Below are positions 1-64,000 of a stretch of 64,000 nucleotides of DNA, piece after piece. Made by a program: the position numbers and the translations under genes. Origin of the DNA: Candidatus Obscuribacter phosphatis (GTDB lineage Bacteria; Cyanobacteriota; Vampirovibrionia; Obscuribacterales; Obscuribacteraceae). The stretch spans positions 21,966 through 85,965 of the forward strand of contig MOYA01000002.1 of NCBI GenBank assembly GCA_001899315.1, read 5' to 3'. The notes under the pieces were generated by a model. That model was given only the letters and a program-made list of their open reading frames with translations, searched no databases and was not told the origin of the DNA. Within the stretch, counting starts at the first letter, position 1. Every line of letters begins with the position of its first letter.

Positions 1-26
1 TCATCAGCTTATGGATGCTCAGTCAA

Positions 27-365
27 TTAAGATTTGAGCAGTTCGCCCTCGGCGTCTGAAGCCAGGTCGGCGATGATCATGCGGGCGCGGTGGCTCATTT
101 CTTTAGCCTGGGTCAATTCGTCCATTTCTTCCTTGAGAATGGAAAATTGCATCAATACATGGGCTAAGACTATGTTCTTGCTACCCAGTCTAGCCTCGAT
201 CATCGAAACTGCACCTTCATAGCAGGCGGAGGCGTCTTCCCAGTTTCCACTTTGTTGGCTTTCTTTGGCTCTAGCCAGTAAGAGTTTCCAGGCTAGGGTT
301 CTTTCGGTATCTTGGGGCTCAGGTTGGGTTCTTCTAAGGGCAGATTTGAAATTGTCTATGTTCAT
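27..365 (-). CDS. small helical protein of unknown function
   Basis: Encodes 112 residues beginning MNIDNFKSALRR. The middle (about residues 25-65) has a TPR-like helix pair with a WKLLLARAKESQQSGNWEDA pattern, and the protein is rich in Ala, Glu and Met. There is no signal peptide or membrane segment, so it is probably cytoplasmic. The ATG at 365 is the only reasonable start, and the ribosome binding site is weak. Many window genes carry TPRs, so this may be a single-TPR adaptor, but no family is recognised. It is convergent with nothing on its left because the window ends there. Confidence 0.6.
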   Translation of the reverse strand: MNIDNFKSALRRTQPEPQDTERTLAWKLLLARAKESQQSGNWEDASACYEGAVSMIEARLGSKNIVLAHVLMQFSILKEEMDELTQAKEMSHRARMIIADLASDAEGELLKS

Positions 366-595
366 TGCTTGCCTGCCTTGAGTTGCCTGCCTTGAATTGG
401 CTGAAATACTATCGAGAACCTCAATCCAATAAGTCTCATATACCCAGGCTACTATAGTCTAACGCCGCTATCACAAAGACTTGCGGGGTTTTCTTTTGTA
501 AAAGTAATTGCAATGCCAGCTTCTCAATTTCTTGGCAAAACAGTGGCTTTGGTAATACTCTTTTACGTTGTGCTTATTAGAGGCGATCACGATCA

Positions 596-859
596 ATGTT
601 GCGCGTAGAAGTTTTTTCCGGTCCATATTGTCCGTATTGTGAAAAGGCAAAAGCCTTACTGAGAAAGAAAAAAGTGACATTTGAAGAATTCGACGTAAAG
701 GCTGACAGTGCTAAATTTGCCGAGATGTTTGAGCGCAGCAAAGGTCGCAAAACCATCCCTCAGATATTTATCAACGGCGAGCACATCGGCGGCTGCGACG
801 ACCTTTATGCTCTAGATGGGCAGGGTCGCTTAGATGCTTTACTCAACGGTCAAAATTAG
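596..859 (+). CDS. grxC: glutaredoxin 3 (GrxC type)
   Basis: An 87-residue dithiol glutaredoxin. The active site CPYC is at residues 12-15 (GPYCPYC), followed by the TIPQIFINGEHIGGCDD stretch that carries the cis-Pro and the glutathione-binding GG-D element. Known role: reduction of disulfides and glutathionylated proteins in the cytoplasm, with electrons from glutathione. The length is normal for the family. The ATG at 596 follows GAGG about 12 bases upstream. It stands alone, divergent from the gene at 27-365. An extra Cys follows the GG motif, as in some GrxC proteins. Confidence 0.93.
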   Translation: MLRVEVFSGPYCPYCEKAKALLRKKKVTFEEFDVKADSAKFAEMFERSKGRKTIPQIFINGEHIGGCDDLYALDGQGRLDALLNGQN

Positions 860-1215
860 TCAATCTTCTTTCACTGGCGATTTGTTGTTTCTTGCTGCTG
901 AGCGAGAAACGCTATGGCGATTTTTTGAGGGACTCTTTAAATGGCCCTGCCTTGATTTTCTGCCAAATGCCCCAATCTTCCTCAAATCTTCCTCAAATCT
1001 TCTTGTATAAGGCTCTTTAGTAAGCTCATACTCTGATTGTACTTTTCACTTCGAACCTAGCTGCAGGATTACCAAGAAAGCCCTTTCGGCAGACATAGTC
1101 TCGGTCAATATCACCAAGTAGGCATCATTGCGATGTCTATAATCTCTCTGCTTGATTCGAACTGAATACTTACACCTTAACGCTGCTTTTGCGGCACTTT
1201 CCATACTGAGGATTT
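860..1215. other. intergenic spacer, no gene seen
   Basis: These 356 bases between grxC and the outer-membrane gene contain no convincing ORF. A short direct repeat of CTCAAATCTTC occurs around 980-1003. A GGCGATTT element is repeated near 879 and 917, the second copy followed by a T-run that may help end grxC transcription. The promoter of the next gene must lie here, but I cannot place it. Confidence 0.5.
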
Positions 1216-2664
1216 ATGAAAATGATGCCATTGCGCCAATCGGGGCGTAAGCTTTTTTGTGGCGCGCTAATACTTGGGCCTCTAGCCTGGTCGACGGCTG
1301 TGACTGGCGCTGAATCAGATCACTCTCATCACTCAGAGCACTCGGGACACTCAGAGCACTCAGAGCACTCGGGACACTCAGGTCATTCGGGGAATATAAA
1401 TTCACCACCGGTGATGCCTTCGCAGTTTGGCGGACCCTATCAATCTATGGGAGCCTTAGGCTCGGGTACGGCGCTTGTACCGGCTGATAGTCCTGGGTAT
1501 ATGTGGCATTTTAATTTGCCTTTTGGCGATCAAGAAGACCAGAGCTGCATGGCTCACGGCGAGTTCAAGTTGAGCTTGAACAGTCAAGGTGGACCACGCG
1601 GTGTCAGCGCTTTTCAGTCGCAGAACTGGCTTATGTCGATGTGCGAATTCAGGCTTTCTGAGACTAGTGCCCTGATGTTCAGGGGCATGTTCACCTTTGA
1701 GCCCTGGACATCTCGCGCCGGAGGCTTTCCCCAACTGTTTCAGAGCGGCGAAAGCTATCGAGGACAGTCAATTATTGATGCCCAGCATCCCCATAACTTT
1801 GTCTCCGAGCTTTCGCTAGGCTTTACTCAGGCTCTCAGCGAAAGCTTTCGATATTACATCTATCTTGGTTTTCCGGGTGATCGAGAGGACGGTCCGCCAG
1901 CTTTTATGCACCGCCCTTCCGCTATGGAAAACCCAGCCGTGCCTCTCAGCCATCATGCCCATGATGCCGGGCACATCACCAACGGCGTGCTTTCGCTTGG
2001 TTTTGACTATGAAAAACTGCGCTTCGGCGTATCGGCTTTTCATGGTCGCGAACCTGGTGAAGACCGTTTGGCAATCGATATTGGTGGCTTTGACAGCTAC
2101 TCTATGCGTCTGCAATATATGCCCAGCGAAAATTGGGTTTTCGGCGCCTCTTATGCCCATGTTCACAACCCCGAAACCCTGCACCCGGGCGATCTCGAAC
2201 GTTTCACCGCCTTTGCCTTATATGGTCGGCGCTTTGATAACGGTTATCTGGCTCTCTCAACAGTTTTCGGCAAGAACATCGAAAAACACGGCGGTCAGAC
2301 AGGCGGTCTGATCGAGGGCAGTTTCAACTTTGAAGACAGGCATTATCTCTATAGTCGTATCGAGTATGTAGATAAATCGGGTTTAGGCGGCACAAACGTC
2401 TTTGGAAAGCCGGGTCTATCTGCTTTCGAGCACGACGAACACGACAAATACAACGAAGATGCCCATCTTGAGCTGGAAAAGAGCGCTCTTGTCGGTGCTT
2501 TTACTTTTGGTTATGCCTACGATGTCTATGCATCCAGCTCGCTAAGAGTAGGTCTGGGTGCCGATGTCACTTTCTATGACATACCGCGTCAGTTGTCGCC
2601 TGTTTACGGCGACCCTGTTTCATTCATGCTCAATATCAGAATCAGGCCGGGCCGCACTTTCTGA
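1216..2664 (+). CDS. His-rich outer-membrane beta-barrel protein
   Basis: Encodes 482 residues. Residues 1-32 form a signal peptide. A histidine-serine-glutamate tract follows at about residues 35-58 (repeated HSEHSGHS units), built from tandem DNA repeats at about 1318-1392. The rest has alternating amphipathic strands with Tyr, Phe and Trp, and the protein ends in Phe, as outer-membrane barrels do. A DAQHPHN motif at residues 188-194 is shared with barrel proteins often found near metal-efflux genes (established knowledge, not checked here). It is probably an outer-membrane protein; the His tract could bind Zn, Cu or Ni in the periplasm. The ATG at 1216 has GAGG 5 bases upstream. It is followed closely by a small membrane protein gene. 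Confidence 0.75.
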   Translation: MKMMPLRQSGRKLFCGALILGPLAWSTAVTGAESDHSHHSEHSGHSEHSEHSGHSGHSGNINSPPVMPSQFGGPYQSMGALGSGTALVPADSPGYMWHFNLPFGDQEDQSCMAHGEFKLSLNSQGGPRGVSAFQSQNWLMSMCEFRLSETSALMFRGMFTFEPWTSRAGGFPQLFQSGESYRGQSIIDAQHPHNFVSELSLGFTQALSESFRYYIYLGFPGDREDGPPAFMHRPSAMENPAVPLSHHAHDAGHITNGVLSLGFDYEKLRFGVSAFHGREPGEDRLAIDIGGFDSYSMRLQYMPSENWVFGASYAHVHNPETLHPGDLERFTAFALYGRRFDNGYLALSTVFGKNIEKHGGQTGGLIEGSFNFEDRHYLYSRIEYVDKSGLGGTNVFGKPGLSAFEHDEHDKYNEDAHLELEKSALVGAFTFGYAYDVYASSSLRVGLGADVTFYDIPRQLSPVYGDPVSFMLNIRIRPGRTF

Positions 2665-2692
2665 GCTTGGGCGCTGCCAAAGAGGAAAAACT

Positions 2693-2926
2693 ATGCACAT
2701 CGATCTTGCTTCGCTCATCGTCGCCGTCATCATCGTCTACATTATCTTGCAAGTCTTAAGAAGGGCAAGCGCCATGGTGGTAAATATGGTGCTCTTTATC
2801 TTATTGCTTGCCATTCTCATGCCCTACGAGACCCGCTCTCTGGTCAGTGGTCTAGCCGGTCTCATCGTCGAGCTTTTGCACAGGCTTATGTACGTCTTTT
2901 CGGGCGCTTTTACCCCCGGACGTTAA
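2693..2926 (+). CDS. small membrane protein, two helices
   Basis: A 77-residue protein starting at the ATG at 2693, with AGAGG 6-7 bases upstream; a longer in-frame reading from 2558 overlaps the barrel gene and has no such site. Two hydrophobic segments (about residues 5-22 and 29-46) suggest a small inner-membrane protein with the C-terminal third forming another amphipathic helix. It lies 28 bases after the barrel gene and 51 bases before the thiolase gene, so it may be co-transcribed with either. No family is recognised. Confidence 0.7.
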   Translation: MHIDLASLIVAVIIVYIILQVLRRASAMVVNMVLFILLLAILMPYETRSLVSGLAGLIVELLHRLMYVFSGAFTPGR

Positions 2927-2977
2927 TAGTCGCCGAGCATTCCCTCAAACAAGCAAAAACTAAACCAGGAGAAAACT

Positions 2978-4243
2978 ATGAACACTCCAAAGAAAGTACT
3001 GATAGGTGCCTATGTGCGCACACCAATCGGTAAAGTGGGCGGCAAGTTGTCGCGTCTTGAAGCCTCGGACATGGTCGCCCATGTGCTGAAGAGCGCCACC
3101 CGCAGAGCCGGAATCAAAGACCTCAGTCTCATTGATTTGATTGTCGCCGGTCATGCCGTACAGAGTTATTTCGAACCAAATACGGCTCGTGTATCGGCTC
3201 AGAAAGCCGGCTTGCCCGACAATATCACGGCCTATACCATTCAGCATCAATGCGCTTCCGGCATCAATGCCGCTCATGCTGTTTGGTCGGCTTTGCGCCA
3301 GGGCGAGGCCGCTCTTGGTATCGCCTGTGGTGTAGAATCTATGTCGCTGCCGCCTTTGATTGTCTCGGGTAAAGAGCGCTATAGTGGCTTGAACCGCTGG
3401 CTGACCAGTCGCTCGCCCAAATTTTTGCGCAAGATGTTTAAGACCTATGGTCCTCTGCCCTTCTTTGGTCTGGCTGAAAGCGGCTTGGGACCAATGAAGC
3501 AGTCGAAAGACCCGGCAGTTTTGAACATGATCAAAACCGCCCAGATAGTTGGCGATCTGATGGATATCACCCGTCAGGAAGCGGACGAATTTGCCGCTCG
3601 CAGTCAGTATAATGCCCTTGCTGCTATGGCGAGCGGCAGGCTGGCGGCTGAAATCGAACCGCTTTCTATTCCCGGTGTCGGTCTGGTCGAGCATGACGAA
3701 TTCCCTCGTCAGACCTCGGTCGAGACCTTGGCCAAACTGCCCGAAACAGCCCGCTCGCGGGTGGTCACTGCCGGCAATGCAAGCGGCATGGGTGACGGCG
3801 CTTGTGCTCTTGTGCTCGTCACAGAAGACCTGGCCGAGCAACTTGGTATTGTGCCCTTGGCCGAACTGGTCGATGTCGTGCTTACAGGGCGGCATGCGCT
3901 TACCATGGGGCTTGGCCCGGTTGATGCAGTCAACGAACTGCTTGGCCGCAATGCGCTTGCCGTAAGCGACATCGGCTATTGGGAATTGAATGAAGCTTTT
4001 GCCGCCCAGGCTCTGGCTTGCATTCATCGACTCGGTATCGATATCGAGAAAGTCAATCGCAATGGCGGTGGTGTCTCGCTTAGTCATCCGCTGGGCATGA
4101 CGGGCGCGCGCATCATCGGCACCGGTGCTCTCGAACTGTCCTTGACCGGTCAAGAGTTTGCCGTAGCCACCCTCTGCGTCGGCGGTGGGCAAGGTGCTGC
4201 CGCCCTCATCAAAGCTTACAAAAACAACTCACAGGTGAAATAA
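2978..4243 (+). CDS. fadA: acetyl-CoA acyltransferase (thiolase, FadA/FadI type)
   Basis: A 421-residue thiolase that catalyses CoA-dependent cleavage of 3-ketoacyl-CoA, the last step of fatty acid beta-oxidation. The nucleophile Cys92 is in QHQCASG. The C-terminal catalytic pair is His370 (GGGVSLSHPLG) and Cys400 (LCVGGGQG). The length fits FadI-like thiolases. The start ATG follows a strong CCAGGAG. The multifunctional partner gene begins one base after its stop, so the pair forms an operon. The order thiolase then hydratase/dehydrogenase matches fadIJ. An acetoacetyl-CoA-forming role cannot be excluded from sequence. Confidence 0.92.
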   Translation: MNTPKKVLIGAYVRTPIGKVGGKLSRLEASDMVAHVLKSATRRAGIKDLSLIDLIVAGHAVQSYFEPNTARVSAQKAGLPDNITAYTIQHQCASGINAAHAVWSALRQGEAALGIACGVESMSLPPLIVSGKERYSGLNRWLTSRSPKFLRKMFKTYGPLPFFGLAESGLGPMKQSKDPAVLNMIKTAQIVGDLMDITRQEADEFAARSQYNALAAMASGRLAAEIEPLSIPGVGLVEHDEFPRQTSVETLAKLPETARSRVVTAGNASGMGDGACALVLVTEDLAEQLGIVPLAELVDVVLTGRHALTMGLGPVDAVNELLGRNALAVSDIGYWELNEAFAAQALACIHRLGIDIEKVNRNGGGVSLSHPLGMTGARIIGTGALELSLTGQEFAVATLCVGGGQGAAALIKAYKNNSQVK

Positions 4244-4244
4244 A

Positions 4245-6644
4245 ATGACTACTACAACAATGGCAAAGACTGACAGCGGCTGCGGTTGCAACTTAGAGAC
4301 GTCAGCTGGGGCTGCCCCGGTCAGCTGGAAGTATTTTCGTTTAGAAGTACGCGAAAACGGTGTCGGCATTATCTGGTTCAGCGTGCCCGGCAAGGTCAAC
4401 TTGCTTAAACTTGATGCCGTTTATGAGCTTGAGAAAGTGCTCGACTATTTGGCTAAACGCCAAGATCTGAAGGGCTTTGTTTTGGCATCGCCCAGCCCCG
4501 AGAACTTCATCGCCGGTGCAGACATCACCGAGATCAACCAGCTGCAAGAAACTTCTGAGGCAGAAGTCTATCGTATGCTCGAGCGCGCCAAGCTAATTCT
4601 CGCTAAGATTCCTGCTTTGGGCAAGCCTTTTGTGGCGGCCATCGATGGACCTTGCAAGGGCGGCGGGCTGGAACTGGCACTCTGGTGCACGCACCGTCTT
4701 GCTTCTACCAGTGCTAAGACTGCCTTGGCTTTGCCCGAGGTGCGACTGGGTCTTTTGCCTGGCTTTGGCGGTGCCGTTATTTTGCCCCGTCTAGTGGAGC
4801 CTGCCGAAGCCGTCAAGATTATTTCCAGCGGCATCGATGTCAATGCTCAAGAGGCTTGGCGCCTGGGTTTGGTCGATGAAGCCGTGGCTCAGGCGCTTTT
4901 GCTGGCTAAGGCCGAAGCAGTGGCCCTTGGTGAAGAGACCATCGACTTTGTCGACAGTGATACCGGTCGTGCTTATGCAGCCAAGGCGGCAAAAAATAAG
5001 AAACCGGCTTTGAGTGAGCGTTTCGCCTCTGGCATGCTGCGTGTCAAAGGCGGCGGCGCCCTGAAAAGCAAGGTGGCCACTTTTGCCCACAATATTCCTA
5101 AGTCATCGATTGTGGCCACAGTGAAGGCGATGTCGCGCGGTTATGATGCCCCGGCCATTGCCGCCGACTGCGCTCTTAGATGTCTAGATATGCCTTTTGA
5201 TAAGGCTTTGGCCTATGAGTCGGCGGTCTTTGCCAAACGCACTCAGACCAATGAAGCCCGCAATCTGGTCGACATGTTTATCGACCGCAGTCAAGCTAAA
5301 AAGCTTGCCGGTGAGGCAGCGCCTTATGCTGTTAAATGTCTGGGTGTTGTCGGCTCGGGCATCATGGGGCGAGAAATAGCCTTTGAAGCCTTGATGGCTG
5401 GCAGTATCGAGAAAGTGGTGCTGGTTGATGTAAAAGAGGAACTTTTGACAGCAGCAACTCAGCACATGGCCGCTTTGACCTCAGAGCGCGACAAGTCTGG
5501 CAAGATGAGCGAAGCTGAGGCTGCTGAAGCTCTTTCTAAGTTGCAAACAGCCACCGAATATAGTGCGCTCACCTGCTGCGATGCCATCATCGAAGCAATT
5601 CCTGAAAAGCTTGAATGGAAGCACGCTTGCTATAAGCGTATCGACAGTGAAATGGAAGCGGCCGGTCGCAGCGAGCCCTACTTTATCTTTTCGAATACGT
5701 CGGCGCTTTCGCTTGAGGCTCTGGCGCAAGGCGTCAAGTTCAAAGACCGCTTCAGCGGTATGCACTTCTTCAATCCGGTCAGCCGTATGGTTGGCGTGGA
5801 AATTCCAGCCACCACCCATACCAGCAAAGAAACCCTGGCTACTTCTATAGCTTTGGTGAGCGCTCTGGGCAAGTTGCCTCTGCCTTGCAAAGACTATCCT
5901 GGTTTTATCGTCAACGCTATTTTAGGCGCCGAACTTGTGGTGGCCGCGCATCTGCTCAACATGGGCGTTTCTGTAGAGTCGATAGACAAGGCTATGAAAA
6001 ATTTCGGCATGCCCATGGGTCCCATCGAGTTGATGGACTATGTTGGGCTGGATGTGGTGCTCAGTGTGGCCCGCACTCTGAACAGTGCCCACGGCGAACG
6101 TCTCGCTTTGCCTGAGGACAATATCGTCGGCAAGCTGGTTGAACAGGGCGCCTTGGGCAGAAAGAGCGGCAAGGGCTTTTATATCTGGCAGGGCGAAAAG
6201 GTGAAGAAGTCGGCGTTGCCGCCTCGCGGTGCTATGGCGAAAGTGCTTGGCAAAATCACCGGTGGTGGTGGCAAGCGCTTGCCCGTGCTCAATCCGGCAT
6301 TAAAAGAAATCGCTCCGGCACTCGGTAGCTTCCCCATGTGCGAAGAGGCGATTCGCGAGGTTTTGGTCGGTGCCATCGAGATGGAAGCGGTGCGTGTGCT
6401 GGAAGCCGGAGTGGTGGAGGAGCCCTTTTTGCTTGACCTGGCTTTCAAGGTGAGCACCGGCTTTACCATGTCTTTGGGTGGGCCGCTGAAGCATATCGAT
6501 CAGCGCGGGGTGAAAGCTTTTGCCGACCTCATGCGCGATATCTCTATCGGCAGTGGTAAGCCTGGTCAGAACTGGCGCCTGAACTTTGCACCAAGCAGGC
6601 TTTTGGAAGAATTGTCCGCTTCTCGCCGGAACATCTATTCATAG
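4245..6644 (+). CDS. fadB: fatty oxidation complex alpha subunit (enoyl-CoA hydratase / 3-hydroxyacyl-CoA dehydrogenase)
   Basis: A 799-residue bifunctional protein. The N-terminal crotonase domain (about residues 25-230) has the oxyanion-hole motif FIAGADITEI and GPCKGGGLELALWC, with the catalytic Glu in ALPEVRLGLLPGFGG. The central Rossmann domain starts at LGVVGSGIMG (GxGxxG for NAD). The dehydrogenase His lies in GMHFFNPVSRM, followed by KDYPGFIVNAIL. It performs hydration and NAD-dependent oxidation of acyl-CoA intermediates in the cytoplasm with the adjacent thiolase. The start ATG follows the thiolase stop by one base, with AGGTG inside the upstream gene. FadJ is an equally good name. 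Confidence 0.92.
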   Translation: MTTTTMAKTDSGCGCNLETSAGAAPVSWKYFRLEVRENGVGIIWFSVPGKVNLLKLDAVYELEKVLDYLAKRQDLKGFVLASPSPENFIAGADITEINQLQETSEAEVYRMLERAKLILAKIPALGKPFVAAIDGPCKGGGLELALWCTHRLASTSAKTALALPEVRLGLLPGFGGAVILPRLVEPAEAVKIISSGIDVNAQEAWRLGLVDEAVAQALLLAKAEAVALGEETIDFVDSDTGRAYAAKAAKNKKPALSERFASGMLRVKGGGALKSKVATFAHNIPKSSIVATVKAMSRGYDAPAIAADCALRCLDMPFDKALAYESAVFAKRTQTNEARNLVDMFIDRSQAKKLAGEAAPYAVKCLGVVGSGIMGREIAFEALMAGSIEKVVLVDVKEELLTAATQHMAALTSERDKSGKMSEAEAAEALSKLQTATEYSALTCCDAIIEAIPEKLEWKHACYKRIDSEMEAAGRSEPYFIFSNTSALSLEALAQGVKFKDRFSGMHFFNPVSRMVGVEIPATTHTSKETLATSIALVSALGKLPLPCKDYPGFIVNAILGAELVVAAHLLNMGVSVESIDKAMKNFGMPMGPIELMDYVGLDVVLSVARTLNSAHGERLALPEDNIVGKLVEQGALGRKSGKGFYIWQGEKVKKSALPPRGAMAKVLGKITGGGGKRLPVLNPALKEIAPALGSFPMCEEAIREVLVGAIEMEAVRVLEAGVVEEPFLLDLAFKVSTGFTMSLGGPLKHIDQRGVKAFADLMRDISIGSGKPGQNWRLNFAPSRLLEELSASRRNIYS

Positions 6645-6692
6645 TCATAATCATAAGCTCTTGAGGTGAGCTTTCTTCGCTAAATAGACTTG

Positions 6693-6738
6693 GGCAGCTG
6701 CTTGCGCTATGCAATCGGCTGCCTTTCTTTTCTTTTTT
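6693..6738 (+). terminator. Rho-independent terminator after fadB
   Basis: GGCAGC at 6693-6698 pairs with GCTGCC at 6718-6723, with a 19-base loop, followed by a T-rich run to 6738. It lies 49 bases after the fadB stop and ends the beta-oxidation operon before the convergent TPR gene. Confidence 0.7.
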
Positions 6739-6751
6739 GGGAATTAGAAAT

Positions 6752-6764
6752 AGACCGGTCGTCT
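6752..6764. promoter_or_regulatory. AGACCGGTCGTCT site, same as in the TetR promoter
   Basis: This 13-base sequence is identical to the element inside the TetR-operon promoter at 44824-44836. Here it sits between the 3' ends of two convergent genes, three bases from the stop of the TPR gene, so it has no obvious promoter to act on. It could be a chance copy, a decoy site, or part of an unannotated promoter. Confidence 0.4.
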
Positions 6765-6766
6765 GT

Positions 6767-8062
6767 CTAATCTTGATTAGGTAAGTTCTTATCAATGAAC
6801 TTACCGATCAGGTTGCCTTCTTCTTCGCCTTTTGGACTGACTATGGTCCAATCCAAAACATCTTTCTCGTAGACTGTCAGTGCTTGTCCATGCTTGTAGC
6901 CCGGCAGTCTCACCTCGCTAATGAGGATGCCGTCAATGCGGTCGCCGCTCCAGCTTTTGACAAGGACAAAGACTTGCTCAAACTTTTTATTCTGATCGTA
7001 TATTTTAGTGGTGATGCTAAATGTGTAACCTTTGGGCAGACCCTTGAGGAAGCGCCCTTTCGCTTCAGGCAAGGTTTTTCTCGCTTGGGCAATCAAGGGT
7101 TGAAAGAGCTTCTCAGAACTTAGATCAAGCTCCACTACTCGATCAGGCGGCGGTGCGCCTGGCACTCTAAAACCGAGAGATAGAGCCTTGTTTAGATCTT
7201 CATTCGCCAGTTCTTTTTCTTTTAGTTTGTGATGGCAGACTCCTCGCAAATAATAAATTCTACCAAGTTCAGCCTGCGAAACAGGCTTTCTCTCTCCGTG
7301 CGCAGCGGCTACTTCGAGCATCTTCAAGGCTTGGCTAAAATCTGCCATCGCTTCTTTTTCTTTGTTGATGCTAAGTTTAGCCAGCCCAGTCTCTTCTAAT
7401 AGTTCAACTCTAAGCAGGTCGGGCAGGGCGGCGTTTCTTATTGAATCACCGAGTTTGATGCACTCTTGGTACATTTTTAACTGCCCCAAGCATTCGGTCT
7501 TTAGGGCAAGAGCCAAGTTATGGTGCTGCTTAGTTTCTTTCATCGTCAATGCATCGGCTTGATCAAAATCAGCTATGGCCTCTTTAAATTGTCTCTGTGT
7601 CTTCTTTAGGCTGCCTCTGTTGAGATAGAGCCAGCTTTTGTCTTTATTGACGGCGATCGCTTGGTCATAATATTTGAGTGCCAAAGCGGCACTCTTTGGG
7701 TCAGATGTGTATGAGTGTATATAAGCTCTTTGAGCGAGCGCTTCCGGGCTTTTGCCGTCAAGCTTGAGGGCTTCTTCTATAGTATTAGATGCTAGTTGCT
7801 CTTTGCCCTGAGCGAAGTAATACTGGCAAAGAAGGGCGTAACAACGCACTCTTCTTGTGATTGGCTGTGCCTTGTTTTTGGCTGTTTCTTCCAGGCTTTT
7901 GGTATCGCCCTCAGTGACCTTGTCGCTGTGCATTTTCTCTTGCAGTTCTGCCAATTGGCTGTCGCTCAGATTTTTGCATTGTGCTAAGGGGGCAGCAAGG
8001 CTAAAGCTGTAGGCAAGCAGTAAAGAAAGTAAGGCTAGCGATCTGGCTTTGTGGTCTGGCAT
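6767..8062 (-). CDS. secreted TPR protein
   Basis: Encodes 431 residues with an N-terminal signal peptide (about residues 1-29). A series of TPR helices spans about residues 60-310, with motifs such as AIADFDQADAL and EAMADFSQALKML. A C-terminal domain (about 330-431) of beta-type sequence (YTFSITTKIYDQNKKFEQVFVLVKSW) has no assigned family. It is likely periplasmic or surface-exposed, and scaffolding is the usual TPR role. The ATG at 8062 has AAGGA 6-7 bases upstream. It is divergent from nothing nearby: the kinase gene upstream is on the same strand, 170 bases away. Confidence 0.8.
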   Translation of the reverse strand: MPDHKARSLALLSLLLAYSFSLAAPLAQCKNLSDSQLAELQEKMHSDKVTEGDTKSLEETAKNKAQPITRRVRCYALLCQYYFAQGKEQLASNTIEEALKLDGKSPEALAQRAYIHSYTSDPKSAALALKYYDQAIAVNKDKSWLYLNRGSLKKTQRQFKEAIADFDQADALTMKETKQHHNLALALKTECLGQLKMYQECIKLGDSIRNAALPDLLRVELLEETGLAKLSINKEKEAMADFSQALKMLEVAAAHGERKPVSQAELGRIYYLRGVCHHKLKEKELANEDLNKALSLGFRVPGAPPPDRVVELDLSSEKLFQPLIAQARKTLPEAKGRFLKGLPKGYTFSITTKIYDQNKKFEQVFVLVKSWSGDRIDGILISEVRLPGYKHGQALTVYEKDVLDWTIVSPKGEEEGNLIGKFIDKNLPNQD

Positions 8063-8151
8063 TTTGCTTCCTTCGGTTTTCGATCATGTTGGCATTCTAG
8101 TTGTGATTCTGGGCAGGTTATATGAGTGTTTAGATGAATTTTTACCTGATA

Positions 8152-8235
8152 ATTTATCCGAATACTTGTCTGGATATTTGTCCGAATATTTAGCTGGTTA
8201 TTTATCTGGTTATATAGCTGGTTATCTATGCTTAC
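8152..8235. repeat. seven tandem 12-bp degenerate repeats
   Basis: Units such as ATTTAGCTGGTT and ATTTATCTGGTT repeat in exact 12-base steps from 8152 to 8235. The last unit runs into the stop codon of the kinase gene at 8232. It fills the spacer between the kinase and the downstream TPR gene. The plus-strand reading would encode a Leu-Ser/Ala-Gly-Tyr repeat, but that frame overlaps the kinase gene and lacks a good start. Confidence 0.85.
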
Positions 8236-10376
8236 AAGCCGCTTGCTTTCTTAAGCCAGATTTCGGCTTCTTCCATCTTTCCTTCTGCCTTGAGCAATCC
8301 GGCCAGCTCTTCCTGCGCTTCGCCGACGCCGCATTCGGCCGCTTCCACCAAATAGTTGCGGCTATCTATATCAGATAGAGCTTTGATTTTCTTATCACGA
8401 CTGAGACAGTATAGTTCCCATTTTGCTAGATAATAGCCGCGTTCTGCTGCTTCGCCATACCAATGGGCGGAAGCGGCATAGTCTTGCACTACCCCATTGC
8501 CGCGGGCATAACACTCGCCAAGCATATACATCGACGATGGATTGTCTTTGGCGGCTGCCTTGCGATAAAGGGCTACGGCTTCCTTGAGATTGCGCGTCAC
8601 GCCCAGTTCACCGTGATAGTGCACATTGCCCAAATAATAAATAGCCCAGTCGCTGCCGTTGCGCTTTCCTTCCTCCAAATAGTTTAGAGCTTCGCCTTGT
8701 TTGGCAAACAAATCTTTGTGGGTCCAATATATATAGCCAAGGCTGGTGAAAGCCTCGACCACGCCTTGTTCGGCTGCTCTAAGAAACCACCTTTCGGCTT
8801 CGAAAATATCAGCTTCGACGCCGCGACCATCTTCATAGAGTTGAGCCAAGGCAAACTGAGCTTCGGCATTGCCCTGATTGGCAGCCATTTTGTACCAATA
8901 GGCAGCGCGCTCTAGATCTGCTTCTACTAGTTCTCCGGTTGTATAGAAAGTGCCAAGCAAGAACTGGGCATAGTCAAAGTCTAATTTGTCGGCACTGAGA
9001 ATGCAGTAATGCAGGGCTTTCTCTAGGTCTGTGTCGGTGCCCTCGCCAAAGCGATAACATAAATAAAGACTGTAATAAGCAGGCGGATAATCATGCTCAG
9101 CCGCTTTGCTGTACCAAAAGAAGGCTTTGTCTGCGTCTTTTTCTACACCTTCACCGTCATAAAAACAATCACCAAGTCGGCATTCTGCCTCGGCTAGCCC
9201 TTGGTGCGCTGCCTTGAGAAACCACTCATAGGCAAGCTCATCATTTTTTTCGACATAGAGACCCTCTTTATAGATATGGGCAAGGTCGAGCTGTGCTGAG
9301 GCTAAGCCGCTTTCGGCTAGATTGAGGGTGCGTAAAAACATATGGTCATCGCCGGTATCTTCTTCCACCGGTACCGACTGACCAAGGGCCGCTTTGACTT
9401 CCGCTTCTTCCATGCACATGAGCTTAAGACAACGTTCCATCTGCTGCTTGAACTCAGCCATAGAAGAGTACCGGTCATCGGCATTTTTGCTTAGCGCTTT
9501 CATGATAATGCGTTCGAAAGCCTCTTGTTTTGCTGTGTTGGCAAAGTTTGCCGGCACTTCGTTGATATGCTTGAAAATGACATTGAGAAAATTATCGCCT
9601 TCAAAGGGTGAGCGCCCGGTGCAGCATTCATAAAGCACGCAGCCCAGAGAATAAATATCAGAGCGGTAGTCGACCTTTTGCCCCATGCACTGTTCGGGGC
9701 TCATATACAAGGGCGAACCAAAGACCTCGCCTGTTTGGGTGAGCCTGAGGCTCATATTGCCGGGCAAAGAGAAAATTTTGGCAATGCCGAAGTCGACCAG
9801 CACAGCTTTATGCGCGTTTTCAGAGTCTTTGACGATCATGATATTGCTTGGCTTGAGGTCGCGATGGACAATGCCTCTGTTGTGGGCATGCGAGAGTGCA
9901 TCCGCCACTTCAATGACATATTTGAGGGCAAGCTCGGGAATGATGTTGCCTTTCTTGATAAGCTCACTCAAGGGCAGACCCTCAAGATAGTCCATCACCA
10001 TAAAGGGAACCCCCTGGCCGGAAACGGCAAATTCGCGCACCGCCACTATGTTTGGATGGCTGAGGCTGCTTGCTGCTCTGGCTTCGGCCATAAACCTTTT
10101 ATACATGACTTCGTCAGAACCGGCGTCTGCCAGAAGCATCTTTATGGCCACGTCTTTCTTGCCCTCTGCCGCCTGTCTGTCGATGCCGCGGTAGATGACG
10201 CCCATGCCGCCTCTGCCGATTTCGTCCAGCAGTTGATAGCGTTCGCCGAGCTTTAGTTGACCGGGTGAAATAACCAGGGTGGAGTTCAGGTGCGAGCCGT
10301 CATGTGGGCAGCTGGTCAGGCTGCCGCTAAAAGTACGGTTGCATTCGGCGCAGTGTTTACGAAAGGCGGCGGTCAT
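8232..10376 (-). CDS. Ser/Thr protein kinase with zinc ribbon and Sel1 repeats
   Basis: A 714-residue cytoplasmic kinase. A short N-terminal zinc ribbon has Cys9, Cys12 and Cys21 (CAEC...CPHDG). The kinase domain (about 44-310) has GRGGMGVIYRG, the catalytic loop IVHRDLKPSN, DFGIAK and SPEQ, so it should be active. About nine Sel1-type repeats follow (about 350-705; AAYWYKMAANQGNAEAQ pattern), suited to protein binding. No membrane helix is seen. It probably phosphorylates Ser/Thr on partners recruited by the Sel1 solenoid. ATG start at 10376. It lies 77 bases downstream of an oxygenase-like gene on the same strand. Confidence 0.9.
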   Translation of the reverse strand: MTAAFRKHCAECNRTFSGSLTSCPHDGSHLNSTLVISPGQLKLGERYQLLDEIGRGGMGVIYRGIDRQAAEGKKDVAIKMLLADAGSDEVMYKRFMAEARAASSLSHPNIVAVREFAVSGQGVPFMVMDYLEGLPLSELIKKGNIIPELALKYVIEVADALSHAHNRGIVHRDLKPSNIMIVKDSENAHKAVLVDFGIAKIFSLPGNMSLRLTQTGEVFGSPLYMSPEQCMGQKVDYRSDIYSLGCVLYECCTGRSPFEGDNFLNVIFKHINEVPANFANTAKQEAFERIIMKALSKNADDRYSSMAEFKQQMERCLKLMCMEEAEVKAALGQSVPVEEDTGDDHMFLRTLNLAESGLASAQLDLAHIYKEGLYVEKNDELAYEWFLKAAHQGLAEAECRLGDCFYDGEGVEKDADKAFFWYSKAAEHDYPPAYYSLYLCYRFGEGTDTDLEKALHYCILSADKLDFDYAQFLLGTFYTTGELVEADLERAAYWYKMAANQGNAEAQFALAQLYEDGRGVEADIFEAERWFLRAAEQGVVEAFTSLGYIYWTHKDLFAKQGEALNYLEEGKRNGSDWAIYYLGNVHYHGELGVTRNLKEAVALYRKAAAKDNPSSMYMLGECYARGNGVVQDYAASAHWYGEAAERGYYLAKWELYCLSRDKKIKALSDIDSRNYLVEAAECGVGEAQEELAGLLKAEGKMEEAEIWLKKASGL

Positions 10377-10453
10377 AACTTACTTTGCTTCTCTTCTCTT
10401 TTTGATTTTTTGCCTGCCCCTTACTTACCCGGCTCTACTTTGTTTGCAACAAA

Positions 10454-11347
10454 CTAAAAGGGCTGAGCCGGGCGATAATCGCAGATTGCATCGCCCTGAG
10501 ACTGATTGTCTATGCCCGGAGCGCAAAGCCCAGCCTCTTTATCGCCCGGGTGGCAGCCGCGCAAATCTAGGCTGAAGCGCATTTTGTCGCTGTCGTGGGC
10601 GAGGGTGCGGTGCAGGTGATCGGCGGCAAAAAGAATGGCTTCGCCTTGTTTGAGAGCAAAGCCATATTCGTCTTGGCTGGCAAGATCTTGGCTGGCATAG
10701 GGATAGAGGTCGGCCGAGTACCACTGCGAATTGCCAAAGCCGGCTTGTGTCTTGAACTTTTCATAGGCAAATTGGGCCGAGCCGTTTTGCACAGCTTGCT
10801 TAAATAGCTGAGGGTAAAAGACAAAAGTCTCAGAGGCTTTGACGTCGTGAAGGGCGACCCAGAGATTGATTTGACTGGTTGGATTGGCATACCAAGTGTC
10901 GCGATGGGCGGCAAAAGCCGCTGGAAAATCTTGCCCTGCTCTGGCTCTAGCCGTCTCATCGAAAATTGGCTTGACCACGCGCAGACGCGGCACTTCAAAG
11001 AGAGTTTCAGGGCTTGCATAGACAGCTTTGAAATAAGTCTCGATGAGAGCCTGGCGCAATGCTGCATCTGCCGCTAGTCTGTTTTTGGCTTCTGCTATCG
11101 CTGCTTTCAGCTCTTTCTCGTTAAGTCTTTTATGGGCAGTGCGTGGAGTCTCTCCAAAAACAGCCTTTATATGGTCCCAGGCTAAGTTTTGAATAGCCGA
11201 GAAAGCCTCGGCATTATTGCCAATTTCTATTTTGCTTATCTTGCCATCAATGAGAATCTCGCGCCGGCGCTGCAGCTGCTCTGCATAACTTGCGGCAGAC
11301 AGTTTGGTGCTAATTGGTTCTAGGCAGAGTTCTTTCGGCACAGTCAC
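10454..11347 (-). CDS. putative 2OG-Fe(II) oxygenase, phytanoyl-CoA dioxygenase-like
   Basis: About 297 residues from a GTG at 11347 (a second in-frame GTG is at 11341). The reading frame extends upstream, but that part is low-quality and overlaps the divergent gene. The iron-binding pattern is visible: HRDTW (HxD) in the middle of the protein and a distal His in DHLHRTLAHDSDKMRF, followed by an Arg that could bind 2-oxoglutarate. The sequence around it (INLWVAL, GEAILFAADHLHRT) matches the PhyH/cupin-fold oxygenases. The substrate is unknown. No strong ribosome binding site is seen. It is divergent from the Cupin_5 gene by about 60 bases. Confidence 0.65.
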   Translation of the reverse strand: MTVPKELCLEPISTKLSAASYAEQLQRRREILIDGKISKIEIGNNAEAFSAIQNLAWDHIKAVFGETPRTAHKRLNEKELKAAIAEAKNRLAADAALRQALIETYFKAVYASPETLFEVPRLRVVKPIFDETARARAGQDFPAAFAAHRDTWYANPTSQINLWVALHDVKASETFVFYPQLFKQAVQNGSAQFAYEKFKTQAGFGNSQWYSADLYPYASQDLASQDEYGFALKQGEAILFAADHLHRTLAHDSDKMRFSLDLRGCHPGDKEAGLCAPGIDNQSQGDAICDYRPAQPF

Positions 11348-11410
11348 CCCAATCTTTTGATAGCAGTTATATTTGGCTCTATACTTGCATCTACATTTGT
11401 GGAGTCGATT

Positions 11411-11962
11411 ATGCTGCAAGCTCAAGATATTATTGTGCGGCTTGGTCTCAAGAGTCACCCTGAGGGTGGCTATTATAGCGAGACTTATCGTGGCGGCGAT
11501 TGTCAGGTATCGCTGTCTGGTGCTTTGCAAGCTCGCCCCTCGGGTACGGCAATTTATTACATGCTGACGCCTTCCACTTTTTCTGAGTTTCATCGTCTAG
11601 CTTTTGATGAGATTTTCCATTTTTATTTGGGTGATGCCGTGGAAATGTTTCAGATAGATGCTGAAAGCGGCGAACTAAATCGTTATCTGCTCGGCAATGA
11701 CATTCTCGCCTCTCAGGTGCCGCAGGTCTTGGTAAGAGCCGGTGTCTGGCAGGCTTCGCGCTTGCTTGCTGCAGATGCAATTGCTTGCGCTTCTGTTGGG
11801 GCTTCGCCAGAGAGCTATGGCTTTGCCTTGCTTGGTACGACAATGGCGCCGGGTTTTGATTTTCGTGATTATGAGCAAGGTACTTTTGCCCAGCTTAGTG
11901 CTCTATGCGGCGGCAAATGCGATGAAATTGTCAAAAGCCTAACAAGAGAAAAGAGAGTCTAG
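11411..11962 (+). CDS. Cupin_5 (DUF985) family protein
   Basis: 183 residues from the ATG at 11411, chosen because GGAG lies 6 bases upstream. The N-terminus (LGLKSHPEGGYYSETYRG) and the TAIYYMLTPSTFSEFHRLAFDEIFHFYLG segment are characteristic of the Cupin_5 family, a small jelly-roll barrel. The His/Glu residues in EFHRLAFDEIFHFY could bind a metal or sugar. The biochemical function of the family is poorly defined. The next gene starts 63 bases later and may be co-transcribed. Confidence 0.85.
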   Translation: MLQAQDIIVRLGLKSHPEGGYYSETYRGGDCQVSLSGALQARPSGTAIYYMLTPSTFSEFHRLAFDEIFHFYLGDAVEMFQIDAESGELNRYLLGNDILASQVPQVLVRAGVWQASRLLAADAIACASVGASPESYGFALLGTTMAPGFDFRDYEQGTFAQLSALCGGKCDEIVKSLTREKRV

Positions 11963-12024
11963 CAATTGATAGTGAGCTTGACTCATTGAAATTAAACAGA
12001 AGAGGCGTAACCAAAGAGGCGGAA

Positions 12025-12732
12025 ATGGCTAAAAGCAAGAGCTTGGCGCAATATGTAAACGATAGGCTGGAAGCACAAGCTGACCCAGTCAAGGCAGAAG
12101 AGATGGCGGCTTATATGCGCACCGAGATGCCCTTTTATGGTGTGCAAAAGCCAGACCGTGTGCCGATTATTCGCGAGATCAAGAAGCTCTATGTGCCGGC
12201 ATCTTTGAAAGAGTACAGCGAAAATGTTTTGGCTCTCTGGCAGCAGAGACATAGAGAAGTAAAATATATCGCCATCAATTATGCTGATTCTTTTAAAGAG
12301 TTTGTGATACCGCAAGCGGTGCCACTTTATGAACGCATGGTGCGGGAAGGGTCCTGGTGGGATTTCACCGATCCGATTGCTTCTTGGCTTGTGGGGCGGG
12401 CTTTGCTTGAGAACGAAGAGCAGATGCGACCGCTGATCGAAACCTATGTCGATGACGAAGATTTTTGGATTAGGCGTACTGCATTATTGGCTCATCTGGG
12501 GCATAAGAAAAAGACCAATCACAAAGCCCTCTTTCGCTATTGTCTAGCACTGGCACCCGAGAAAGAGTTTTTCATCAGAAAGGCTATTGGTTGGGCTTTG
12601 CGCGAGTACAGCAGAGCCGAGCCCGAGAGAGTGAGGGATTTCCTCAAGAAAAATAGCAAGACTCTCTCGCCCCTCAGCTATAAAGAAGGGGCGAAGCATC
12701 TGGTCAAGCTGGGACTTATTGAGCTAGACTAG
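12025..12732 (+). CDS. DNA alkylation repair protein, AlkD-like
   Basis: 235 residues from the ATG at 12025 (GAGG upstream); an in-frame TTG at 11986 is a weaker start. The HEAT-like helices and motifs PFYGVQKPDRVPIIREI, WWDFTDPIASWLVG and FIRKAIGWALREYSR are typical of the AlkD/AlkC superfamily. Family members remove N3- and N7-alkylated purines by base excision. The Trp-Trp-Asp segment and the Arg near the conserved KAIGWALREY are the usual catalytic/binding area. It is a single-domain cytoplasmic protein, convergent with the COG0523 GTPase gene. Confidence 0.9.
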   Translation: MAKSKSLAQYVNDRLEAQADPVKAEEMAAYMRTEMPFYGVQKPDRVPIIREIKKLYVPASLKEYSENVLALWQQRHREVKYIAINYADSFKEFVIPQAVPLYERMVREGSWWDFTDPIASWLVGRALLENEEQMRPLIETYVDDEDFWIRRTALLAHLGHKKKTNHKALFRYCLALAPEKEFFIRKAIGWALREYSRAEPERVRDFLKKNSKTLSPLSYKEGAKHLVKLGLIELD

Positions 12733-12794
12733 CTTGCGTCTGATTAGTCCCAGCCTGACTAAACAGTCCTGGCTGGACAATTCTGATTTGTGAT

Positions 12795-14057
12795 TTAGCC
12801 TGCGATTGCCGGTTCGCCTGAGGCTGCTTCAGAATCTTCGGCAACCAAACCCGGGAAGGGATCTGCAAATTGAGCCCAAGCACTGGGACCTTGCGCGAAC
12901 TCTTCGGCAGTCAAAAGAGCTTTGTTCAATTCGGCAATTAGCCACTCTTTGTCCATATCGATGCCGATAAAGACCAATTCTTGTCTACGGTCGCCAAAGT
13001 TCATTTCTTTATCGCCCACCAGGCAAGGTTTGCCCATGTCTAGCTCTTCTTGAATGTCGATGCGGGCTTGTTCGTCCTCAGGCCACTCTTCTTTGTCTAC
13101 TTCGGCCCACCACAGGGCACCGCCGCGAATATTTGAGGCACCGCCGGCTTGAGACCATTCGATTGAATGTTTCATATGATTAGCAAACCACATAAAGCCT
13201 TTTGAGCGGACCACGCCGTTCCATTCGGTATTGAGAAAGTCGGCAATGCGCTCTGGGTGGAAGGGTTGCAAGGCTCGGAAGACAAAGCTTGAGATGCCGT
13301 ATTCTTCAGTTTCGGGCACATGCTCGCCACGTAATTCTTTCATCCAACCCGGGGCTTCGGCTGCTTTTTTGAAGTCGAAGAGCCCGGTGTTGAGCACTTC
13401 TTTCAGGGCTACTTTGCCAAAATTTGATTCAAGAATTTTGGCTTCCGGATTGAGATGGGCAATGATGCCGCGCAGCCTGGCTAATTCTTCTTTTGATATA
13501 AGGTCGGTCTTGTTTAGGATGATGACATTGGCAAATTCTACCTGGTCAATCAAAAGGTCTGAAATAGTGCGATCATCGGTCTCATCTATTTGCAGATTGC
13601 GCTCGGTTAGATCGGCGGCTTCGGCATAATCTTTGAGAAAGTTGAGTGAGTCGACCACGGTGACCATGGTATCGAGTGTGGCCAGGTCTGAGAGCGACTT
13701 GCCGTTTTCTTCGACAAAGGCAAAGGTTTCAGCTACCGGCAGCGGTTCTGAGATGCCGGTAGACTCTACTAATAGATAATCGAAGCGACCGTCTTTTGCT
13801 AGTCTTTCAATTTCAAGCAAGAGGTCTTCGCGCAGGGTGCAGCAGATGCAACCATTACTCATCTCGACCAGTTTTTCGTCGACGCGGTTGAGGCTATTGC
13901 CCTGCGAAATCAGCTGGGCATCAATATTGACCTCGCTCATGTCGTTGACGATTACAGCTACTTTTAAGCCTTCGCGGTTTGATAGCACTTGGTTGAGCAA
14001 AGTGGTTTTGCCTGCGCCTAGAAAGCCCGAGAGCACTGTCACCGGTAGTTTTTTCAT
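12795..14057 (-). CDS. COG0523 metal-chaperone GTPase (ZigA/YciC-like), copy 1
   Basis: A 420-residue G3E GTPase. Walker A is GFLGAGKT (residues 11-18), the metal-binding CxCC is Cys70, Cys72 and Cys73 (NGCICCTL), and the NKTD base-recognition motif is in [10 protein letters not shown] CobW_C domain lies near the C-terminus (about 270-400). Such proteins bind zinc and deliver it to client enzymes when zinc is scarce. The ATG at 14057 has GAGG 8 bases upstream. It follows the L33 gene by 18 bases, and an operator-like box lies upstream of L33, so zinc control is likely (inference). It closely resembles the copy at 26099-27370. Confidence 0.92.
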
Positions 14058-14075
14058 GATTCTATCCTCGATGTT

Positions 14076-14243
14076 TTATTTCTTGGTCTCTTTAAAGACC
14101 GAGTGCACCCGGCAGCCGGGGCAGTATTTGCGCAATTGCAGTCTTTCAGGGTGATTACGCTTGTTTTTAGTGGTGGTGTAAAAGAAATTACAGGCCAGTT
14201 CGCCACAGGCCATCTTGATGATGATGCGGTCGCTTTTCTTCAC
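14076..14243 (-). CDS. rpmG: ribosomal protein L33 with unusual first zinc knuckle
   Basis: 55 residues from a GTG at 14243 with CCGGAG 7 bases upstream. It is recognised by [23 protein letters not shown] and the KETKK end. The second knuckle is normal (CPGC, residues 41-44). The first reads CGELAC, spaced C-x4-C instead of the usual C-x2-C, so zinc binding may be altered. It precedes the COG0523 GTPase in one operon. Known biology: Zur-controlled operons often pair such GTPases with duplicate ribosomal proteins. Whether another L33 gene exists elsewhere in the genome cannot be seen here. Confidence 0.88.
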
Positions 14244-14652
14244 GGTGAAGCTCCGGACGGTTAAGTTGTTTCTTGGTGATAGGAGATTATCATTTCTTTG
14301 GGTGAAAATTGTGGAAATGATAATCATTTATCAAGATTTGTCACGGCGGTTTCGCAAAAGGCAGCAATTTTTGGCTGCTTGGGCTGGAGCTAAATTGGCA
14401 GAGGGCTAAATTTGGGCCTTTGGGTTACTTACGGGTTGTATCTATATAGTTGCTGGTTTTGGTTTCTGGGTTTGGTTTTTAGGTCTGGGTCTTAGGTCTG
14501 GTTTCTTGGCTAAGTTTCATGCAGGCAAGATTTATTGAGGCAATTTAGTTTGGGTAGGATATTAAAGTCGGTGGCTCTTGCTTGAGCTGCTGTCGGCTGG
14601 AGAGTTCGGTCTCATGGGCTGGACTGAGGGGCTGGACTGAGGGGGAAAGACC
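14244..14652. other. spacer with operator region and GT-rich degenerate repeats
   Basis: This 409-base gap between divergent genes holds the Fur/Zur-like box at 14315-14333. It also has an inverted partner element, GATTATCATTTC at about 14285-14296. From about 14440 to 14520 there are degenerate GGTTTCTGG / GGTCTGGGTCTTAGG repeats, and GGCTGGACTGAGGG is duplicated just before the next gene. No ORF is convincing. Confidence 0.6.
14315..14333. promoter_or_regulatory. Fur/Zur-type operator upstream of rpmG
   Basis: AAATGAT-A-ATCATTT at 14315-14329 is a perfect 7-1-7 inverted repeat, the geometry bound by Fur, Zur and PerR repressors. It overlaps TGATA-N6-TATCA at 14318-14333, an element also found upstream of the third COG0523 gene (42247-42262). 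It lies 72 bases upstream of the L33 start. The Fur-family gene at 24747-25208 is the only candidate regulator in the window. Confidence 0.65.
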
Positions 14653-15339
14653 TTGCTCACCGATATGGGAGCTAAGCGCTTAGAAGTAGAGTGTCAGATA
14701 CTCTGCGCTGCTTTGCGTCAAAGCTGGTCTAGTCAAGATTTGCGTGGTGTTTTGACGGCGGCTGGTCAATTGGCTGAGTTTTTTCCAGACTTACTGAGGT
14801 CTGGCTCGCTGAAGAATAGCGACCTGCCAGATCTGTATGAATTTCTTGGTGTAGACAAAAAGGTCGGACCAAATAAGATGAAGGCGCTGTTTAGGTTGCA
14901 GCGCAAAAAGCATCTCATGACCAAGAAGCTGCATGGTCGCGAGAATCGGCTGGCTTACTATGAACTTTTGGATTGCGGCTTGGTCTTGAAGCACCCGCGT
15001 CTCAGGCTCAGTCACGATTTGAATGTACTGAGGCAGGCCCTGGTCAAGCACAATCTCATTCCCGATGACGGCAGCTTCAACGCTCCTGGTCAAGCCATGC
15101 CCCATCATGCTGCGCCGCAGTCTGGCCAAGACCTGCTCAATATGCCTGGTTTGCCGCCGCTTGTTAGGCTGATGGTCGACAAAAGATTTCTTGGTCCATC
15201 TGAGGTGCAGGCTTTGCACTTCCAGCTGACTAATTTCAAAAAACTCACTCTCGAAGAAGCTATCTTGCAAGCCGGCTATGTAGACGGTGTCACCCTGCAG
15301 GCGCTGAAGGCGCATCTTGGTGCCAGTGCGGGGATTTAG
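14653..15339 (+). CDS. conserved-looking protein of unknown function
   Basis: 228 residues. The TTG at 14653 is preferred because GGGGGAAAG lies 3-6 bases upstream, whereas the ATG at 14665 is too far from it. The sequence is mostly helical with no signal peptide. The C-terminal part (about 165-225: LVRLMVDKRFLGPSEV to EEAILQAGYVDGVTLQALKAHL) resembles the helical module found at the N-terminus of type II secretion ATPases (GspE-N-like), which suggests a regulatory or cyclic-nucleotide-sensing fold; this is weak inference. It is convergent with the phosphotransferase-like gene. Confidence 0.65.
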   Translation: MLTDMGAKRLEVECQILCAALRQSWSSQDLRGVLTAAGQLAEFFPDLLRSGSLKNSDLPDLYEFLGVDKKVGPNKMKALFRLQRKKHLMTKKLHGRENRLAYYELLDCGLVLKHPRLRLSHDLNVLRQALVKHNLIPDDGSFNAPGQAMPHHAAPQSGQDLLNMPGLPPLVRLMVDKRFLGPSEVQALHFQLTNFKKLTLEEAILQAGYVDGVTLQALKAHLGASAGI

Positions 15340-15460
15340 GGGCATGGATGGCGGGGCGATTTTTCTAGTTATGAAATCAGGTTCGAAAACTCCATGTTGT
15401 TCCACATGAGCAGTTGACTGAAAGTGCGCTAGCTAAAGGTGTTATTAGCGCTGCCGCTGC

Positions 15461-16204
15461 TCAAACCGCCTTAACTTCGCCCAAGCGTCTGATTGCGTAA
15501 TCGTCGTCCCAGCAGACGGCTGCTTCCCACGCGGCTGAGGCTTGAGTAGCTATTTCAAGCGCGCCTTCATCAAGATCAGCGGCATTATGCGGCAGGGCCA
15601 AATCTAGGGCGGTAACGTCGACGTGAGACTCGTCCCAATCGAGCAGCGCCACTCTATCTTGAGTCATGCGAATGTTTGCAGGATTGGTAGGATTGCCATG
15701 TACGACGCCGGTCGGAAGCCCGAGCAGCCGCGTCCAGGCGGCTCGGCATCGGGCTACGCCTTCAGCTGGCATTTTGCCTAGATTTATCTTCGTGCCAGTG
15801 TCTTCTTTCAGGAGGTCGGTCGAAGAGCGCCAACCCGGGCGCTGCGGCCAGCCTTGTGTCAATTGATGCAGCTGACGAAGAGTGTCGGCCACCCGGCACC
15901 AATCGGCTTTGGTCTCAGGCGGCTTGCCCTCCAGATATTTCATCACCACCAGGCCGCCTGCAAATAAGCGCCCTTCCAGGGTCGGGATTGGCACCGGCAC
16001 AACTAGACCTTTATGGTCTAGATAGATAAGTAATTCGGTCTCCCAAGCTAGGTCGGCGGCGCTCCTGGAGCCTAGACGCGCGACCGCGATTTGCTCGCCT
16101 AGGCGGACAGTCCATACATCGTTTGCCACTCCGCCGGTTAGCGGTTCGATGCGAGCTACGCCTTCGCCCCAATGTCTAAGCGCCTCCCAGCCAGTTACCG
16201 TCAT
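15461..16204 (-). CDS. aminoglycoside/choline kinase-like phosphotransferase with altered catalytic loop
   Basis: 247 residues from the ATG at 16204 (TTGGGAGAG upstream); a longer reading to 16273 lacks support. It has the APH fold: an N-terminal nucleotide-binding lobe (GGVANDVWTVRLGEQIAVARL), VVMKYLEG as hinge, and a brace-like C-lobe. The catalytic loop around residue 168 reads VVHGNPTNPANI, where family members have HGD; the catalytic Asp is replaced by Asn. The metal-binding LLDWDES is intact. It may be inactive, or may act on a different substrate such as a homoserine or sugar. It is divergent from the HxlR regulator. Confidence 0.75.
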   Translation of the reverse strand: MTVTGWEALRHWGEGVARIEPLTGGVANDVWTVRLGEQIAVARLGSRSAADLAWETELLIYLDHKGLVVPVPIPTLEGRLFAGGLVVMKYLEGKPPETKADWCRVADTLRQLHQLTQGWPQRPGWRSSTDLLKEDTGTKINLGKMPAEGVARCRAAWTRLLGLPTGVVHGNPTNPANIRMTQDRVALLDWDESHVDVTALDLALPHNAADLDEGALEIATQASAAWEAAVCWDDDYAIRRLGEVKAV

Positions 16205-16301
16205 GGTCTCTCCCAACTCACTTGTCAAAGTATAACCAGCAATGCCTTGCACGCTCAGAAAGAAAATCATCACTTAGATTGATGTTAAGCCAAGTCTTAC
16301 C

Positions 16302-16325
16302 GTTCAGACTTGTTATAACCTGAAC
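16302..16325. promoter_or_regulatory. candidate operator in divergent promoter region
   Basis: GTTCAG (16302-16307) and CTGAAC (16320-16325) form a perfect inverted repeat around the palindrome GTTATAAC (16312-16319). It lies between the divergent phosphotransferase and HxlR genes, where an autoregulatory HxlR site would be expected. The link is inference. Confidence 0.35.
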
Positions 16326-16465
16326 ACTCAAATAGACGCTCATCAAGGGCTCAATTAAGCCTTATCAAAGCTTCCAAAATATAGCTTCAATAAAGCTTCT
16401 GCTCCATTCAGAGAGTAGAGAACCTTTTGTTTGATGTCTCAAATTACTGGAAAAGTGATCTGCCA

Positions 16466-16846
16466 ATGTTGGATAAGAATCTGAATTGCCCTCTAAGTGC
16501 GCTCCTTGATGTGGTGGGGGCAAAGTGGTCGGTGCAAATTTTGCGCGAAATAGCACTTGGTCCGGTGCGCACTCGTAAGTTTCTCAGGCTGATACCAGGC
16601 TTGACCATGAAGTCTTTGCAAGAACGCATAAGAGCTTTGCAAAGTCTAGGGCTGATTGAAAGACGCGAATTTGACGAGAAATTGCCTCACGTCGAACATG
16701 CCATAACCGAGCGCGGGCGCAGACTTTTAGCTTTGATGGCGCAGCTAAAGGCTTTGGCTGATGAGACTGCTTCATCGAAATGTTGTTGCTCTATAGAAGG
16801 CTGCAGCGAAGAGCAGATGGTCTGCCCGTCGCGTCGACAAGCTTAG
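16466..16846 (+). CDS. HxlR-family winged-helix regulator
   Basis: 126 residues from the ATG at 16466; a TTG at 16427 would add 13 residues. The HxlR signature is clear: NCPLSALLDVVGAKWSVQILREI, GPVRTRKFLRLIPGLTMKSLQERIRALQSLGLIERR and VEHAITERGRRLLAL. Cys8 sits just before helix 1, where redox-sensing members (YodB, HypR type) carry their sensor Cys. The tail is unusually Cys-rich (KCCCSIEGC...VC), which suggests a thiol or metal response. It probably acts as a dimer on DNA and may control the divergent phosphotransferase or the desaturase downstream. Confidence 0.88.
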   Translation: MLDKNLNCPLSALLDVVGAKWSVQILREIALGPVRTRKFLRLIPGLTMKSLQERIRALQSLGLIERREFDEKLPHVEHAITERGRRLLALMAQLKALADETASSKCCCSIEGCSEEQMVCPSRRQA

Positions 16847-16850
16847 TAGA

Positions 16851-16950
16851 TTTAGCTAGAGCGGCAATTAATCTGTTAGGGCAGTGCGCCGATTTTGAAG
16901 CTTTAGATAGAGCGGCAATTTCTCGGCTAGGCAGTGAGATAAGTTATTAC
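16851..16950. repeat. imperfect tandem duplication, period 51 bp
   Basis: TTTAGCTAGAGCGGCAATTA at 16851 recurs as TTTAGATAGAGCGGCAATTT at 16902, each followed by a GGCAGTG element. The repeat begins five bases after the HxlR stop codon. Confidence 0.7.
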
Positions 16951-17039
16951 TTCTTCGCTTTATTTTATTGCGCTTTCAATTTTTTCATCGACCAATAGAT
17001 GGATACTTTTTGGTAACTGGTTACTTTCATTTATCAACT

Positions 17040-17078
17040 ATGCTTCAGGCTGGTTCTCGGTTTAAGCTCTGGGCATGA
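17040..17078 (+). other. possible 12-codon leader ORF overlapping desaturase start
   Basis: ATG at 17040 opens a short frame (MLQAGSRFKLWA) whose TGA at 17076-17078 overlaps the desaturase ATG (ATGA). The desaturase has no visible ribosome binding site of its own, so termination-reinitiation is possible. The leader itself also lacks a clear binding site, so this may be chance. Confidence 0.25.
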
Positions 17079-17899
17079 CTACATTTTTTATCGCTTTTGC
17101 AATTTTCTACGTATTTCATGCACAGGGCATCACGCTCGGCTATCACCGCCTGCTTTCGCACAAAAGTCTAAAAGTTCCAAAATGGTTGGAATATTTTGTG
17201 GTATCTGGAGGCTACCTATGTTTAGAAGGCTCGCCGATATTCTGGGTGACGACGCACCGACTGCATCACCGCTATTCAGACCATGACGGCGACCCGCATG
17301 CTCCTAAAGATGGGCTTTTTCATGCCTTTGTCTCGTGGATGTGGAAACCTCAAGTCTATATAAGTGCCAAAGAAAGTCGAGAGCTGGCGCCCGATTTGTA
17401 TCGCGACCCAGTTTATCGCGCCTTGCACGCCGGGCACACGCACTGGGACGGCATTCTCTGCTTGTTCTTTGCCGTCGCCTTCCGTGTCGCTCTTTATTTT
17501 CTCTTTGGACCAGTTGTGCTGGCAGCCAATCTTTTAGCCACTTTCATGTCTTTTCTTGGTCCGCTCTTGGTCAATTCAGTGGGGCATCTGCGTCAATTCG
17601 GCTATCAGACCTATGATTGCAACGACGATAGCCGCAATGTTTTTTTAGTGGCTATGCTTTCCATGGGAGAAGGCTGGCATAACAATCACCATGCTTTTCC
17701 AACTTCGGCTAGGCATGGCTTGACTTGGCGCGAGCCAGATCCTACCTGGCTAACCATTTCAATATTGAAATTGCTTGGTTTGGCAAAAGAGATTCGCTTG
17801 CCGAAAAACCAGTCGCATTTTGCCACCGCCCGCACCCGGGCCGAGCAAACCGCCGATATGGCAAAAGCTGAAAGCGAAATGGCTGCTGCCGGGAAGTAG
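17075..17899 (+). CDS. acyl-CoA / fatty acid delta-9-type desaturase
   Basis: A 274-residue membrane di-iron desaturase. All three histidine boxes are present: HRLLSH (24-29), HRLHH (61-65) and HNNHH (202-206). It introduces a double bond into saturated acyl chains, using O2 and an electron donor. Hydrophobic segments flank the boxes. Only 23 residues precede the first box, so the first membrane helix seen in longer relatives appears to be missing. The frame upstream is hydrophobic (16943-17062) but has an in-frame TAA at 17063 and no start codon. The gene follows the HxlR regulator by 228 bases. Confidence 0.88.
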   Translation: MTTFFIAFAIFYVFHAQGITLGYHRLLSHKSLKVPKWLEYFVVSGGYLCLEGSPIFWVTTHRLHHRYSDHDGDPHAPKDGLFHAFVSWMWKPQVYISAKESRELAPDLYRDPVYRALHAGHTHWDGILCLFFAVAFRVALYFLFGPVVLAANLLATFMSFLGPLLVNSVGHLRQFGYQTYDCNDDSRNVFLVAMLSMGEGWHNNHHAFPTSARHGLTWREPDPTWLTISILKLLGLAKEIRLPKNQSHFATARTRAEQTADMAKAESEMAAAGK

Positions 17900-17901
17900 A
17901 G

Positions 17902-19290
17902 CTAAAGCTCTTCGGCACCCAGTTCTTTCATTTCTTGCCGAAGAGCCTTCAGCTCTTCCAACTGGCTGGCTGTTCTGTTTGTGAACCAGTCTGAAATTGA
18001 GTCAATTACTTCGGCTTTGAAGAACTTAGTCTCTAAAAGTAAGTGTGACATACTGGAAAACCAGCGCAGGGTCTGATCGTCAGACTTGATTGAATTGGCT
18101 AATTCAGTCACATCTCTTGAGATTACGCACTTATCTTTGCGTCCTTGCAAAATCAAGATTGGCAGGTCGTCGCGCATTTTAGCTGCAAACTTGCGGTTCT
18201 TGCCGACATATTCTTGGGTTTCCAAAAGCTCGGCAATGGTGAGCGAATGGCGCATGAGTGGGTCATTGAGCATGTCGTCAACCACTCTTTTATCGCTTGA
18301 TACCAATTGCTTCATAAAAAAGTTTAGATTGACATTGAATTTGGGGTTGATGATGATGCCTTGCAAACCGGCAGCCAGACTGCCGGGTGAGAGAAACATC
18401 CGCGGATTGACTTTCACCGCCGGTGCCGAAATGACAATACCGTCAACAAGCTCGGGATGCTCGGCGGCTAAGTGCAGGCAGGGGGTAGCGCCAAGGCTTT
18501 CGCCTATGATTACAAGCGGAATGCCGGGATATTTTGCCCGCATCGCTTGGGCGAGCTTGACCAAGTCTTGGAAGCTCTTTTCGTAGTTGACCTTTTTCTT
18601 TTTGTCTTCGCCTGAGTTGAAACGATTGTCGGGATCGTAATAGCACTTGCCAAAGCCGCGCATATCGTAAGAAACGGCGTAATGGTTGTAGGCGGCAAAG
18701 ACTTTGCCTGTGATGTTGTATCTGCCGCCGTGCAAAGTCAAGCCGTGCACAAACAAAATCAGCCTCTGGGGTGTGCGATCAAAGCCTTTTGGCAGAAATT
18801 CATAAGTGGGAATGCCAATTTTTTCTGTTAGTTCACCATCAATTACAACCGTGTAGCGCTCTTTTGGATCTTTTGAGTATTTGCTCCAATCGAGGGGGGT
18901 GGGCGGTGCCGGTCTGGCGAGTGGCTCGGCTTGGCGTGTTTGGTTAGTTGACGCTTGAGTGGCTTGGTTGCTTGGTTCTTCGGTTGCTTCGTTGGTTGGC
19001 GCTGCAGTGGCTTGGCGTGTTTGGTTAGTTGGCGCTTGAGTGGCTTGGTTGCTTGGCGCTGCAGTGGCTTGGCTAGTTGGCGCTTGAGTGGCTTGGTTGC
19101 TTGGTGCTTCGGTGGCTTCGTTAGTTTGTGCTTGGCTCTCGGGCGCTTCAGTGGCTTGGTTTGTCTGTGCTGAGGCTGGTTCTTGATCTTGCTCTGGGGT
19201 GGCGGCTAGAGCTTGGCAGAAGCTTGCACTAGATAAGCCGAAGATAGCCAAGGCTAGCGCCTCGCTTCTTAGTCTTTGAGAAATTTTCAT
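17902..19290 (-). CDS. secreted alpha/beta hydrolase (monoglyceride lipase-like) with low-complexity linker
   Basis: 462 residues: a signal peptide (1-29); a Thr/Ala/Pro/Gln-rich repetitive linker (about 35-125, units such as SNQATQAPT); then a serine-hydrolase domain. The fold is seen in LILFVHGLTLHGGRY, the nucleophile elbow GESLGA, the acid in LQGRKDKCV and the His in SMSHLLLE. Relatives cleave monoacylglycerols or lysophospholipids. It acts outside the cytoplasm. The linker is encoded by degenerate DNA repeats (about 18920-19160) and probably acts as a flexible stalk. It ends 3 bases from the convergent desaturase stop. Confidence 0.82.
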   Translation of the reverse strand: MKISQRLRSEALALAIFGLSSASFCQALAATPEQDQEPASAQTNQATEAPESQAQTNEATEAPSNQATQAPTSQATAAPSNQATQAPTNQTRQATAAPTNEATEEPSNQATQASTNQTRQAEPLARPAPPTPLDWSKYSKDPKERYTVVIDGELTEKIGIPTYEFLPKGFDRTPQRLILFVHGLTLHGGRYNITGKVFAAYNHYAVSYDMRGFGKCYYDPDNRFNSGEDKKKKVNYEKSFQDLVKLAQAMRAKYPGIPLVIIGESLGATPCLHLAAEHPELVDGIVISAPAVKVNPRMFLSPGSLAAGLQGIIINPKFNVNLNFFMKQLVSSDKRVVDDMLNDPLMRHSLTIAELLETQEYVGKNRKFAAKMRDDLPILILQGRKDKCVISRDVTELANSIKSDDQTLRWFSSMSHLLLETKFFKAEVIDSISDWFTNRTASQLEELKALRQEMKELGAEEL

Positions 19291-19319
19291 CAGCGCCGAC
19301 GCCTCTTTTGCTTTTTCAA

Positions 19320-21131
19320 TTATTTTAGTGTTTGTTCTAATGTTTTGGCAGTCGACCTGTCTTTTGCAGCCAGATCGGCTTTGCCAAGTTTATCGTATGC
19401 AGCGGCGCGCAAAAGATAGTTTTTGGCAATTTTAGTATCGTCGTACTTTATTGATGACGTGTAATCACTAACTGCTTGCTGATATCTGCCGAGTTTCATA
19501 AGCAGGTCGGCGCGGTCTCGATAGACTTCGGCCGAATCAGGTTCGATTTTCAAGAGAACGTTGCAATCTTGCACGGCTTCTTCGACTTTGTTTTGCTTGA
19601 TGCGGGCTTGTTTGCGTGTATTGAAGATTGATTGCAAGAGATCGATATTCATCACTGCATCTGTATTATCGGCAATCACTTCCAAATAGCGAGTGCAGAA
19701 GAATTCAGTCGCCGGCCAGTTGCGCAGAGCTTCAGAAGTTTCTACCTTTTGCTTGAGTAAGCATTCGCTTCTGCTTTCGACGCGCAAGGCTTTATCTATT
19801 TCTTGATCGGCTTCTTTGATTCTGCCTGCCTTCCATAGCCTGACGGCGATTGCGTCGTAGACCCTCATGTCGCCTTTATGAGTGCGGGCATAGTTGCTCA
19901 TCGATATACCGGTGGCTCGGTTTTGGTCTATTCGAATCAGCAATACCGGCGGCTTTTTGTCTAAGATCGAAATATCGCCATAGGGTGGGATGCCTTCTTT
20001 AATTAGTTGTTTGACATCGGACAGGATGTTGTCTGTGGTTTTGTTTTTATTGAGCTTATTGAGAATCTGAGCGTCTTTCAGCGCCGGTGCATAGTTGCCG
20101 ATTGATATGTTGGAGAGCAAGCGAAAGAAATAAGGTCGATAGAAGTTGGGATCTGTTTTGATCATTTCATTGGTCAGTCTGATTACTTCTTCGTAGTGAC
20201 CTTTTTCGGTCATGGCAGGCAGTGAACTGGTCATATCGAGGATGCTATTGGTGTCGCCGACGGTGCGACCGTTTACTGAAAGTTTGCCTGATTCGGCTGT
20301 CAGTCTTTTGTATTCGGCGAGATCTTTGCGGGCGGCTTCAGCGTTGCCAAGCTTCATCTGCAGAGTGCCTCTGTTCTTGAAGTTAATTGCTTCTTCCGGT
20401 TTGAATTTGATAGCTTGATCTAATTCTGCTAGAGCTGATTTAGTATCGCCTAGTTGTAAGAAATAGTAAGCGCTATTGCCGTGGTAATTGCCTATGGTGC
20501 GTCTTTCCAATGGGCTCGGCTTGGTGCTGCGCAAAGTCTTGCCAAAAGATACCTCGCAGCCTCTGCGGTAGTATTGTAGGGCTTTGACCCAGCGTTTCTG
20601 CTGTTCAAACTCTCGTGAGAGTGTGAACATCACGTTTGGATTATTGGGAAATAGCTCGGCTAGAAATTCAGGCGTGCGCAGTGATTTTGAGCGCGAACCT
20701 TGTTTGAGCGGAATGATCTTGAATTGTTCGCCCGTGGTTTTATCGTTGATTACAACTATTCTTCCTTCTCTTGTTTTGACAAGCTTGTGACCGCGGCTGG
20801 ATTTTCCCGAGATGAAATCATTGGCAAACTTTTCGGCATCTTCCGAAAAGCCGATAGTGATTATGGTTGGCTCGCCTGGGGTCTGTACATGCAAGATAGG
20901 GGCGTCGGGATCGGAATGATTGATATAGCGACTGAAGCTATCGGCGGTCTCGTCTTTCTGGAATTCTTGAGAAAGAGACGGTTGGGAGAATATTAGCCCA
21001 AGGGTTAGTGCTGAACTCAGACCTAGCGCTGAATTTAGGACTAGTCCTGAACTCAGAAATAGTGCTGAGCTCAGACCTAGCCCTAATCTTAATCTTAAGC
21101 CTAAGCCTAAGCCCAACTTGAAAAGGTTCAT
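19320..21131 (-). CDS. secreted TPR protein with repetitive signal region
   Basis: About 603 residues from the ATG at 21131 (a TTG at 21140 is possible). The N-terminus is an odd hydrophobic run of Leu-Gly, Leu-Arg and Ser-Ala-Leu units, encoded by tandem-like repeats at about 20990-21125, and acts as a signal sequence or anchor. TPR helices occupy about residues 180-300 and 470-600 (ALAELDQAIKFKPEEAINFKNRG, AVQDCNVLLKIEPDSAEVYRDRADLLMKLGRYQQAVSDY). It is probably periplasmic or surface-bound. The function is unknown beyond protein binding. It lies 29 bases upstream of the secreted hydrolase gene on the same strand, so the two may be co-transcribed. Confidence 0.8.
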   Translation of the reverse strand: MNLFKLGLGLGLRLRLGLGLSSALFLSSGLVLNSALGLSSALTLGLIFSQPSLSQEFQKDETADSFSRYINHSDPDAPILHVQTPGEPTIITIGFSEDAEKFANDFISGKSSRGHKLVKTREGRIVVINDKTTGEQFKIIPLKQGSRSKSLRTPEFLAELFPNNPNVMFTLSREFEQQKRWVKALQYYRRGCEVSFGKTLRSTKPSPLERRTIGNYHGNSAYYFLQLGDTKSALAELDQAIKFKPEEAINFKNRGTLQMKLGNAEAARKDLAEYKRLTAESGKLSVNGRTVGDTNSILDMTSSLPAMTEKGHYEEVIRLTNEMIKTDPNFYRPYFFRLLSNISIGNYAPALKDAQILNKLNKNKTTDNILSDVKQLIKEGIPPYGDISILDKKPPVLLIRIDQNRATGISMSNYARTHKGDMRVYDAIAVRLWKAGRIKEADQEIDKALRVESRSECLLKQKVETSEALRNWPATEFFCTRYLEVIADNTDAVMNIDLLQSIFNTRKQARIKQNKVEEAVQDCNVLLKIEPDSAEVYRDRADLLMKLGRYQQAVSDYTSSIKYDDTKIAKNYLLRAAAYDKLGKADLAAKDRSTAKTLEQTLK

Positions 21132-21259
21132 AGTACCCAATAGCGAGATGATATTTCGGTTTTACAGGGCTGGTTGGTTTTGAAGAGCTTCATCAAAGTT
21201 TTGCTCGCAGAAACAAATGCCTCTACAATGTTAGCATCGACCAGACTGGAAGGTAATTG

Positions 21260-22321
21260 ATGAGAAAGACTGCCCTTGCCTTATTCTTGCCGGTGCCGCT
21301 TCTATTGATGTCAATCGCGGCGTCTTTGCCCTTTGACGGCAGCCAGTCTTTCTTTTGTGTGCAGCCCTGCTTTGCTCAAGCGTCTGGGCAGCGCAGATCG
21401 ACCCCGCAGCAGTCTTATATCTCAGGCTTAGCCTTTTATAGAGCGGGTCATTACAGAGAAGCGGCACAGCTCTTTTGGAAGAATATCACCGACGAGGGCG
21501 GTGGACCTTCGGCTTGGCTTTATATGGCGCATTCCTACTATGCTTGCGGTGAGCGCGACAAGGCTATACAAACCTATCGCACAGTCAGGGATGTGCTCAA
21601 ATCGCCCCAGGAAGCCGCCGTTGCCAGTCAGTATTTGGCCAGGCTCGACCCTCGCAACGAATGGAAACCTAAGGAAGGCACGGTGGCAGCGGCGCCCAAG
21701 GGCTCCACAAATATTAAGAAGAGAATCGAGATAGTGCGTCCGCGTATCGGGCATCCTGAGGTTTCCGCCGATACCATCGATGCTATCGACGAAGCCATCA
21801 ATAAGATTCCTCCGCGCATTATGAAAATTCTCAATGATGCCAGAGTTTCAATCTGCATCACCCCTACTATGATCGATAAATTTCCCGAAGGTGCCTATCA
21901 GGAAGTGGCTGGTTATGAGGGCGGAACGGATAAAAGTTGCCCTGGCATGTATTCCAATGGGATTATCTATATCGCCCAACATACAGTCGATGAGCGAACT
22001 GATGATGTAAAGACGGCTTTCTCAAGGGACAGCATCGAAGAGACCTTTTTGCACGAGACCGGTCATGCTGTTGATTTTGCACTCGGGGCTGTTTCGCACA
22101 CAGACGAGTATAAGCATGCTTATCTGCTTGATATTGCTCATGTGCCCGATGATGTGGCGCATCGTATTCGGTACTATTTGCAGAAATCGACAAGGGGGCA
22201 AGTCGAGTCTTGTGCCGAGGTGTTGGCTAATTTGATGGGCATGCACAATCGACAAAGCGAAGACATAAATTCTGTATTCAAGAATACAATAGCAGTACTT
22301 AAGAAAAGAATCGGCTTGTAG
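21260..22321 (+). CDS. secreted zinc metallopeptidase with TPR (HETGH motif)
   Basis: 353 residues from the ATG at 21260, with AAGG 6 bases upstream. A signal peptide (about 1-40) is followed by one or two TPR-like units (YISGLAFYRAGHYREAAQLFWKNI). The C-terminal half contains the gluzincin motif HETGH (His265, Glu266, His269), and Glu320 in SCAEVLANL is well placed as third zinc ligand. This spacing resembles anthrax-lethal-factor-like (ATLF) metallopeptidases. It is probably a secreted or periplasmic protease of unknown target. It is divergent from the TPR gene at 19320-21131. Confidence 0.75.
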   Translation: MRKTALALFLPVPLLLMSIAASLPFDGSQSFFCVQPCFAQASGQRRSTPQQSYISGLAFYRAGHYREAAQLFWKNITDEGGGPSAWLYMAHSYYACGERDKAIQTYRTVRDVLKSPQEAAVASQYLARLDPRNEWKPKEGTVAAAPKGSTNIKKRIEIVRPRIGHPEVSADTIDAIDEAINKIPPRIMKILNDARVSICITPTMIDKFPEGAYQEVAGYEGGTDKSCPGMYSNGIIYIAQHTVDERTDDVKTAFSRDSIEETFLHETGHAVDFALGAVSHTDEYKHAYLLDIAHVPDDVAHRIRYYLQKSTRGQVESCAEVLANLMGMHNRQSEDINSVFKNTIAVLKKRIGL

Positions 22322-22404
22322 TTCCAGCTTTTCAATTGCTGTTTGTTCGGTTAGTATTTGTTCCGTTAGTATTTGTATTTCAGTGTTTAAATGCGGGGTT
22401 TTAG

Positions 22405-22845
22405 ATGAAGGCGAGAGCTCTTTCACTGATTTCAATACTCTTTTGCACTGGCTTTAGCACTGTGGCACTTTCGGCATGTGTCAATCTCGGCAAGCCCAAG
22501 ATGCAGACCCCGCAAGAGCGTGCCACCATGCAAGTGCTTGAGTTGCATCTCAAACTCGAGGGCAACACATACGGCTCTGATGATGAGAGGCGCAGCTACA
22601 AAGCTGTCGAGGAAGCCCTCGACCGCGCCTTGCGCGATGCCGGGGCGGGTGAGTTTGGGCGGCATGAATTTGGCGGCGGTTATTGCCGCATTTTTCTATA
22701 TGGTCCAAGTGTAGATAAGATGTCAAACATAGTCGAGCCAATTTTGAGACAACAGACGCTGCGTCCAAAGTGCTATATGATCAAGCGCTATTCTCAGAGT
22801 TTCGGACCGGATGCCAAAATCGTGAGAATCGAATTGACAAAATAA
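22405..22845 (+). CDS. putative lipoprotein of unknown function
   Basis: 146 residues. The N-terminus is a lipoprotein signal with lipobox LSAC (Cys25), so it is probably lipid-anchored. The mature part looks like a small alpha/beta domain (MQVLELHLKLEGN, YCRIFLYGPSVDKMSNIVEPIL, KIVRIEL) and resembles no family I can name. The upstream spacer contains a short tandem duplication of TTAGTATTTGTTC-like sequence. It is followed 22 bases later by an SRPBCC gene, probably in the same transcript. Confidence 0.7.
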   Translation: MKARALSLISILFCTGFSTVALSACVNLGKPKMQTPQERATMQVLELHLKLEGNTYGSDDERRSYKAVEEALDRALRDAGAGEFGRHEFGGGYCRIFLYGPSVDKMSNIVEPILRQQTLRPKCYMIKRYSQSFGPDAKIVRIELTK

Positions 22846-22867
22846 AAGAAGCGCAAGGCTTGGTGGT

Positions 22868-23344
22868 TTGAACAGGTTAAAGCGGAACTATTTCTACAAA
22901 GGGCACGATCATTCTGAGGCTGCCTGGCACTTTTCTTTTCAGTATCAAACAGACTTGCCGGTCGAAACCATTTGGCCTGTTCTGGGGCGCATCCAAGACT
23001 GGCCGAAAGTAGATAATCGGGTCGCTTACGTGCGCATCAACGAGGCTCCGGCAGCCGGCGTGGCCTATAGGCTCAAACCTTTCAAGACGCCCGAACTCAA
23101 GATGCAGATAGTCAAGTTTGAACCACCTTTTCTCTATAGCGACTTGTGTCGTCTGCCGGGTGCCCAAGTCTATTTTAGTCATCAGCTCAGCAAGACAGGC
23201 AAGGAGACCTTGATTAGGGCTTCAATCGAAATCGATGGTCCCCTGACCAAGTTTTGGGTGGCTGTCTTTGGGGACAAGTTTGCAGCTGGTTTGCATGAAC
23301 AGACCGAGCGCCTCTTGATTGTGGCTAGAGGCGGCATCGAATGA
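22868..23344 (+). CDS. SRPBCC (START/polyketide cyclase-like) domain protein
   Basis: 158 residues from a TTG at 22868; no ATG start is available near the N-terminus. The helix-grip pattern is visible: FSFQYQTDLPVETIWPVLGRIQDWPKVDNRVAYV, then strands ending in YFSHQLSKTGKETLIRASIEIDGPL, and a long C-terminal helix. Such domains bind hydrophobic ligands; the function cannot be assigned. No signal peptide, so probably cytoplasmic. A 38-bp composite repeat array begins just after its stop codon. Confidence 0.75.
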   Translation: MNRLKRNYFYKGHDHSEAAWHFSFQYQTDLPVETIWPVLGRIQDWPKVDNRVAYVRINEAPAAGVAYRLKPFKTPELKMQIVKFEPPFLYSDLCRLPGAQVYFSHQLSKTGKETLIRASIEIDGPLTKFWVAVFGDKFAAGLHEQTERLLIVARGGIE

Positions 23345-23349
23345 GCTTG

Positions 23350-23519
23350 TGAGAGCGAGGGCTGCGACGCGCGAACGAGGGCTGTGGTGAGAGCGAGGGC
23401 TGTGACGCGCGAACGAGGGCTGTGGTGTGATTGAGGGCTGTGACGCGCGAGCGAGGGCTGTGGTGAGAGCGAGGGCTGTGACGCGCGAACGAGGGCTGTG
23501 GTGTGATTGAGGGCTGTGG
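23350..23519. repeat. 38-bp composite tandem repeat (20+18), nine GAGGGCTG units
   Basis: GAGGGCTGTG recurs nine times at alternating 20- and 18-base steps, with the two unit types CGAGGGCTGTGACGCGCGAA and CGAGGGCTGTGGTGAGAG. It begins a few bases after the SRPBCC stop and ends before the next gene. Long minus-strand readings across it are repeat artefacts. Confidence 0.9.
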
Positions 23520-23562
23520 TAAGAGTAAGCGAGTTAGCGAGTGAGTGCCGAGGAGAGAAGAA

Positions 23563-24303
23563 TTGTCTGGACGCGAAGAAGTTTCTTTTGGTGGTGTTTC
23601 GCAGAGTGGAGAGCCCGATAGAAACTGGTACATGCTGGCGTTCATCTCTATGTCTGAAGACGGCGCCCCGTCTGTAGAGTTCGATGACTTTTATGATGCC
23701 TATATCAGCGATATCTTGCGTTGTGCTGACTCGCTGGCTAATGTTGTTCGGTTCTCTTTGCCTACGCCTCTGACAGCGCTTCCGCAAGTCTCAGGGCAAG
23801 TCAACTTTCTAACAATCTATCAACTCAAGAAGAACTCTGAGCCGCAAGGGCTTGAATCAGCCATTTTGAGCCCAGAGCATGCAAGCGCTTTTGCTGAGTT
23901 TAGGCGCTGGAAGAGTGAAGCCTTTGCATACTTCGATCGCGCCTACTACTTATGCGAAACAGGTGCTGACGCTGTGGTTGAAACTCTCACCAAGTGTGAG
24001 TTGTATTTGCAGCAGTGCAGTCAATTTGGCTTGGATTGCGGACCTACATTTAAACCTGAGGTCATGGCGGGCTCTGTTGAAAGTGCTGGAATTTGCGTTG
24101 ATGCTGAGGCTTGTGCTGACAAGAATAGTGGAAAGGAAGTCGCCAAGCCTAAAACTGGTGAATCAATAGTCATTCAGTTTGAGCGGATTTTCGACGCATC
24201 GCCTTCTGGTTTGTCGAAGTCTCAGGATTCATTTAGGTGCCAGCTTGGAGGTGCTGAGAGGTCCGGCGATAGGCTGACACTAAGGTCTTGGCTGAAGAGA
24301 TAG
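23563..24303 (+). CDS. protein of unknown function
   Basis: 246 residues from the TTG at 23563, preferred because AGGAG lies about 8 bases upstream; a GTG at 23545 is the longer option. The first 100 residues look like an alpha/beta domain (NWYMLAFISMSEDGAPSVEFDDFYDAYISDILRCADSLANV, VNFLTIYQLKKN). The middle is helical, with several Cys (residues about 130-185). The C-terminus has a basic end. No signal peptide or known motif is seen. It lies after the repeat array and before a candidate RNA gene. Confidence 0.6.
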   Translation: MSGREEVSFGGVSQSGEPDRNWYMLAFISMSEDGAPSVEFDDFYDAYISDILRCADSLANVVRFSLPTPLTALPQVSGQVNFLTIYQLKKNSEPQGLESAILSPEHASAFAEFRRWKSEAFAYFDRAYYLCETGADAVVETLTKCELYLQQCSQFGLDCGPTFKPEVMAGSVESAGICVDAEACADKNSGKEVAKPKTGESIVIQFERIFDASPSGLSKSQDSFRCQLGGAERSGDRLTLRSWLKR

Positions 24304-24483
24304 ATTTGGGTTATGCCAATCACCAAGAAGCGATGCTACCCTTTAATTTAACCTGTAGAAAACTTGTTTCTGGAATGCTGTTATGTGGGCCGGGCTTCTG
24401 ACAATTCTGCGCTGCCTCTAGACTGGCTTTCTATATGGTTCTGGGTGTATTTGAAATATCCAGAAAAATGTTTTTAGGGGGTC

Positions 24484-24510
24484 TTGTAAGCGGTATCGGA
24501 TGCGGTATTC
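24484..24510 (+). promoter_or_regulatory. candidate promoter for small RNA
   Basis: TTGTAA at 24484-24489 and TATTCT at 24506-24511 are separated by 16 bases. An alternative -10, TATATA, starts at 24511. It fits a start near 24517-24520 for the structured RNA that follows. Confidence 0.4.
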
Positions 24511-24724
24511 TATATACATGAGCGGTGAGCGCTGGTCCAAGAGATTCAGTGCTTTGAGCCGAGGGACCTTGTGGAAACGCCAAGTCTGCGCAGACTGGAA
24601 ACTGTAGCAAGTGAGTCCGCTATTCGCCGAATCTGACTGAGGCAGTAGAAATATCGAGTCTTCGCAAGAGACTGTCAGCCGATAGCATTTAAGCCGCCGC
24701 AGTTCATTCTGGGTGGCTTTTTTG
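24511..24724 (+). ncRNA. candidate structured small RNA
   Basis: About 200 bases without an ORF but dense in hairpins, ending in an intrinsic terminator. Stems seen: GGTCC (24534-24538) with GGACC (24564-24568); the perfect palindrome AGTCTGCGCAGACT (24583-24596); and a two-part stem in which TATCG (24652-24656) pairs CGATA (24680-24684), enclosing AGTCT/AGACT. The terminator is AAGCCGCC...GGGTGGCTT followed by seven T. I compared it by memory with RNase P, tmRNA, SRP RNA and common riboswitch signatures and found no match; a 6S-like RNA is possible but not shown. It is convergent with the Fur-family gene. Confidence 0.5.
24691..24724 (+). terminator. intrinsic terminator of the candidate small RNA
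   Basis: AAGCCGCC (24691-24698) pairs with GGGTGGCTT (24711-24719) through eight pairs including one G-U, followed by a T-run to 24724. Confidence 0.75.
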
Positions 24725-24746
24725 TTTCATAACACGAGAAAGAAAA

Positions 24747-25208
24747 TCAGTGGGTTGAACTGTTTTGTGTGTCTATGGTGACAGGGATTGATTTTCCCTG
24801 TTGGAGTGATTTTTCTTGCAGAGCAGCAGTGTCTTTGGATCTGCTGCACTGTCTGCAAATACCAGAAAGAAGAATTTCGTGTTCTTCAAGCAAAAAGCCG
24901 TCCGGCAGGAGTTTGTTTAGGTTGAGGGCGCATTCAAAGATATCAAACACTTTCTGACAACTTCTGCATGAAAAGTGATGATGGTGGTGGATGCCCGGTT
25001 TCTCATACAAAATGGCTCCCCCTGGCATATCAACTTGTTTCAATCTGCCTTCGAGAAGAAGGGTCTTGACGTTTCGATAGACAGTGGCAATGCCTAGTGA
25101 TGGGCAATATATAGACGCTAAGTCAAGAATCTCCTGCACGGCAAGAGGACGATTCTCATAATCGAGTGCCTTGAGGATGGCACGACGTTGTACAGTGTTT
25201 CTTTCCAT
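24747..25208 (-). CDS. Fur-family metalloregulator, probably Zur
   Basis: 153 residues from the ATG at 25208 (MERNTVQRRAIL); the frame extends upstream through a terminator, so the longer version is rejected. It has the Fur winged helix (PLAVQEILDLASIYCPSLGIATVYRNVKTLLLEGRLKQV), the HHHHHFSCRSCQKVFD metal region and a second CxxC (GICRQC), giving the four-Cys structural zinc site. TATAAT at 25214-25219 lies only five bases before the ATG, so the mRNA may have little or no leader if this is the -10. Nearby COG0523 and S18 genes and the Fur-type boxes argue for Zur over Fur or PerR (inference). Confidence 0.88.
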   Translation of the reverse strand: MERNTVQRRAILKALDYENRPLAVQEILDLASIYCPSLGIATVYRNVKTLLLEGRLKQVDMPGGAILYEKPGIHHHHHFSCRSCQKVFDIFECALNLNKLLPDGFLLEEHEILLSGICRQCSRSKDTAALQEKSLQQGKSIPVTIDTQNSSTH

Positions 25209-25230
25209 GTCACGATTATAAGCTAAAAAA

Positions 25231-25257
25231 AGACCGCCCGGTTGGGCGGTTTTTTTT
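25231..25257 (-). terminator. bidirectional intrinsic terminator
   Basis: ACCGCCC (25233-25239) and GGGCGGT (25244-25250) form a seven-pair stem with a four-base loop. A-runs and T-runs on the two sides let it work in both directions. It ends transcription of the secreted protein gene at 25282 ahead of the Fur-family gene. Confidence 0.88.
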
Positions 25258-25271
25258 AACCGATATCGGTT
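25258..25271. repeat. CCGATATCGG palindrome, copy 1
   Basis: AACCGATATCGGTT is a perfect 14-base palindrome set between a T-run and another T-run, abutting the terminator at 25231-25257 and 11 bases beyond the stop of the gene at 25282. Confidence 0.9.
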
Positions 25272-25281
25272 TATTTTTTTT

Positions 25282-25833
25282 CTATTCATTGTCCGGAATT
25301 GGCGCACCGTAGGGCAAGGTGTTGCCGATGAACTGATGTCGCTCAGCTCGACCGCTGCGATAGTAACCGCTTGCCTTGTGTTTTCTTTCACCAGTCTTCG
25401 AATCTTTCAATTCGTTCTTTTCTTTTGGTTCCGCCGAGGCTTTTACCTCGGTAGTCTTTGAAATCTCTGGGTCGGCTTTGGCACTGTTTGTGTTCAAATT
25501 TGTCGAGCTGCCTTCTGATTTCTGCAGCTTCTCAGAATTGGACTTCCTTTCTTCAAGCTTTGCTTGCGGTCCAGAAGGACCGTTGTCAGGGATTGGGGCT
25601 CCGGGTGGAAGTACATTACCGACGAATTGATGACGTTCTGCTTGACCACTGGTGTAGAACTTTTCGTTGATAATCGATGGTTCGACCTGAAACAGGTTCA
25701 AATCACGCGCGCCTTCCAATCTTCCAATACCAGTGTTCTTTTTCGCTTCCTCGGAAAAAGCTTGGTTGGTGGAAACTGAAGTCAAAAGCGAGATAGCAAC
25801 CAATGCGCCAAACGCCAAACGAGATTTTTTCAT
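25282..25833 (-). CDS. secreted protein with duplicated ERHQF...GAPIPDN motif
   Basis: 183 residues from the ATG at 25833 (GGAGG 11 bases upstream). Residues 1-28 are a signal peptide. A 27-residue motif occurs twice, at 59-85 and 157-183, with 20 identical positions and the shared core AERHQF[VI]GN.LP.GAPIPDN. The linker between them is rich in Lys, Ser and Glu and probably disordered. The protein ends exactly at the second motif. I know no family for it. It sits back to back with a COG0523 GTPase operon and next to a Fur-family gene, so a role in zinc handling in the envelope is possible; this is inference from context only. Confidence 0.75.
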   Translation of the reverse strand: MKKSRLAFGALVAISLLTSVSTNQAFSEEAKKNTGIGRLEGARDLNLFQVEPSIINEKFYTSGQAERHQFVGNVLPPGAPIPDNGPSGPQAKLEERKSNSEKLQKSEGSSTNLNTNSAKADPEISKTTEVKASAEPKEKNELKDSKTGERKHKASGYYRSGRAERHQFIGNTLPYGAPIPDNE

Positions 25834-25923
25834 TGAATTTTTTTGCCTCCGGCAATATGTGACTAATTCTAGCCTAAGCGCCTTTTGTGGACTTTGCCAG
25901 AATAAGAATAATGACAACCGGAC

Positions 25924-25953
25924 TTGACACAAGTGGTAATGCGAACCTATTAT
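25924..25953 (+). promoter_or_regulatory. sigma-70-type promoter of COG0523 copy 2
   Basis: TTGACA (25924-25929) and TATTAT (25948-25953) are separated by 18 bases, a near-consensus housekeeping promoter. It points to the GTPase gene starting at 26099, leaving a leader of about 140 bases. Confidence 0.75.
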
Positions 25954-25955
25954 CA
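25934..25955. promoter_or_regulatory. candidate Zur operator overlapping the -10
   Basis: TGGTAAT (25934-25940) and ATTATCA (25949-25955) form an inverted repeat with one mismatch across the -10 box. The right half, CCTATTATCA, is identical to that of the box upstream of the third COG0523 gene. Binding here would block RNA polymerase. Confidence 0.45.
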
Positions 25956-26098
25956 GTAAAACGCAACGCGTGTCGTAGTCGCCCCAGATGGCGGCATTTC
26001 GATGTGCTCAAACATTAGATCGGTCTGCATCAGTTTGGAGATAGTCCTCCCGATTGCGGCTACGGTGCGCTTGCGTTGCATTTTGGGGAGATTTTCTC

Positions 26099-27370
26099 TT
26101 GAGCGTAAACGCCGATTTTAAAAAGCTGCCTGTGACGGTCCTTTCGGGTTTCCTAGGTGCCGGTAAAACTACTTTATTGAGTCATATCTTGAACAACCGG
26201 GATGGTTTGAAGGTCGCGGTGATTGTCAATGATATGAGCGAAGTGAATATAGATGCCAAACTGCTTCAGCGGGACGGCTCTCTTTTGAACCGAGCGGAAG
26301 AGCGTCTGGTTGAGATGACTAATGGTTGTATTTGCTGCACGCTTCGCGAAGACCTGCTGGTTGAGGTCTCAAAGTTGGCACTGGAGGGGCGTTTCGACTA
26401 CTTATTGATCGAGTCGACAGGCATTTCTGAACCTATGTCGGTGGCCGAGACCTTTGCTTTCACTGATGCTGAAGGTCGCTCTCTTGGCGACATCGCACGT
26501 CTGGATACTATGGTAACCGTTGTCGATGCGCTCAATTTCCTAGAGATGTACAGCGCCAGCGAGAGATTGAAAGAGAGAGGCATGGCTTTGTCTGATGTCG
26601 ACGAGCGCACAGTTTCAGACCTGCTTGTTGATCAAGTTGAGTGCGCCGACGTAATTGTTTTGAACAAGCTTGACTTGGTGGACAAGAGCGCTGTAGTTCG
26701 TTTGGCTCAAATAATCAAGCATTTGAATCCTTCGGCAAGAATTGTGCGAGCACGCTTTGGCGTTGTGAGCAGCGAGAAGATACTAGACACCGGCTTATAC
26801 CAGTTTGATCGAATGGCGGAAGCCCCTGGCTGGATGCAGGAGCTACGTTCTGGAGCCGGATTGGCGCAGAAAAAGAGTGAAAAGGAAGAATATGGCATAA
26901 AGAGCTTTGTCTATAGAGCGCGAGTGCCTTTTCATCCAGAAAGATTGAGGCAGCTATTGGCTGAAGAGTGGCAAGGAGTGCTTCGCTCTAAGGGATTTTT
27001 GTGGATTGCAAGTCGAATGGACTATTCAATTGAGTGGTCACAGGCTGGCGGTTCTTGCCGAATAGAGCCGGGTGGCATGTTCTGGGCTGCAATGCCGAAA
27101 GAGCTTTGGCCTGTTGATTCTTTGCTGCGCAGAGACATAGACGAGAATTGGACCGAGCCTTTTGGCGACCGGAGACAAGAGCTAGTCTTGATAGGAATCG
27201 ACATGGATGAAAGTGATTTGCGCAAACGCTTTGATTCTTGCCTTCTCGATGAAGTAGAAATGAACGCTGGGCGGACTGCTTGGTCCGGGCTGTCGGATCC
27301 CTTTCCGAATTGGAACATAAGATTGTTGCACGAGCATGCCAACGAACTTTTAGCCGCTGCTGCCAAATAG
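26099..27370 (+). CDS. COG0523 metal-chaperone GTPase (ZigA/YciC-like), copy 2
   Basis: 423 residues from a TTG at 26099, chosen because GGGGAG lies 8 bases upstream; the longer TTG at 26054 has none. Walker A is GFLGAGKT, the metal site is NGCICCTL, the guanine-specificity motif is VLNKLDLV (NKLD), and the CobW_C domain includes [23 protein letters not shown]. It is a close paralogue of copy 1. It is followed by a cysteine-free S18 gene 30 bases later, a pairing known from zinc-starvation regulons. It lies downstream of a strong promoter with an operator-like repeat. Confidence 0.92.
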
Positions 27371-27400
27371 ACGGTAGTGCCAAGAAAATAGGAGAAGAAT

Positions 27401-27652
27401 GTGAATAAGAAATCGGGACGCGATAGTGGTTTAGCCATGCCCAAGAGACGCAAGTCAGATCCCCTGGTTGCCGCTAAGATTGAATTTGTTGACTATAAAG
27501 ATGTGAATTTGTTGCGCAAGTTTCTTAGCGAGAGCGGCAAGATTCTGCCGGCTCGCATTACCGGCACCAGTCGAACTAATCAGCGGATGATTACCAAAGC
27601 CATCAAAAGAGCAAGAGCCATCGGTCTTTTGCCCTTCAGCGGCAATAGCTAG
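27401..27652 (+). CDS. rpsR: ribosomal protein S18, cysteine-free form
   Basis: 83 residues from a GTG at 27401, with GGAG 6 bases upstream. [50 protein letters not shown] is the S18 core. The protein has no cysteine, so it is the zinc-independent type. Known biology: Zur-controlled C-minus S18 copies replace zinc-binding versions and free zinc during starvation. If this is the only S18 gene in the genome, that reading weakens. It lies in one transcription unit with the upstream GTPase and downstream TPR gene. Confidence 0.93.
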
Positions 27653-27654
27653 TC

Positions 27655-28605
27655 ATGATTGACGACATTGATGCACGGCAAGTGGAACAATCAGAATATC
27701 ACCGTGTCAAAGGCCAGGATTTCATAGAACCTGGACGCGCTGCCGAAAAATGTTTGCAAGAAGCATTGAAACACTGTCAGCTTGCTGAGTCTTATATACG
27801 AGACCTAAAGTATGACAAAGCTCTGCTTCATCTAAGAATAGCCATAGAGCTTAATCCAGTTCTGCATGATTGCTATTATAACTTGGGTCGCGTTCATTTC
27901 CTTCAGAACAACTTTGAAGAAGCTCTGGACAGCTTTTCAGAAAAAATCAAATACGCGCCTGCATGTGCTGAAGCCTTCTATTTCAGAGGTCTTGCCTATG
28001 CCGAACTCAATATAGTGGCACCGGCTGTGGATGATCTTACTCTTGCCCTAGAGCTTGATGATCAATTGGCTGGTGCTTACTTCGCGAGAGCACAACTTTT
28101 GGCAGCAGAGCAATTTTTTGAAGAAGCTATATCAGATTATGATAAGGCGATAGACTTAGACCCGCGTCAGGCGGATGCCTACTATGGGAGGGGCTTGGTT
28201 TTTGAGGTTTTGGAAGAGCCCGACAAGGCTCTATCAGACTTCGAGAAGGCCTGTGACATAGCGCCTGATTTCGCAGATGCTTTCTACAGTCGCGCGGTAA
28301 TCTTGGCTTCTCTAGATAGGTTTGAAGAAGCGCTTATGGATTTCGACAAGGCTACTGAATTGGATTCGGAGCACGCTGAAGCATATCTGGGCAAGGCCGA
28401 GTGTCTAACTCACCTTGGTTTTGGAGCCCAGGCAATCGAAGCGGTTACAGATGCTATCTGTCTGGACCTATCGGCTGAGCCATATCTTCTGAGAGCCGCT
28501 CTTCATTGGCGGTTTGGTGATCAGGCGGCTAGTTTTCGGGATTTCAGCGCCTATGTTTCAAGACTTAATGCCGAATACGGAAAGGATAGTGAGCAAGCTG
28601 CCTGA
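27655..28605 (+). CDS. cytoplasmic TPR protein
   Basis: 316 residues, starting two bases after the S18 stop codon, so translation is probably coupled. At least seven TPRs run from about residue 38 to 300 (AYYGRGLVFEVLEEPDKALSDFEKACDIAPDFADAFYSRAVILASLDRFEEALMDF pattern). No signal peptide is seen. The 3' end overlaps the next gene by 38 bases. Being locked into a GTPase-S18 operon suggests a role in the same stress response, but the sequence itself shows only a protein-binding solenoid. Confidence 0.85.
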   Translation: MIDDIDARQVEQSEYHRVKGQDFIEPGRAAEKCLQEALKHCQLAESYIRDLKYDKALLHLRIAIELNPVLHDCYYNLGRVHFLQNNFEEALDSFSEKIKYAPACAEAFYFRGLAYAELNIVAPAVDDLTLALELDDQLAGAYFARAQLLAAEQFFEEAISDYDKAIDLDPRQADAYYGRGLVFEVLEEPDKALSDFEKACDIAPDFADAFYSRAVILASLDRFEEALMDFDKATELDSEHAEAYLGKAECLTHLGFGAQAIEAVTDAICLDLSAEPYLLRAALHWRFGDQAASFRDFSAYVSRLNAEYGKDSEQAA

Positions 28606-29239
28606 GGCTTCAAAAGCAAACTTTCAAACTGAGTTTGCTCGCATACTTGAGCAAGAGATTGAACTGAAGGAGGCTACCTTAGGGGTCCTTCATCAAGAAT
28701 TGTGGCTATTTGGACAAGATGTAAAAGCTGAGCCGAATAGGTTGCTCTCTCTTGGTTACAGCCAGGTTAGGGTTGCCGATAAGGCAAAATGTACTTGCTA
28801 TTTCAAGGATTTTGGGTTGAAAAGGCTATATGTGTGGGGCTTCGGCGTTCTACTTATTGACTTGGCTGACGGCGCTGTAAATTCAGGCGCGCAGTTTCAG
28901 GGGGTGTATATAAACCGATATCGGTTTATTCCTGAGGTCGTAAACTTAAATTTCGCCTTTAGAACCGGGGTACCCCATTGTCCCGAGGACCTCGGGGCGT
29001 CCCTGCCTGTCACAGCGGGAGATTGGGGGTTCGCTTTTAGGCGGGTTGCCGCGGTATTCAAGATTCTGAGAGAGCACGAAGTATGCGCAGTAAGAGAGCT
29101 GGGTCTATCGGCCCGCCAGGCAATGCTCGAGAAATTTCCGCAGAAGTATTGCACTTGTCTTGAATCTTTAGTTCGAATGAAGAAGATTTCCAGTCGTTTC
29201 AAGAAACTTTCTCGTGCACTACGGGTCGTGAGCCATTGA
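28568..29239 (+). CDS. protein of unknown function carrying a palindrome insertion
   Basis: 223 residues from the ATG at 28568; a GTG at 28589 has AAGG just upstream and could be used instead. The N-terminal 70 residues are helical. A central block (YSQVRVADKAKCTCYFKDFGLKRLYVWGFGVLLIDLADGAV) is alpha/beta. The C-terminus is helical, with Cys residues and a very basic tail (RMKKISSRFKKLSRALRV). The 20-base palindrome at 28910-28929 codes for the YINRYRF stretch. No family is recognised. It is the last gene of the GTPase-S18-TPR unit. Confidence 0.6.
   Translation: MPNTERIVSKLPEASKANFQTEFARILEQEIELKEATLGVLHQELWLFGQDVKAEPNRLLSLGYSQVRVADKAKCTCYFKDFGLKRLYVWGFGVLLIDLADGAVNSGAQFQGVYINRYRFIPEVVNLNFAFRTGVPHCPEDLGASLPVTAGDWGFAFRRVAAVFKILREHEVCAVRELGLSARQAMLEKFPQKYCTCLESLVRMKKISSRFKKLSRALRVVSH
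28910..28929. repeat. CCGATATCGG palindrome, copy 2 (inside a gene)
   Basis: ATAAACCGATATCGGTTTAT is a perfect 20-base palindrome within the coding region of the gene at 28568-29239, read as ..AAC CGA TAT CGG TTT... Confidence 0.92.
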
Positions 29240-29309
29240 TTTTTTAGCTGCTGGTGCTATATTCGGTCTCTCTTGATTTCAATCTTATCTTATCGGCCCA
29301 GGCGACCAA

Positions 29310-30059
29310 ATGGCAGTCTTAAGCTTCTTGAATAGCACTTCAAAAAGAAAGATGCTTGTGTTTCTCTGGTCCCTTTCGCCTTGGCTCTTCCTCGCCATTG
29401 GCTTGCACTATTTTAGAGATATCGGTGTGTCCTTTCTGCTCTATCATGGGTTTTGCCTCTTGCCTGCCGTCTTATTGAATCGACATCATTGGCGGGAACA
29501 TCTCAAACTGCCGTCGCGCTCAGATTTGATTGTTCTGCTCTTGAGCAGCATTGGTTTTTCGCTCTTTACGTGGATAACCTATGGACTTTTGAGTGATTTT
29601 CTTGTCGATAGAGAGCTAGCATTAAAGAGCTTGATTGACAGAGGATTCAAGTTGAGTTGGTTCATTCCTTTGAGCCTTTATTTCCTTACTGTGAATCCAG
29701 TTCTAGAGGAGTTATTCTGGCGGGGTGTAGTTCTAAACGAGCTTTGCGACGAGCGAGAGCCTGTGCTGAGTCCAGCCGGAATTTGGACAAACGTCGCTTT
29801 TGCCATTTGGCACTTCTTGGTGGTGCGACTATTTGTCGCTCAGACGTTTGTGCCTTTGGCCATTGTTTGTGTTCTGAGCGTCGGATTCTTACTTTCGTGG
29901 CTATATAGAAAGAAAGACTCACTCATTTTGCCAGCTCTCTATCATTCTGTGGTTTTCGACTTAGCCGTGATAATCATTCTGACTATGGTTCTATTTGGAC
30001 CCATCCGGCTTTCTGAGCATTCGAAGCTCGCGCCACTGTTTGCCAGAATTCAGGGATGA
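29310..30059 (+). CDS. CPBP-family intramembrane metalloprotease
   Basis: 249 residues with about seven membrane helices. The CPBP (CAAX protease/bacteriocin-processing, Abi) motifs are present: EELFWRGVVLNEL (EExxxR), NVAFAIWHFLV (His) and LPALYHSVVFD (His). Family members cleave substrates within the membrane; roles include bacteriocin immunity and prenyl-protein processing. The ATG at 29310 has AGGCG upstream. No substrate candidate is adjacent. The gene is 70 bases downstream of the previous unit. Confidence 0.88.
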   Translation: MAVLSFLNSTSKRKMLVFLWSLSPWLFLAIGLHYFRDIGVSFLLYHGFCLLPAVLLNRHHWREHLKLPSRSDLIVLLLSSIGFSLFTWITYGLLSDFLVDRELALKSLIDRGFKLSWFIPLSLYFLTVNPVLEELFWRGVVLNELCDEREPVLSPAGIWTNVAFAIWHFLVVRLFVAQTFVPLAIVCVLSVGFLLSWLYRKKDSLILPALYHSVVFDLAVIIILTMVLFGPIRLSEHSKLAPLFARIQG

Positions 30060-30268
30060 AACTTAAATCCGAGATTCATGATTTTAGATGTTAAGATCTC
30101 GATGGTCAGGCATCTTACTGGCTTTTCGCGGTTCCAACTGGGGCTTATCCAGACCAATTTCATTGCTGTGAGTGTAAGTTGTCTCAAGCTGTAACAAAGG
30201 AGTCTAGATTGCTAAGCGAGAAGAGCTTTGGTTTACCCTTTCCCAAAGGTAATAGGAAACATGTCTCA

Positions 30269-31417
30269 ATGGCAGTTAAATCATGGCTATTCTCGGTAAG
30301 GTCTACGCTATTGAGATTTTCAAGCCTCCACCTCGCTCACGCATTTAGGCTAATTGGATTTTTCGTTCTGGTGATGCACTCTAGCTTTTTATTTGCGAAC
30401 GCTAGTGAGCCCAACGATGGAGCAGTGGTTGATTCAAAAGCTGATTTGAAAAACCAGAACTTGAACAGTGGCAATTCCAATTCGGTAGAACCGGCTAGCT
30501 CTATTGCGGCGGAAACTTTGAGTAGTGGTATAGAACTCTACAATCGAGGCGACTACAGAGAGGCAAAACGGATTCTTGAGAATGTTGCCAGAAAGTCTCC
30601 TTATGATGCTTCTACGCGTTATTACTTGGGGCTTGTATATCAAGCGCTCAAGCAGAACGTTATGGCAAGAGCGCAGTTCGCTTGGGTGGCATCATCCGCT
30701 CGGGATGCCAATCTAAGAAGATCCGCTGCTAGGGCCCTCGGTACTTTTATCAATCCGAAACGGGCTGGTGAAGCCGAGCTTCTTAGATCAGGTGCAGATA
30801 ACGACTATCGAACTCTTCTTGCCGCTGCGCGAGCAGAAGTAGCTGCTCAAAGAAACAGTGAGAAAAATTTGGAATCAGTCATTAATGACGATCCTGCTGT
30901 GGGGAAGTCGATGCGAGTGGGAGACCAATCCACTTCTCCAGATTCTGGTGACGGTGCGTCTCTACCTTCTAAAGCCGGCAATGGACTAGATAGCGGTTTG
31001 GTTGAAGGAAAAGAACTTGGTTTGGGGCGCTCAAAGGAGGCTTTGTCTCAGCGGAAAGTTGTCAGTTCCGCGTCGTCTCTTGGCAATGCTCCTTCATCGA
31101 AGAGTGTGGACAGTTCCCGGAAAGTTTATTTTAGAGTGCTTTACTTCTATTCGCCGGATAATACTACCTGTGAGGCTTTTGAGCCGATTTATTGCAGCCT
31201 GAGTGCAAAGTTTCCATCGCTCGATTATCGCAAGGTTTTGTTTCAAGACAAAGCTAGTGCGGAGGAGCGAGCTCTGGCAGAGCGTTACAAGGTTAGTCAC
31301 GTTCCCCGGCTGGTTTACACCGATGCCCAAGGAGAGGAGTTATTCAATGAAGACATTAGTCTCTTTAGAGAGCGCTTGAAAGATTTGAGCGGGACGGCTA
31401 AATATGGTACTAAATGA
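30269..31417 (+). CDS. secreted TPR and thioredoxin-like protein
   Basis: 382 residues from the ATG at 30269 (AGGA upstream); a TTG at 30179 would add a non-signal-like stretch. A signal peptide covers about residues 1-45. Two TPR units follow (SSGIELYNRGDYREAKRILENVARKSPYDASTRYYLGLVYQALKQNVMARAQF), then a Ser-rich low-complexity linker. A thioredoxin-like domain ends the protein (VYFRVLYFYSPDNTTCEAFEPIYCSLSAKF, VSHVPRLVYTDAQGEEL, with the cis-Pro in HVPRLVY). The usual CxxC is replaced by a lone TTCEAF, so classical oxidoreductase activity is doubtful. The stop overlaps the next gene. Confidence 0.75.
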   Translation: MAVKSWLFSVRSTLLRFSSLHLAHAFRLIGFFVLVMHSSFLFANASEPNDGAVVDSKADLKNQNLNSGNSNSVEPASSIAAETLSSGIELYNRGDYREAKRILENVARKSPYDASTRYYLGLVYQALKQNVMARAQFAWVASSARDANLRRSAARALGTFINPKRAGEAELLRSGADNDYRTLLAAARAEVAAQRNSEKNLESVINDDPAVGKSMRVGDQSTSPDSGDGASLPSKAGNGLDSGLVEGKELGLGRSKEALSQRKVVSSASSLGNAPSSKSVDSSRKVYFRVLYFYSPDNTTCEAFEPIYCSLSAKFPSLDYRKVLFQDKASAEERALAERYKVSHVPRLVYTDAQGEELFNEDISLFRERLKDLSGTAKYGTK

Positions 31418-32138
31418 GCAACTGAGCGCACAGATCACTTTGACCGGAATGACTATGGATCTGATCGGCGGCTTGTACCTCGCATACGATCTTTTGGGGG
31501 GTGATAAAGGTCCGCTTAGCACTTTGACCAGATGTGTCACCTATACGCTGATACTTGTGCTGTCAATTAGCACCACGATGGGACTCAAGTTCGGGCTCCT
31601 AGCGGGAGCCGGATTGGGAATTGCATTAGGGTTGCATCTGGAGCGAATCGGACGCGGGCAAAATGAGACAAAGAGATTTCTATTTTCACTCGCTCTGATT
31701 CGTTCAACTGGTCTTTTCCTTGCAGCCTGGTATGAGAAACTTTCTTTCGTGGCATTCGGATTAGTTCCGGTAGTTTTTGCGGCAGCTTTTTTATTGCCAC
31801 GGCTAAAGTTGACTCCTGCATTCTTCTACGAAGTTGGCAAGAAACCTTCGTTTAGCTATCGGAAACTTTGCCTATCTTTGGTTTTGGGTGGACTTGCTGC
31901 TAGCGTTGGATTTATTGCTGCTTTCCTGCAACATGACCTAGGTCACATGGGCGAGCGTGTGCTGCGTCTTAGTTTGACGATAGCGATGGCAACCGGTTTG
32001 ACAAGCTCGCTAATACCTTTGATTGAGTGGTACGCTGATAACTTGCCGGGACGCACTATGGGTTACATTGGGGCTACTTTATTCGTTTTGGGATTCATGA
32101 TGCAGTCCGTTCCATCTCTTGTAATCCTCGTAAAGTGA
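31404..32138 (+). CDS. polytopic membrane protein of unknown function
   Basis: 244 residues with about six or seven hydrophobic segments, for example TLILVLSISTTMGLKFGLLAGAGLGIAL and GYIGATLFVLGFMMQSVPSLVILV. The start ATG at 31404 lies 14 bases inside the upstream thioredoxin-like gene, so the two are translationally coupled. The Gly-rich second helix pair recalls small-molecule transporters, but no family motif is seen. It is convergent with the hydrolase at 32300, separated by palindrome copy 3. Confidence 0.65.
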   Translation: MVLNEQLSAQITLTGMTMDLIGGLYLAYDLLGGDKGPLSTLTRCVTYTLILVLSISTTMGLKFGLLAGAGLGIALGLHLERIGRGQNETKRFLFSLALIRSTGLFLAAWYEKLSFVAFGLVPVVFAAAFLLPRLKLTPAFFYEVGKKPSFSYRKLCLSLVLGGLAASVGFIAAFLQHDLGHMGERVLRLSLTIAMATGLTSSLIPLIEWYADNLPGRTMGYIGATLFVLGFMMQSVPSLVILVK

Positions 32139-32210
32139 GCGTGCTAGAGCTTTTCTTCATAGGCGGCGCTAAGCAAGATTGTTCAGCAAAAAGAGTGTGG
32201 AAGTCTCCGC

Positions 32211-32243
32211 AAAAAAAATACCGATATCGGTTTATTTTTTTTT
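32211..32243. repeat. CCGATATCGG palindrome, copy 3, between convergent genes
   Basis: ACCGATATCGGT at 32220-32231 lies between a run of eight A (32211-32218) and a T-rich stretch. The arms pair imperfectly with the core to form an A-stem-T hairpin able to terminate transcription from both convergent neighbours. Confidence 0.88.
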
Positions 32244-32299
32244 GATTCTTTGCTTTAGCTTTCGAGCTGATAGTAATTGCTATAGGGTTGCCTCTGAGC

Positions 32300-33019
32300 T
32301 TATGTTTCTATTTTATGTAGGAATTTGGCGATTAACTCAGTCAAGGTCTCGAAAGATATTCCTGAAAGAGAATGGTCGGAATACCGAAATATCTCTTCAG
32401 TAGGCTGACAGCCAATTGCCTTCAGGCGATTGCGCAGTTCCTTCGCCTTTGAGATTGGTACAACTGAGTCTCTTGCCCCGTGAATAATCAGAACTGGAGG
32501 CATTTTCTTTATTTGCTTAATCGGACGAACCAAAGAGCCAGACAAACTAACAACCGAGATAATCTTATTATCTCGACTGCCAATATCAAGCGCCAGTTGT
32601 GCTCCTAGGCTATGTCCTAGCAGACTGATTCGCTTGGGGTCAACTCGAGGATCCTCGGATAATCGAGCAAGTGAGCGTTGAATCGCTGCGGACCAAATCC
32701 CAAAACTCTTTCCCATATCGCTTTGGCTTGCGGAAGATTGCCTGGTAATGTCCATGTAGTGCAACACTGCACAGATTCTTCCACCTTGGGAGAGAGACTT
32801 TGCTAGTTCCCTAAAGAAACCACCCTCTTTGTCCAGCCCGCCAGAACCGTGCAGAATAACTAAGCATGGTAGCTTCTTTGATGGCTGCTTGGAGCTGGTT
32901 TCTATTGTTGGTTCGAAGAATTCAACTCTAGGCTGAGCTCTTTCCGCAGTAACGGCTAACGGTTGCATCGCAATAGAGATCATAGAGAACAGAACTATGA
33001 TTGCCTTAAGGGGTTTCAT
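32300..33019 (-). CDS. secreted dienelactone-hydrolase-like alpha/beta hydrolase
   Basis: 239 residues with a signal peptide (1-26). The hydrolase core is clear: LVILHGSGGLDKEGGFF (oxyanion region), the nucleophile elbow GHSLGA, the acid in IIHGARDSVV and the His in YSDHSLSG. It belongs to the DLH/prolyl-oligopeptidase-like serine hydrolases; the substrate is unknown. It acts outside the cytoplasm. It lies 25 bases downstream of the transposase-derived gene on the same strand. Confidence 0.82.
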   Translation of the reverse strand: MKPLKAIIVLFSMISIAMQPLAVTAERAQPRVEFFEPTIETSSKQPSKKLPCLVILHGSGGLDKEGGFFRELAKSLSQGGRICAVLHYMDITRQSSASQSDMGKSFGIWSAAIQRSLARLSEDPRVDPKRISLLGHSLGAQLALDIGSRDNKIISVVSLSGSLVRPIKQIKKMPPVLIIHGARDSVVPISKAKELRNRLKAIGCQPTEEIFRYSDHSLSGISFETLTELIAKFLHKIET

Positions 33020-33044
33020 TTAGATTAGCCATTGAACTATTGGT

Positions 33045-34268
33045 CTATTTGCAGTATACCGTTTTTGTTTTTGCCAGAGTCAAGGTTTGTCCAGAGCAAT
33101 ACCTCTTGAGGTATCTTGATCCGATATAGCCATTGGCTACGCAATATGAGAGCATTCTGGCGGAAGATGTCGCTGTAACTATTTCTGCTGAAGCGGATAA
33201 ATAGAGAGACATGTACTTTCTACTGAGTCCGACGAGTCGACGTTTAGCGATTATTCTGAATACAATTGCGGTGTCGACGGATTCAATCGAAGCCGCATTT
33301 TCTTTCTTTGCCTCTATTATTAGATTTGCTGGGAAGACTTCGATTGCTAGCGAGCCTTGCTCTGGTCTGGCTGGAGCTAAGGATATTTTTCCACCAGCTT
33401 TGCAGATAATGGTGCCATCAAATTCTAGTTCAGTGAGGACTGACAGCACATCTCTACTGCTGTGCCCAAGCTCCTCAATCAAATCGTCTACGGTTCTGTC
33501 AGCGCTTCGCAGTATGCTTAGAATACCTCTTTGCAGTTCGCCTTCCGCGAGTGATTCCTTTTGTCCGCTATTTTTGGAGTTCTTCTCCTTCTCCTTCTTC
33601 TTCTTGTCTTTATGTCGGCCTGGTGCAGCCTTCGCTTTACTTTGTTGAGTTCTGGTCTGACTCCATTTTGTGGAGTCTCTTTCATTGTCATCTTTTTTGT
33701 AAGCATCGCTCTCGGCTTCATCTGCAGCAAGTTCTTCATTTGGCTTAGTGTTTGCTGCCGTCAATAAAGATCTTTTGTCGAAGAAATTGCGAAATTTAAA
33801 AGTTGGAAAGGTATCTTTTGATAGCTCAACCTGCGCGCGTTCGGTCACAACTAGTGCCGTTTTCAGAATGTGGAGTGATGCTGATTGTGACAAGCATAGC
33901 GCCTTAGATAGCCAGTTTGAGCTGACGTAGAAACTTTGGTCTATTGTCCATATCGCAAATAGCCATGCTCGAATGCGACGAACTCCGTGGAAGTAGGTAC
34001 CGGCAGTTAGCTGATGTTTCTTCTTGCATTGCAAACAGACAAAGGTTCGAAAAGTCTTGGAAATCTCGATTTCTGAGCCATAGCAGCGTCTACAGTCTAA
34101 TAGTCCAGCTTCTTTCAGTTCTGATATCACAGCTATCCAGCAAGCGCTATCGTCTGGGAACTCCTTGTTGAAGTTGTTGAGAAGTTCTTGTCTTCTTATT
34201 CTGTAGGTATCCAGGTCGACAATGGCATGAATCCTAGCTTTCGCTTCTTCATTGGCATCTCTTTTCAT
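33045..34268 (-). CDS. probable domesticated IS1595-type transposase fused to a winged helix
   Basis: 407 residues from the ATG at 34268 (GAGG 9 bases upstream). The N-terminal zinc ribbon has Cys59/62 and Cys78/81, followed by QLTAGTYFHGVRRIRAWLFAIW and a helix-turn-helix stretch (WLSKALCLSQSASLHILKTAL), which matches the ribbon and helical region of IS1595-family transposases. The catalytic DDE domain expected next is missing. Instead there is a Lys/Glu-rich linker (about 190-245) and a winged helix (VDDLIEELGHSSRDVLSVLTELEFDGTIICKAGGKISL). A short C-terminal segment (GLSRKYMSLYLS) recalls the transposase tail. It is probably a DNA-binding protein without transposase activity (inference). 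Confidence 0.65.
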   Translation of the reverse strand: MKRDANEEAKARIHAIVDLDTYRIRRQELLNNFNKEFPDDSACWIAVISELKEAGLLDCRRCYGSEIEISKTFRTFVCLQCKKKHQLTAGTYFHGVRRIRAWLFAIWTIDQSFYVSSNWLSKALCLSQSASLHILKTALVVTERAQVELSKDTFPTFKFRNFFDKRSLLTAANTKPNEELAADEAESDAYKKDDNERDSTKWSQTRTQQSKAKAAPGRHKDKKKKEKEKNSKNSGQKESLAEGELQRGILSILRSADRTVDDLIEELGHSSRDVLSVLTELEFDGTIICKAGGKISLAPARPEQGSLAIEVFPANLIIEAKKENAASIESVDTAIVFRIIAKRRLVGLSRKYMSLYLSASAEIVTATSSARMLSYCVANGYIGSRYLKRYCSGQTLTLAKTKTVYCK

Positions 34269-34361
34269 CAACAGTGCCTCGGTGAACTATCTACTCTTAA
34301 AGACGTAATTTGAGGCGAAAAAGTTCAAATGTTTTGGCGGAATTTTATAAATTCTGTTTGA

Positions 34362-34397
34362 CTAAAAAAAAGAACCGATATCGGCTCTTTTTTTTAG
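34362..34397 (-). repeat. CCGATATCGG palindrome, copy 4, terminator-like
   Basis: A 36-base inverted repeat with one mismatched pair: an A-run, GAACCGATATCGGCTC, then a T-run. It lies 25 bases after the stop of the VIT/VWA gene and makes a long A-stem-T hairpin that can end its transcription. Confidence 0.9.
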
Positions 34398-34422
34398 GGT
34401 ACTTCTTGTTAGTGCTTTCGCT

Positions 34423-37368
34423 CTAGAGTCCTCCTCCAAGCCCCCCGTAGTTGTTGATCGCCCAAGTGCCAAGCACATGCACCGCTACGGGCAGTAGCAG
34501 AGCAATCGCCACTGCCTTTACGAGCAGCGTGGGCTTTACAGAACTAGCTGATTTGAGAATACCGAAAGCTAAACCAACACCGATGATTAGCGCAATTGCT
34601 GAAAGGAATCGCACGATATCTCTAGCTGTGTCATAGCCATAGTCCGCTAGCATTCCGACCATATTTGACTGTCCATAGCGAGGATCGACTGCTTGCCCGA
34701 TTATTCCGCCGTATCGAGCTCCTGATGATGATGTTGTTGTTGGGTTTGTGAGTTTGATGATTCTTGGCGCTATTCTGTGTTGTTTGTATTGTCTTGGATT
34801 TTCAAGAACAACAGCTCCTGTGTCTTTTGAAACGATTCTGTGTGCTAGCGCGAGTCTTTGAGCTTCCTTCGATTCGCCTTGCTTTTCTAGCCTTTCGCAT
34901 TCTTCCTTTGCCCAGATTTGGGCAATTTGAGCAGCGAGTCTCTCATTTTGAGCGAACGTAAATGTTCCACTATTCTTCGAGGAAGTCTTCCTTTCAATAG
35001 TTGTCGTTTCTGCATTGCCTGTTAATACTTGCTCAAGGTTTTTCAGCATGCTGCCAGATTTATTGACTTCGATTCTTTCATATGACAATTTGTGAGAGTA
35101 GTCGAGTTCTTGGAGTTTCTCTGGAAGATTCGACTTCAATCCTGAGATCTGATAATCCAGAAGCTTGATGGGGTGTGCCAATTCCAGCATTTCATTCGCT
35201 AGAGACTGATTGAACTGGGGCTGCGGTCCATGAATCCAGATCACTGTATTGTTTTGAGTCTCTGAGGTGTTTTCTAGAGCGAGCTTGACGGCGGCTGCAT
35301 TATCTTCGCCACCTTCCTTATAGAGAGATTCTAGAATCTGAATCACAGGTTTGGGCTGCTCTCTTATCACTCTTTGCTTTTTCTCGACCTCATCATATGC
35401 AGTGAAGTAAACTGCAGCGGGCAGTGATTCGGGAATATCTCGCAGTAAATCCTTGATTGCAGCGGCATGGTTTTTCATTGAAGATGAAGTATCGAGTACC
35501 AGTGCGAGTTCTCGTGTCGGAGGCCTCTTTATCACTAACTCTCGTTGAGTTATGTATATAGGGTTCTTGGAAAATGGATCTCTAATTGTGATCGGTGCTT
35601 GGCTGATTTTTCTTTCGAATCGAATGCATCTCCCTTGAGAAGTGTCAGTTTTTTCAATCTTGATGTTGGTATCTATCGATTTGGCGTCCGCGGTAGATTT
35701 GCTGGTACCGTTGTCGCTTGAGCTCGATAGGGCGACGTTATCGCTTTTGATGATGCCTGAAATTAGATAGCTACTCTCTTTTGTGATGGTTACGGCATGA
35801 TTTAATCCATTAGGTTTGGCTAACAACCTATTTGTTGATGAAATTGTCATCTTGTGCCTTTTCGGGGTCTTAAAGTTGCTATCGTCTATGTCGGGCAAGG
35901 GCAACTCGCAGCTATCTTGGTTGACCCCTCTTAGCGGAATATTGAAGCTGAGAACTAGCCTTGAATTTCCGCCATTACGAGCTACCGGGTAGAAGCTTAG
36001 GTCGGCGCTGTTGGGTTTAGATTGCGTGATGATTAGTGGGTCTAAGTGGGCTCGACTTGCCGGCGCATAATTCACAGGAGCTAATTCTGTCTGACTGATG
36101 ACGCACTCTCTTGAGCTGCCGTCCACCCAGGCAGTTGCCCTGTTGATCACAGCGCCCTGCGGCAGATTTAGGTGCGCAAATAGTTCGGCGTCAGTTTCTG
36201 TCTGATTTAGCAGTCGCAGATCCCATTCGACCGTACTCGTTAAGCTGGGAGTGTCAACCGATGAATGAAACTGAGAGTCGGTTATGACTAGACCGTCGGT
36301 GGGCTGATAGACCCTGTTGTCTGTACTCTCGTCTAACTTTGCAGTTTGCGGGTGCCTGCTGGTTAGGGTGAAGTAAAAATCTGCCTCTCGTGGATTGTCG
36401 ATATCGATTCCTCTTTGCTTAATGAGCAACTTGGATAGGTCTAGCCCTCCGAGGGGATAGATTGCCGGGAGCAAGTCTTCATCTTTAGCTAGCTTTCTTA
36501 GGTGGCTCAGTTTCGCCGCGCTCTCAGCGCCTTCCTCTCCCTCTATACCGTTGAAGTTCTTGACTGTATCGATGAGTCCTTGTATATACTGGCTTCTGAT
36601 GTAGGGGGCAGACAATAGCATCGCCGCAAGCAGAGCTCCGGTAAGGCTGAAAGAGACAGTTATGCGTCTAATATTGCTTGCCGATTTGAGCCAGAGATCT
36701 AGTCCCAGTAGGACAGACGCGATGAGCATTATTGGTGACAGGGTGATGAGAAGCATCCAGCCGAATTTGCAGTATGAGACGTTTTCTGGATTGAATTGTA
36801 GGTTTAGAAGAATCATCGACCAGACTGCAGTCGAGCCTATTGCAAAGCCGTTCATGAGGGCAGTTAGTCTGGGTCTATTGAGATAGCCCTTGCGCACAGA
36901 TTTCCAGACAATAAAGTTGAAGCTGGGGACCGAGAGCAGAAAGCCTATCTTGCAGGCTTCGGTGAAGATATTGCCGCCTTGTTTGTCCGTCAGGCAACTA
37001 AGTGAGCAGGCACCTAGAATTAGTCCCGGCATAACAGAACCGAGTGCCAGAACAAAGACTCCCTCGAACGGTGCTCTGAATTCGTTTAGCTCTTTCACGC
37101 CTCTGAAAATGAAGCGTTCAGCCGCTATATATAATACCGTTGTGAGAGTTGCAAGGGCTGCCGCACTTAAAAAGAATAGTTTGAGATCGTTGGAGAAACA
37201 GGCATAGGTGCCGATGAGCACAGCTGCTAGGGCTAGGTAATATGATGGCTCGGTAGTGAATCTCTGCGGTCCTGCATCATAACCGCTCAGTAGCGGGCTG
37301 GAGCCACCGGCATTCAGTTCCGGCGGCAATGCATTTTGGTCGGAGAGATCTTTCTCTTGGGTTTGCAT
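34423..37368 (-). CDS. membrane protein with VIT-like and VWA domains
   Basis: 981 residues; ATG at 37368 with AAGGA 8 bases upstream. About seven N-terminal membrane helices (about 40-280) are followed by a beta-rich VIT-like region (about 345-600, STVEWDLRLLNQTETDAELFAHLNLPQGAVINRATAWVDG). A VWA domain (about 640-780) has the MIDAS motif DTSSS in LALVLDTSSSMKNHA. A segment GAVVLENPRQYKQH lies near 860, and two C-terminal helices close the protein, which ends in a Gly-rich tail. VIT/VWA proteins bind partners through a metal ion. Similar architectures occur with exosortase-type systems in other bacteria, but no exosortase gene is visible here. Confidence 0.75.
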   Translation of the reverse strand: MQTQEKDLSDQNALPPELNAGGSSPLLSGYDAGPQRFTTEPSYYLALAAVLIGTYACFSNDLKLFFLSAAALATLTTVLYIAAERFIFRGVKELNEFRAPFEGVFVLALGSVMPGLILGACSLSCLTDKQGGNIFTEACKIGFLLSVPSFNFIVWKSVRKGYLNRPRLTALMNGFAIGSTAVWSMILLNLQFNPENVSYCKFGWMLLITLSPIMLIASVLLGLDLWLKSASNIRRITVSFSLTGALLAAMLLSAPYIRSQYIQGLIDTVKNFNGIEGEEGAESAAKLSHLRKLAKDEDLLPAIYPLGGLDLSKLLIKQRGIDIDNPREADFYFTLTSRHPQTAKLDESTDNRVYQPTDGLVITDSQFHSSVDTPSLTSTVEWDLRLLNQTETDAELFAHLNLPQGAVINRATAWVDGSSRECVISQTELAPVNYAPASRAHLDPLIITQSKPNSADLSFYPVARNGGNSRLVLSFNIPLRGVNQDSCELPLPDIDDSNFKTPKRHKMTISSTNRLLAKPNGLNHAVTITKESSYLISGIIKSDNVALSSSSDNGTSKSTADAKSIDTNIKIEKTDTSQGRCIRFERKISQAPITIRDPFSKNPIYITQRELVIKRPPTRELALVLDTSSSMKNHAAAIKDLLRDIPESLPAAVYFTAYDEVEKKQRVIREQPKPVIQILESLYKEGGEDNAAAVKLALENTSETQNNTVIWIHGPQPQFNQSLANEMLELAHPIKLLDYQISGLKSNLPEKLQELDYSHKLSYERIEVNKSGSMLKNLEQVLTGNAETTTIERKTSSKNSGTFTFAQNERLAAQIAQIWAKEECERLEKQGESKEAQRLALAHRIVSKDTGAVVLENPRQYKQHRIAPRIIKLTNPTTTSSSGARYGGIIGQAVDPRYGQSNMVGMLADYGYDTARDIVRFLSAIALIIGVGLAFGILKSASSVKPTLLVKAVAIALLLPVAVHVLGTWAINNYGGLGGGL

Positions 37369-37474
37369 AAGAATATTCCTTAGGTTGAAAGATAAGAGAG
37401 TGCAAAATAAGTGCTTGAAGAAGAGCTGATAGAGAAGAGCTGATCGAGACTGCTGCGCAGCTGAAAGAAAATTT

Positions 37475-37570
37475 GTTTGAATGAGAGTTTGCCTTGAAGA
37501 AGATTCGTTTGAAAGAGGGCTTGCCTGAAAGAAAGTTTGCCTTAAGAAAAGTCTGTTTTAAGAAAAGCTC
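37475..37570. repeat. six tandem 16-bp degenerate repeats
   Basis: Units such as GTTTGAATGAGAGTTT, GCCTTGAAGAAGATTC and GCCTTAAGAAAAGTCT repeat in exact 16-base steps. A plus-strand frame crosses it, but the period is not a multiple of three, so it is not coding. Confidence 0.8.
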
Positions 37571-38210
37571 AATCGTAGAAGAACGTGCTGTAAGAACAAT
37601 TCACAGTGATGACGATTCACTTTGGGAGAAGCCATTGCTGCTGAGGGCTCCGGAAGTCGCCGCATCTTGCGCAACACTTGTACCGCTCATGGCGTATCGT
37701 CCGCACGCAGAAGCGGCACCGTATGCAGTATCTGCTGTGTGCAGTGTTTGCTGTACATGGGAGATGTGCTGCGCAGAGTAGCTGCACTGCGCAAGAGTGA
37801 TAGCCACTGCAAATCGCATTAGCTCTAAATCACAGCCACTACAGATCGCAGCCACTGCAAATCGCAGTAGCTCTAAATCACAGCCACTACAAATCGTAGT
37901 AGCTGAAATTCACTGCATCTGCAAATACAGTCACTACAAACTACAGCCATTACCAATTACAGCCATTACCAATTAAAGAATGGACTTGTGCGTTGCGGCT
38001 CGGGATATTGTTTTTGCGCTGGTGCAGAATTGCGCGAACTTAGGCAGCCACCGGTGATAGTGGCGCTGTCGTTTGCGGCGATTTGTTAATTCATTATCAG
38101 TTTGTTGGCTGAATTGCGCAAGGGCCTGCTTTTGCCGTGAGGGGGGAGTTCCCCCATTGCGCACAGTCAATTGTGAGCCGAGACCAAGTCTTGTTACTTC
38201 TCTAACAGGG
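37571..38210. other. long spacer between VIT/VWA gene and dps, repeat-rich
   Basis: Together with the upstream 37369-37570 stretch this is the largest gene-free gap. It holds imperfect GCAGT/CTGCGC-type short repeats at about 37690-37800 and the array at 37801-37976. GCGC- and GGGGGAG-containing sequence follows up to the dps stop. No ORF has codon use or starts resembling the real genes. Confidence 0.6.
37801..37976. repeat. degenerate tandem array of GCCACTACAAATCGCAG units
   Basis: Around eight diverged copies of a GCCACTRCAAATCGCAG unit, interleaved with AGCTCTAAATCACA, ending in two copies of ACAGCCATTACCAATT. Spacing is irregular, about 17-31 bases. Confidence 0.75.
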
Positions 38211-38681
38211 TTACTTCTCTAACAGGGAGCGCAGCATCCAGGCATTCTTTTCGTGAATTTCCATTCTCTGTGTGAGGAGGTCTGCGGTGGGGGCGTCATC
38301 GCATTTGTTGCAAGTTGGAAGTAGCTCTCTAGCTGTGCGCGCAACTGTTTCCTGTCCCTTCACCAACTGGTGAATCATCTCTTCAGCGCTGGGGTGACCG
38401 GTCTCTTCTTGAATCGATGTCAATCTGGAATAGACTGCATAGCTGCCCGGGGCTTTGTGTCCAAGCGCTCTAATGCGCTCAGCTATAACGTCGATAGCTA
38501 GAGCTAATTCGTTGTATTGTTGTTCGAAAAGCAAATGCAGAGTTTGGAACATCGGACCGGTGACATTCCAGTGGAAATTGTGGGTCTTCAGATAAAGCGT
38601 GTAAGTATCCGCCAAAAGCTTGCTCAGTCCATCGGCGATTTCTTTTCTCTGGGCTTCGCTCAAGCCAATCTCGATCTGCAT
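38211..38681 (-). CDS. dps: Dps family ferritin-like DNA-protection protein
   Basis: 156 residues from the ATG at 38681; a GTG at 38684 is equally possible, with GGAG 9 bases upstream. The ferroxidase signature of Dps is clear: [31 protein letters not shown], with the His/Asp/Glu ligands shared across subunits, and [16 protein letters not shown]. The dodecamer oxidises Fe(II) with peroxide and stores iron. The C-terminal half contains a CNKC pair that could bind metal. It is preceded by a 13-bp tandem repeat array. Confidence 0.93.
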
Positions 38682-38733
38682 CACTTGTCGATTCTCCGTT
38701 TTGTTTTCAGTCTTTGATTTTGTTCTTGAAATG

Positions 38734-38889
38734 TTGCCTTGAAGTATTGCCTTGAAGCATTGCCTTGAAACGTTGCCTTGAAACGTTGCCTTAAATTATC
38801 GCCTTAAATTATTGTCTTGATTTAGCGCCTTATACAATTGCCTTGAAGCATTGCCTTAGCTTGTTCCCTTTAAGAATCGCCTTAGATTG
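38734..38889. repeat. twelve in-phase 13-bp tandem repeats
   Basis: From 38734 to 38889 twelve units of consensus TTGCCTTGAAGCA follow each other at exactly 13 bases without a gap. A thirteenth diverged unit may precede them at 38721. The CCTT core is the most constant part. The array fills the gap between dps and the GGDEF-like gene. Confidence 0.95.
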
Positions 38890-38911
38890 TGGCTGATTGC
38901 CACTCGGCTCC

Positions 38912-39616
38912 CTACCATTTCTCTTCTTTGACTGTATTCTCCATTTCGGCCTTCGTTTCTAGCGAAAGAAGAGTGAGTCTTTCGTGGGCGGCATTGAGCA
39001 TAAATTCGGCGTTGTTCAAGCTGGTGCCGAAAACAGCTGCGCAGAAACAGAAGGTTGGTTCCCAGGTCGTTTTGAGATTGATCTTTTGGTTGTAGTTCAA
39101 TCTTTTCAATAGGCGCTCGATTACTATGTGCAAGCCCACCTCGCCGGTTTCAGGGCAAATAACCATGTAAGTTCCGTCTTCCAGCACGCCTGGTACATCA
39201 ACGTCGCGGATGCACTCTTGCAGAATTCGAGAAGACTCGACTTCAATGGCAGCGCGGGCTATTGGTCCGCCGGCACGCTCGATCTCATCTAGGTTGACTA
39301 TGTTGCCGACAATTATGCCGAGCGGATTTTTGTATCTCTTCGCTCTCTTTACTTCTTCCTTCAATACGCGCCTGATGAAGCGCTCGGAATAAAGTCCGGT
39401 TTTCGGGTCTTTCATCAGGTGATGACGATCGCGTCCGGTACTAACTTCACCTTCGGGAGGCATGATTGTCTTGGTGGAAGCAAGTTGAGACTGTGCATTC
39501 AAGACCTTGCGAGTCTCTTCAGTCTTTTTGCGTTCTGCTTTTCTGATGTCGGAGAGCTTTTCCTTGAAGAGTGAATCACGGGTGAATCTTTCTTCTTTCT
39601 TCTTTTCAGGAGCCAT
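38912..39616 (-). CDS. degenerate GGDEF-domain protein
   Basis: 234 residues from the ATG at 39616. A charged N-terminal coil (about 1-60) precedes a domain with the GGDEF fold pattern: DPKTGLYSERFIRRVLKEEVKRAKRYKNPLGIIVGNIVNLDEI, then VPGVLEDGTYMVICPETG where the catalytic GG(D/E)EF loop should be. The signature is lost, so diguanylate cyclase activity is unlikely. It may be a nucleotide-binding or structural remnant. No membrane segment is seen. The start is less certain; a GTG lies 18 bases upstream. Confidence 0.7.
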   Translation of the reverse strand: MAPEKKKEERFTRDSLFKEKLSDIRKAERKKTEETRKVLNAQSQLASTKTIMPPEGEVSTGRDRHHLMKDPKTGLYSERFIRRVLKEEVKRAKRYKNPLGIIVGNIVNLDEIERAGGPIARAAIEVESSRILQECIRDVDVPGVLEDGTYMVICPETGEVGLHIVIERLLKRLNYNQKINLKTTWEPTFCFCAAVFGTSLNNAEFMLNAAHERLTLLSLETKAEMENTVKEEKW

Positions 39617-39729
39617 CTTTACAGGTCGCCTCACGTGAATCGGATCCGGCAATTGCCCAAATTGTCAAGACAGATACCCCTGTCCGACAAGCAATGTCTA
39701 TTTTGCCATGGTTTCACGCTTCGGTCAGG

Positions 39730-40791
39730 TTATTTTATCTGGAAGAATGCAATTGTTCCGTCTGAGTACCCTGCCGCCAGGCTCAGAGCGCCTCGCCAAT
39801 TGAGGCAAGAGACTTCCGCTCCTTCTTGATGATGGACTAGCCATGGGGCCGGCTGGGCTTTGCGTTTTTTGAGATAGCTCAAGTCTCTAATAAATATAAG
39901 ACCGTCCAGCCCGCCGCTTGCCAGCAGCAGCCCGCTCGGTGCAAATTTCAGTACCGAGATGAAGCCATCGTGCCCGGCAAGCATCTCAGGTTTGCTGCCC
40001 GCTGGACCCTTGCCGCTGAAATCCCAGATAACCGCCTGCGGTCCGCCGCCGCTAGCCAGAAAGGTCGAATCGCTGTCCCAGGTCAGTTCTTTTACTTTTG
40101 TGGCATAACCGTCCATGCGCAGGTCGCTGCCGCCTGGCAGAAGCCAGACATGGGCGCTGCTGTCTTGACACCCGGCAGCTAGAACTTTACCGTTGGGGCT
40201 GTAATCAATCTTCAGTATCGAGCCTTTCCAAGCCAAGGTTCGTCTTGGGCTATCCTGCCCGATGTGCCAGATGGTGGCTTGGCTGTAGCCGCTTGTGGCG
40301 AACATGTCCGGAATTTGCGGATGCCAGACAAGGTCTGAAATAGTCGACTTTTGTTCGACGAAATCTTGAATGAGATGACCATCGAAACTGTAGAGTTTCA
40401 CTTGTTTCCCGCAAGCTGCCAAAAGCAGATCGTCTTTCCTGTGCCAGAGCAAGTTCTCTATCCAGCCTCGTCTCAAGCTCATTTCAGCCACCCGGCTGAA
40501 ATCTTTGCTGTCGTAAACGATCAGTTTGGCATCTTGTCCGCCCGATGCCAGGTATTTACCGCTCCTTGACCATTGTACTTTGAGGGTTCCCAATTGATGC
40601 GCCTGCCACTTCCCTCTAAGCTTGCCGTCGTCCAAAGAGACAATACTTATGCCTCCGGAGGCGTCGGCTGCCGCCAGCAGATCACCGTTTGGCGAGAAGC
40701 TGATTTCATTGACATAGTCGTCGAGGCTGGTGCGCCAGAGCGGCGCCAGTTCTGTTATTTGAGGCTCAAATGCGGTTCTTTCACCAGGCAT
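39730..40791 (-). CDS. WD40-repeat protein coupled to COG0523 GTPase
   Basis: 353 residues with about seven WD40-type repeats ([83 protein letters not shown]). It should fold as one seven-bladed propeller in the cytoplasm, without signal peptide. The start lies 37 bases inside the 3' end of the GTPase gene, so the two are co-translated. This suggests the propeller binds or regulates the GTPase, or receives metal from it (inference). Confidence 0.88.
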
Positions 40792-42137
40792 TTCTGGAAT
40801 CCCTCCACTAATTCATTTCTGTTTAGATTGCGTCCGATGAAGATGACTTGGTTGATGCGTTTTTCGTCCAGCCAGGGGCGATCGGGGCGACCATCAAAGA
40901 GCATATGCACGCCCTGGAAGACAAAGCGTTGATCTTCGCCTGCTACGCTGACGATGCCTTTCATTCTGAAAATGTCCGCGCCTTTTTCTCTAAGCAGGCA
41001 GCCCAGCCATTCATTAAATTTGATATGATTGATATTGCCATCACATTCGATACCAACCGAGCTCACTTCATTGTCGTGACTATGCCCGGCTTCAAAGCTG
41101 TGTTCTGCTTGGGGCTTAAGTGTCTGCTCGCCTGAATTCGTCTTTATAGCCATTTGAAACTCTTCCGGTCTATGTTGGGTGAAAACAGCGTAGATGCCTT
41201 TTTTGAGTGCGAAATTGAAGGTCATAGTGCCGGGCGTGTTCAAGTTCAATTCGTAGAGATGATCGATTCTGCTCAGTGACTCACCAGGCTTGAGCTTGGT
41301 CTTCTCGTGAGAGAACTGCCTCATCGCCTGTTCCGCCAAGCCATTGAGAGTCGTCTCGTGGGGCTTGCTGCCCTGGTATTCCATAAGCAGCAGATTCATG
41401 CTTGGGTCCGGTCCGTCTTGCAGTTCTAGTTTGCAGGTATCGTCCAGTTCGTATTGTCCGACCCACTCAAAGGGATACTCTGGTTCCAGGAACGTCGGTT
41501 TGACCGCCAGCGCTCTATCGAGGTCGAAGCCTTTGACATTGAGGATGTTATCCATGTCGACGGCGGCGTCTTTGCTCCTGAAAATTTTAGCCATGGCGTT
41601 CATGGCTCTGATCTTTTCTTCTAGCCGGTCCAACTCTTCGGTGCTGACCAGATCGGTCTTGTTTAATAGGATGACATCGGCGAAAGCGATTTGTTCTTTG
41701 CATTCGGGGCTGCTATCTAGATGGAGCAGAACATGTTTGCTGTCTATAACGGTGACGATGCCGTCCAGCTCTAGAAGTTCGTGCACTTCATCGTCGACAA
41801 AGAAGGTTTGCGCCACGGGCGCCGGATCGGCTAGACCGGTAGTCTCGACCAGAATATAATCGAAGCGGTCGCGGCGGCGCATGAGATTGCCGAGTATTCT
41901 GATTAGGTCACCGCGGACGGTGCAACAGATGCAACCGTTGTTCATTTCAAATATTTCTTCATCTGATTGAACAACCAGGGCGTCGTCAATGCCTATTTCG
42001 CCGAATTCGTTTTCGATAACAGCAATGCGCTTGCCGTGGTTTTCAGTGAGAATACGATTGAGTAAGGTTGTCTTCCCTGAACCGAGAAAGCCTGTTAGAA
42101 CAGTGACTGGAACTTTTCTTTGTTCGTTTTCCGGCAT
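40755..42137 (-). CDS. COG0523 GTPase (CobW-like), copy 3
   Basis: 460 residues. The second of two adjacent ATGs (42137) is preferred, as GGAGG is 5 bases upstream of it. Walker A is GFLGSGKT, the metal-binding motif is NNGCICCTV, and NKTD is in ILLNKTDLV. It belongs to a different subgroup from the other two copies: [31 protein letters not shown] and the C-terminal [33 protein letters not shown] block. A His-rich loop (EAGHSHD) lies near residue 355. It probably delivers zinc or another divalent metal. A TGATA-N6-TATCA box lies 110 bases upstream. Confidence 0.93.
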
Positions 42138-42246
42138 CATTTCCTCCTTGAAGGCGCGCCAGATCGAGCCGGTTGTGGTCGCGGCCGCCTAAGCTAAACC
42201 GTGCCTGACCGAACTTGTAAAGGCGGCATTTTCTCTTTTGAGAAAA

Positions 42247-42262
42247 TGATAGCCTATTATCA
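42247..42262. promoter_or_regulatory. TGATA-N6-TATCA box upstream of COG0523 copy 3
   Basis: TGATAGCCTATTATCA keeps the same half-sites and spacing as the box upstream of rpmG (14318-14333), and shares CCTATTATCA with the site over the promoter of copy 2. It lies in the 142-base gap upstream of the GTPase gene. Confidence 0.55.
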
Positions 42263-42279
42263 AAAACTTGTCTATCGCC

Positions 42280-43353
42280 CTATAATCCTGCGGCAGTTAG
42301 CTTTATGATTTGTGATGGGGGCTGCCAATGAGGATCGCTAATCTTGAGCATGGCCTCGGTGGAAAGGTCGACCATGTCATGGGCTAATTGTTCGAGTGCG
42401 GCGTTGGCTTTCTGGGTGGTGTCGACTATGAGGGTGCCTCGTCCGAGGCTCAATATCATTTCCAAAGGCTCGTTCACACCAATCAGTTCGTCGATACTGT
42501 CGGCGGTGTCACCCCAGGGATGCAGAAAGATTATGTCCACCGCGGCTGGTATCTTGTTCGCCTTTTCGTGTATGGCTTTATATGCCGCTTTCAGTGTTTC
42601 GAGATTTTTAGCAGCGTCGCCGATTACAACTCTTTCTCTTATGTATTCAGTATCGAGATGTTCAGACCACATTTTGACGATGTGGTCTGCCTGAGAGCGT
42701 ATGCGTCCAGTCGCTCCCGCCATGATCACAAGCCGCTTGATTGAACCGGGCCCATTGTCTTCGAAATAATTGCAAGCCGAGTGCATGGTGGCGAGGCCGC
42801 CGAATGAGTGTCCATAGAAGACTGTTTCGCTAAAGCAAGGGCTGAGAACCTCCATGTTTGTCCGAGGCTCGTCCAGCCAGATGCTGAGCGGCGAAATCGG
42901 GTTCACGCCGATGGCATCTTGTCCATTTCGTTTCGCCAATTCTTGTCTTTCGGGGCAGGAGATGTAACGGTCTGAAAACTTTCCAGTCAGCCGGCTGCCG
43001 TTATGGCGAGGAGTGAAGACAACATGTCCTTCTTCTAGAAATCGTTTTAGATGCAGTGCTTCAAAGTCGGCGGCGCCGCGTCCGGGAAAGCCCGGCTGAA
43101 AGACAAAGAGCTTTTCGCTTGGCTTATCAGGCAAATGCAGCTTTCCCTCGACAATGCCATGGGCGCTCATTACTTTTAACCAGAATGTGTTGGCTTTCTC
43201 TTGTAAAGGCAAGATACTCTCCACTTCTATTCCGTGCCTTCTCCTGCCTTGATTAGTCGTGTCTTTTGCTGCTTTGCCTTCTTCTTCAGTGCAAAAGGGC
43301 AGGTCGTATTGTCTGAGAGGCGCTGGTATTGAATTGAGAGTTCTTTCGGGCAT
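42280..43353 (-). CDS. alpha/beta hydrolase family protein
   Basis: 357 residues, no signal peptide. Core motifs: KLFVFQPGFPGRGAADFE (oxyanion strand), the nucleophile elbow YGHSFGG, and IIFLHPWGDTADSIDELI, where the acid Asp would sit. A late His in EQLAHDMVDL may complete the triad. The substrate is unknown. The weak ribosome binding site leaves the ATG at 43353 as best guess. It lies 142 bases upstream of the GTPase gene on the same strand, with the operator-like box between them. Confidence 0.72.
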   Translation of the reverse strand: MPERTLNSIPAPLRQYDLPFCTEEEGKAAKDTTNQGRRRHGIEVESILPLQEKANTFWLKVMSAHGIVEGKLHLPDKPSEKLFVFQPGFPGRGAADFEALHLKRFLEEGHVVFTPRHNGSRLTGKFSDRYISCPERQELAKRNGQDAIGVNPISPLSIWLDEPRTNMEVLSPCFSETVFYGHSFGGLATMHSACNYFEDNGPGSIKRLVIMAGATGRIRSQADHIVKMWSEHLDTEYIRERVVIGDAAKNLETLKAAYKAIHEKANKIPAAVDIIFLHPWGDTADSIDELIGVNEPLEMILSLGRGTLIVDTTQKANAALEQLAHDMVDLSTEAMLKISDPHWQPPSQIIKLTAAGL

Positions 43354-43493
43354 TGTCTACTCGCTTTAGCATTGGTGGGGGCATTGCGGTAAACAGGCAT
43401 TCTATATGTATTGGGCTCCCAAAACAATGAGCTGGCGCTCTTTGTGTTGAAGATCGTTTGGCTCTACTGGACAAATCTAGTGGCTCGCAGAAG

Positions 43494-43616
43494 TTTAGAC
43501 ACCTTCGAAATGTCTAGTTAGCTTCCGAAAGTCTAGTTGGTTTCGAAGTGTCTAGTTAGCTTCCGAAAATCTAGTTGGTTTCGAAGTGTCTGAAAACTCT
43601 AGTTGGATTGCAAAAG
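43494..43616. repeat. 19/38-bp tandem repeats derived from the TetR gene 3' end
   Basis: Units TCTAGTTAGCTTCCGAAAG and TCTAGTTGGTTTCGAAGTG alternate in 19-base steps from 43513 to 43588, preceded by one diverged unit. The last copy, TCTAGTTGGATTGCAAAAG (43598-43616), is the stop codon and final codons of the TetR gene itself. Confidence 0.9.
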
Positions 43617-44285
43617 CTTGGGCAGAAGTTCTATAAAGGAATGCAGCGGCGCCGGGCTATTTGTCGCCTTGCTGCGCAGTATGGCGCCTTCCAATCCGCT
43701 CAAAACAATTTCTGAAAGCTCGAGCGGACACAGGTCTCGGCGCACATCTCCCTCGCTCTGTGCGAGTTTCAGGCATTGCGAGAATTCAGCGCGCCATCCG
43801 TCTAAAGCTTGGGCTAGTCTTGCTCTCAAAAGTTCACTTTGTCCAGACATCTCTTGTGACAGAGTACCAATTAGGCAACCGCTCTTACTTGGACAGTCTC
43901 CCTTCTCTTCTGCTACTGAGCGAAAGTATGCAAGCAGTCTATCGAGCGCTCTTTCTCTTGGGTGTGAGATTGAGATTGAGGTTGAGGTTGAGCAATAGGC
44001 CGATTCATTCTCTCGCCCGGCAGCGAGCCCATCTTGCACTAAAGATTCGACTGAGCTGAGATGGCGCCTTATCTTTTGGATATGATTGCGGTCGAAGCTA
44101 TCGATTATTGCAAGAGCAAAGTTTTCTTTGCTATCAAAGTAATGATAGAAGGACCCTTTTGGTACACCAGCTTGATTTACTATTTCTTGGATGCCCGTGT
44201 TTGTGTAGCCTTTGGCGAGCATGAGCTGCAGTCCGGCTTCAATAAGTTTGTCGCGTGTTTCGCCGCGTCGCTTAATTGAAATCAT
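43599..44285 (-). CDS. TetR/AcrR-family repressor
   Basis: 228 residues. The N-terminal helix-turn-helix (RDKLIEAGLQLMLAKGYTNTGIQEIVNQAGVPKGSFYHYFDSKENFALAIID) is typical. The ligand-binding domain has CLIGTLSQEMSGQSELLRARLAQAL. An unusual STSTSISISH stretch near residue 100 comes from a short DNA repeat. The ATG overlaps the stop of the upstream microprotein (TAATG), so translation is coupled. Inverted AGAC-N5-GTCT sites in the operon promoter point to autoregulation. No transporter or enzyme target is adjacent, so the ligand is unknown. Confidence 0.9.
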   Translation of the reverse strand: MISIKRRGETRDKLIEAGLQLMLAKGYTNTGIQEIVNQAGVPKGSFYHYFDSKENFALAIIDSFDRNHIQKIRRHLSSVESLVQDGLAAGRENESAYCSTSTSISISHPRERALDRLLAYFRSVAEEKGDCPSKSGCLIGTLSQEMSGQSELLRARLAQALDGWRAEFSQCLKLAQSEGDVRRDLCPLELSEIVLSGLEGAILRSKATNSPAPLHSFIELLPKLLQSN

Positions 44286-44452
44286 TATTTATGCTCTCTT
44301 TCGGGCAGGCGGGCAAAAGCTGGCGCTGGCACGGGTACGGTCGACTTCTGTTTCGGTTTCCTTGCCACCTGACTTTGCCCGCGCAGATCTGAAACTATAA
44401 TCCAGAGAATGAATGCTAAAACCGCCAGTGAGAATAGTTCGTTGTCTATCAT
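44285..44452 (-). CDS. 55-residue single-pass membrane microprotein
   Basis: The ATG at 44452 has AAGGAA 8 bases upstream. The protein starts MIDNELFSLAVLAFILWIIV, a single membrane helix, followed by a polar Lys/Gln/Pro-rich tail that is probably cytoplasmic. The stop overlaps the TetR start by one base (TAATG). It is the middle gene of a three-gene operon. It may sense or tether something for the repressor, but the sequence shows only the helix. It is too short for many gene finders. Confidence 0.72.
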   Translation of the reverse strand: MIDNELFSLAVLAFILWIIVSDLRGQSQVARKPKQKSTVPVPAPAFARLPEREHK

Positions 44453-44531
44453 TTTGAGTGTTCCTTGTTTCTGGCAGGGCTCTTGCGTTTAGTTCACAGC
44501 CCTGCGGGCTTTTATGTTTTTCCTGCTTAGC

Positions 44532-44544
44532 CGACCGGTCGTCT
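44532..44544. promoter_or_regulatory. second TetR-operator-like site
   Basis: CGACCGGTCGTCT shares 12 bases with the promoter site at 44824-44836. It overlaps the stop codon of the first operon gene and lies about 80 bases upstream of the membrane microprotein. Confidence 0.5.
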
Positions 44545-44758
44545 AGTGGTTGGCCAAAAATTTGTGATTTGTTTGGGTCGCCAAGTTGGATCCCAGGCTG
44601 GCTTTTAGGCTGTTCAGTAAGGTTAGTTTGTCTAGCTTTGACTGCGTGCGTTTGCTCAGCTGCCCTTGCCAAATATCGGCGAAGTTATCTTTTGACCCTG
44701 CAAATAAACCGATATCGGTTTCTTTTTGGGGGGTAGATTTTTGCTCTTCAGTGTTCAT
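44543..44758 (-). CDS. 71-residue soluble microprotein, first gene of TetR operon
   Basis: The ATG at 44758 is fixed by AGGAGG 8 bases upstream; a longer frame to 44857 crosses the promoter. The protein is polar. Its N-terminal 20 residues are low in hydrophobics, then come SKDNFADIWQGQLSKRTQ and a helix LDKLTLLNSLKASLG. Palindrome copy 5 encodes the ETDIGLF segment (residues about 13-19). No family is recognised. It is transcribed with the membrane microprotein and the repressor. Confidence 0.72.
   Translation of the reverse strand: MNTEEQKSTPQKETDIGLFAGSKDNFADIWQGQLSKRTQSKLDKLTLLNSLKASLGSNLATQTNHKFLANH
44706..44721. repeat. CCGATATCGG palindrome, copy 5 (inside a gene)
   Basis: AAACCGATATCGGTTT, a perfect 16-base palindrome inside the 71-residue microprotein gene, read as ..ACC GAT ATC GGT... 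Confidence 0.92.
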
Positions 44759-44818
44759 TATGCTTACCTCCTGTGATCCCCCGTCCAAACTTTTAGTTTT
44801 CAGCCGGTTGATGTTTAC

Positions 44819-44848
44819 ATAATAGACCGGTCGTCTCTGTTTTGACAA
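44819..44848 (-). promoter_or_regulatory. TetR-operon promoter with internal operator
   Basis: On the minus strand TTGTCA (44843-44848) and TATTAT (44819-44824) are 18 bases apart. The spacer is filled by AGACGACCGGTCT (plus-strand 44824-44836), an AGAC-N5-GTCT inverted repeat with the inner palindrome GACCGGTC. A repressor bound here would block RNA polymerase, the usual TetR arrangement. Confidence 0.7.
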
Positions 44849-44881
44849 GTACCCCAAAAATGAAGTGGCAAAAATTAGTGA

Positions 44882-46192
44882 TTAGGTCTCCACTAGGGGA
44901 TCGTACTCTTCCTCGGTTAAGCCGAACGTCCAAGCTACCGCTTGTTTGGCTCGCTGCATAGTGGGCGGCACCCTAAGAAAGTACTCCTTGATGCTGCCGT
45001 CTGGTTCTGGGGTTGAGTTCTTGACCCGGACAACAATAATAGGCTCGTCCGATTCGAGATTCATGCGATATAGAATGCCGGCATTGTCCTGATGCATCTT
45101 TACTACTTTTCCCTCGCGCAAATAGTTTTCTAGTCCAAAGCGCTCGATCAAGACGCGGCGAACTTCTGCATTGGGCTCAGACTCGATCAGGTCAAAGGTG
45201 AGCGGCTCGGGCAGCAGAATTACATAGGGAGGAACCAATACTCCGTGCCAGGCATACAAACCCCAATCATCGCCAAAGCGCATACACATCTTGTCTTCGG
45301 CGTGTATGCGGAAACGATTGTCGCGATGTACTTCGAGTGGGCGATCGGTCATTATACAGAGATTTTCGTAAGCCCAGACCCAGCCGGCGTTCCGTGCTAG
45401 GTCGGTGAGACCTTTCAGTGGGGTGGTGCCTTCAATGCCGAGGCGATCGACAAAGTCATAGTAAGAAAGCCAGCTAGAGTCATGCAGACCGTAGTTGATC
45501 TGCCATTTCTGAGGACCTGCGAGAATGCCGCTCATGGTGGGAATCCGCTGCTTGAGCGGTTCAGCCACATAGCTCCAGACTTGCAGGTGCACGGGTTGGA
45601 CTAGTTCATGATAAATCTGTTCGGCGGCTAGAGCCGAAAGTCGTCCTTCTATGGCTGACTTTACCTGATTCTCGGCCTCCTCGCGTAGTTTCTTGGACAC
45701 ATTAGCACCTGCCAGGCTGCGCAGATAATGCCAAATATAGATTCCCATGTTTTCGGCGAACTGGTCTTTCAGATACTTCTCAAGTAAGACCCCTTCGCGC
45801 TCTATAACTTTCTTTTCGGCGCTCAGGCGCAGGCTTCGTCTCACTTCTTTCCAGTGCGCTTCACCTGAGATTGCCTCAAGTTGTCTTGGGCATTGTTTCC
45901 AAACGGCATCCCAGACTTCTAATTGGGCGGTATTGAGGTGATAAGGCCAGTCTATATCGCTCTCTAAAATGCGCGAGGCTGTGTTGCCCGCCCATGGAGA
46001 CTTAAGCCAAACAATGACACGAGGTTCGGCTAAACCTACTGCTCGGTATGCGGCCTTGATGGCGGCTTCCGCTTTGACTCGGTCGGTTTGCCCCTTGCCG
46101 AGACCATTTAGGCGCCACTCCTCGCGGCACTTTTCCAACAACTTCAGTTGTCTAGAATTGAGTTTTTCTATTCTAAGTTCAGTCGACGACAT
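44882..46192 (-). CDS. DUF6745-like protein
   Basis: About 436 residues from the ATG at 46192; an ATG at 46216 is possible but its GGGAG is too close. The C-terminal half matches what I recall of DUF6745 proteins: LEVHRDNRFRIHAEDKMCMRFGDDWGLYAWHGVLVPPYVI, NAEVRRVLIERFGLENYL and VVRVKNSTPEPDGSIKEYFLRVPPTMQRAKQAVAWTFGL. The N-terminal half is helical. No enzyme motif, signal or membrane segment is seen. It overlaps the upstream QGDVLL gene, so the two are made together. The function is unknown. Confidence 0.72.
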   Translation of the reverse strand: MSSTELRIEKLNSRQLKLLEKCREEWRLNGLGKGQTDRVKAEAAIKAAYRAVGLAEPRVIVWLKSPWAGNTASRILESDIDWPYHLNTAQLEVWDAVWKQCPRQLEAISGEAHWKEVRRSLRLSAEKKVIEREGVLLEKYLKDQFAENMGIYIWHYLRSLAGANVSKKLREEAENQVKSAIEGRLSALAAEQIYHELVQPVHLQVWSYVAEPLKQRIPTMSGILAGPQKWQINYGLHDSSWLSYYDFVDRLGIEGTTPLKGLTDLARNAGWVWAYENLCIMTDRPLEVHRDNRFRIHAEDKMCMRFGDDWGLYAWHGVLVPPYVILLPEPLTFDLIESEPNAEVRRVLIERFGLENYLREGKVVKMHQDNAGILYRMNLESDEPIIVVRVKNSTPEPDGSIKEYFLRVPPTMQRAKQAVAWTFGLTEEEYDPLVET

Positions 46193-46529
46193 CTCTGGGC
46201 GGTGCTTCCGGCACATACTCCCGCTGCTGGATTATCCGATAATAGCCTTCGGGCAGATTGATTGTACCGTGTTCTTCGTGAACTAATCTGGCACCGGGCT
46301 TTACTTCTATGTAGCGTTGTCCCTTGGCGGTATACATCTTTGCATACTCAGTGCTGATGGCATGAGCGTGTCCGGTCACTTCACCGTGCTGCAAAATCAC
46401 TCGCTCTTCGCATTCCTTTTCGATTGCGTTCTCCGGCAAAGTTGGGACTTTCTGCAAAAGCACATCGCCTTGGCGATAGGTGTCCAATTTGCTGACTGGG
46501 CGAACAGCTTGTCTAGTTTTAAGCAGCAT
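46179..46529 (-). CDS. small conserved protein with QGDVLL and TGHAHA motifs
   Basis: 116 residues; the ATG at 46529 has GGAG 8 bases upstream. It contains YRQGDVLLQKV, VILQHGEVTGHAHAI, RLVHEEHGTINLPEGYYRIIQQREYVPEAPP. These beta-rich motifs recur in small proteins of many bacteria and some phages (from memory). The two His motifs (TGHAH, HEEH) could bind metal. It overlaps the DUF6745-like gene by 14 bases, with the TGA stop inside it. The pair is probably a functional unit of unknown role. Confidence 0.75.
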   Translation of the reverse strand: MLLKTRQAVRPVSKLDTYRQGDVLLQKVPTLPENAIEKECEERVILQHGEVTGHAHAISTEYAKMYTAKGQRYIEVKPGARLVHEEHGTINLPEGYYRIIQQREYVPEAPPRDVVD

Positions 46530-46739
46530 TTAGGTAACTCCGTCCACAAAACCGTCCAAATTCATCTTAGCAGCTTAGTGCCGACTTCTTTCCGGCATTT
46601 GCATATATTCCCGTATTGGCTTGCAATTCCTCGCTTTTGATGGGTTTTGCCGCCGATTTGGTATTTTCTGCGCGCCGATTTGGTGCTGATTTAGTATCTT
46701 CTCGCGCAGATTTGGTTCTTCTAGCCCGAGACGGCGCTA

Positions 46740-46825
46740 GCTCCGAGTTACTTTGAACCTATCTAAATCGTCACTGGCACTATCTCCGAGTCACTTTGAA
46801 CCTGTGAGAATCGTCCCTAAGGCGG
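46740..46825. repeat. 43-bp duplication of the kinase gene's 3' end
   Basis: The last 13 or so codons plus stop of the kinase gene at 46780 (minus strand, GGTTCAAAGTGACTCGGAG) recur downstream as GGTTCAAAGTAACTCGGAG after 43 bases. The copy is outside the reading frame's stop and carries several differences. Upstream of it at 46650-46740, GCGCCGATTTGGT-type units also repeat. Confidence 0.85.
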
Positions 46826-49596
46826 GGATGAAATGCTCTGTACTGCTTGTCTAGCTTTTGGCATTGCTTGTCCGACCAAGCGGTCATAACGATTTCAAGC
46901 TCTTCCGGCAGAGCGATGGCTGCTTTGCTCAGTGCTTCGGGTTTGAGCCAGTCGGGTAGCTGTGCATCCGAAACTATGATCTTCAGGCTCTTTACGCCGT
47001 AGATAGCAGTTGTTTCAATGGGGCAGTCCTTCAGGCGGCAATCTTTCAAGCTTAGGCGCTCAAGCTTGGCACTGTGGCTAAGAAAGTGAAAGGTGCGCTC
47101 ATTCAGTTCGCAGTTGATGAATTCTATCGAAGTCGGTATGGCTTTTAGTTTTGTTCGGACAAGATTGTTGTTGACCAGATCGCCATAGGTTCTAGAGGGA
47201 TGACGTTCATTGATATCGGATAATCTGATACCCGGCAAATGGGCGCCCTCTACGGCGAAATAGGTTAGTCCTGGAGGTACTGAAACCGGCATGCTGGCTC
47301 GAGAATTGACGTGATAGATGAGAAATTGTAGATTCTGAAATTTTGGCAGTAGCTCGGTGAATTTGCTGATTTCGCCGGGCGCTTCAACCGGTATGCGCAG
47401 ATAGCGAGTTTGTTTGGTACAGGCTTCAGTTAGCCAGCGCAGCTCGGTTTCGGCTGTCTTTACCGCTGTCATGTCTAAGCCGCCTATCTTCTCGGTCGGC
47501 AACTCGGCGCATATTATGTTTAGGGTCGAGTCGCTCAGCGGTTTGATTAATAGGGTGTTTTTCTCTAGTTTCTCCAGTTTCTCTAGAGATATTTGGCTCG
47601 GATTTTGCATTGGCTGAATAGCAATGAATGAGGGCTCCTGCTCGGCAGCTTTCAAGACGGCAAACTGGGCCACGGAGGTGAGTGATGCTTGCGGAAGAAC
47701 GGCATCGTGGCTCTCGGGGCTTTTGCTCTGGCTCTCAGAGCTTTCTAAGGCATTATCCTGCCTCTGGTTTGTGAGGTTGTTGCCTGCACCCCGGCTTGTG
47801 GTGTCACCAGTAGTGTCGCCGACCAATTCTTTTCTTTTGTCCTTGTCTTTGCTTGTACTTGCACTTGTGCTTGTACTTGATTGAATATGAGTACTGCTCT
47901 GTCTGCTGTTCTTCTTTGAATCATTGCTTAGGTTGAAGAGCAAGAGATAAACAGCGGCGAAGCTCAAGAAAACCACCGCAAGCAAGGCTGAGAGAAATAT
48001 CTTCAGATCTGGCGCCAGGCTTTGCAATGGAAGTTCTTTCCGCTTTTGCGCGTCTGCTTGGCTGCTCGCGCCGGAGCGGGGTGAAGATTGTTCGGCATCA
48101 AGGTACTTGTCTTTTGGCTGAGAGAAGCGACGTCCCTCTTCCAGCACTTTGAAATGCTCTAAGGTATACTGTAGCGGTTTCTTGGCCAGGGCCAGCTCTA
48201 GGTCGGCGGCTAGCTCTGCGGCACTCTGATAACGATGATCGGGCTTCTTCTCAAGGCATTTTGCAATTATTGCTTGAATAGAAAGGGGGAAGTAGATGCC
48301 GGTGGGTGCCTCTAAAGATGGTGGCAGTGTGTTTAAATGCGCATGGCGTAATTCTTCAAAGGACTGCTCTAGAAACGGTGGCGCTCCCACCAGGGTCTCG
48401 AATATTACGCAACCAAGGCTGTAGATATCTGATCGGCGGTCTACGGCGTCGCCAACAAACTGTTCAGGGCTCATATAAGAAGCGCTGCCGATAATGTCTG
48501 CCTGCTTGAGGACACCTTTGGGCTGTAGACCGTTACTGTTTGGTTCACTGTCCAAACCTTGCCCTTGTGATTCTCTCGCTGATTCAGCTAGGTCGGCGAT
48601 ACCAAAATCCAGAATCCTTATTTCGATAGTGTTGCTTGAGCCAGTTATCATCAAATTAGCGGGCTTTAGATCTTTATGAACTACGTTGCGTTTATGAGCA
48701 TAGTTGAGACCTTCGCAGACTTTAATAAACAGTTCGAGTGTGGCGCCAACTGAAAGAGGTCCATGCTTCACAATGGTGTTTTCCAGAGTAGCCCCCTCTA
48801 CAAAGTCCATGCAGTAATAGGGGACTGTCTCGTTATGGATGCCTAAATCATAAACTTGGCAGATTGTCTGATGCTGCATTGTAGAAACAAGCTTGGCTTC
48901 TTTTTGAAACAGAAACCAGGTGCGTGGGGTAATCATGCTGGGTAGGAGAAATTTGACTGCGCATAGCCTTCCCAGAACTGTATGTCGAGCTTTGTAGACC
49001 GAACCCATGCCACCTTGTCCGGCCAAGTCAATCAGTTCATAGCATCCACCAATAATCTGGCCTGGAGCCAGTTCCGCCATCGCTATGGTGGCTTGGGCCT
49101 GGTTAGCTCTTGCTGTCTGCATAGCGGTTTTAAGGCTGGTGCGCTTGCTAAGCAGCTCTCCGCCATGATATCGGGTTTCCAGTCCAGCCAGATTTTGCCG
49201 CCTGTAATCATCAGAGTCTTCATAAACAGCTACATGAGCCGGCGCCTGGGCTTTTGATGAATAGTCGGGTTTGTTCCTTTCAAGCAGGGGTTTGCGGCAC
49301 TGGCACCGCTGATCCTTGAAGAAAAAGGCTGTGATACTGCCTGTACGCTCTACCGTCGGTATTAACTTTAAACAGCGTTGACAAATGCTGCTTTGCTCTC
49401 CTGTGCGGCTTTTGGATTTCTCAAGCGGTTTTTCCTTTATAGATTCATGCGCTTGTGTCGAGCTCTCTTCGCACTGACAACTTAGATCACTTAGCAAAAA
49501 GCTGGTGAGTGATCCCCGCCGTTCTGCCAGAAGGCGACGTCTGCCACATCTGGAGCAGATGTTTTCAACGCCCTTATTCTCGTCAGTCTTGTTCAA
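46780..49596 (-). CDS. transmembrane Ser/Thr kinase with two zinc modules and LRR-like tail
   Basis: 938 residues from a TTG at 49596. Two copies of a cysteine module open the protein: Cys14/17...40/42 and Cys72/75...98/100, with the constant GS[LIM]T[SA]F core. The kinase domain (about 185-450) has GQGGMGSVYKA, AVKFLLP, the loop VVHKDLKPAN (Lys in place of the HRD Arg), DFGIAD and SPEQ. A membrane helix follows near 530-550, then a Ser/Thr-rich linker and an external domain with LRR-like motifs (AKLERLSLKDCRLKDCPIE). It probably links an outside signal to cytoplasmic phosphorylation. It is paralogous to the kinase at 53759-56317. Confidence 0.9.
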   Translation of the reverse strand: MNKTDENKGVENICSRCGRRRLLAERRGSLTSFLLSDLSCQCEESSTQAHESIKEKPLEKSKSRTGEQSSICQRCLKLIPTVERTGSITAFFFKDQRCQCRKPLLERNKPDYSSKAQAPAHVAVYEDSDDYRRQNLAGLETRYHGGELLSKRTSLKTAMQTARANQAQATIAMAELAPGQIIGGCYELIDLAGQGGMGSVYKARHTVLGRLCAVKFLLPSMITPRTWFLFQKEAKLVSTMQHQTICQVYDLGIHNETVPYYCMDFVEGATLENTIVKHGPLSVGATLELFIKVCEGLNYAHKRNVVHKDLKPANLMITGSSNTIEIRILDFGIADLAESARESQGQGLDSEPNSNGLQPKGVLKQADIIGSASYMSPEQFVGDAVDRRSDIYSLGCVIFETLVGAPPFLEQSFEELRHAHLNTLPPSLEAPTGIYFPLSIQAIIAKCLEKKPDHRYQSAAELAADLELALAKKPLQYTLEHFKVLEEGRRFSQPKDKYLDAEQSSPRSGASSQADAQKRKELPLQSLAPDLKIFLSALLAVVFLSFAAVYLLLFNLSNDSKKNSRQSSTHIQSSTSTSASTSKDKDKRKELVGDTTGDTTSRGAGNNLTNQRQDNALESSESQSKSPESHDAVLPQASLTSVAQFAVLKAAEQEPSFIAIQPMQNPSQISLEKLEKLEKNTLLIKPLSDSTLNIICAELPTEKIGGLDMTAVKTAETELRWLTEACTKQTRYLRIPVEAPGEISKFTELLPKFQNLQFLIYHVNSRASMPVSVPPGLTYFAVEGAHLPGIRLSDINERHPSRTYGDLVNNNLVRTKLKAIPTSIEFINCELNERTFHFLSHSAKLERLSLKDCRLKDCPIETTAIYGVKSLKIIVSDAQLPDWLKPEALSKAAIALPEELEIVMTAWSDKQCQKLDKQYRAFHPRLRDDSHRFKVTRR

Positions 49597-49661
49597 GTTC
49601 TTGAGGTTATATCCTGTGCTGAATTGCTAAAATCAATTGATATTCGTTTGGGGTTCATCTT

Positions 49662-50630
49662 TTGAGCAGATTAGACCGCGCTTTTACATTTTTCCCTGCC
49701 AGTGAAATCGAAACCTTGAGCCCCTATGCCTTTATCGAATTTGCTTTGCGATTAAGGCTCTTTCGAACATTTCGCGAAAGCCATCTAAGAAAAGTTCATT
49801 CAAGAAAAGGCTATTCAAGAAAAGGCTATTCATTAGCTTTGTGCGCGCTCCTAATTCTTTACACTCTCTCAATTATTTCATTTTTTCACGCAGCTTATGC
49901 ATCTCCGCCGCCTCCTCCTCAATCAACGAAAGCTAGATTGTCTGGTGCAACAGAAACTAGCCAGGCGCTTGAGTTGTTGGCCAGGACAAGTCAGTTTGGT
50001 ATCGCTCGCTATTTGATTTCTAAAGATGCTGTATCAGTGATAACCTTTACCGGTTCAACCGTTTGGCGGAAGAACATGCCTGATAAGGTGATTATGGTTC
50101 GCCCTGAGAATAAGATTTTCCTTGAAACCACTAGGAAGGATTGGATTAACTGGGCTAGGCGGGGCATTGACCTGGTAAAAATCAAACATGTAGAGAAAGT
50201 TGGTGTCGAGAATCTGTGCGGTAGGACGGTCGAGCACTATAAGGCCTTTGAGACTGAAGTCCCCATTAAGTCAAAGCCGAGTGCAGAGTTTTGGACGATT
50301 CCAGGTAATTCATTCAACGATGCTGTACTTAAGTACTGGTGCGATATGCTTGATTTGCCCACGAAATATGGCTTCCCAATAAAGGTGAAACAGAGGCATG
50401 AAGGGCAGTTTGTCACTATGGTCAATCCTACCTCTCTCAAGATTGTTACCAGCAAGACTTCAGACTTCGCGGCGCCAGCCGGCTACCGCAAAGCAAGGGA
50501 CCTGGCTGCCTTTTATTTTTCTGAGAGCGGAGATGAATTACAGTCTTCGGATTTAACTGACCTATTTATGTACGAAAAAAGAGGCAGCGATAGGGATTTG
50601 GTTAAGCCTGTGGGAGAAAAGGATAAGTGA
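49662..50630 (+). CDS. secreted LolA/DUF4412-like protein
   Basis: 322 residues from a TTG at 49662 with a weak binding site. The N-terminus is long; a hydrophobic signal segment lies at about residues 58-80, before APPPPPQST, after repeated RKGYSRKGYS units encoded by a DNA repeat. The mature part is beta-rich and resembles LolA-type or DUF4412 folds (ISKDAVSVITFTGSTVWRKNMPDKVIMVRPENKIFL, FPIKVKQRHEGQFVTMVNPTSLKIV, FAAPAGYRKARDL). It may bind lipid or a hydrophobic ligand in the periplasm. It is divergent from the kinase by 65 bases and overlaps the HEAT gene by four bases (GTGA). Confidence 0.68.
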   Translation: MSRLDRAFTFFPASEIETLSPYAFIEFALRLRLFRTFRESHLRKVHSRKGYSRKGYSLALCALLILYTLSIISFFHAAYASPPPPPQSTKARLSGATETSQALELLARTSQFGIARYLISKDAVSVITFTGSTVWRKNMPDKVIMVRPENKIFLETTRKDWINWARRGIDLVKIKHVEKVGVENLCGRTVEHYKAFETEVPIKSKPSAEFWTIPGNSFNDAVLKYWCDMLDLPTKYGFPIKVKQRHEGQFVTMVNPTSLKIVTSKTSDFAAPAGYRKARDLAAFYFSESGDELQSSDLTDLFMYEKRGSDRDLVKPVGEKDK

Positions 50631-52384
50631 GGGGGGTGGGTAGCCAAGCGGAGGAGTTAAGGCTTCAAATTTTGAACTGCCTTGATTCTATGGGTAAAAA
50701 CAAACCGATATCGGCTTGTTTTTACCCTTTAGATGCCGTCGTGCAAAGCGTAAATAGAAGAAGAGCCCGACTTCTGATTTTGCAGACAATTGAAGAATGC
50801 TCTTCGCTGCCAGCGGATGCCTTGTCTGTGTTGACTTTTGAAATGGCAATGCTTGCACTGAGTGATGATCCTTCTATTTCGGAGGGAGCGAACGGTCAAT
50901 TAGAAAGGCTCTTTGCCTTTGTCGGCAAGCAAAGACTGACGCAAGAGCTCTCTAGTCTTGAGCGCGTGTTTAGGACTTCATGGTGCCCTCCTGGTGAACA
51001 GTTCTCTTTGTCGGCAGACCTTGCCATACCTACGGTAGGGCTCATGTCTTTGTCTCGAAACGGCTATCTGCGCGAGGCGGCTGTGCGGCGCCTAATAGAA
51101 AGTGGAGATTGCTCGGTTATTCCATTTCTTTTGCTGCGTCTACGAGACTGGGTCGTGAAAGTTCGCGATCTTGCGCTTAGCGGTCTTGGAGCGGTCTTGC
51201 AAAACAAAAGTAGAGATGCCTCAGTCCTTGAAGAATTGGCGCGCAGTCTCCCTTTGTTATTTCTTTTGGAGCGCAGTCCGAAGTGCTCAGCAAGCATGGA
51301 TTTGATTACTGATTTATGCAGAGAAGCTGTTCAGTTTGATAGCAAAAGTGCAATAGAATTAGTTTTGAGTGGTGTTCAATGTTCTTCTTGGTTGGCCAAG
51401 CTAGTCTTGGAGCATTGCTTGGCAGATAGTTTCCTGCCCCTTCTTCACTGTGAAGATGAAAGAATCGCTATGATGGCTTTCAATTCCATCAGATCGGTAG
51501 GCGAATCCGGCAATTTGATTGAGTTGGGCATAGATGACTTTCCCGCTTTGTTGCGTGAGCTATTCTCAAGCAAGCATACAGAGTTAAGAGTTGAAGCCTT
51601 GCGGAGTTATTTTGCAGGATTTTCCGCTAACAGGTCTGACGAACTCGCCGAGGTGTTAAAGGAGTCATTGTTTAGTGAGCGAGCTGGAGTGCGTGCGCTG
51701 GCTCAATATCTCCTCAAGGGCGAGAATATTGAAATGCTTTTCCGGGCTAGGCTTCAAAATCTTAGTCATAGGCTGGATCAGTTTGAAGAAGTGAAGGTCA
51801 GCGAATTGGTCGTCTGCCTTTCCTGTATGAAACAGTTCGGCTTGACCGTTGAAAATGAAGAGATGTTGGAGCCGTTGCTGATGCACAGCTCAGCTTCTGT
51901 GCGAGCGGCAGCCTTTGAGGTGGCTTTGTTTCAGTGTCTGAATCGGGGTCAAGAGGACCAATTCCTTGCTTTCCTATATAGATGTCTGGAGGATGGATCT
52001 GGAAAATGCATTAAGGTTGCCATCAAGCATCTGGATAGCAAATTTGCCGTCGATTTCAAACGAGTAGCTGGCTATATTCAAAGAGAGCCGCTTGCCAAAA
52101 GATCTCTCAAGTTGATGCCTCATCTTTCCAAGCTTGATTTTTGGCAAGCCCTTTCTTTGCTGCTTTTTTCATTCAATGCTGCATGCCTTGACGACTCCGA
52201 TGATGCGAAAAAAAGAATTGTAGTTTGTCTTGATAATTGGCTGAGGAAGAGAAATTCTTCCTTTGTCAGGCCAAATCAAGAAGCCGTTCAGCGCGCGCGC
52301 GCCGCATTTAACCGTTTTGGCAAGAACTTGTCTGAGAGTCTGAGAGTTCCGCTGGAAGCGGTTTTGGCGCAAGAGCAGTCTTAG
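50627..52384 (+). CDS. HEAT-repeat protein
   Basis: 585 residues from a GTG at 50627 that overlaps the previous stop (GTGA), with AAGG upstream. The sequence is a helical solenoid with HEAT-like units (YLREAAVRRLIESGDCSVIPFLLLRLRDWVVKVRDLALSGLGAVL, AGVRALAQYLLKGENIEML). No signal or membrane segment. It probably binds a protein partner; coupling to the secreted neighbour is not explained. The 36-base palindrome at 50692-50727 is part of its coding sequence near the N-terminus (NKPISACF). Confidence 0.8.
   Translation: MRGVGSQAEELRLQILNCLDSMGKNKPISACFYPLDAVVQSVNRRRARLLILQTIEECSSLPADALSVLTFEMAMLALSDDPSISEGANGQLERLFAFVGKQRLTQELSSLERVFRTSWCPPGEQFSLSADLAIPTVGLMSLSRNGYLREAAVRRLIESGDCSVIPFLLLRLRDWVVKVRDLALSGLGAVLQNKSRDASVLEELARSLPLLFLLERSPKCSASMDLITDLCREAVQFDSKSAIELVLSGVQCSSWLAKLVLEHCLADSFLPLLHCEDERIAMMAFNSIRSVGESGNLIELGIDDFPALLRELFSSKHTELRVEALRSYFAGFSANRSDELAEVLKESLFSERAGVRALAQYLLKGENIEMLFRARLQNLSHRLDQFEEVKVSELVVCLSCMKQFGLTVENEEMLEPLLMHSSASVRAAAFEVALFQCLNRGQEDQFLAFLYRCLEDGSGKCIKVAIKHLDSKFAVDFKRVAGYIQREPLAKRSLKLMPHLSKLDFWQALSLLLFSFNAACLDDSDDAKKRIVVCLDNWLRKRNSSFVRPNQEAVQRARAAFNRFGKNLSESLRVPLEAVLAQEQS
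50692..50727. repeat. CCGATATCGG palindrome, copy 6 (inside a gene)
   Basis: A 36-base inverted repeat with one mismatch: GGGTAAAAACAAA, CCGATATCGG, then CTTGTTTTTACCC. It lies 66 bases into the HEAT gene, read as ..AAA CCG ATA TCG GCT... The mismatch is at the same position as in copy 4. Confidence 0.92.
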
Positions 52385-52499
52385 AAATTTTGACCTGGTC
52401 CGAACATCTAACCTTAAATCTGCAAAAAAGATTGAACTTTTTGGCTCGTTCTTACGTATATAGCTTGGAAGGTTTTTGAATTGAAGTTGGGAGTAGCTT

Positions 52500-53732
52500 A
52501 TGCCGTCAAGTCGAGTGTGGGATTTTAGCGGTGCATATAGAGTCAGGCTCTTATGGGCGTTCACAGTAGCACTGACAGTAAATAGTTTTCTGGTCATGAA
52601 TGAGGCTTTGGCGGTCCGCAGTGCTTCTGTTTCGCAGGCTAATGAAAGTAGCAATGCAGCTTCTGTGGAAGTGGTTTACCAAGCCTGGCTTGATCGCAAA
52701 CGTTATCGGGAGATCCCGGTCAAGATTTATATGCCTAAGCATTCCAGTACGGCTGCGCCTGTTGTTGTGTTTTCTCACGGACTGGGTGGTTCGCGTGAAG
52801 CCGCGGTTTATCTTGGTGAAGCTTTGGCTGAGCATGGTTATGTCTCTGTGCATATCCAGCATCCTGGCAGTGACGAATCTCTCTGGAAGACTGGTGATGG
52901 TAAGGGGCTGAAAGAATTCTTGCAATCAAGAAAAGGCGGGGGTGATAGATCTTCCTTGCTGGCTCGGTTAGGCTCTCCCGGCGGGCTTGGTTCCGGCGGG
53001 CTTGGTTCCGGCCGTTTTGGATCAGGCGGCGGACTAGGGGCCTCTGGTGGGTTTGGTTCACAGGGCGCGGGCAATCGTTCTGAACTGGTCGCCGCCATAA
53101 GGTCAAAGATTGGCAAAGGCGCAAGCGGCGAGAATCTCAAGTTGCGTGCAGAAGATGCGATTTTCGTTCTGGATGAATTAGCTCGTCGCAATGATAACGA
53201 TGCCGTTTTGAAAGGACGTCTTGATCTGAATAAGATAGGCATGGCAGGTCATTCTTTTGGCGCGCTCACGACTATGGCTATGGCTGGGCAGAATTTCGCA
53301 ATTGGTAATGTCAGTAAATCAGTGGCTGATCCCAGAGTGAAGGCGGCGATTTATCTCAGTCCGCCGGTGAATTTGCACGGCAGAGAAGCCACTGATGTAT
53401 ACGGCAAGATCAAGATACCCGGCATGTTGATGACTGGTACAGAAGACAACTCGCCTATCGGCGAAACTAAGGCAGAAGACAGACCGCTTCCGTTCTATGC
53501 AATCAGAGCTGGTGAGCAGTATCTGGTTAACTTCGAGGGTGGCACCCATTCTATGTTTGGCGGCAGAAGTAAGACAGTCAGCGCCGAAGCAAAACAAGGG
53601 CATGAAATGATCAGTCGGCTCTGCATTGCTTTCTTTGATGCTTATCTATGCGGCGATACGCAGGCTAAGAATTGGTTGAAGCAAGACGCCGGAAAGTATC
53701 TTGGCTCAAGGGCAAAGTATGAGTTTCATTAG
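52500..53732 (+). CDS. secreted alpha/beta hydrolase (PAF-acetylhydrolase/DLH-like) with Gly-rich insert
   Basis: 410 residues; the ATG at 52500 follows TTGGGAG. The N-terminal signal covers about residues 1-38. Hydrolase motifs: VVVFSHGLGGSREAAVYLGEALAEHGYVSVHIQHPGSDES (oxyanion), the nucleophile elbow AGHSFGA, an acid in MTGTEDNS and the His in EGGTHSMFG. A Gly/Ser/Leu-rich insert (about 160-190, GGLGSGGLGSG) is encoded by tandem repeats. The substrate is probably an ester of lipid or polymer type. It ends 26 bases from the convergent kinase gene. Confidence 0.82.
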   Translation: MPSSRVWDFSGAYRVRLLWAFTVALTVNSFLVMNEALAVRSASVSQANESSNAASVEVVYQAWLDRKRYREIPVKIYMPKHSSTAAPVVVFSHGLGGSREAAVYLGEALAEHGYVSVHIQHPGSDESLWKTGDGKGLKEFLQSRKGGGDRSSLLARLGSPGGLGSGGLGSGRFGSGGGLGASGGFGSQGAGNRSELVAAIRSKIGKGASGENLKLRAEDAIFVLDELARRNDNDAVLKGRLDLNKIGMAGHSFGALTTMAMAGQNFAIGNVSKSVADPRVKAAIYLSPPVNLHGREATDVYGKIKIPGMLMTGTEDNSPIGETKAEDRPLPFYAIRAGEQYLVNFEGGTHSMFGGRSKTVSAEAKQGHEMISRLCIAFFDAYLCGDTQAKNWLKQDAGKYLGSRAKYEFH

Positions 53733-53758
53733 TCTTCATGCCGTGCCATGATCTCAAT

Positions 53759-56317
53759 CTAGTAGGCGCTTGGATTTTGATATAGCGATACATCGGTATT
53801 AGGCATGAGCTTTTGCAGAATTTCTACAAAGTCTTGGTCTCGGCCTTCCAGATAGTCTTTCGCTGTCACTTTCATTTTGGTTAATCTGCTTAGCTGCGCT
53901 ATTTTGTTGAGCGGCATGCCAGTGGTGGTTTTGAAGGCGAGAGAAAGATATTCCACTTTAGTCAGCCTGGAAAAATCTAATTGATCTGCTGAGGGTAAGT
54001 CGCAGAAAACTAGATCTAAGCTCCGCAGATAGGGCGATTCTGAAAGCAAATAGATTTCCTTTTGACTGAGGGTTGCCTTGTAAAAGCGAAGAGAACCCAG
54101 TCGCGGGCATTTCGCTACTACCTTCAGCAGTTCGGCTAGATTGCCGGCGTTGCCTGCAACTTCTAATTGAAATAGATGCAGCTTTTCTAGCTGCTCTAGA
54201 CCTGCCAAGTTCATACCGCCGGCGCTCGAATTGTAGAGGCTTAGTCGAGACAGTTTTTGAAACTCGCCGTTCAGATCTTTCTTTAGTATCGGCAAAGCTT
54301 GCGGCGGTAAAGAGAGAGTCCGCAAATTCTTGAGTGACTTTAACTTCTTTTCTAGTTGGCTTAAATCCAGCGGGGTGCCGGAATCCTTCTCTAATTGCAA
54401 ATTGCGCGAATTTATAAAGACGCCGAAGATATCATCCGGTTTGAAGGAGTCGATGGTCTTAAGCAGATATCTGTAATCGCCGTTTATTTCTTTGAGCGAT
54501 AGACCTTGCCCTTTCTGTAATTCGATTCTGTCTATGCCCTGGGGCAGATAAGTAATTATTGTTCCTTCTTCATTGCAGACATTGACCAGTCCGGGTGTTT
54601 GGTTGTTCTTGAAGAAATAGCTCATGGCGCCGTTTTCGTTCTTCTTCGAAGTCACTTGCAGTTCTTTGCTGGGCACAGTCTCAAAGACGTCAATGAAGTC
54701 TGAATCTAATTTTGAGACCTTCTGATGAGTTGATCTAGTATCTGAGGATGCCGACTTTTCTTTTTGCTTTTGAGCTGCAGTATTTTCTGAATTTGTGTTT
54801 CCTAAATCTATGTACATTTGACCGGCTAAACGCCCACCAGCGGTGTCGCTGCTGATAATCTCGTTGTCGAGCTTTATGCGAAACTTCTTGCTTGGTTGTG
54901 AAAAGAGAATACCGGTGAGAATGAGAGAATTGAAGCCGATGAGCAAAAGACTTACTCCGGTAAACAGTATGATTTTGCCTGTTCTTGGCTTGTTGATACT
55001 GCTAAATAAATCTTTCTCTTCTATTTGGGTATATTTGGCGAACTGTAATGGCTTTCCTTCAAGCAGCCGCAGCAGATCTATCGATAATTCGCTGACGCTC
55101 TGATAGCGCTGATCTGGTGATTTCTGCAGACATTTACTCAAAATTGCTTCTAGTTCTTCGGGAAATTCAACACCGCTTGCTTCGCTCAAGCTGGGAATGG
55201 CTTCTTTCAGATGCAGCTTGCCGAGCAATTCGAATTCGTATTCATCGAAGGGCGGGTGTCCGACCAAAGTTTCGTACATAGAACAGCCGAGGCTGTAGAT
55301 ATCGCTGCGCTGGTCGAGACTTTTGCCGGTGAACTGCTCTGGGCTCATATAAGGGGCGCTGCCTACCACCTCGTCTTTAGTCAGTCCGGCTGTTTCGCTT
55401 AGTTCTGATATACCAAAGTCTAGAATCTTTACCTCGGGATTATCGCCGCGAATTCCCAGCATGAGGTTGGCCGGCTTTAGATCTTTGTGAATGATGCCGC
55501 GCCTGTGGGCATACGATACACCTTCGCAAACTTTTAGAAAAAGTTCTATCGTTGCACCAACCGATAACGGTCCGTTTGTATCGAGTAAACTTTCCAGCGT
55601 AAAGCCTTCGACATAGTCCATGGCATAGTAGGGCAGGTTGACTTCGCCGTCGGCGCCGCCTCCCGATAGATTGAGCCTGGCAATGCCCAAATCGTAGATA
55701 TGACAGATGGTTTGGTGCTGCAAGCTGGCTAGAATCTTGGCTTCATTCTTGAAGAGTTTCCAACTCGATTCTGAAATTACCGAAGGCGAAAGCAGCTTGA
55801 TGGCGCATTTGCGCCCCAGGGTTTGATGTTTGGCTTTAAAGACCGAGCCCATACCGCCTTGACCGGCTAGGCTGATGAGCTCGTAGCAACCGCCAATCAC
55901 CTGTCCTGATTGCAAAGCAGCCATTGCTGCTGCTTCTTGCGCTGCTTCCAGGGTCTTAAGTGAAAAGCGGGTTTTAATGGCGGTGCGCACTTGGGTTGAG
56001 CGATCGCGCCCGCGTTTGGCTGCTCGCTTGCTGGTTAGGTTTGGATTAGGACAGCTGCAGCGACTTTCTTTGAAAAAGAAGCTGGTCATGCTGCCCGGCA
56101 TAGATGTAGCCGCGTAGACCTTGCCGCAGCGGCGGCAGATTTCGGCAAGGTTGGCTGCCCGCGCCGGCTTGACAAAGCTAGCTTGCCCTATGCTTTCGCC
56201 TTGGTCGCAACTGCAACATAGGTCTGACAGCAAAAAAGAAGTCAAGCTGCCGCCTCTGCCCTCTTTTACTTTAGGCTTGCGGCAGCGTTCGCATATGACT
56301 CTTTCTTGCTCTTTCAA
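53759..56317 (-). CDS. transmembrane Ser/Thr kinase with two zinc modules and LRR tail
   Basis: 852 residues from a TTG at 56317 (AGGG 9 bases upstream). Two cysteine modules: Cys9/12...35/37 and Cys61/64...87/89, identical in spacing to those of the kinase at 46780. The kinase domain (about 145-420) has GQGGMGSVFKA, CAIKLLSP, IIHKDLKPANLM, DFGISE and SPEQ. A membrane helix near 450-475 (IILFTGVSLLLIGFNSLILTGIL) leads to an external LRR-type domain (about 620-840; LEQLEKLHLFQLEVAG, SPYLRSLDLVFCDLPSADQLDF). It probably senses an outside ligand. It is divergent from the pseudokinase gene. Confidence 0.9.
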   Translation of the reverse strand: MKEQERVICERCRKPKVKEGRGGSLTSFLLSDLCCSCDQGESIGQASFVKPARAANLAEICRRCGKVYAATSMPGSMTSFFFKESRCSCPNPNLTSKRAAKRGRDRSTQVRTAIKTRFSLKTLEAAQEAAAMAALQSGQVIGGCYELISLAGQGGMGSVFKAKHQTLGRKCAIKLLSPSVISESSWKLFKNEAKILASLQHQTICHIYDLGIARLNLSGGGADGEVNLPYYAMDYVEGFTLESLLDTNGPLSVGATIELFLKVCEGVSYAHRRGIIHKDLKPANLMLGIRGDNPEVKILDFGISELSETAGLTKDEVVGSAPYMSPEQFTGKSLDQRSDIYSLGCSMYETLVGHPPFDEYEFELLGKLHLKEAIPSLSEASGVEFPEELEAILSKCLQKSPDQRYQSVSELSIDLLRLLEGKPLQFAKYTQIEEKDLFSSINKPRTGKIILFTGVSLLLIGFNSLILTGILFSQPSKKFRIKLDNEIISSDTAGGRLAGQMYIDLGNTNSENTAAQKQKEKSASSDTRSTHQKVSKLDSDFIDVFETVPSKELQVTSKKNENGAMSYFFKNNQTPGLVNVCNEEGTIITYLPQGIDRIELQKGQGLSLKEINGDYRYLLKTIDSFKPDDIFGVFINSRNLQLEKDSGTPLDLSQLEKKLKSLKNLRTLSLPPQALPILKKDLNGEFQKLSRLSLYNSSAGGMNLAGLEQLEKLHLFQLEVAGNAGNLAELLKVVAKCPRLGSLRFYKATLSQKEIYLLSESPYLRSLDLVFCDLPSADQLDFSRLTKVEYLSLAFKTTTGMPLNKIAQLSRLTKMKVTAKDYLEGRDQDFVEILQKLMPNTDVSLYQNPSAY

Positions 56318-56406
56318 CGCTTCTACCCTGAGAGTATAGTTAAGTATAGCTAGATAATGCTTGAGAAGAATCAGAGAAGAATCAGAGAAGAATCGGCGAT
56401 GAACTT

Positions 56407-58545
56407 ATGAATGACCCCTCCCCAACCGATCTTGAAAAGGCGAAAGAATCCCAGCGCTTGGCGGCTGCGCCTTTTGATGCCGATGCTTGCAAAGAGTCGA
56501 AAGTAGAGTCGCCGCAGTTAGAGCTACTAATTCATGAAGATCAGTCTTCGACAAGCCAAGGGTTTCAATCGTCTTTCTTGGCTGAGGTTTCAATCGAGCA
56601 ACCTGTTATTGATCAGCCTGTTCTTGATCAGCCCGCTCTTGAGCAGGATTCTTCTGAGCAAGCTTCTGGGCAGAGTGGCGAGCAACTGCAGTTTTTGCTA
56701 GCCCGTCTAGATTTGCTCTTTGAAAAGAGGCTGACGAGCGGGCGAATAACTGAGACTTATCTGGTCAAAAAGAGAGCAGAGCCTCGCTCTCTCGTTTTGC
56801 GTGTACTTAAACCTCCTTTTTTGGCAGATCCTACAGTCAGACGTCGTTTTGAAAGAGTCTATACTTCTCTTTCTAGGCTCAATCATCGCTCGATAATGCC
56901 GGTCTTTGCTGGTGGGCTTGCCACCGCCGCCGGTGAAGCTAGTGCAGGCGTAACCAATGCCGGCGTAGGCAGTGACTTAGGGAGAGGATCTGCTGCCGGC
57001 TTCGTTTATCTTTTGCTGCCCTATCATAGGCGCAGTCTCAAGTTGGTTCTCAAGCAATTGGGGCGCTTTCAAGAGAAAACTTCACTGCAGCTGCTGTGTG
57101 AAATTGCCCAAGCCCTTGCTTATGCCCATGAGCATGGTATCGTACATGGTGGCATCGAGCCCGATGATGTCTTTCTCAAAGCTGCCATAGATAAAGATAA
57201 TAGCTTAGAAGTTATCGTTTCCGATTTTGGCATGAATCGAGTCGGCGCCGATGCCGTGGCGCCGGGTGCCCAGGTGGGCACCGGTGAATCTTTCGGCAGT
57301 GTGCGTTATATGAGCCCCGAGCAATGTCGCGGGCAAAAGCCTGATGCCCGCTCCGATGTTTACTCGCTTGCTTGTCTGGCTTTTGAAATGCTCACCGGTG
57401 AAGTTGTCTATGCCATGGGTAGTCAGCTTGAGGCAATGCTCTCGCAAGCTGAAATGGAGCGAGATTTGCTGATTGAGCGCTTGCGCAGCAGCGGTGTTTC
57501 TGAAGGCACGATTGAACTTCTCGCGTCTATGTTGGCACGCGAGAGCAAAGATCGGCCGGCCGATATGAAAGTGGTGGCCGCTCGTCTCAAAGCTCTTTGG
57601 CAAGCGGCTCCGTCCGGCGACGTTTCTCTGGGAGAGCTTCTTGCTGCACGAGATCCAGATGATTCGAAGGGCGAGCCCGCGCCGGTTGTCTCCGGTGGAA
57701 AATGGCTTTCGCTTGGTGTTGTCCTTGCCGCCGCTGTCTTTCTTTTTGCGGTTTTGCCGGCACTCTGTCTGCTTTTCATTGAGCTGGTCGGCGGGGCGTC
57801 TGCACCAGAGCCATCGCCGGTGCAAAGTCGCGAGTTTCAAGAGAAGCTCAGGCAGGCGCGTGGTCTGGCAGAGTTCCTCAAGAACAGCGATTCAGGACCT
57901 TTCACAAGAGAGCGCTTTGCCTCCATCGCCAGACAGATAACCAGCCAACTCTTGCAAGAACTGCAATCTGAAGATGAGGGGCGTCGCTGCGAGGCGGCGT
58001 CTCTCTTGGCGCGCCCAGTGCTGCGCTTGAAGGAGAGCAACAGCTTTGCCCAAGATGTGTGGATCTTGCGGCAGGCGCTCACTTATTTGAGAGAGCCTCG
58101 TCACTATGCTGCTTTATTTGATGCTGCCGCCACCGAAAATAATAGCCAAGCAAGAAAACAGTTGTTATTGGTTCTTGGTTTTCTTGCCGCCAATGATGAT
58201 TTCGCCGCTAATTACTTGCTCGAAGCCGCCGATAGCGGTGGCGCCCAGGCTCTTCTGCCGGCGCAAATCTCTGCTGCCTACCGCGAATCTTTCCCAGACA
58301 AACCTATGGGCAATCTTGAATTTGGTTTGCTTGAGATTTTGCAAACCACTTCTAATCAAGCCTTAATCGACTCTATCACTGAATCGTTTATGCAAACCGG
58401 CGGCGTCGATTCGCCGGATTGTCTGGATGTATTGCAGAGTTTGCAAGGGCATAGAAATTTGAAGATCGCTCTGATGGCTCAGCAGCGTCTGAAGGCGGCG
58501 AATGCTCGCAATGTGCAGAATGCTCGAAACGGGCAGGGTCAATAA
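56407..58545 (+). CDS. transmembrane pseudokinase with HEAT-like tail
   Basis: 712 residues from the ATG at 56407. The first 90 residues are acidic and repetitive (VIDQPVLDQPALEQ). A kinase fold follows (about 95-400), but key residues are changed: the beta-3 lysine is replaced (LVLRVLK), and the catalytic loop reads VHGGIEPDDVF where HRD...N is expected. DFG is kept (VSDFGMN) and SPEQ follows. It is therefore probably a pseudokinase. A membrane helix (about 430-460) leads to a helical, HEAT-like C-terminal domain. It may regulate the neighbouring active kinases. The alkyltransferase-like gene starts two bases after its stop region. Confidence 0.85.
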   Translation: MNDPSPTDLEKAKESQRLAAAPFDADACKESKVESPQLELLIHEDQSSTSQGFQSSFLAEVSIEQPVIDQPVLDQPALEQDSSEQASGQSGEQLQFLLARLDLLFEKRLTSGRITETYLVKKRAEPRSLVLRVLKPPFLADPTVRRRFERVYTSLSRLNHRSIMPVFAGGLATAAGEASAGVTNAGVGSDLGRGSAAGFVYLLLPYHRRSLKLVLKQLGRFQEKTSLQLLCEIAQALAYAHEHGIVHGGIEPDDVFLKAAIDKDNSLEVIVSDFGMNRVGADAVAPGAQVGTGESFGSVRYMSPEQCRGQKPDARSDVYSLACLAFEMLTGEVVYAMGSQLEAMLSQAEMERDLLIERLRSSGVSEGTIELLASMLARESKDRPADMKVVAARLKALWQAAPSGDVSLGELLAARDPDDSKGEPAPVVSGGKWLSLGVVLAAAVFLFAVLPALCLLFIELVGGASAPEPSPVQSREFQEKLRQARGLAEFLKNSDSGPFTRERFASIARQITSQLLQELQSEDEGRRCEAASLLARPVLRLKESNSFAQDVWILRQALTYLREPRHYAALFDAAATENNSQARKQLLLVLGFLAANDDFAANYLLEAADSGGAQALLPAQISAAYRESFPDKPMGNLEFGLLEILQTTSNQALIDSITESFMQTGGVDSPDCLDVLQSLQGHRNLKIALMAQQRLKAANARNVQNARNGQGQ

Positions 58546-58546
58546 G

Positions 58547-58909
58547 ATGGGCAAAGCAGTTTTTGCTGAAGTCTACGAGATTGTGAGGCTGATACCGCGA
58601 GGCAAGGTTCTAACTTATGGTTATATATCTGATATGCTCGAGAAGAGGCTGTCAGCTCAAGGTGTAGGCTGGGCGCTCAATGCGCTCTCGTCGTCTTCTT
58701 CTGGACAGTACAATTCATCGAATGTGCCGTGGCAGCGCGTGGTCAATGTGAGCGGGCGTTTTTCCACCCATAAGGTGCGTGACGGCGTTGATTTGTCCCG
58801 TTTGCAGCGCAGTTTGCTTATTGAGGAAGGCGTTAAATTTATCATCGACCCCAAAGACGGGCAAGAAAGAATTGATATGCACGAATGCCTTTGGCGCCCG
58901 CTCTCTTAG
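58547..58909 (+). CDS. alkyltransferase-like DNA repair protein (ATL)
   Basis: 120 residues from the ATG at 58547, with AGGG upstream inside the previous gene; one base separates it from the pseudokinase stop. The MGMT-type DNA-binding domain is clear (FAEVYEIVRLIPRGKVLTYGYISDML). The active-site PCHRV of MGMT is replaced by PWQRVV, with Trp62 in place of the acceptor Cys. ATL proteins bind O6-alkylguanine without transferring the alkyl group and channel the lesion to nucleotide excision repair. The insert of six serines near residue 48 is unusual. Its coupling to a pseudokinase is unexpected. Confidence 0.88.
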   Translation: MGKAVFAEVYEIVRLIPRGKVLTYGYISDMLEKRLSAQGVGWALNALSSSSSGQYNSSNVPWQRVVNVSGRFSTHKVRDGVDLSRLQRSLLIEEGVKFIIDPKDGQERIDMHECLWRPLS

Positions 58910-59054
58910 GTTTTTGCTGCTTTCTTGCTTGGCTTGCGTCAGTCTGGATTCTAACTTGCGTCAAACTTAAGCCTGAGTTGAGGTTGAGTTAATTTATCAC
59001 GGGCTTTGATTGTGTACCCTAGGCACATTCAGCCTTAAGTTTGGGAGAATTTCG

Positions 59055-61148
59055 ATGAGTATATCTGGCGTAGCAGTCGGGAATGTCAAGCGCTCCGTCT
59101 TGAGATCTTCCTTTCCCTTGGCATGTTTGGCTTTGAGTCTGGTAATCACTAGCCCGGCTGTTCAGTCTAAACCGACTGCCTCGCCGACCAAGTCGAATCT
59201 TTCCCCCCGCACTACCGGTGGTGCGGGTGTCTCGCAGTCAGCTGCCCGTGCTTTGCCCCTTGGCACCAAAGTGGCCAATCACGGGTTTCGGGACCGTCTA
59301 TTTAAAGGCAAGCTTTCAGCCGATGTCACAAACGGTGAAAAACTTCTTTTGGCAGGCAAATATGCAGAAGCGCAAGAGGCCTTTCGCCAGGGCATAAACA
59401 AAAACTCTAAGGACACTGCTGCCGTCACTGGTATGGGCTTGGCTCTGGTGCTGCAGTTCAAGCTTGATGCCGCTGATGAAAAATTCGCTCAAGCCCTCAA
59501 GCTCGACTCAAAGATGCCTATGGCTCATGTCGGCCAGGCTCTTTCCAAGCTATACCGGCTGCAGACATCAAACATGAATGTCTTGCAGCAGCGCAACGGC
59601 ATGCTCAGTTCTGCTGAAGCTTCTTGCCGCACGGCTCTGCGTTTGGACCCCAAACTGGCCGAAGCTTACATAGTTCTTGGCCAGGTGCAGAAAGAGCAGG
59701 GTCGGCTCAATGAGGCGCGTTCTTCTTTGAGCCAGGCAATCGGCATGGATTCGCAATATGGTACGGCATTTGTGCAGCGCGGCCTGATTGAACTCAAAAC
59801 CGGCGATATAGCCCAGGCAATCAGCGATTTCAGCGAAGCCATTTCGCTGAAATCAAGCAATGCCGCAGCTCACTATGGGCTTGGTTTAGCCTACCTCAAG
59901 CAAGGTCAGCTTGATGACGCTCAAAAGTCTCTCAATACCTCTATATCTCTCAATAAAAATAGCGCCCCGGCTCACATTGCCATGGGTGATGTTTATCGCC
60001 TGCAAGGTAATCGAGTCGCTGCCGTCAATGAATATCAGAAAGCAATCAGCATCAAGGCTGAAAGTGAAGAAGCGTATTTGCGCATGTCCGACATCAGAGA
60101 AATGCGCGGTGACCTAGAATTGGCTCTGGCTGATGTTCGCTCTGGTTTGGCTCTTGCTCCCAACAGTGTCGACCTGCATCGCCGCGCCGCCGACATCGCC
60201 TTAAAGCTTGAGAAAATGGACGATGCCATGAAAGAGTACTCGCTGGTCTTGCAATATCAACCCGGTGACGCAGCCGCCGTTAAAGGCATGACTCGCGCCC
60301 TTGTGCTCAAGGCGCAGAAAGACGCCGACGGTGCCTTTTTCTTATCTAACAACTATGAGTCTGCCGAAGGTCTCATTCAGCAGGCTATTCAGATGAACCC
60401 CAATGACATGGAGCTGCGCCTGGCTGATGCTAAGCTGCGGGCAATGTCGGGCAAACCGGTTGACTTGACTCAACTGGGCACACCGACCAATGACGCCGAG
60501 CGTATAGCTTTCGCCGAAGCGGCTCTGGCTCAGTTTAAATATCAGGAAGCCGGTCAAGCAATGCAGACCGTTATCGCCAATTGCACCACAGCCGAGCAGG
60601 CTTTTTCGGTGGGCGATATGGCATTGATGATTCGCGATCTTGACAGCGCCGAAGCTGCATACAAGAGAGCCTCGAGCTTTGGTAGCGGCGAGAAAGCCGA
60701 CAGCCAAGACGTATCGGCTCGCGCCACACGCAGTCTTTACAGGGTTAGCCAGGCTCGCGATAAAGCACAGCAAGAGCTGACCATGGCCAAAGACCTGGCA
60801 AGCAAGAAGCAGTATCCTTCCGCTATTGATAAATTCAGAAATGCCGCCTATCTCAATCCGCGTCAAAGCCAGGCTCATCTAGGGCTGGCCGAGACCCTCG
60901 AGAAGCTATTCAAGAATAAGGCGCCATCAATGAGGGAAGCGGCTTTGCATTACCGCGCTTATGTCAGTCTTGAACCAAATATGCCCGAGAAGCAACAAGA
61001 AAAGTTTGCTAAGAAAGCAGACAAGTGCGATGAGATCGCTTACAAAATTGAGCAAGGCAAGCCGCCCAGCAAGCTTTCCGCCGTGTTTGCCCCCTTCGGT
61101 ACTTTTGCCTCTAAGGTAGAGAACGGCATCAAAGAGTTGGTGAAATAA
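59055..61148 (+). CDS. secreted TPR protein, large
   Basis: 697 residues from the ATG at 59055 (TTGGGAG upstream); the frame's earlier start at 59010 lacks support. Signal peptide about residues 1-40. About twelve TPR units span 75-440 and again near 590-650 (AEAYIVLGQVQKEQGRLNEARSSLSQAIGMDSQYGTAFVQRGLIELKTGDIAQAISDF). It is likely periplasmic. The stop overlaps the start of the C26 peptidase gene (TAATG), giving a coupled operon of TPR, C26 and GNAT genes. Scaffolding for an envelope process is the best guess. Confidence 0.85.
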   Translation: MSISGVAVGNVKRSVLRSSFPLACLALSLVITSPAVQSKPTASPTKSNLSPRTTGGAGVSQSAARALPLGTKVANHGFRDRLFKGKLSADVTNGEKLLLAGKYAEAQEAFRQGINKNSKDTAAVTGMGLALVLQFKLDAADEKFAQALKLDSKMPMAHVGQALSKLYRLQTSNMNVLQQRNGMLSSAEASCRTALRLDPKLAEAYIVLGQVQKEQGRLNEARSSLSQAIGMDSQYGTAFVQRGLIELKTGDIAQAISDFSEAISLKSSNAAAHYGLGLAYLKQGQLDDAQKSLNTSISLNKNSAPAHIAMGDVYRLQGNRVAAVNEYQKAISIKAESEEAYLRMSDIREMRGDLELALADVRSGLALAPNSVDLHRRAADIALKLEKMDDAMKEYSLVLQYQPGDAAAVKGMTRALVLKAQKDADGAFFLSNNYESAEGLIQQAIQMNPNDMELRLADAKLRAMSGKPVDLTQLGTPTNDAERIAFAEAALAQFKYQEAGQAMQTVIANCTTAEQAFSVGDMALMIRDLDSAEAAYKRASSFGSGEKADSQDVSARATRSLYRVSQARDKAQQELTMAKDLASKKQYPSAIDKFRNAAYLNPRQSQAHLGLAETLEKLFKNKAPSMREAALHYRAYVSLEPNMPEKQQEKFAKKADKCDEIAYKIEQGKPPSKLSAVFAPFGTFASKVENGIKELVK

Positions 61149-62023
61149 TGCCTTTCGGGCTGAGGTGTTTTGGCCTGATCCGGCAAAGCTATGCCGTTCT
61201 TGGTTTGGCTTTGATGCTTGGTTTGGCTTGTCCTGTGCATTCAGAAGAGACTGCAAAAGACACAGAAAGGGATAGAGCAAATGAAGTATCTCTTTCTGTC
61301 AAACCTTTGATTGGTATAAACTGCGACGTGCAAGGGGAGAAACCGCGCAAGATTGGACTCTCTCACCTCTATGTCGAAGCCATTCAGAAGGCCGGTGGAA
61401 TAGCCATTCTTTTGCCTCCGATGCCTGAGACTGATTTGCTGAAAGTCATCGATAAACTTGATGGTGTTCTGATGATCGGTGGTGATGATTATCCGCCCTC
61501 TATCTATGGTGCTGATCCACACCCCAGTGTTTCGATTATGCACAAGAGCCGGTCTGATTTTGATATCGCTTTGGTCAAAGCGGTTTTAGCCCGCAATAAT
61601 ATGCCTTTTCTCGGTATTTGTGCCGGCAGTCAGGCTCTCAATATCGGAGCCGGCGGTACTCTTACTCAAGATATTCCGACCAGCCATCCTCAGTCTAAGG
61701 TGATGCACGCCAGTAAGGACGGTTGGCAGAAAGGCTTCAACACACATGAGGTAAAATTTGTTCCGGGCAGTAAGCTTTGTCTTGCCCTTGGCAAAGATTC
61801 ACTCACCGAGCCTACTTCGCACCATCAGTGTGTTGAGAAGCTCGGTGTCGGTTTGGTGCCGGCTGCTAGCACCGCAGATGGTATCGTAGAGGCCGTGGAA
61901 ATGCCTGCGCGCAGCTTCGTGGTCGGGGTGCAGTTTCATCCGGAACGTGCTTTTGAAAAGAATCAGGCTCTCTTTGCTAAGTTTATAGAGGCTGCGCAGA
62001 CCTATAGTTCCAGCCGGAAGTAG
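61148..62023 (+). CDS. secreted class I glutamine amidotransferase-like peptidase C26
   Basis: 291 residues; the ATG overlaps the stop of the TPR gene by one base. An N-terminal signal (about 1-34) suggests export, unusual for the family, although LGLAC near residue 27 is a poor lipobox. The catalytic triad is visible: Cys158 in LGICAGSQ, His264 and Glu266 in QFHPER. It belongs to the peptidase C26/PuuD group, whose members hydrolyse gamma-glutamyl bonds (gamma-glutamyl-GABA, folylpolyglutamate). A substrate in the envelope, such as a gamma-glutamyl peptide, is possible (inference). Confidence 0.88.
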   Translation: MPFGLRCFGLIRQSYAVLGLALMLGLACPVHSEETAKDTERDRANEVSLSVKPLIGINCDVQGEKPRKIGLSHLYVEAIQKAGGIAILLPPMPETDLLKVIDKLDGVLMIGGDDYPPSIYGADPHPSVSIMHKSRSDFDIALVKAVLARNNMPFLGICAGSQALNIGAGGTLTQDIPTSHPQSKVMHASKDGWQKGFNTHEVKFVPGSKLCLALGKDSLTEPTSHHQCVEKLGVGLVPAASTADGIVEAVEMPARSFVVGVQFHPERAFEKNQALFAKFIEAAQTYSSSRK

Positions 62024-62030
62024 TCATTCG

Positions 62031-62618
62031 GTGTCTTGGGATTTGAGCCGCATGAATGGGAGTAATTCTTTGTCTGTTGCCGAATATCAGATCAAGCAAG
62101 CTTCGCAGGTGCCTACGGCAGTTTTGTCCGGCTCTATTCAAGATCTCTTGCGCGATATTGAAGTGGCGTCGGCAAAACGCTTCTCGGGGCTAGGTTTGAT
62201 CGCCGAAGAAAAGCTTTCGGATCATATTCCGCAAGAGAGAGTGGTGGAGATGATAGAAGCTAACCGCATGTTGGTGGCTTGTGATGCGCAGGGTGTGCCT
62301 GTAGGCTTTGCTGCTCTGTCTCTTTGGTCGTATGGTTGTTTATTGGAAGAATTGGATGTTTTGCCCGAGCATGGCGGAAAAGGGCTGGGGCGAGCGTTGG
62401 TGATGGCTGCCATCGAATGGGCTAAAGTCAATCGACAGCCAGCAATTTTTCTTAGCACATTTGCCGATGTTCCCTGGAATCGACCCTTCTATAGTCGTCT
62501 GGGCTTTCAGATTGTGCCTGAATCAGAGCTCAATGTCGATATGATGCAGTTGCGCAATAACGAGATCGCAGCCGGACTACCGGTCGATAGGCGGGTCTTT
62601 ATGCGCATGTCGCTTTAA
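62031..62618 (+). CDS. GNAT-family N-acetyltransferase
   Basis: 195 residues from a GTG at 62031 (an ATG at 62052 is an alternative). The GNAT core is clear: GVPVGFAALSLWSYGCLLEELDVLPEHGGKGLGRALVMAAIEWAKVN, with the acetyl-CoA-binding GGKGLGRAL and PFYSRLGFQIV near the end. It transfers acetyl from acetyl-CoA to an amine; the acceptor is unknown. It is the last gene of the TPR, C26 and GNAT unit, seven bases after the C26 stop. Confidence 0.88.
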   Translation: MSWDLSRMNGSNSLSVAEYQIKQASQVPTAVLSGSIQDLLRDIEVASAKRFSGLGLIAEEKLSDHIPQERVVEMIEANRMLVACDAQGVPVGFAALSLWSYGCLLEELDVLPEHGGKGLGRALVMAAIEWAKVNRQPAIFLSTFADVPWNRPFYSRLGFQIVPESELNVDMMQLRNNEIAAGLPVDRRVFMRMSL

Positions 62619-62646
62619 TTTAAGTGTCTGTACTAGACGCTGGATA

Positions 62647-63924
62647 CTAAACTCGAGGCTGTTTGAGCTGCTCATACTTTTTGAGCCAACCTCTGTTGAT
62701 GTCTACTTGCTCATATCCGAAGCGCTCGCCATTGATGCGAACAGTTTGGTTGGGCGAAACCCAGTGTCCTTGCTTATCATAGTGACCGCCGGCTTTACCG
62801 AAACCGACTTTACCAGAGGCATTGCCGGTGGCTCCCAAGGTTGTGTCGGTTCCTTCTTTCCAGGCTTTAGTAATGGCTTCGATGTACTTGGGATTGTCAG
62901 ACCGTCCGGGGTGGTGCGTTGGATAGTAACTACCTGTCAATGCTTGCATCAGGGTCTGGTTGCGAGCCATGGCTCGGTTCATCACTTTCTCGGCGAAAGC
63001 AAGGTGGGCTTCTGGACCTTGCGATCCAACTTCAGAACGCAGTCTACCGGCGAAGGCCGCCATAACTCTTGGATCTTTCAACTCTGCATCAAAGCGGGAT
63101 CTATCTATAGTGCCTGGTTTGGCTTCTGGTGCTTGTTCGGCGCCTTCTCTAGTTCTAGCCGCGTCCTTTCCGGCGACTCTGGCGGCGTCTTTCTGAATTC
63201 TCTTGGCGCCTCTGTCTTCAGCCTTTATTGAGTCCCCTTGCGGCGTTGCTATCTGAGCATAGCCTTTGGCTTGGTAGTCTACATGGTTGCCTCTAGAGTC
63301 TCTGGCTCTTTCCACCGAGCCGTCGGCTTTCGATATGCCCCTGAGGGCTATCTTTTCACGTCCGTCACCGTCGCCGGCATACATATGTACCATCTGATTG
63401 CTGCCGGCTTTGATGGTTTCAAGGCGCAGTTTGTGCTCTTTGCCCGCGTCATCTTTGTAGCTGAGATTTTTTACGCCCGAGTTAGCCAGGTCGCGTATAG
63501 TGGCAATCTTTTGTTCGTCAGAGACATCTTTGTTGAATAAGCTGGCTGCTTTTGCCTGGGGGCTGTTATCGGGCTGTTTAGCTACGGCATCAGCCACCGA
63601 TAGCTGGTTGTCTTTGCCTTGGCTGGCTGCGATAGCATCGCCGGGGCGGCAATAACTGGTGTTCATAGCCCGATCGAAAGAAGCTTTGTTGGTCAGTTCA
63701 TTGATATTGCCGAATTGCAGAAAGCCCGATGAAAGAGCTGCTTTATCAAAAGTCGGGTCGCCGCCGCCTTGACCGCCTTTGGCTGTTTGCCATACAGAAT
63801 TGTCTGCCAGGCACTGCCGCGATATGTTTCCCCACTCAGTCTGCTGGACGGGGGTGAAATTTTCCCGGGCTTCCGCCCTGGGTTGAGCCTCGCAATGCGA
63901 GGATTCGCCACTGCATTTGGTCAT
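62647..63924 (-). CDS. unknown protein with wall-hydrolase-like C-terminal domain
   Basis: 425 residues, no signal peptide. The first 250 residues are low in hydrophobics and rich in Ala, Asp, Lys and Gln (charged, partly disordered). The C-terminal part (about 275-425) has RSEVGSQGPEAHLAFAEKVMNRAMARNQTLMQALTGSYYPTHHPG, which resembles the SleB-type cell-wall hydrolase pattern (E..., VxNR). GHYDKQGHWVSPNQTVRINGERFGYEQV follows. Catalytic function is inferred only weakly. It may be delivered outside by a signal-less route, or act on imported material. It is convergent with the GNAT gene. Confidence 0.6.
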   Translation of the reverse strand: MTKCSGESSHCEAQPRAEARENFTPVQQTEWGNISRQCLADNSVWQTAKGGQGGGDPTFDKAALSSGFLQFGNINELTNKASFDRAMNTSYCRPGDAIAASQGKDNQLSVADAVAKQPDNSPQAKAASLFNKDVSDEQKIATIRDLANSGVKNLSYKDDAGKEHKLRLETIKAGSNQMVHMYAGDGDGREKIALRGISKADGSVERARDSRGNHVDYQAKGYAQIATPQGDSIKAEDRGAKRIQKDAARVAGKDAARTREGAEQAPEAKPGTIDRSRFDAELKDPRVMAAFAGRLRSEVGSQGPEAHLAFAEKVMNRAMARNQTLMQALTGSYYPTHHPGRSDNPKYIEAITKAWKEGTDTTLGATGNASGKVGFGKAGGHYDKQGHWVSPNQTVRINGERFGYEQVDINRGWLKKYEQLKQPRV

Positions 63925-64000
63925 AGAAAAATCTTTTTGTCTTGGTAATGCCTGCGGTTACCGAATATTGAACACTAAATGTGCGGGGGTTCGGCTATAT

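What the first reader, a model, noticed from the sequence alone, without database searches (positions are those of the whole stretch)
46780..56317. Strictly spaced duplicated cysteine module in two transmembrane kinases
Four copies (two per kinase) fit C-x2-C-x10-GS[LIM]T[SA]F followed by [LF][LF][SK][DE]-x2-C-x-C without a single length change. The constant GS.T.F core is unlike common rubredoxin-type ribbons. Pairs of modules precede HKD-type kinase domains and external LRR domains. It may be an undescribed zinc-binding or dimerisation domain specific to this lineage.
Basis: seen in the sequence. Interest (0 to 1): 0.65.

Follow-up and report, generated by a model that had tools for sequence, protein, structure and literature searches.

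The report
Unnamed cysteine module in Obscuribacter receptors
Two neighbouring membrane kinases carry, at the end inside the cell, a pair of tiny four-cysteine modules that are in no domain library, are found only in one order of non-photosynthetic cyanobacterial relatives, and also sit on membrane proteins without any kinase, which suggests a reusable metal-held interaction part rather than a piece of the kinase.

Summary
They are not chance: the profile finds all 16 copies in the genome, in 8 of about 93 kinase domains, at E 1e-8 to 1e-15. The window fits Candidatus Obscuribacter phosphatis.

"Strict spacing" fails in the wider family. The first loop is 5-11 residues (mostly 9 or 10), and the last gap is 6 or exactly 3. 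The cysteines and the core Thr are the invariant part.

No Pfam model reaches its cut-off on the module, and no PDB chain matches its sequence profile or predicted fold. It was found only in Obscuribacterales. It expanded to dozens of copies per genome, and a tree forces at least three changes of module state across kinase branches.

It is not kinase-specific. Five intact proteins in four genomes carry the double module, a linker, one TM helix and an LRR, PDZ-TPR or Sel1 ectodomain, with no kinase. The most likely reading is a Zn(Cys)4 knuckle pair acting as a cytoplasmic interaction or oligomerisation tail that kinase-bearing and kinase-less receptors share. Zinc binding and interaction are inferred. 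A redox switch, as reported for cyanobacterial SpkB, is the main rival.

The parts
46780..49596 (-). K1: membrane Ser/Thr kinase, 938 aa (TTG start), modules M1+M2 - linker - kinase - TM - ectodomain
49471..49557 (-). K1 module M1, CSRCGRRRLLAERRGSLTSFLLSDLSCQC
49297..49383 (-). K1 module M2, CQRCLKLIPTVERTGSITAFFFKDQRCQC
48226..49041 (-). K1 kinase domain (aa 186-457), HKDLKPAN and DFG present
   Evidence: Pkinase E 4.7e-43
47938..47994 (-). K1 predicted transmembrane helix (aa 535-553)
   Evidence: hydropathy
53759..56317 (-). K2: membrane Ser/Thr kinase, 852 aa (TTG start), same architecture
56207..56293 (-). K2 module M1, CERCRKPKVKEGRGGSLTSFLLSDLCCSC
56051..56137 (-). K2 module M2, CRRCGKVYAATSMPGSMTSFFFKESRCSC
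55100..55885 (-). K2 kinase domain (aa 145-406)
   Evidence: Pkinase E 1.1e-46
54917..54973 (-). K2 predicted transmembrane helix (aa 449-467)
   Evidence: hydropathy
53858..54355 (-). K2 ectodomain stretch resembling leucine-rich repeats (aa 655-820, sub-threshold)
   Evidence: LRR_14 E 0.0012

Best explanation
Each module is a roughly 29-residue four-cysteine (CxxC ... CxC) metal-binding knuckle, most likely holding one Zn2+, with GSxTx[F/W] capping a short helix whose exposed aromatic/aliphatic face makes contacts. Two modules in tandem form the cytoplasmic N-terminus of single-pass receptors in Obscuribacterales. The pair acts as an interaction or oligomerisation tail, separable from the kinase: it brings receptors together or to a shared partner, so an ectodomain signal leads to kinase-kinase contact and activation. 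Kinase-less receptors with the same tail could act as partners or dampeners. Shown: sequence, architecture, distribution, conservation, and existence of kinase-less forms. Inferred: zinc, helix surface role, interaction and signalling mechanism.
For: All four Cys and the core Thr are invariant over 69 aligned modules; the ten module residues invariant over 40 double-module proteins include all eight Cys. Two CxxC/CxC pairs in a cytoplasmic segment (same side as the kinase, one TM) fit a metal site better than disulphides. AF2 gives a short helix just after GSxT in both models, at moderate confidence (pLDDT 73 and 77). The only length change after GSxTx[FW] is almost always exactly 3 residues (6 to 3; 31 of 168 modules), about one helical turn. 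Five intact proteins in four genomes keep the double module and TM but have no kinase, with LRR, PDZ+TPR or Sel1 ectodomains, so the module works without a kinase in cis. It sits on several separate kinase branches: starred branches force at least 3 changes of module state. M1 and M2 keep separate identities, nearest neighbour in the same class for 70/78 M1 and 64/78 M2, as for two non-equivalent surfaces.
Against: No metal or binding data. Kinase-less forms are few (5, against 108 kinase-bearing) and could be losses. Three of the five have no kinase gene within about 6-8 kb, as far as the fetched stretch reaches, so no gene pairing supports co-receptor action.
Confidence: 0.5

Rival explanations
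1. [quoted passage not shown]
For: A 2023 paper states that SpkB activity is modulated by redox changes through its Cys-rich N-terminal extension, targeted by thioredoxin (PMC10651672). SpkB is from the same phylum; the cysteines are invariant.
Against: Kinase-less proteins keep the same module, where there is no kinase to switch in cis. The conserved GSxTx[FW] core is not explained by thiol chemistry alone. Homology to the SpkB motif was not tested.
Confidence: 0.2
2. Intramolecular kinase regulation: the pair packs on the kinase domain (autoinhibition, or docking of substrates for this kinase only).
For: 108 of 114 distinct module proteins have the module N-terminal to a kinase domain.
Against: Kinase-less carriers; linkers to the kinase of about 14-100 residues that vary widely in length and sequence; module found on different kinase branches.
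Confidence: 0.15
3. It is a divergent version of an ordinary zinc ribbon with no special role beyond stabilising the N-terminus.
For: Weak Pfam hits are all zinc-finger or ribbon models through the CxxCGK knuckle; other kinases of this genome carry an ordinary N-terminal CxxC..CPxDG ribbon.
Against: Profile comparison with that ribbon aligns only the 11-residue first knuckle (probability 31%); the GSxTx[FW] core, helix and CxC are absent there; tandem M1/M2 identities are conserved.
Confidence: 0.12

Closest known systems
Small zinc ribbons of Pfam (Zn_Ribbon_1 PF13240, Zn_ribbon_3 PF13248, double zinc ribbon DZR PF12773)
   Same: Small tandem four-Cys units, first knuckle CxxCG
   Different: Second pair is CxC instead of CxxC; GSxTx[FW] core and short helix; only scattered hits, best E 3e-4 among 40 members
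Ordinary N-terminal zinc ribbon of bacterial Ser/Thr kinases (CxxC-x10-CPxDG), present on at least six other kinases of this genome
   Same: Place (N-terminal to kinase), likely metal-binding
   Different: Only the CxxC knuckle aligns; usually one copy; different second half
Cyanobacterial SpkB Cys-rich N-terminal extension
   Same: Cys-rich segment before a Ser/Thr kinase in the same phylum; redox-controlled (PMC10651672)
   Different: Sequence homology not tested here; no tandem GSxT core known to me
PknB-like single-pass bacterial receptor Ser/Thr kinases
   Same: Kinase domain (Pkinase, PknB_PASTA_kin over the catalytic part), one TM, ectodomain
   Different: LRR-like, TPR or Sel1 ectodomains instead of PASTA; extra cytoplasmic N-terminal module pair

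Membership tests
Bacterial membrane Ser/Thr (PknB-like) kinase | Pkinase domain with catalytic Lys, HxD, DFG | tested here: met
   Pkinase E 5e-43 and 1e-46; CAVK/CAIK, HKDLKPAN, DFG in both
Bacterial membrane Ser/Thr (PknB-like) kinase | Single TM with C-terminal ectodomain | tested here: met
   One strong hydrophobic segment each
Known zinc-ribbon family (Pfam) | Score above the family's curated cut-off | tested here: not met
   K1 module pair: best PF23545 13.5 bits against a cut-off of 27; over 40 members best E only 2.6e-4 to 5e-4
Known zinc-ribbon family (Pfam) | Two CxxC knuckles on a beta-ribbon fold | tested here: not met
   Second pair is CxC in all 69 aligned modules; model shows a short helix after GSxT; no PDB fold match, though model confidence is moderate
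Zinc-binding protein | Bound Zn2+ | not testable with these tools
   Only invariant Cys4 pattern
Ordinary kinase N-terminal ribbon (CxxC..CPxDG) | Whole-length profile similarity | tested here: not met
   hhalign aligns 11 of 33 columns, probability 31%
SpkB-type redox-regulated kinase | Homologous Cys motif; thioredoxin-reversible activity | not tested
   SpkB sequence not fetched; assay needed
LRR receptor kinase | LRR ectodomain above Pfam cut-off | tested here: inconclusive
   K2 sub-threshold, K1 none; relatives above cut-off, e.g. L133 LRR_6 and L135 LRR_4

The most novel reading that the evidence does not exclude
The module pair is an Obscuribacterales-specific cytoplasmic recognition tail shared by large sets of kinase-bearing receptors and by kinase-less co-receptors, with M1 and M2 as two different contact surfaces that determine which receptors pair: a bacterial analogue of receptor/co-receptor networks.
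Probability: 0.25. Interest if true: 0.65.

Novelty: new variant of a known kind. Interest (0 to 1): 0.42.

Why it matters
It defines an unnamed domain family with about 190 sequences in hand, absent from Pfam, NCBIfam and the PDB, and largely confined to one lineage with a very large kinome (about 93 kinase domains in 5.5 Mb here). The kinase-less carriers show that the module is an independent unit and make the receptor/co-receptor idea testable. A profile of it would help annotate Obscuribacterales signalling proteins.

Tried and rejected
Weak class hits (E 0.005-0.08) outside the order were mostly partial matches in short or stop-containing frames and were treated as chance. The kinase-less appearance of L131, L142, L193, L195, L201 and L209 was rejected as contig ends or frame breaks. 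Rows without the strict HxD pattern turned out mostly to have kinase domains by HMM. Fold searches of both models gave nothing. Literature searches found no description of the module (open-licence papers only).

Full report
WHERE. The window lies in an assembly of 5,494,645 bases in 8 contigs. Soo et al. 2014 list EBPR_351, Candidatus Obscuribacter phosphatis, as 8 scaffolds, 5.5 Mb, 49.4% GC (PMC4040986). The window has 48-50% GC. I infer this organism (order Obscuribacterales, non-photosynthetic relatives of cyanobacteria).

OBSERVATION. Both have a full Pkinase domain, one hydrophobic TM segment and a C-terminal ectodomain with at most weak LRR similarity in K2. The pattern is not chance: a 12-row profile finds 15 copies in the genome at E 1e-15 to 6e-12, then a drop to 0.59. 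A wider profile finds 16. They make eight double-module kinases out of about 93 kinase domains, counted from 95 Pkinase match pieces.

SPACING. The strict spacing is local. In the same genome one copy has x9 and one has an extra residue before CxC. Over 168 parsed modules the loop between CxxC and GSxTxF is 5-11 residues (101 with 9, 47 with 10), and the gap to CxC is 6 (136), 3 (31) or 7 (1). The F/W-to-CxC gap thus changes almost only by three residues. AF2 puts a short helix just after GSxT, so I read the 3-residue change as loss of about one helical turn (inference). The invariant columns over 69 modules are the four Cys and the Thr, with Gly nearly invariant; the aromatic is F, Y or W in most.

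NOT IN LIBRARIES. No Pfam model reaches its cut-off; scattered weak hits are zinc-finger models through the CxxCGK knuckle. NCBIfam shows only a weak RNA polymerase subunit P hit (E 0.37). PDB sequence hits are likewise confined mostly to the first knuckle. Fold searches of both models gave nothing, with the caveat that the models are of moderate confidence (pLDDT 73 and 77, pTM 0.38 and 0.36) and very small. The ordinary N-terminal ribbon of other kinases in this genome (CxxC-x10-CPxDG) aligns only over the first knuckle.

DISTRIBUTION. In 194 genomes of the class, nearly all convincing hits lie in the window's family (f1), plus one single-module kinase family in f2 of the same order. Copy numbers reach 59 matches (at E up to 0.01) in G127. 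A 386-genome draw of the phylum gave no further convincing carrier; its only other hit (G377, E 5e-4) is a partial match in a frame with a stop. A scan of one genome for each of about 85,000 species with the peptide pattern GS[LIF]TQ[WF][VI]F[RK] gave 48 loci, all in Obscuribacterales or MAGs labelled only as bacterium, Proteobacteria, Melainabacteria or Cyanobacteria. Two of the vaguely labelled ones match handles of family f1 by identical module sequences: Centralia_MAG_505 = G127 and RI_106 = G067. That scan covers only one sub-pattern, so rare outside carriers are possible.

MODULAR EVOLUTION. In 78 double-module proteins, M1 is nearest to another protein's M1 in 70 and M2 to another M2 in 64, so in most families duplication predates divergence. 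A quick kinase tree (108 rows) puts the modules on several branches: an F-type double clade with the window's kinases, a W-type clade, a g6 pair, and scattered singles. Well-supported branches force at least three changes of state for each label. Low-support forks make the exact number uncertain.

KINASE-LESS CARRIERS. Of 114 distinct module-bearing frames in the first set, 108 have the kinase; the other six comprise one false match, two truncations (L131, L142) and three true kinase-less proteins. A second set added two more. The five are L071 (340 aa, LRR-like by eye, no Pfam hit), L081 (482 aa, PDZ E 3e-11 and weak TPR), L143 (550 aa, LRR E 2e-11), L203 (502 aa, LRR E 4e-7) and L205 (452 aa, Sel1 E 1e-47). 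Each has two modules, a linker and one TM. L081 sits inside a 2.4-Mb contig of a 6-contig assembly, so it is not an assembly end. L213, L215 and L217 (holding L081, L203 and L071) show no kinase in the stretch fetched. The module is therefore a separable cytoplasmic tail.

MECHANISM. A four-Cys CxxC/CxC site in the cytoplasm most likely holds zinc. The conserved GSxTx[FW] helix start and the distinct M1/M2 identities look like recognition surfaces. Presence with and without kinases and with many ectodomain types (LRR-like, Sel1, PDZ/TPR) fits an oligomerisation or adaptor-recruiting tail. I give this 0.5. The redox-switch rival (0.2) rests on SpkB, whose Cys-rich N-terminal extension is reported as a thioredoxin target that modulates activity (PMC10651672). 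The original study was not held. Strictly kinase-internal regulation (0.15) is weakened by the kinase-less forms and the highly variable linkers.

CONSERVATION NEXT DOOR. In sister genome G083 the K1-K2 block is syntenic. K2 modules differ at 2 of 30 residues each, the kinase at 1 of 262, the ectodomain at 89 of 384. K1's 5' half lies in a stretch of about 2 kb that is 99-100% identical between the species, against roughly 85-95% around it, so K1 cannot be used for selection estimates.

VERDICT.

Noticed in passing
56407-58545 (+): A third kinase-like membrane protein, divergent from K2, has HGGIEPDD where HxDLKPxN is expected and matches Pkinase only from profile position 73: a probable pseudokinase without the module.
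   Followed up: partly
48276-50526: About 2 kb 99-100% identical to the syntenic region of another species in the genus (L218), flanked by about 85-95% identity: a recent recombination or conversion tract covering the 5' half of K1 and the start of the next gene.
   Followed up: partly
L163, L166, L168, L176, L182, L189: Other kinases of the same genome carry a different N-terminal ribbon, CxxC-x10-C-x2-D(G).
   Followed up: partly
whole genome G000: About 93 Ser/Thr kinase domains in 5.5 Mb, a very large bacterial kinome.
   Followed up: no
G000:C1:674949-683101 (L002, L003, L005): Three module-bearing kinases lie in tandem on one strand; a second local expansion besides K1/K2.
   Followed up: no
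linkers between M2 and the kinase, e.g. K2, L002, L006, L007: A short TRF/TRY-like motif recurs in the basic linker of F-type members; possibly a phosphorylation or docking site.
   Followed up: no
59010-61148 (+): A TPR-repeat protein with a possible N-terminal signal segment, downstream of the pseudokinase.
   Followed up: no
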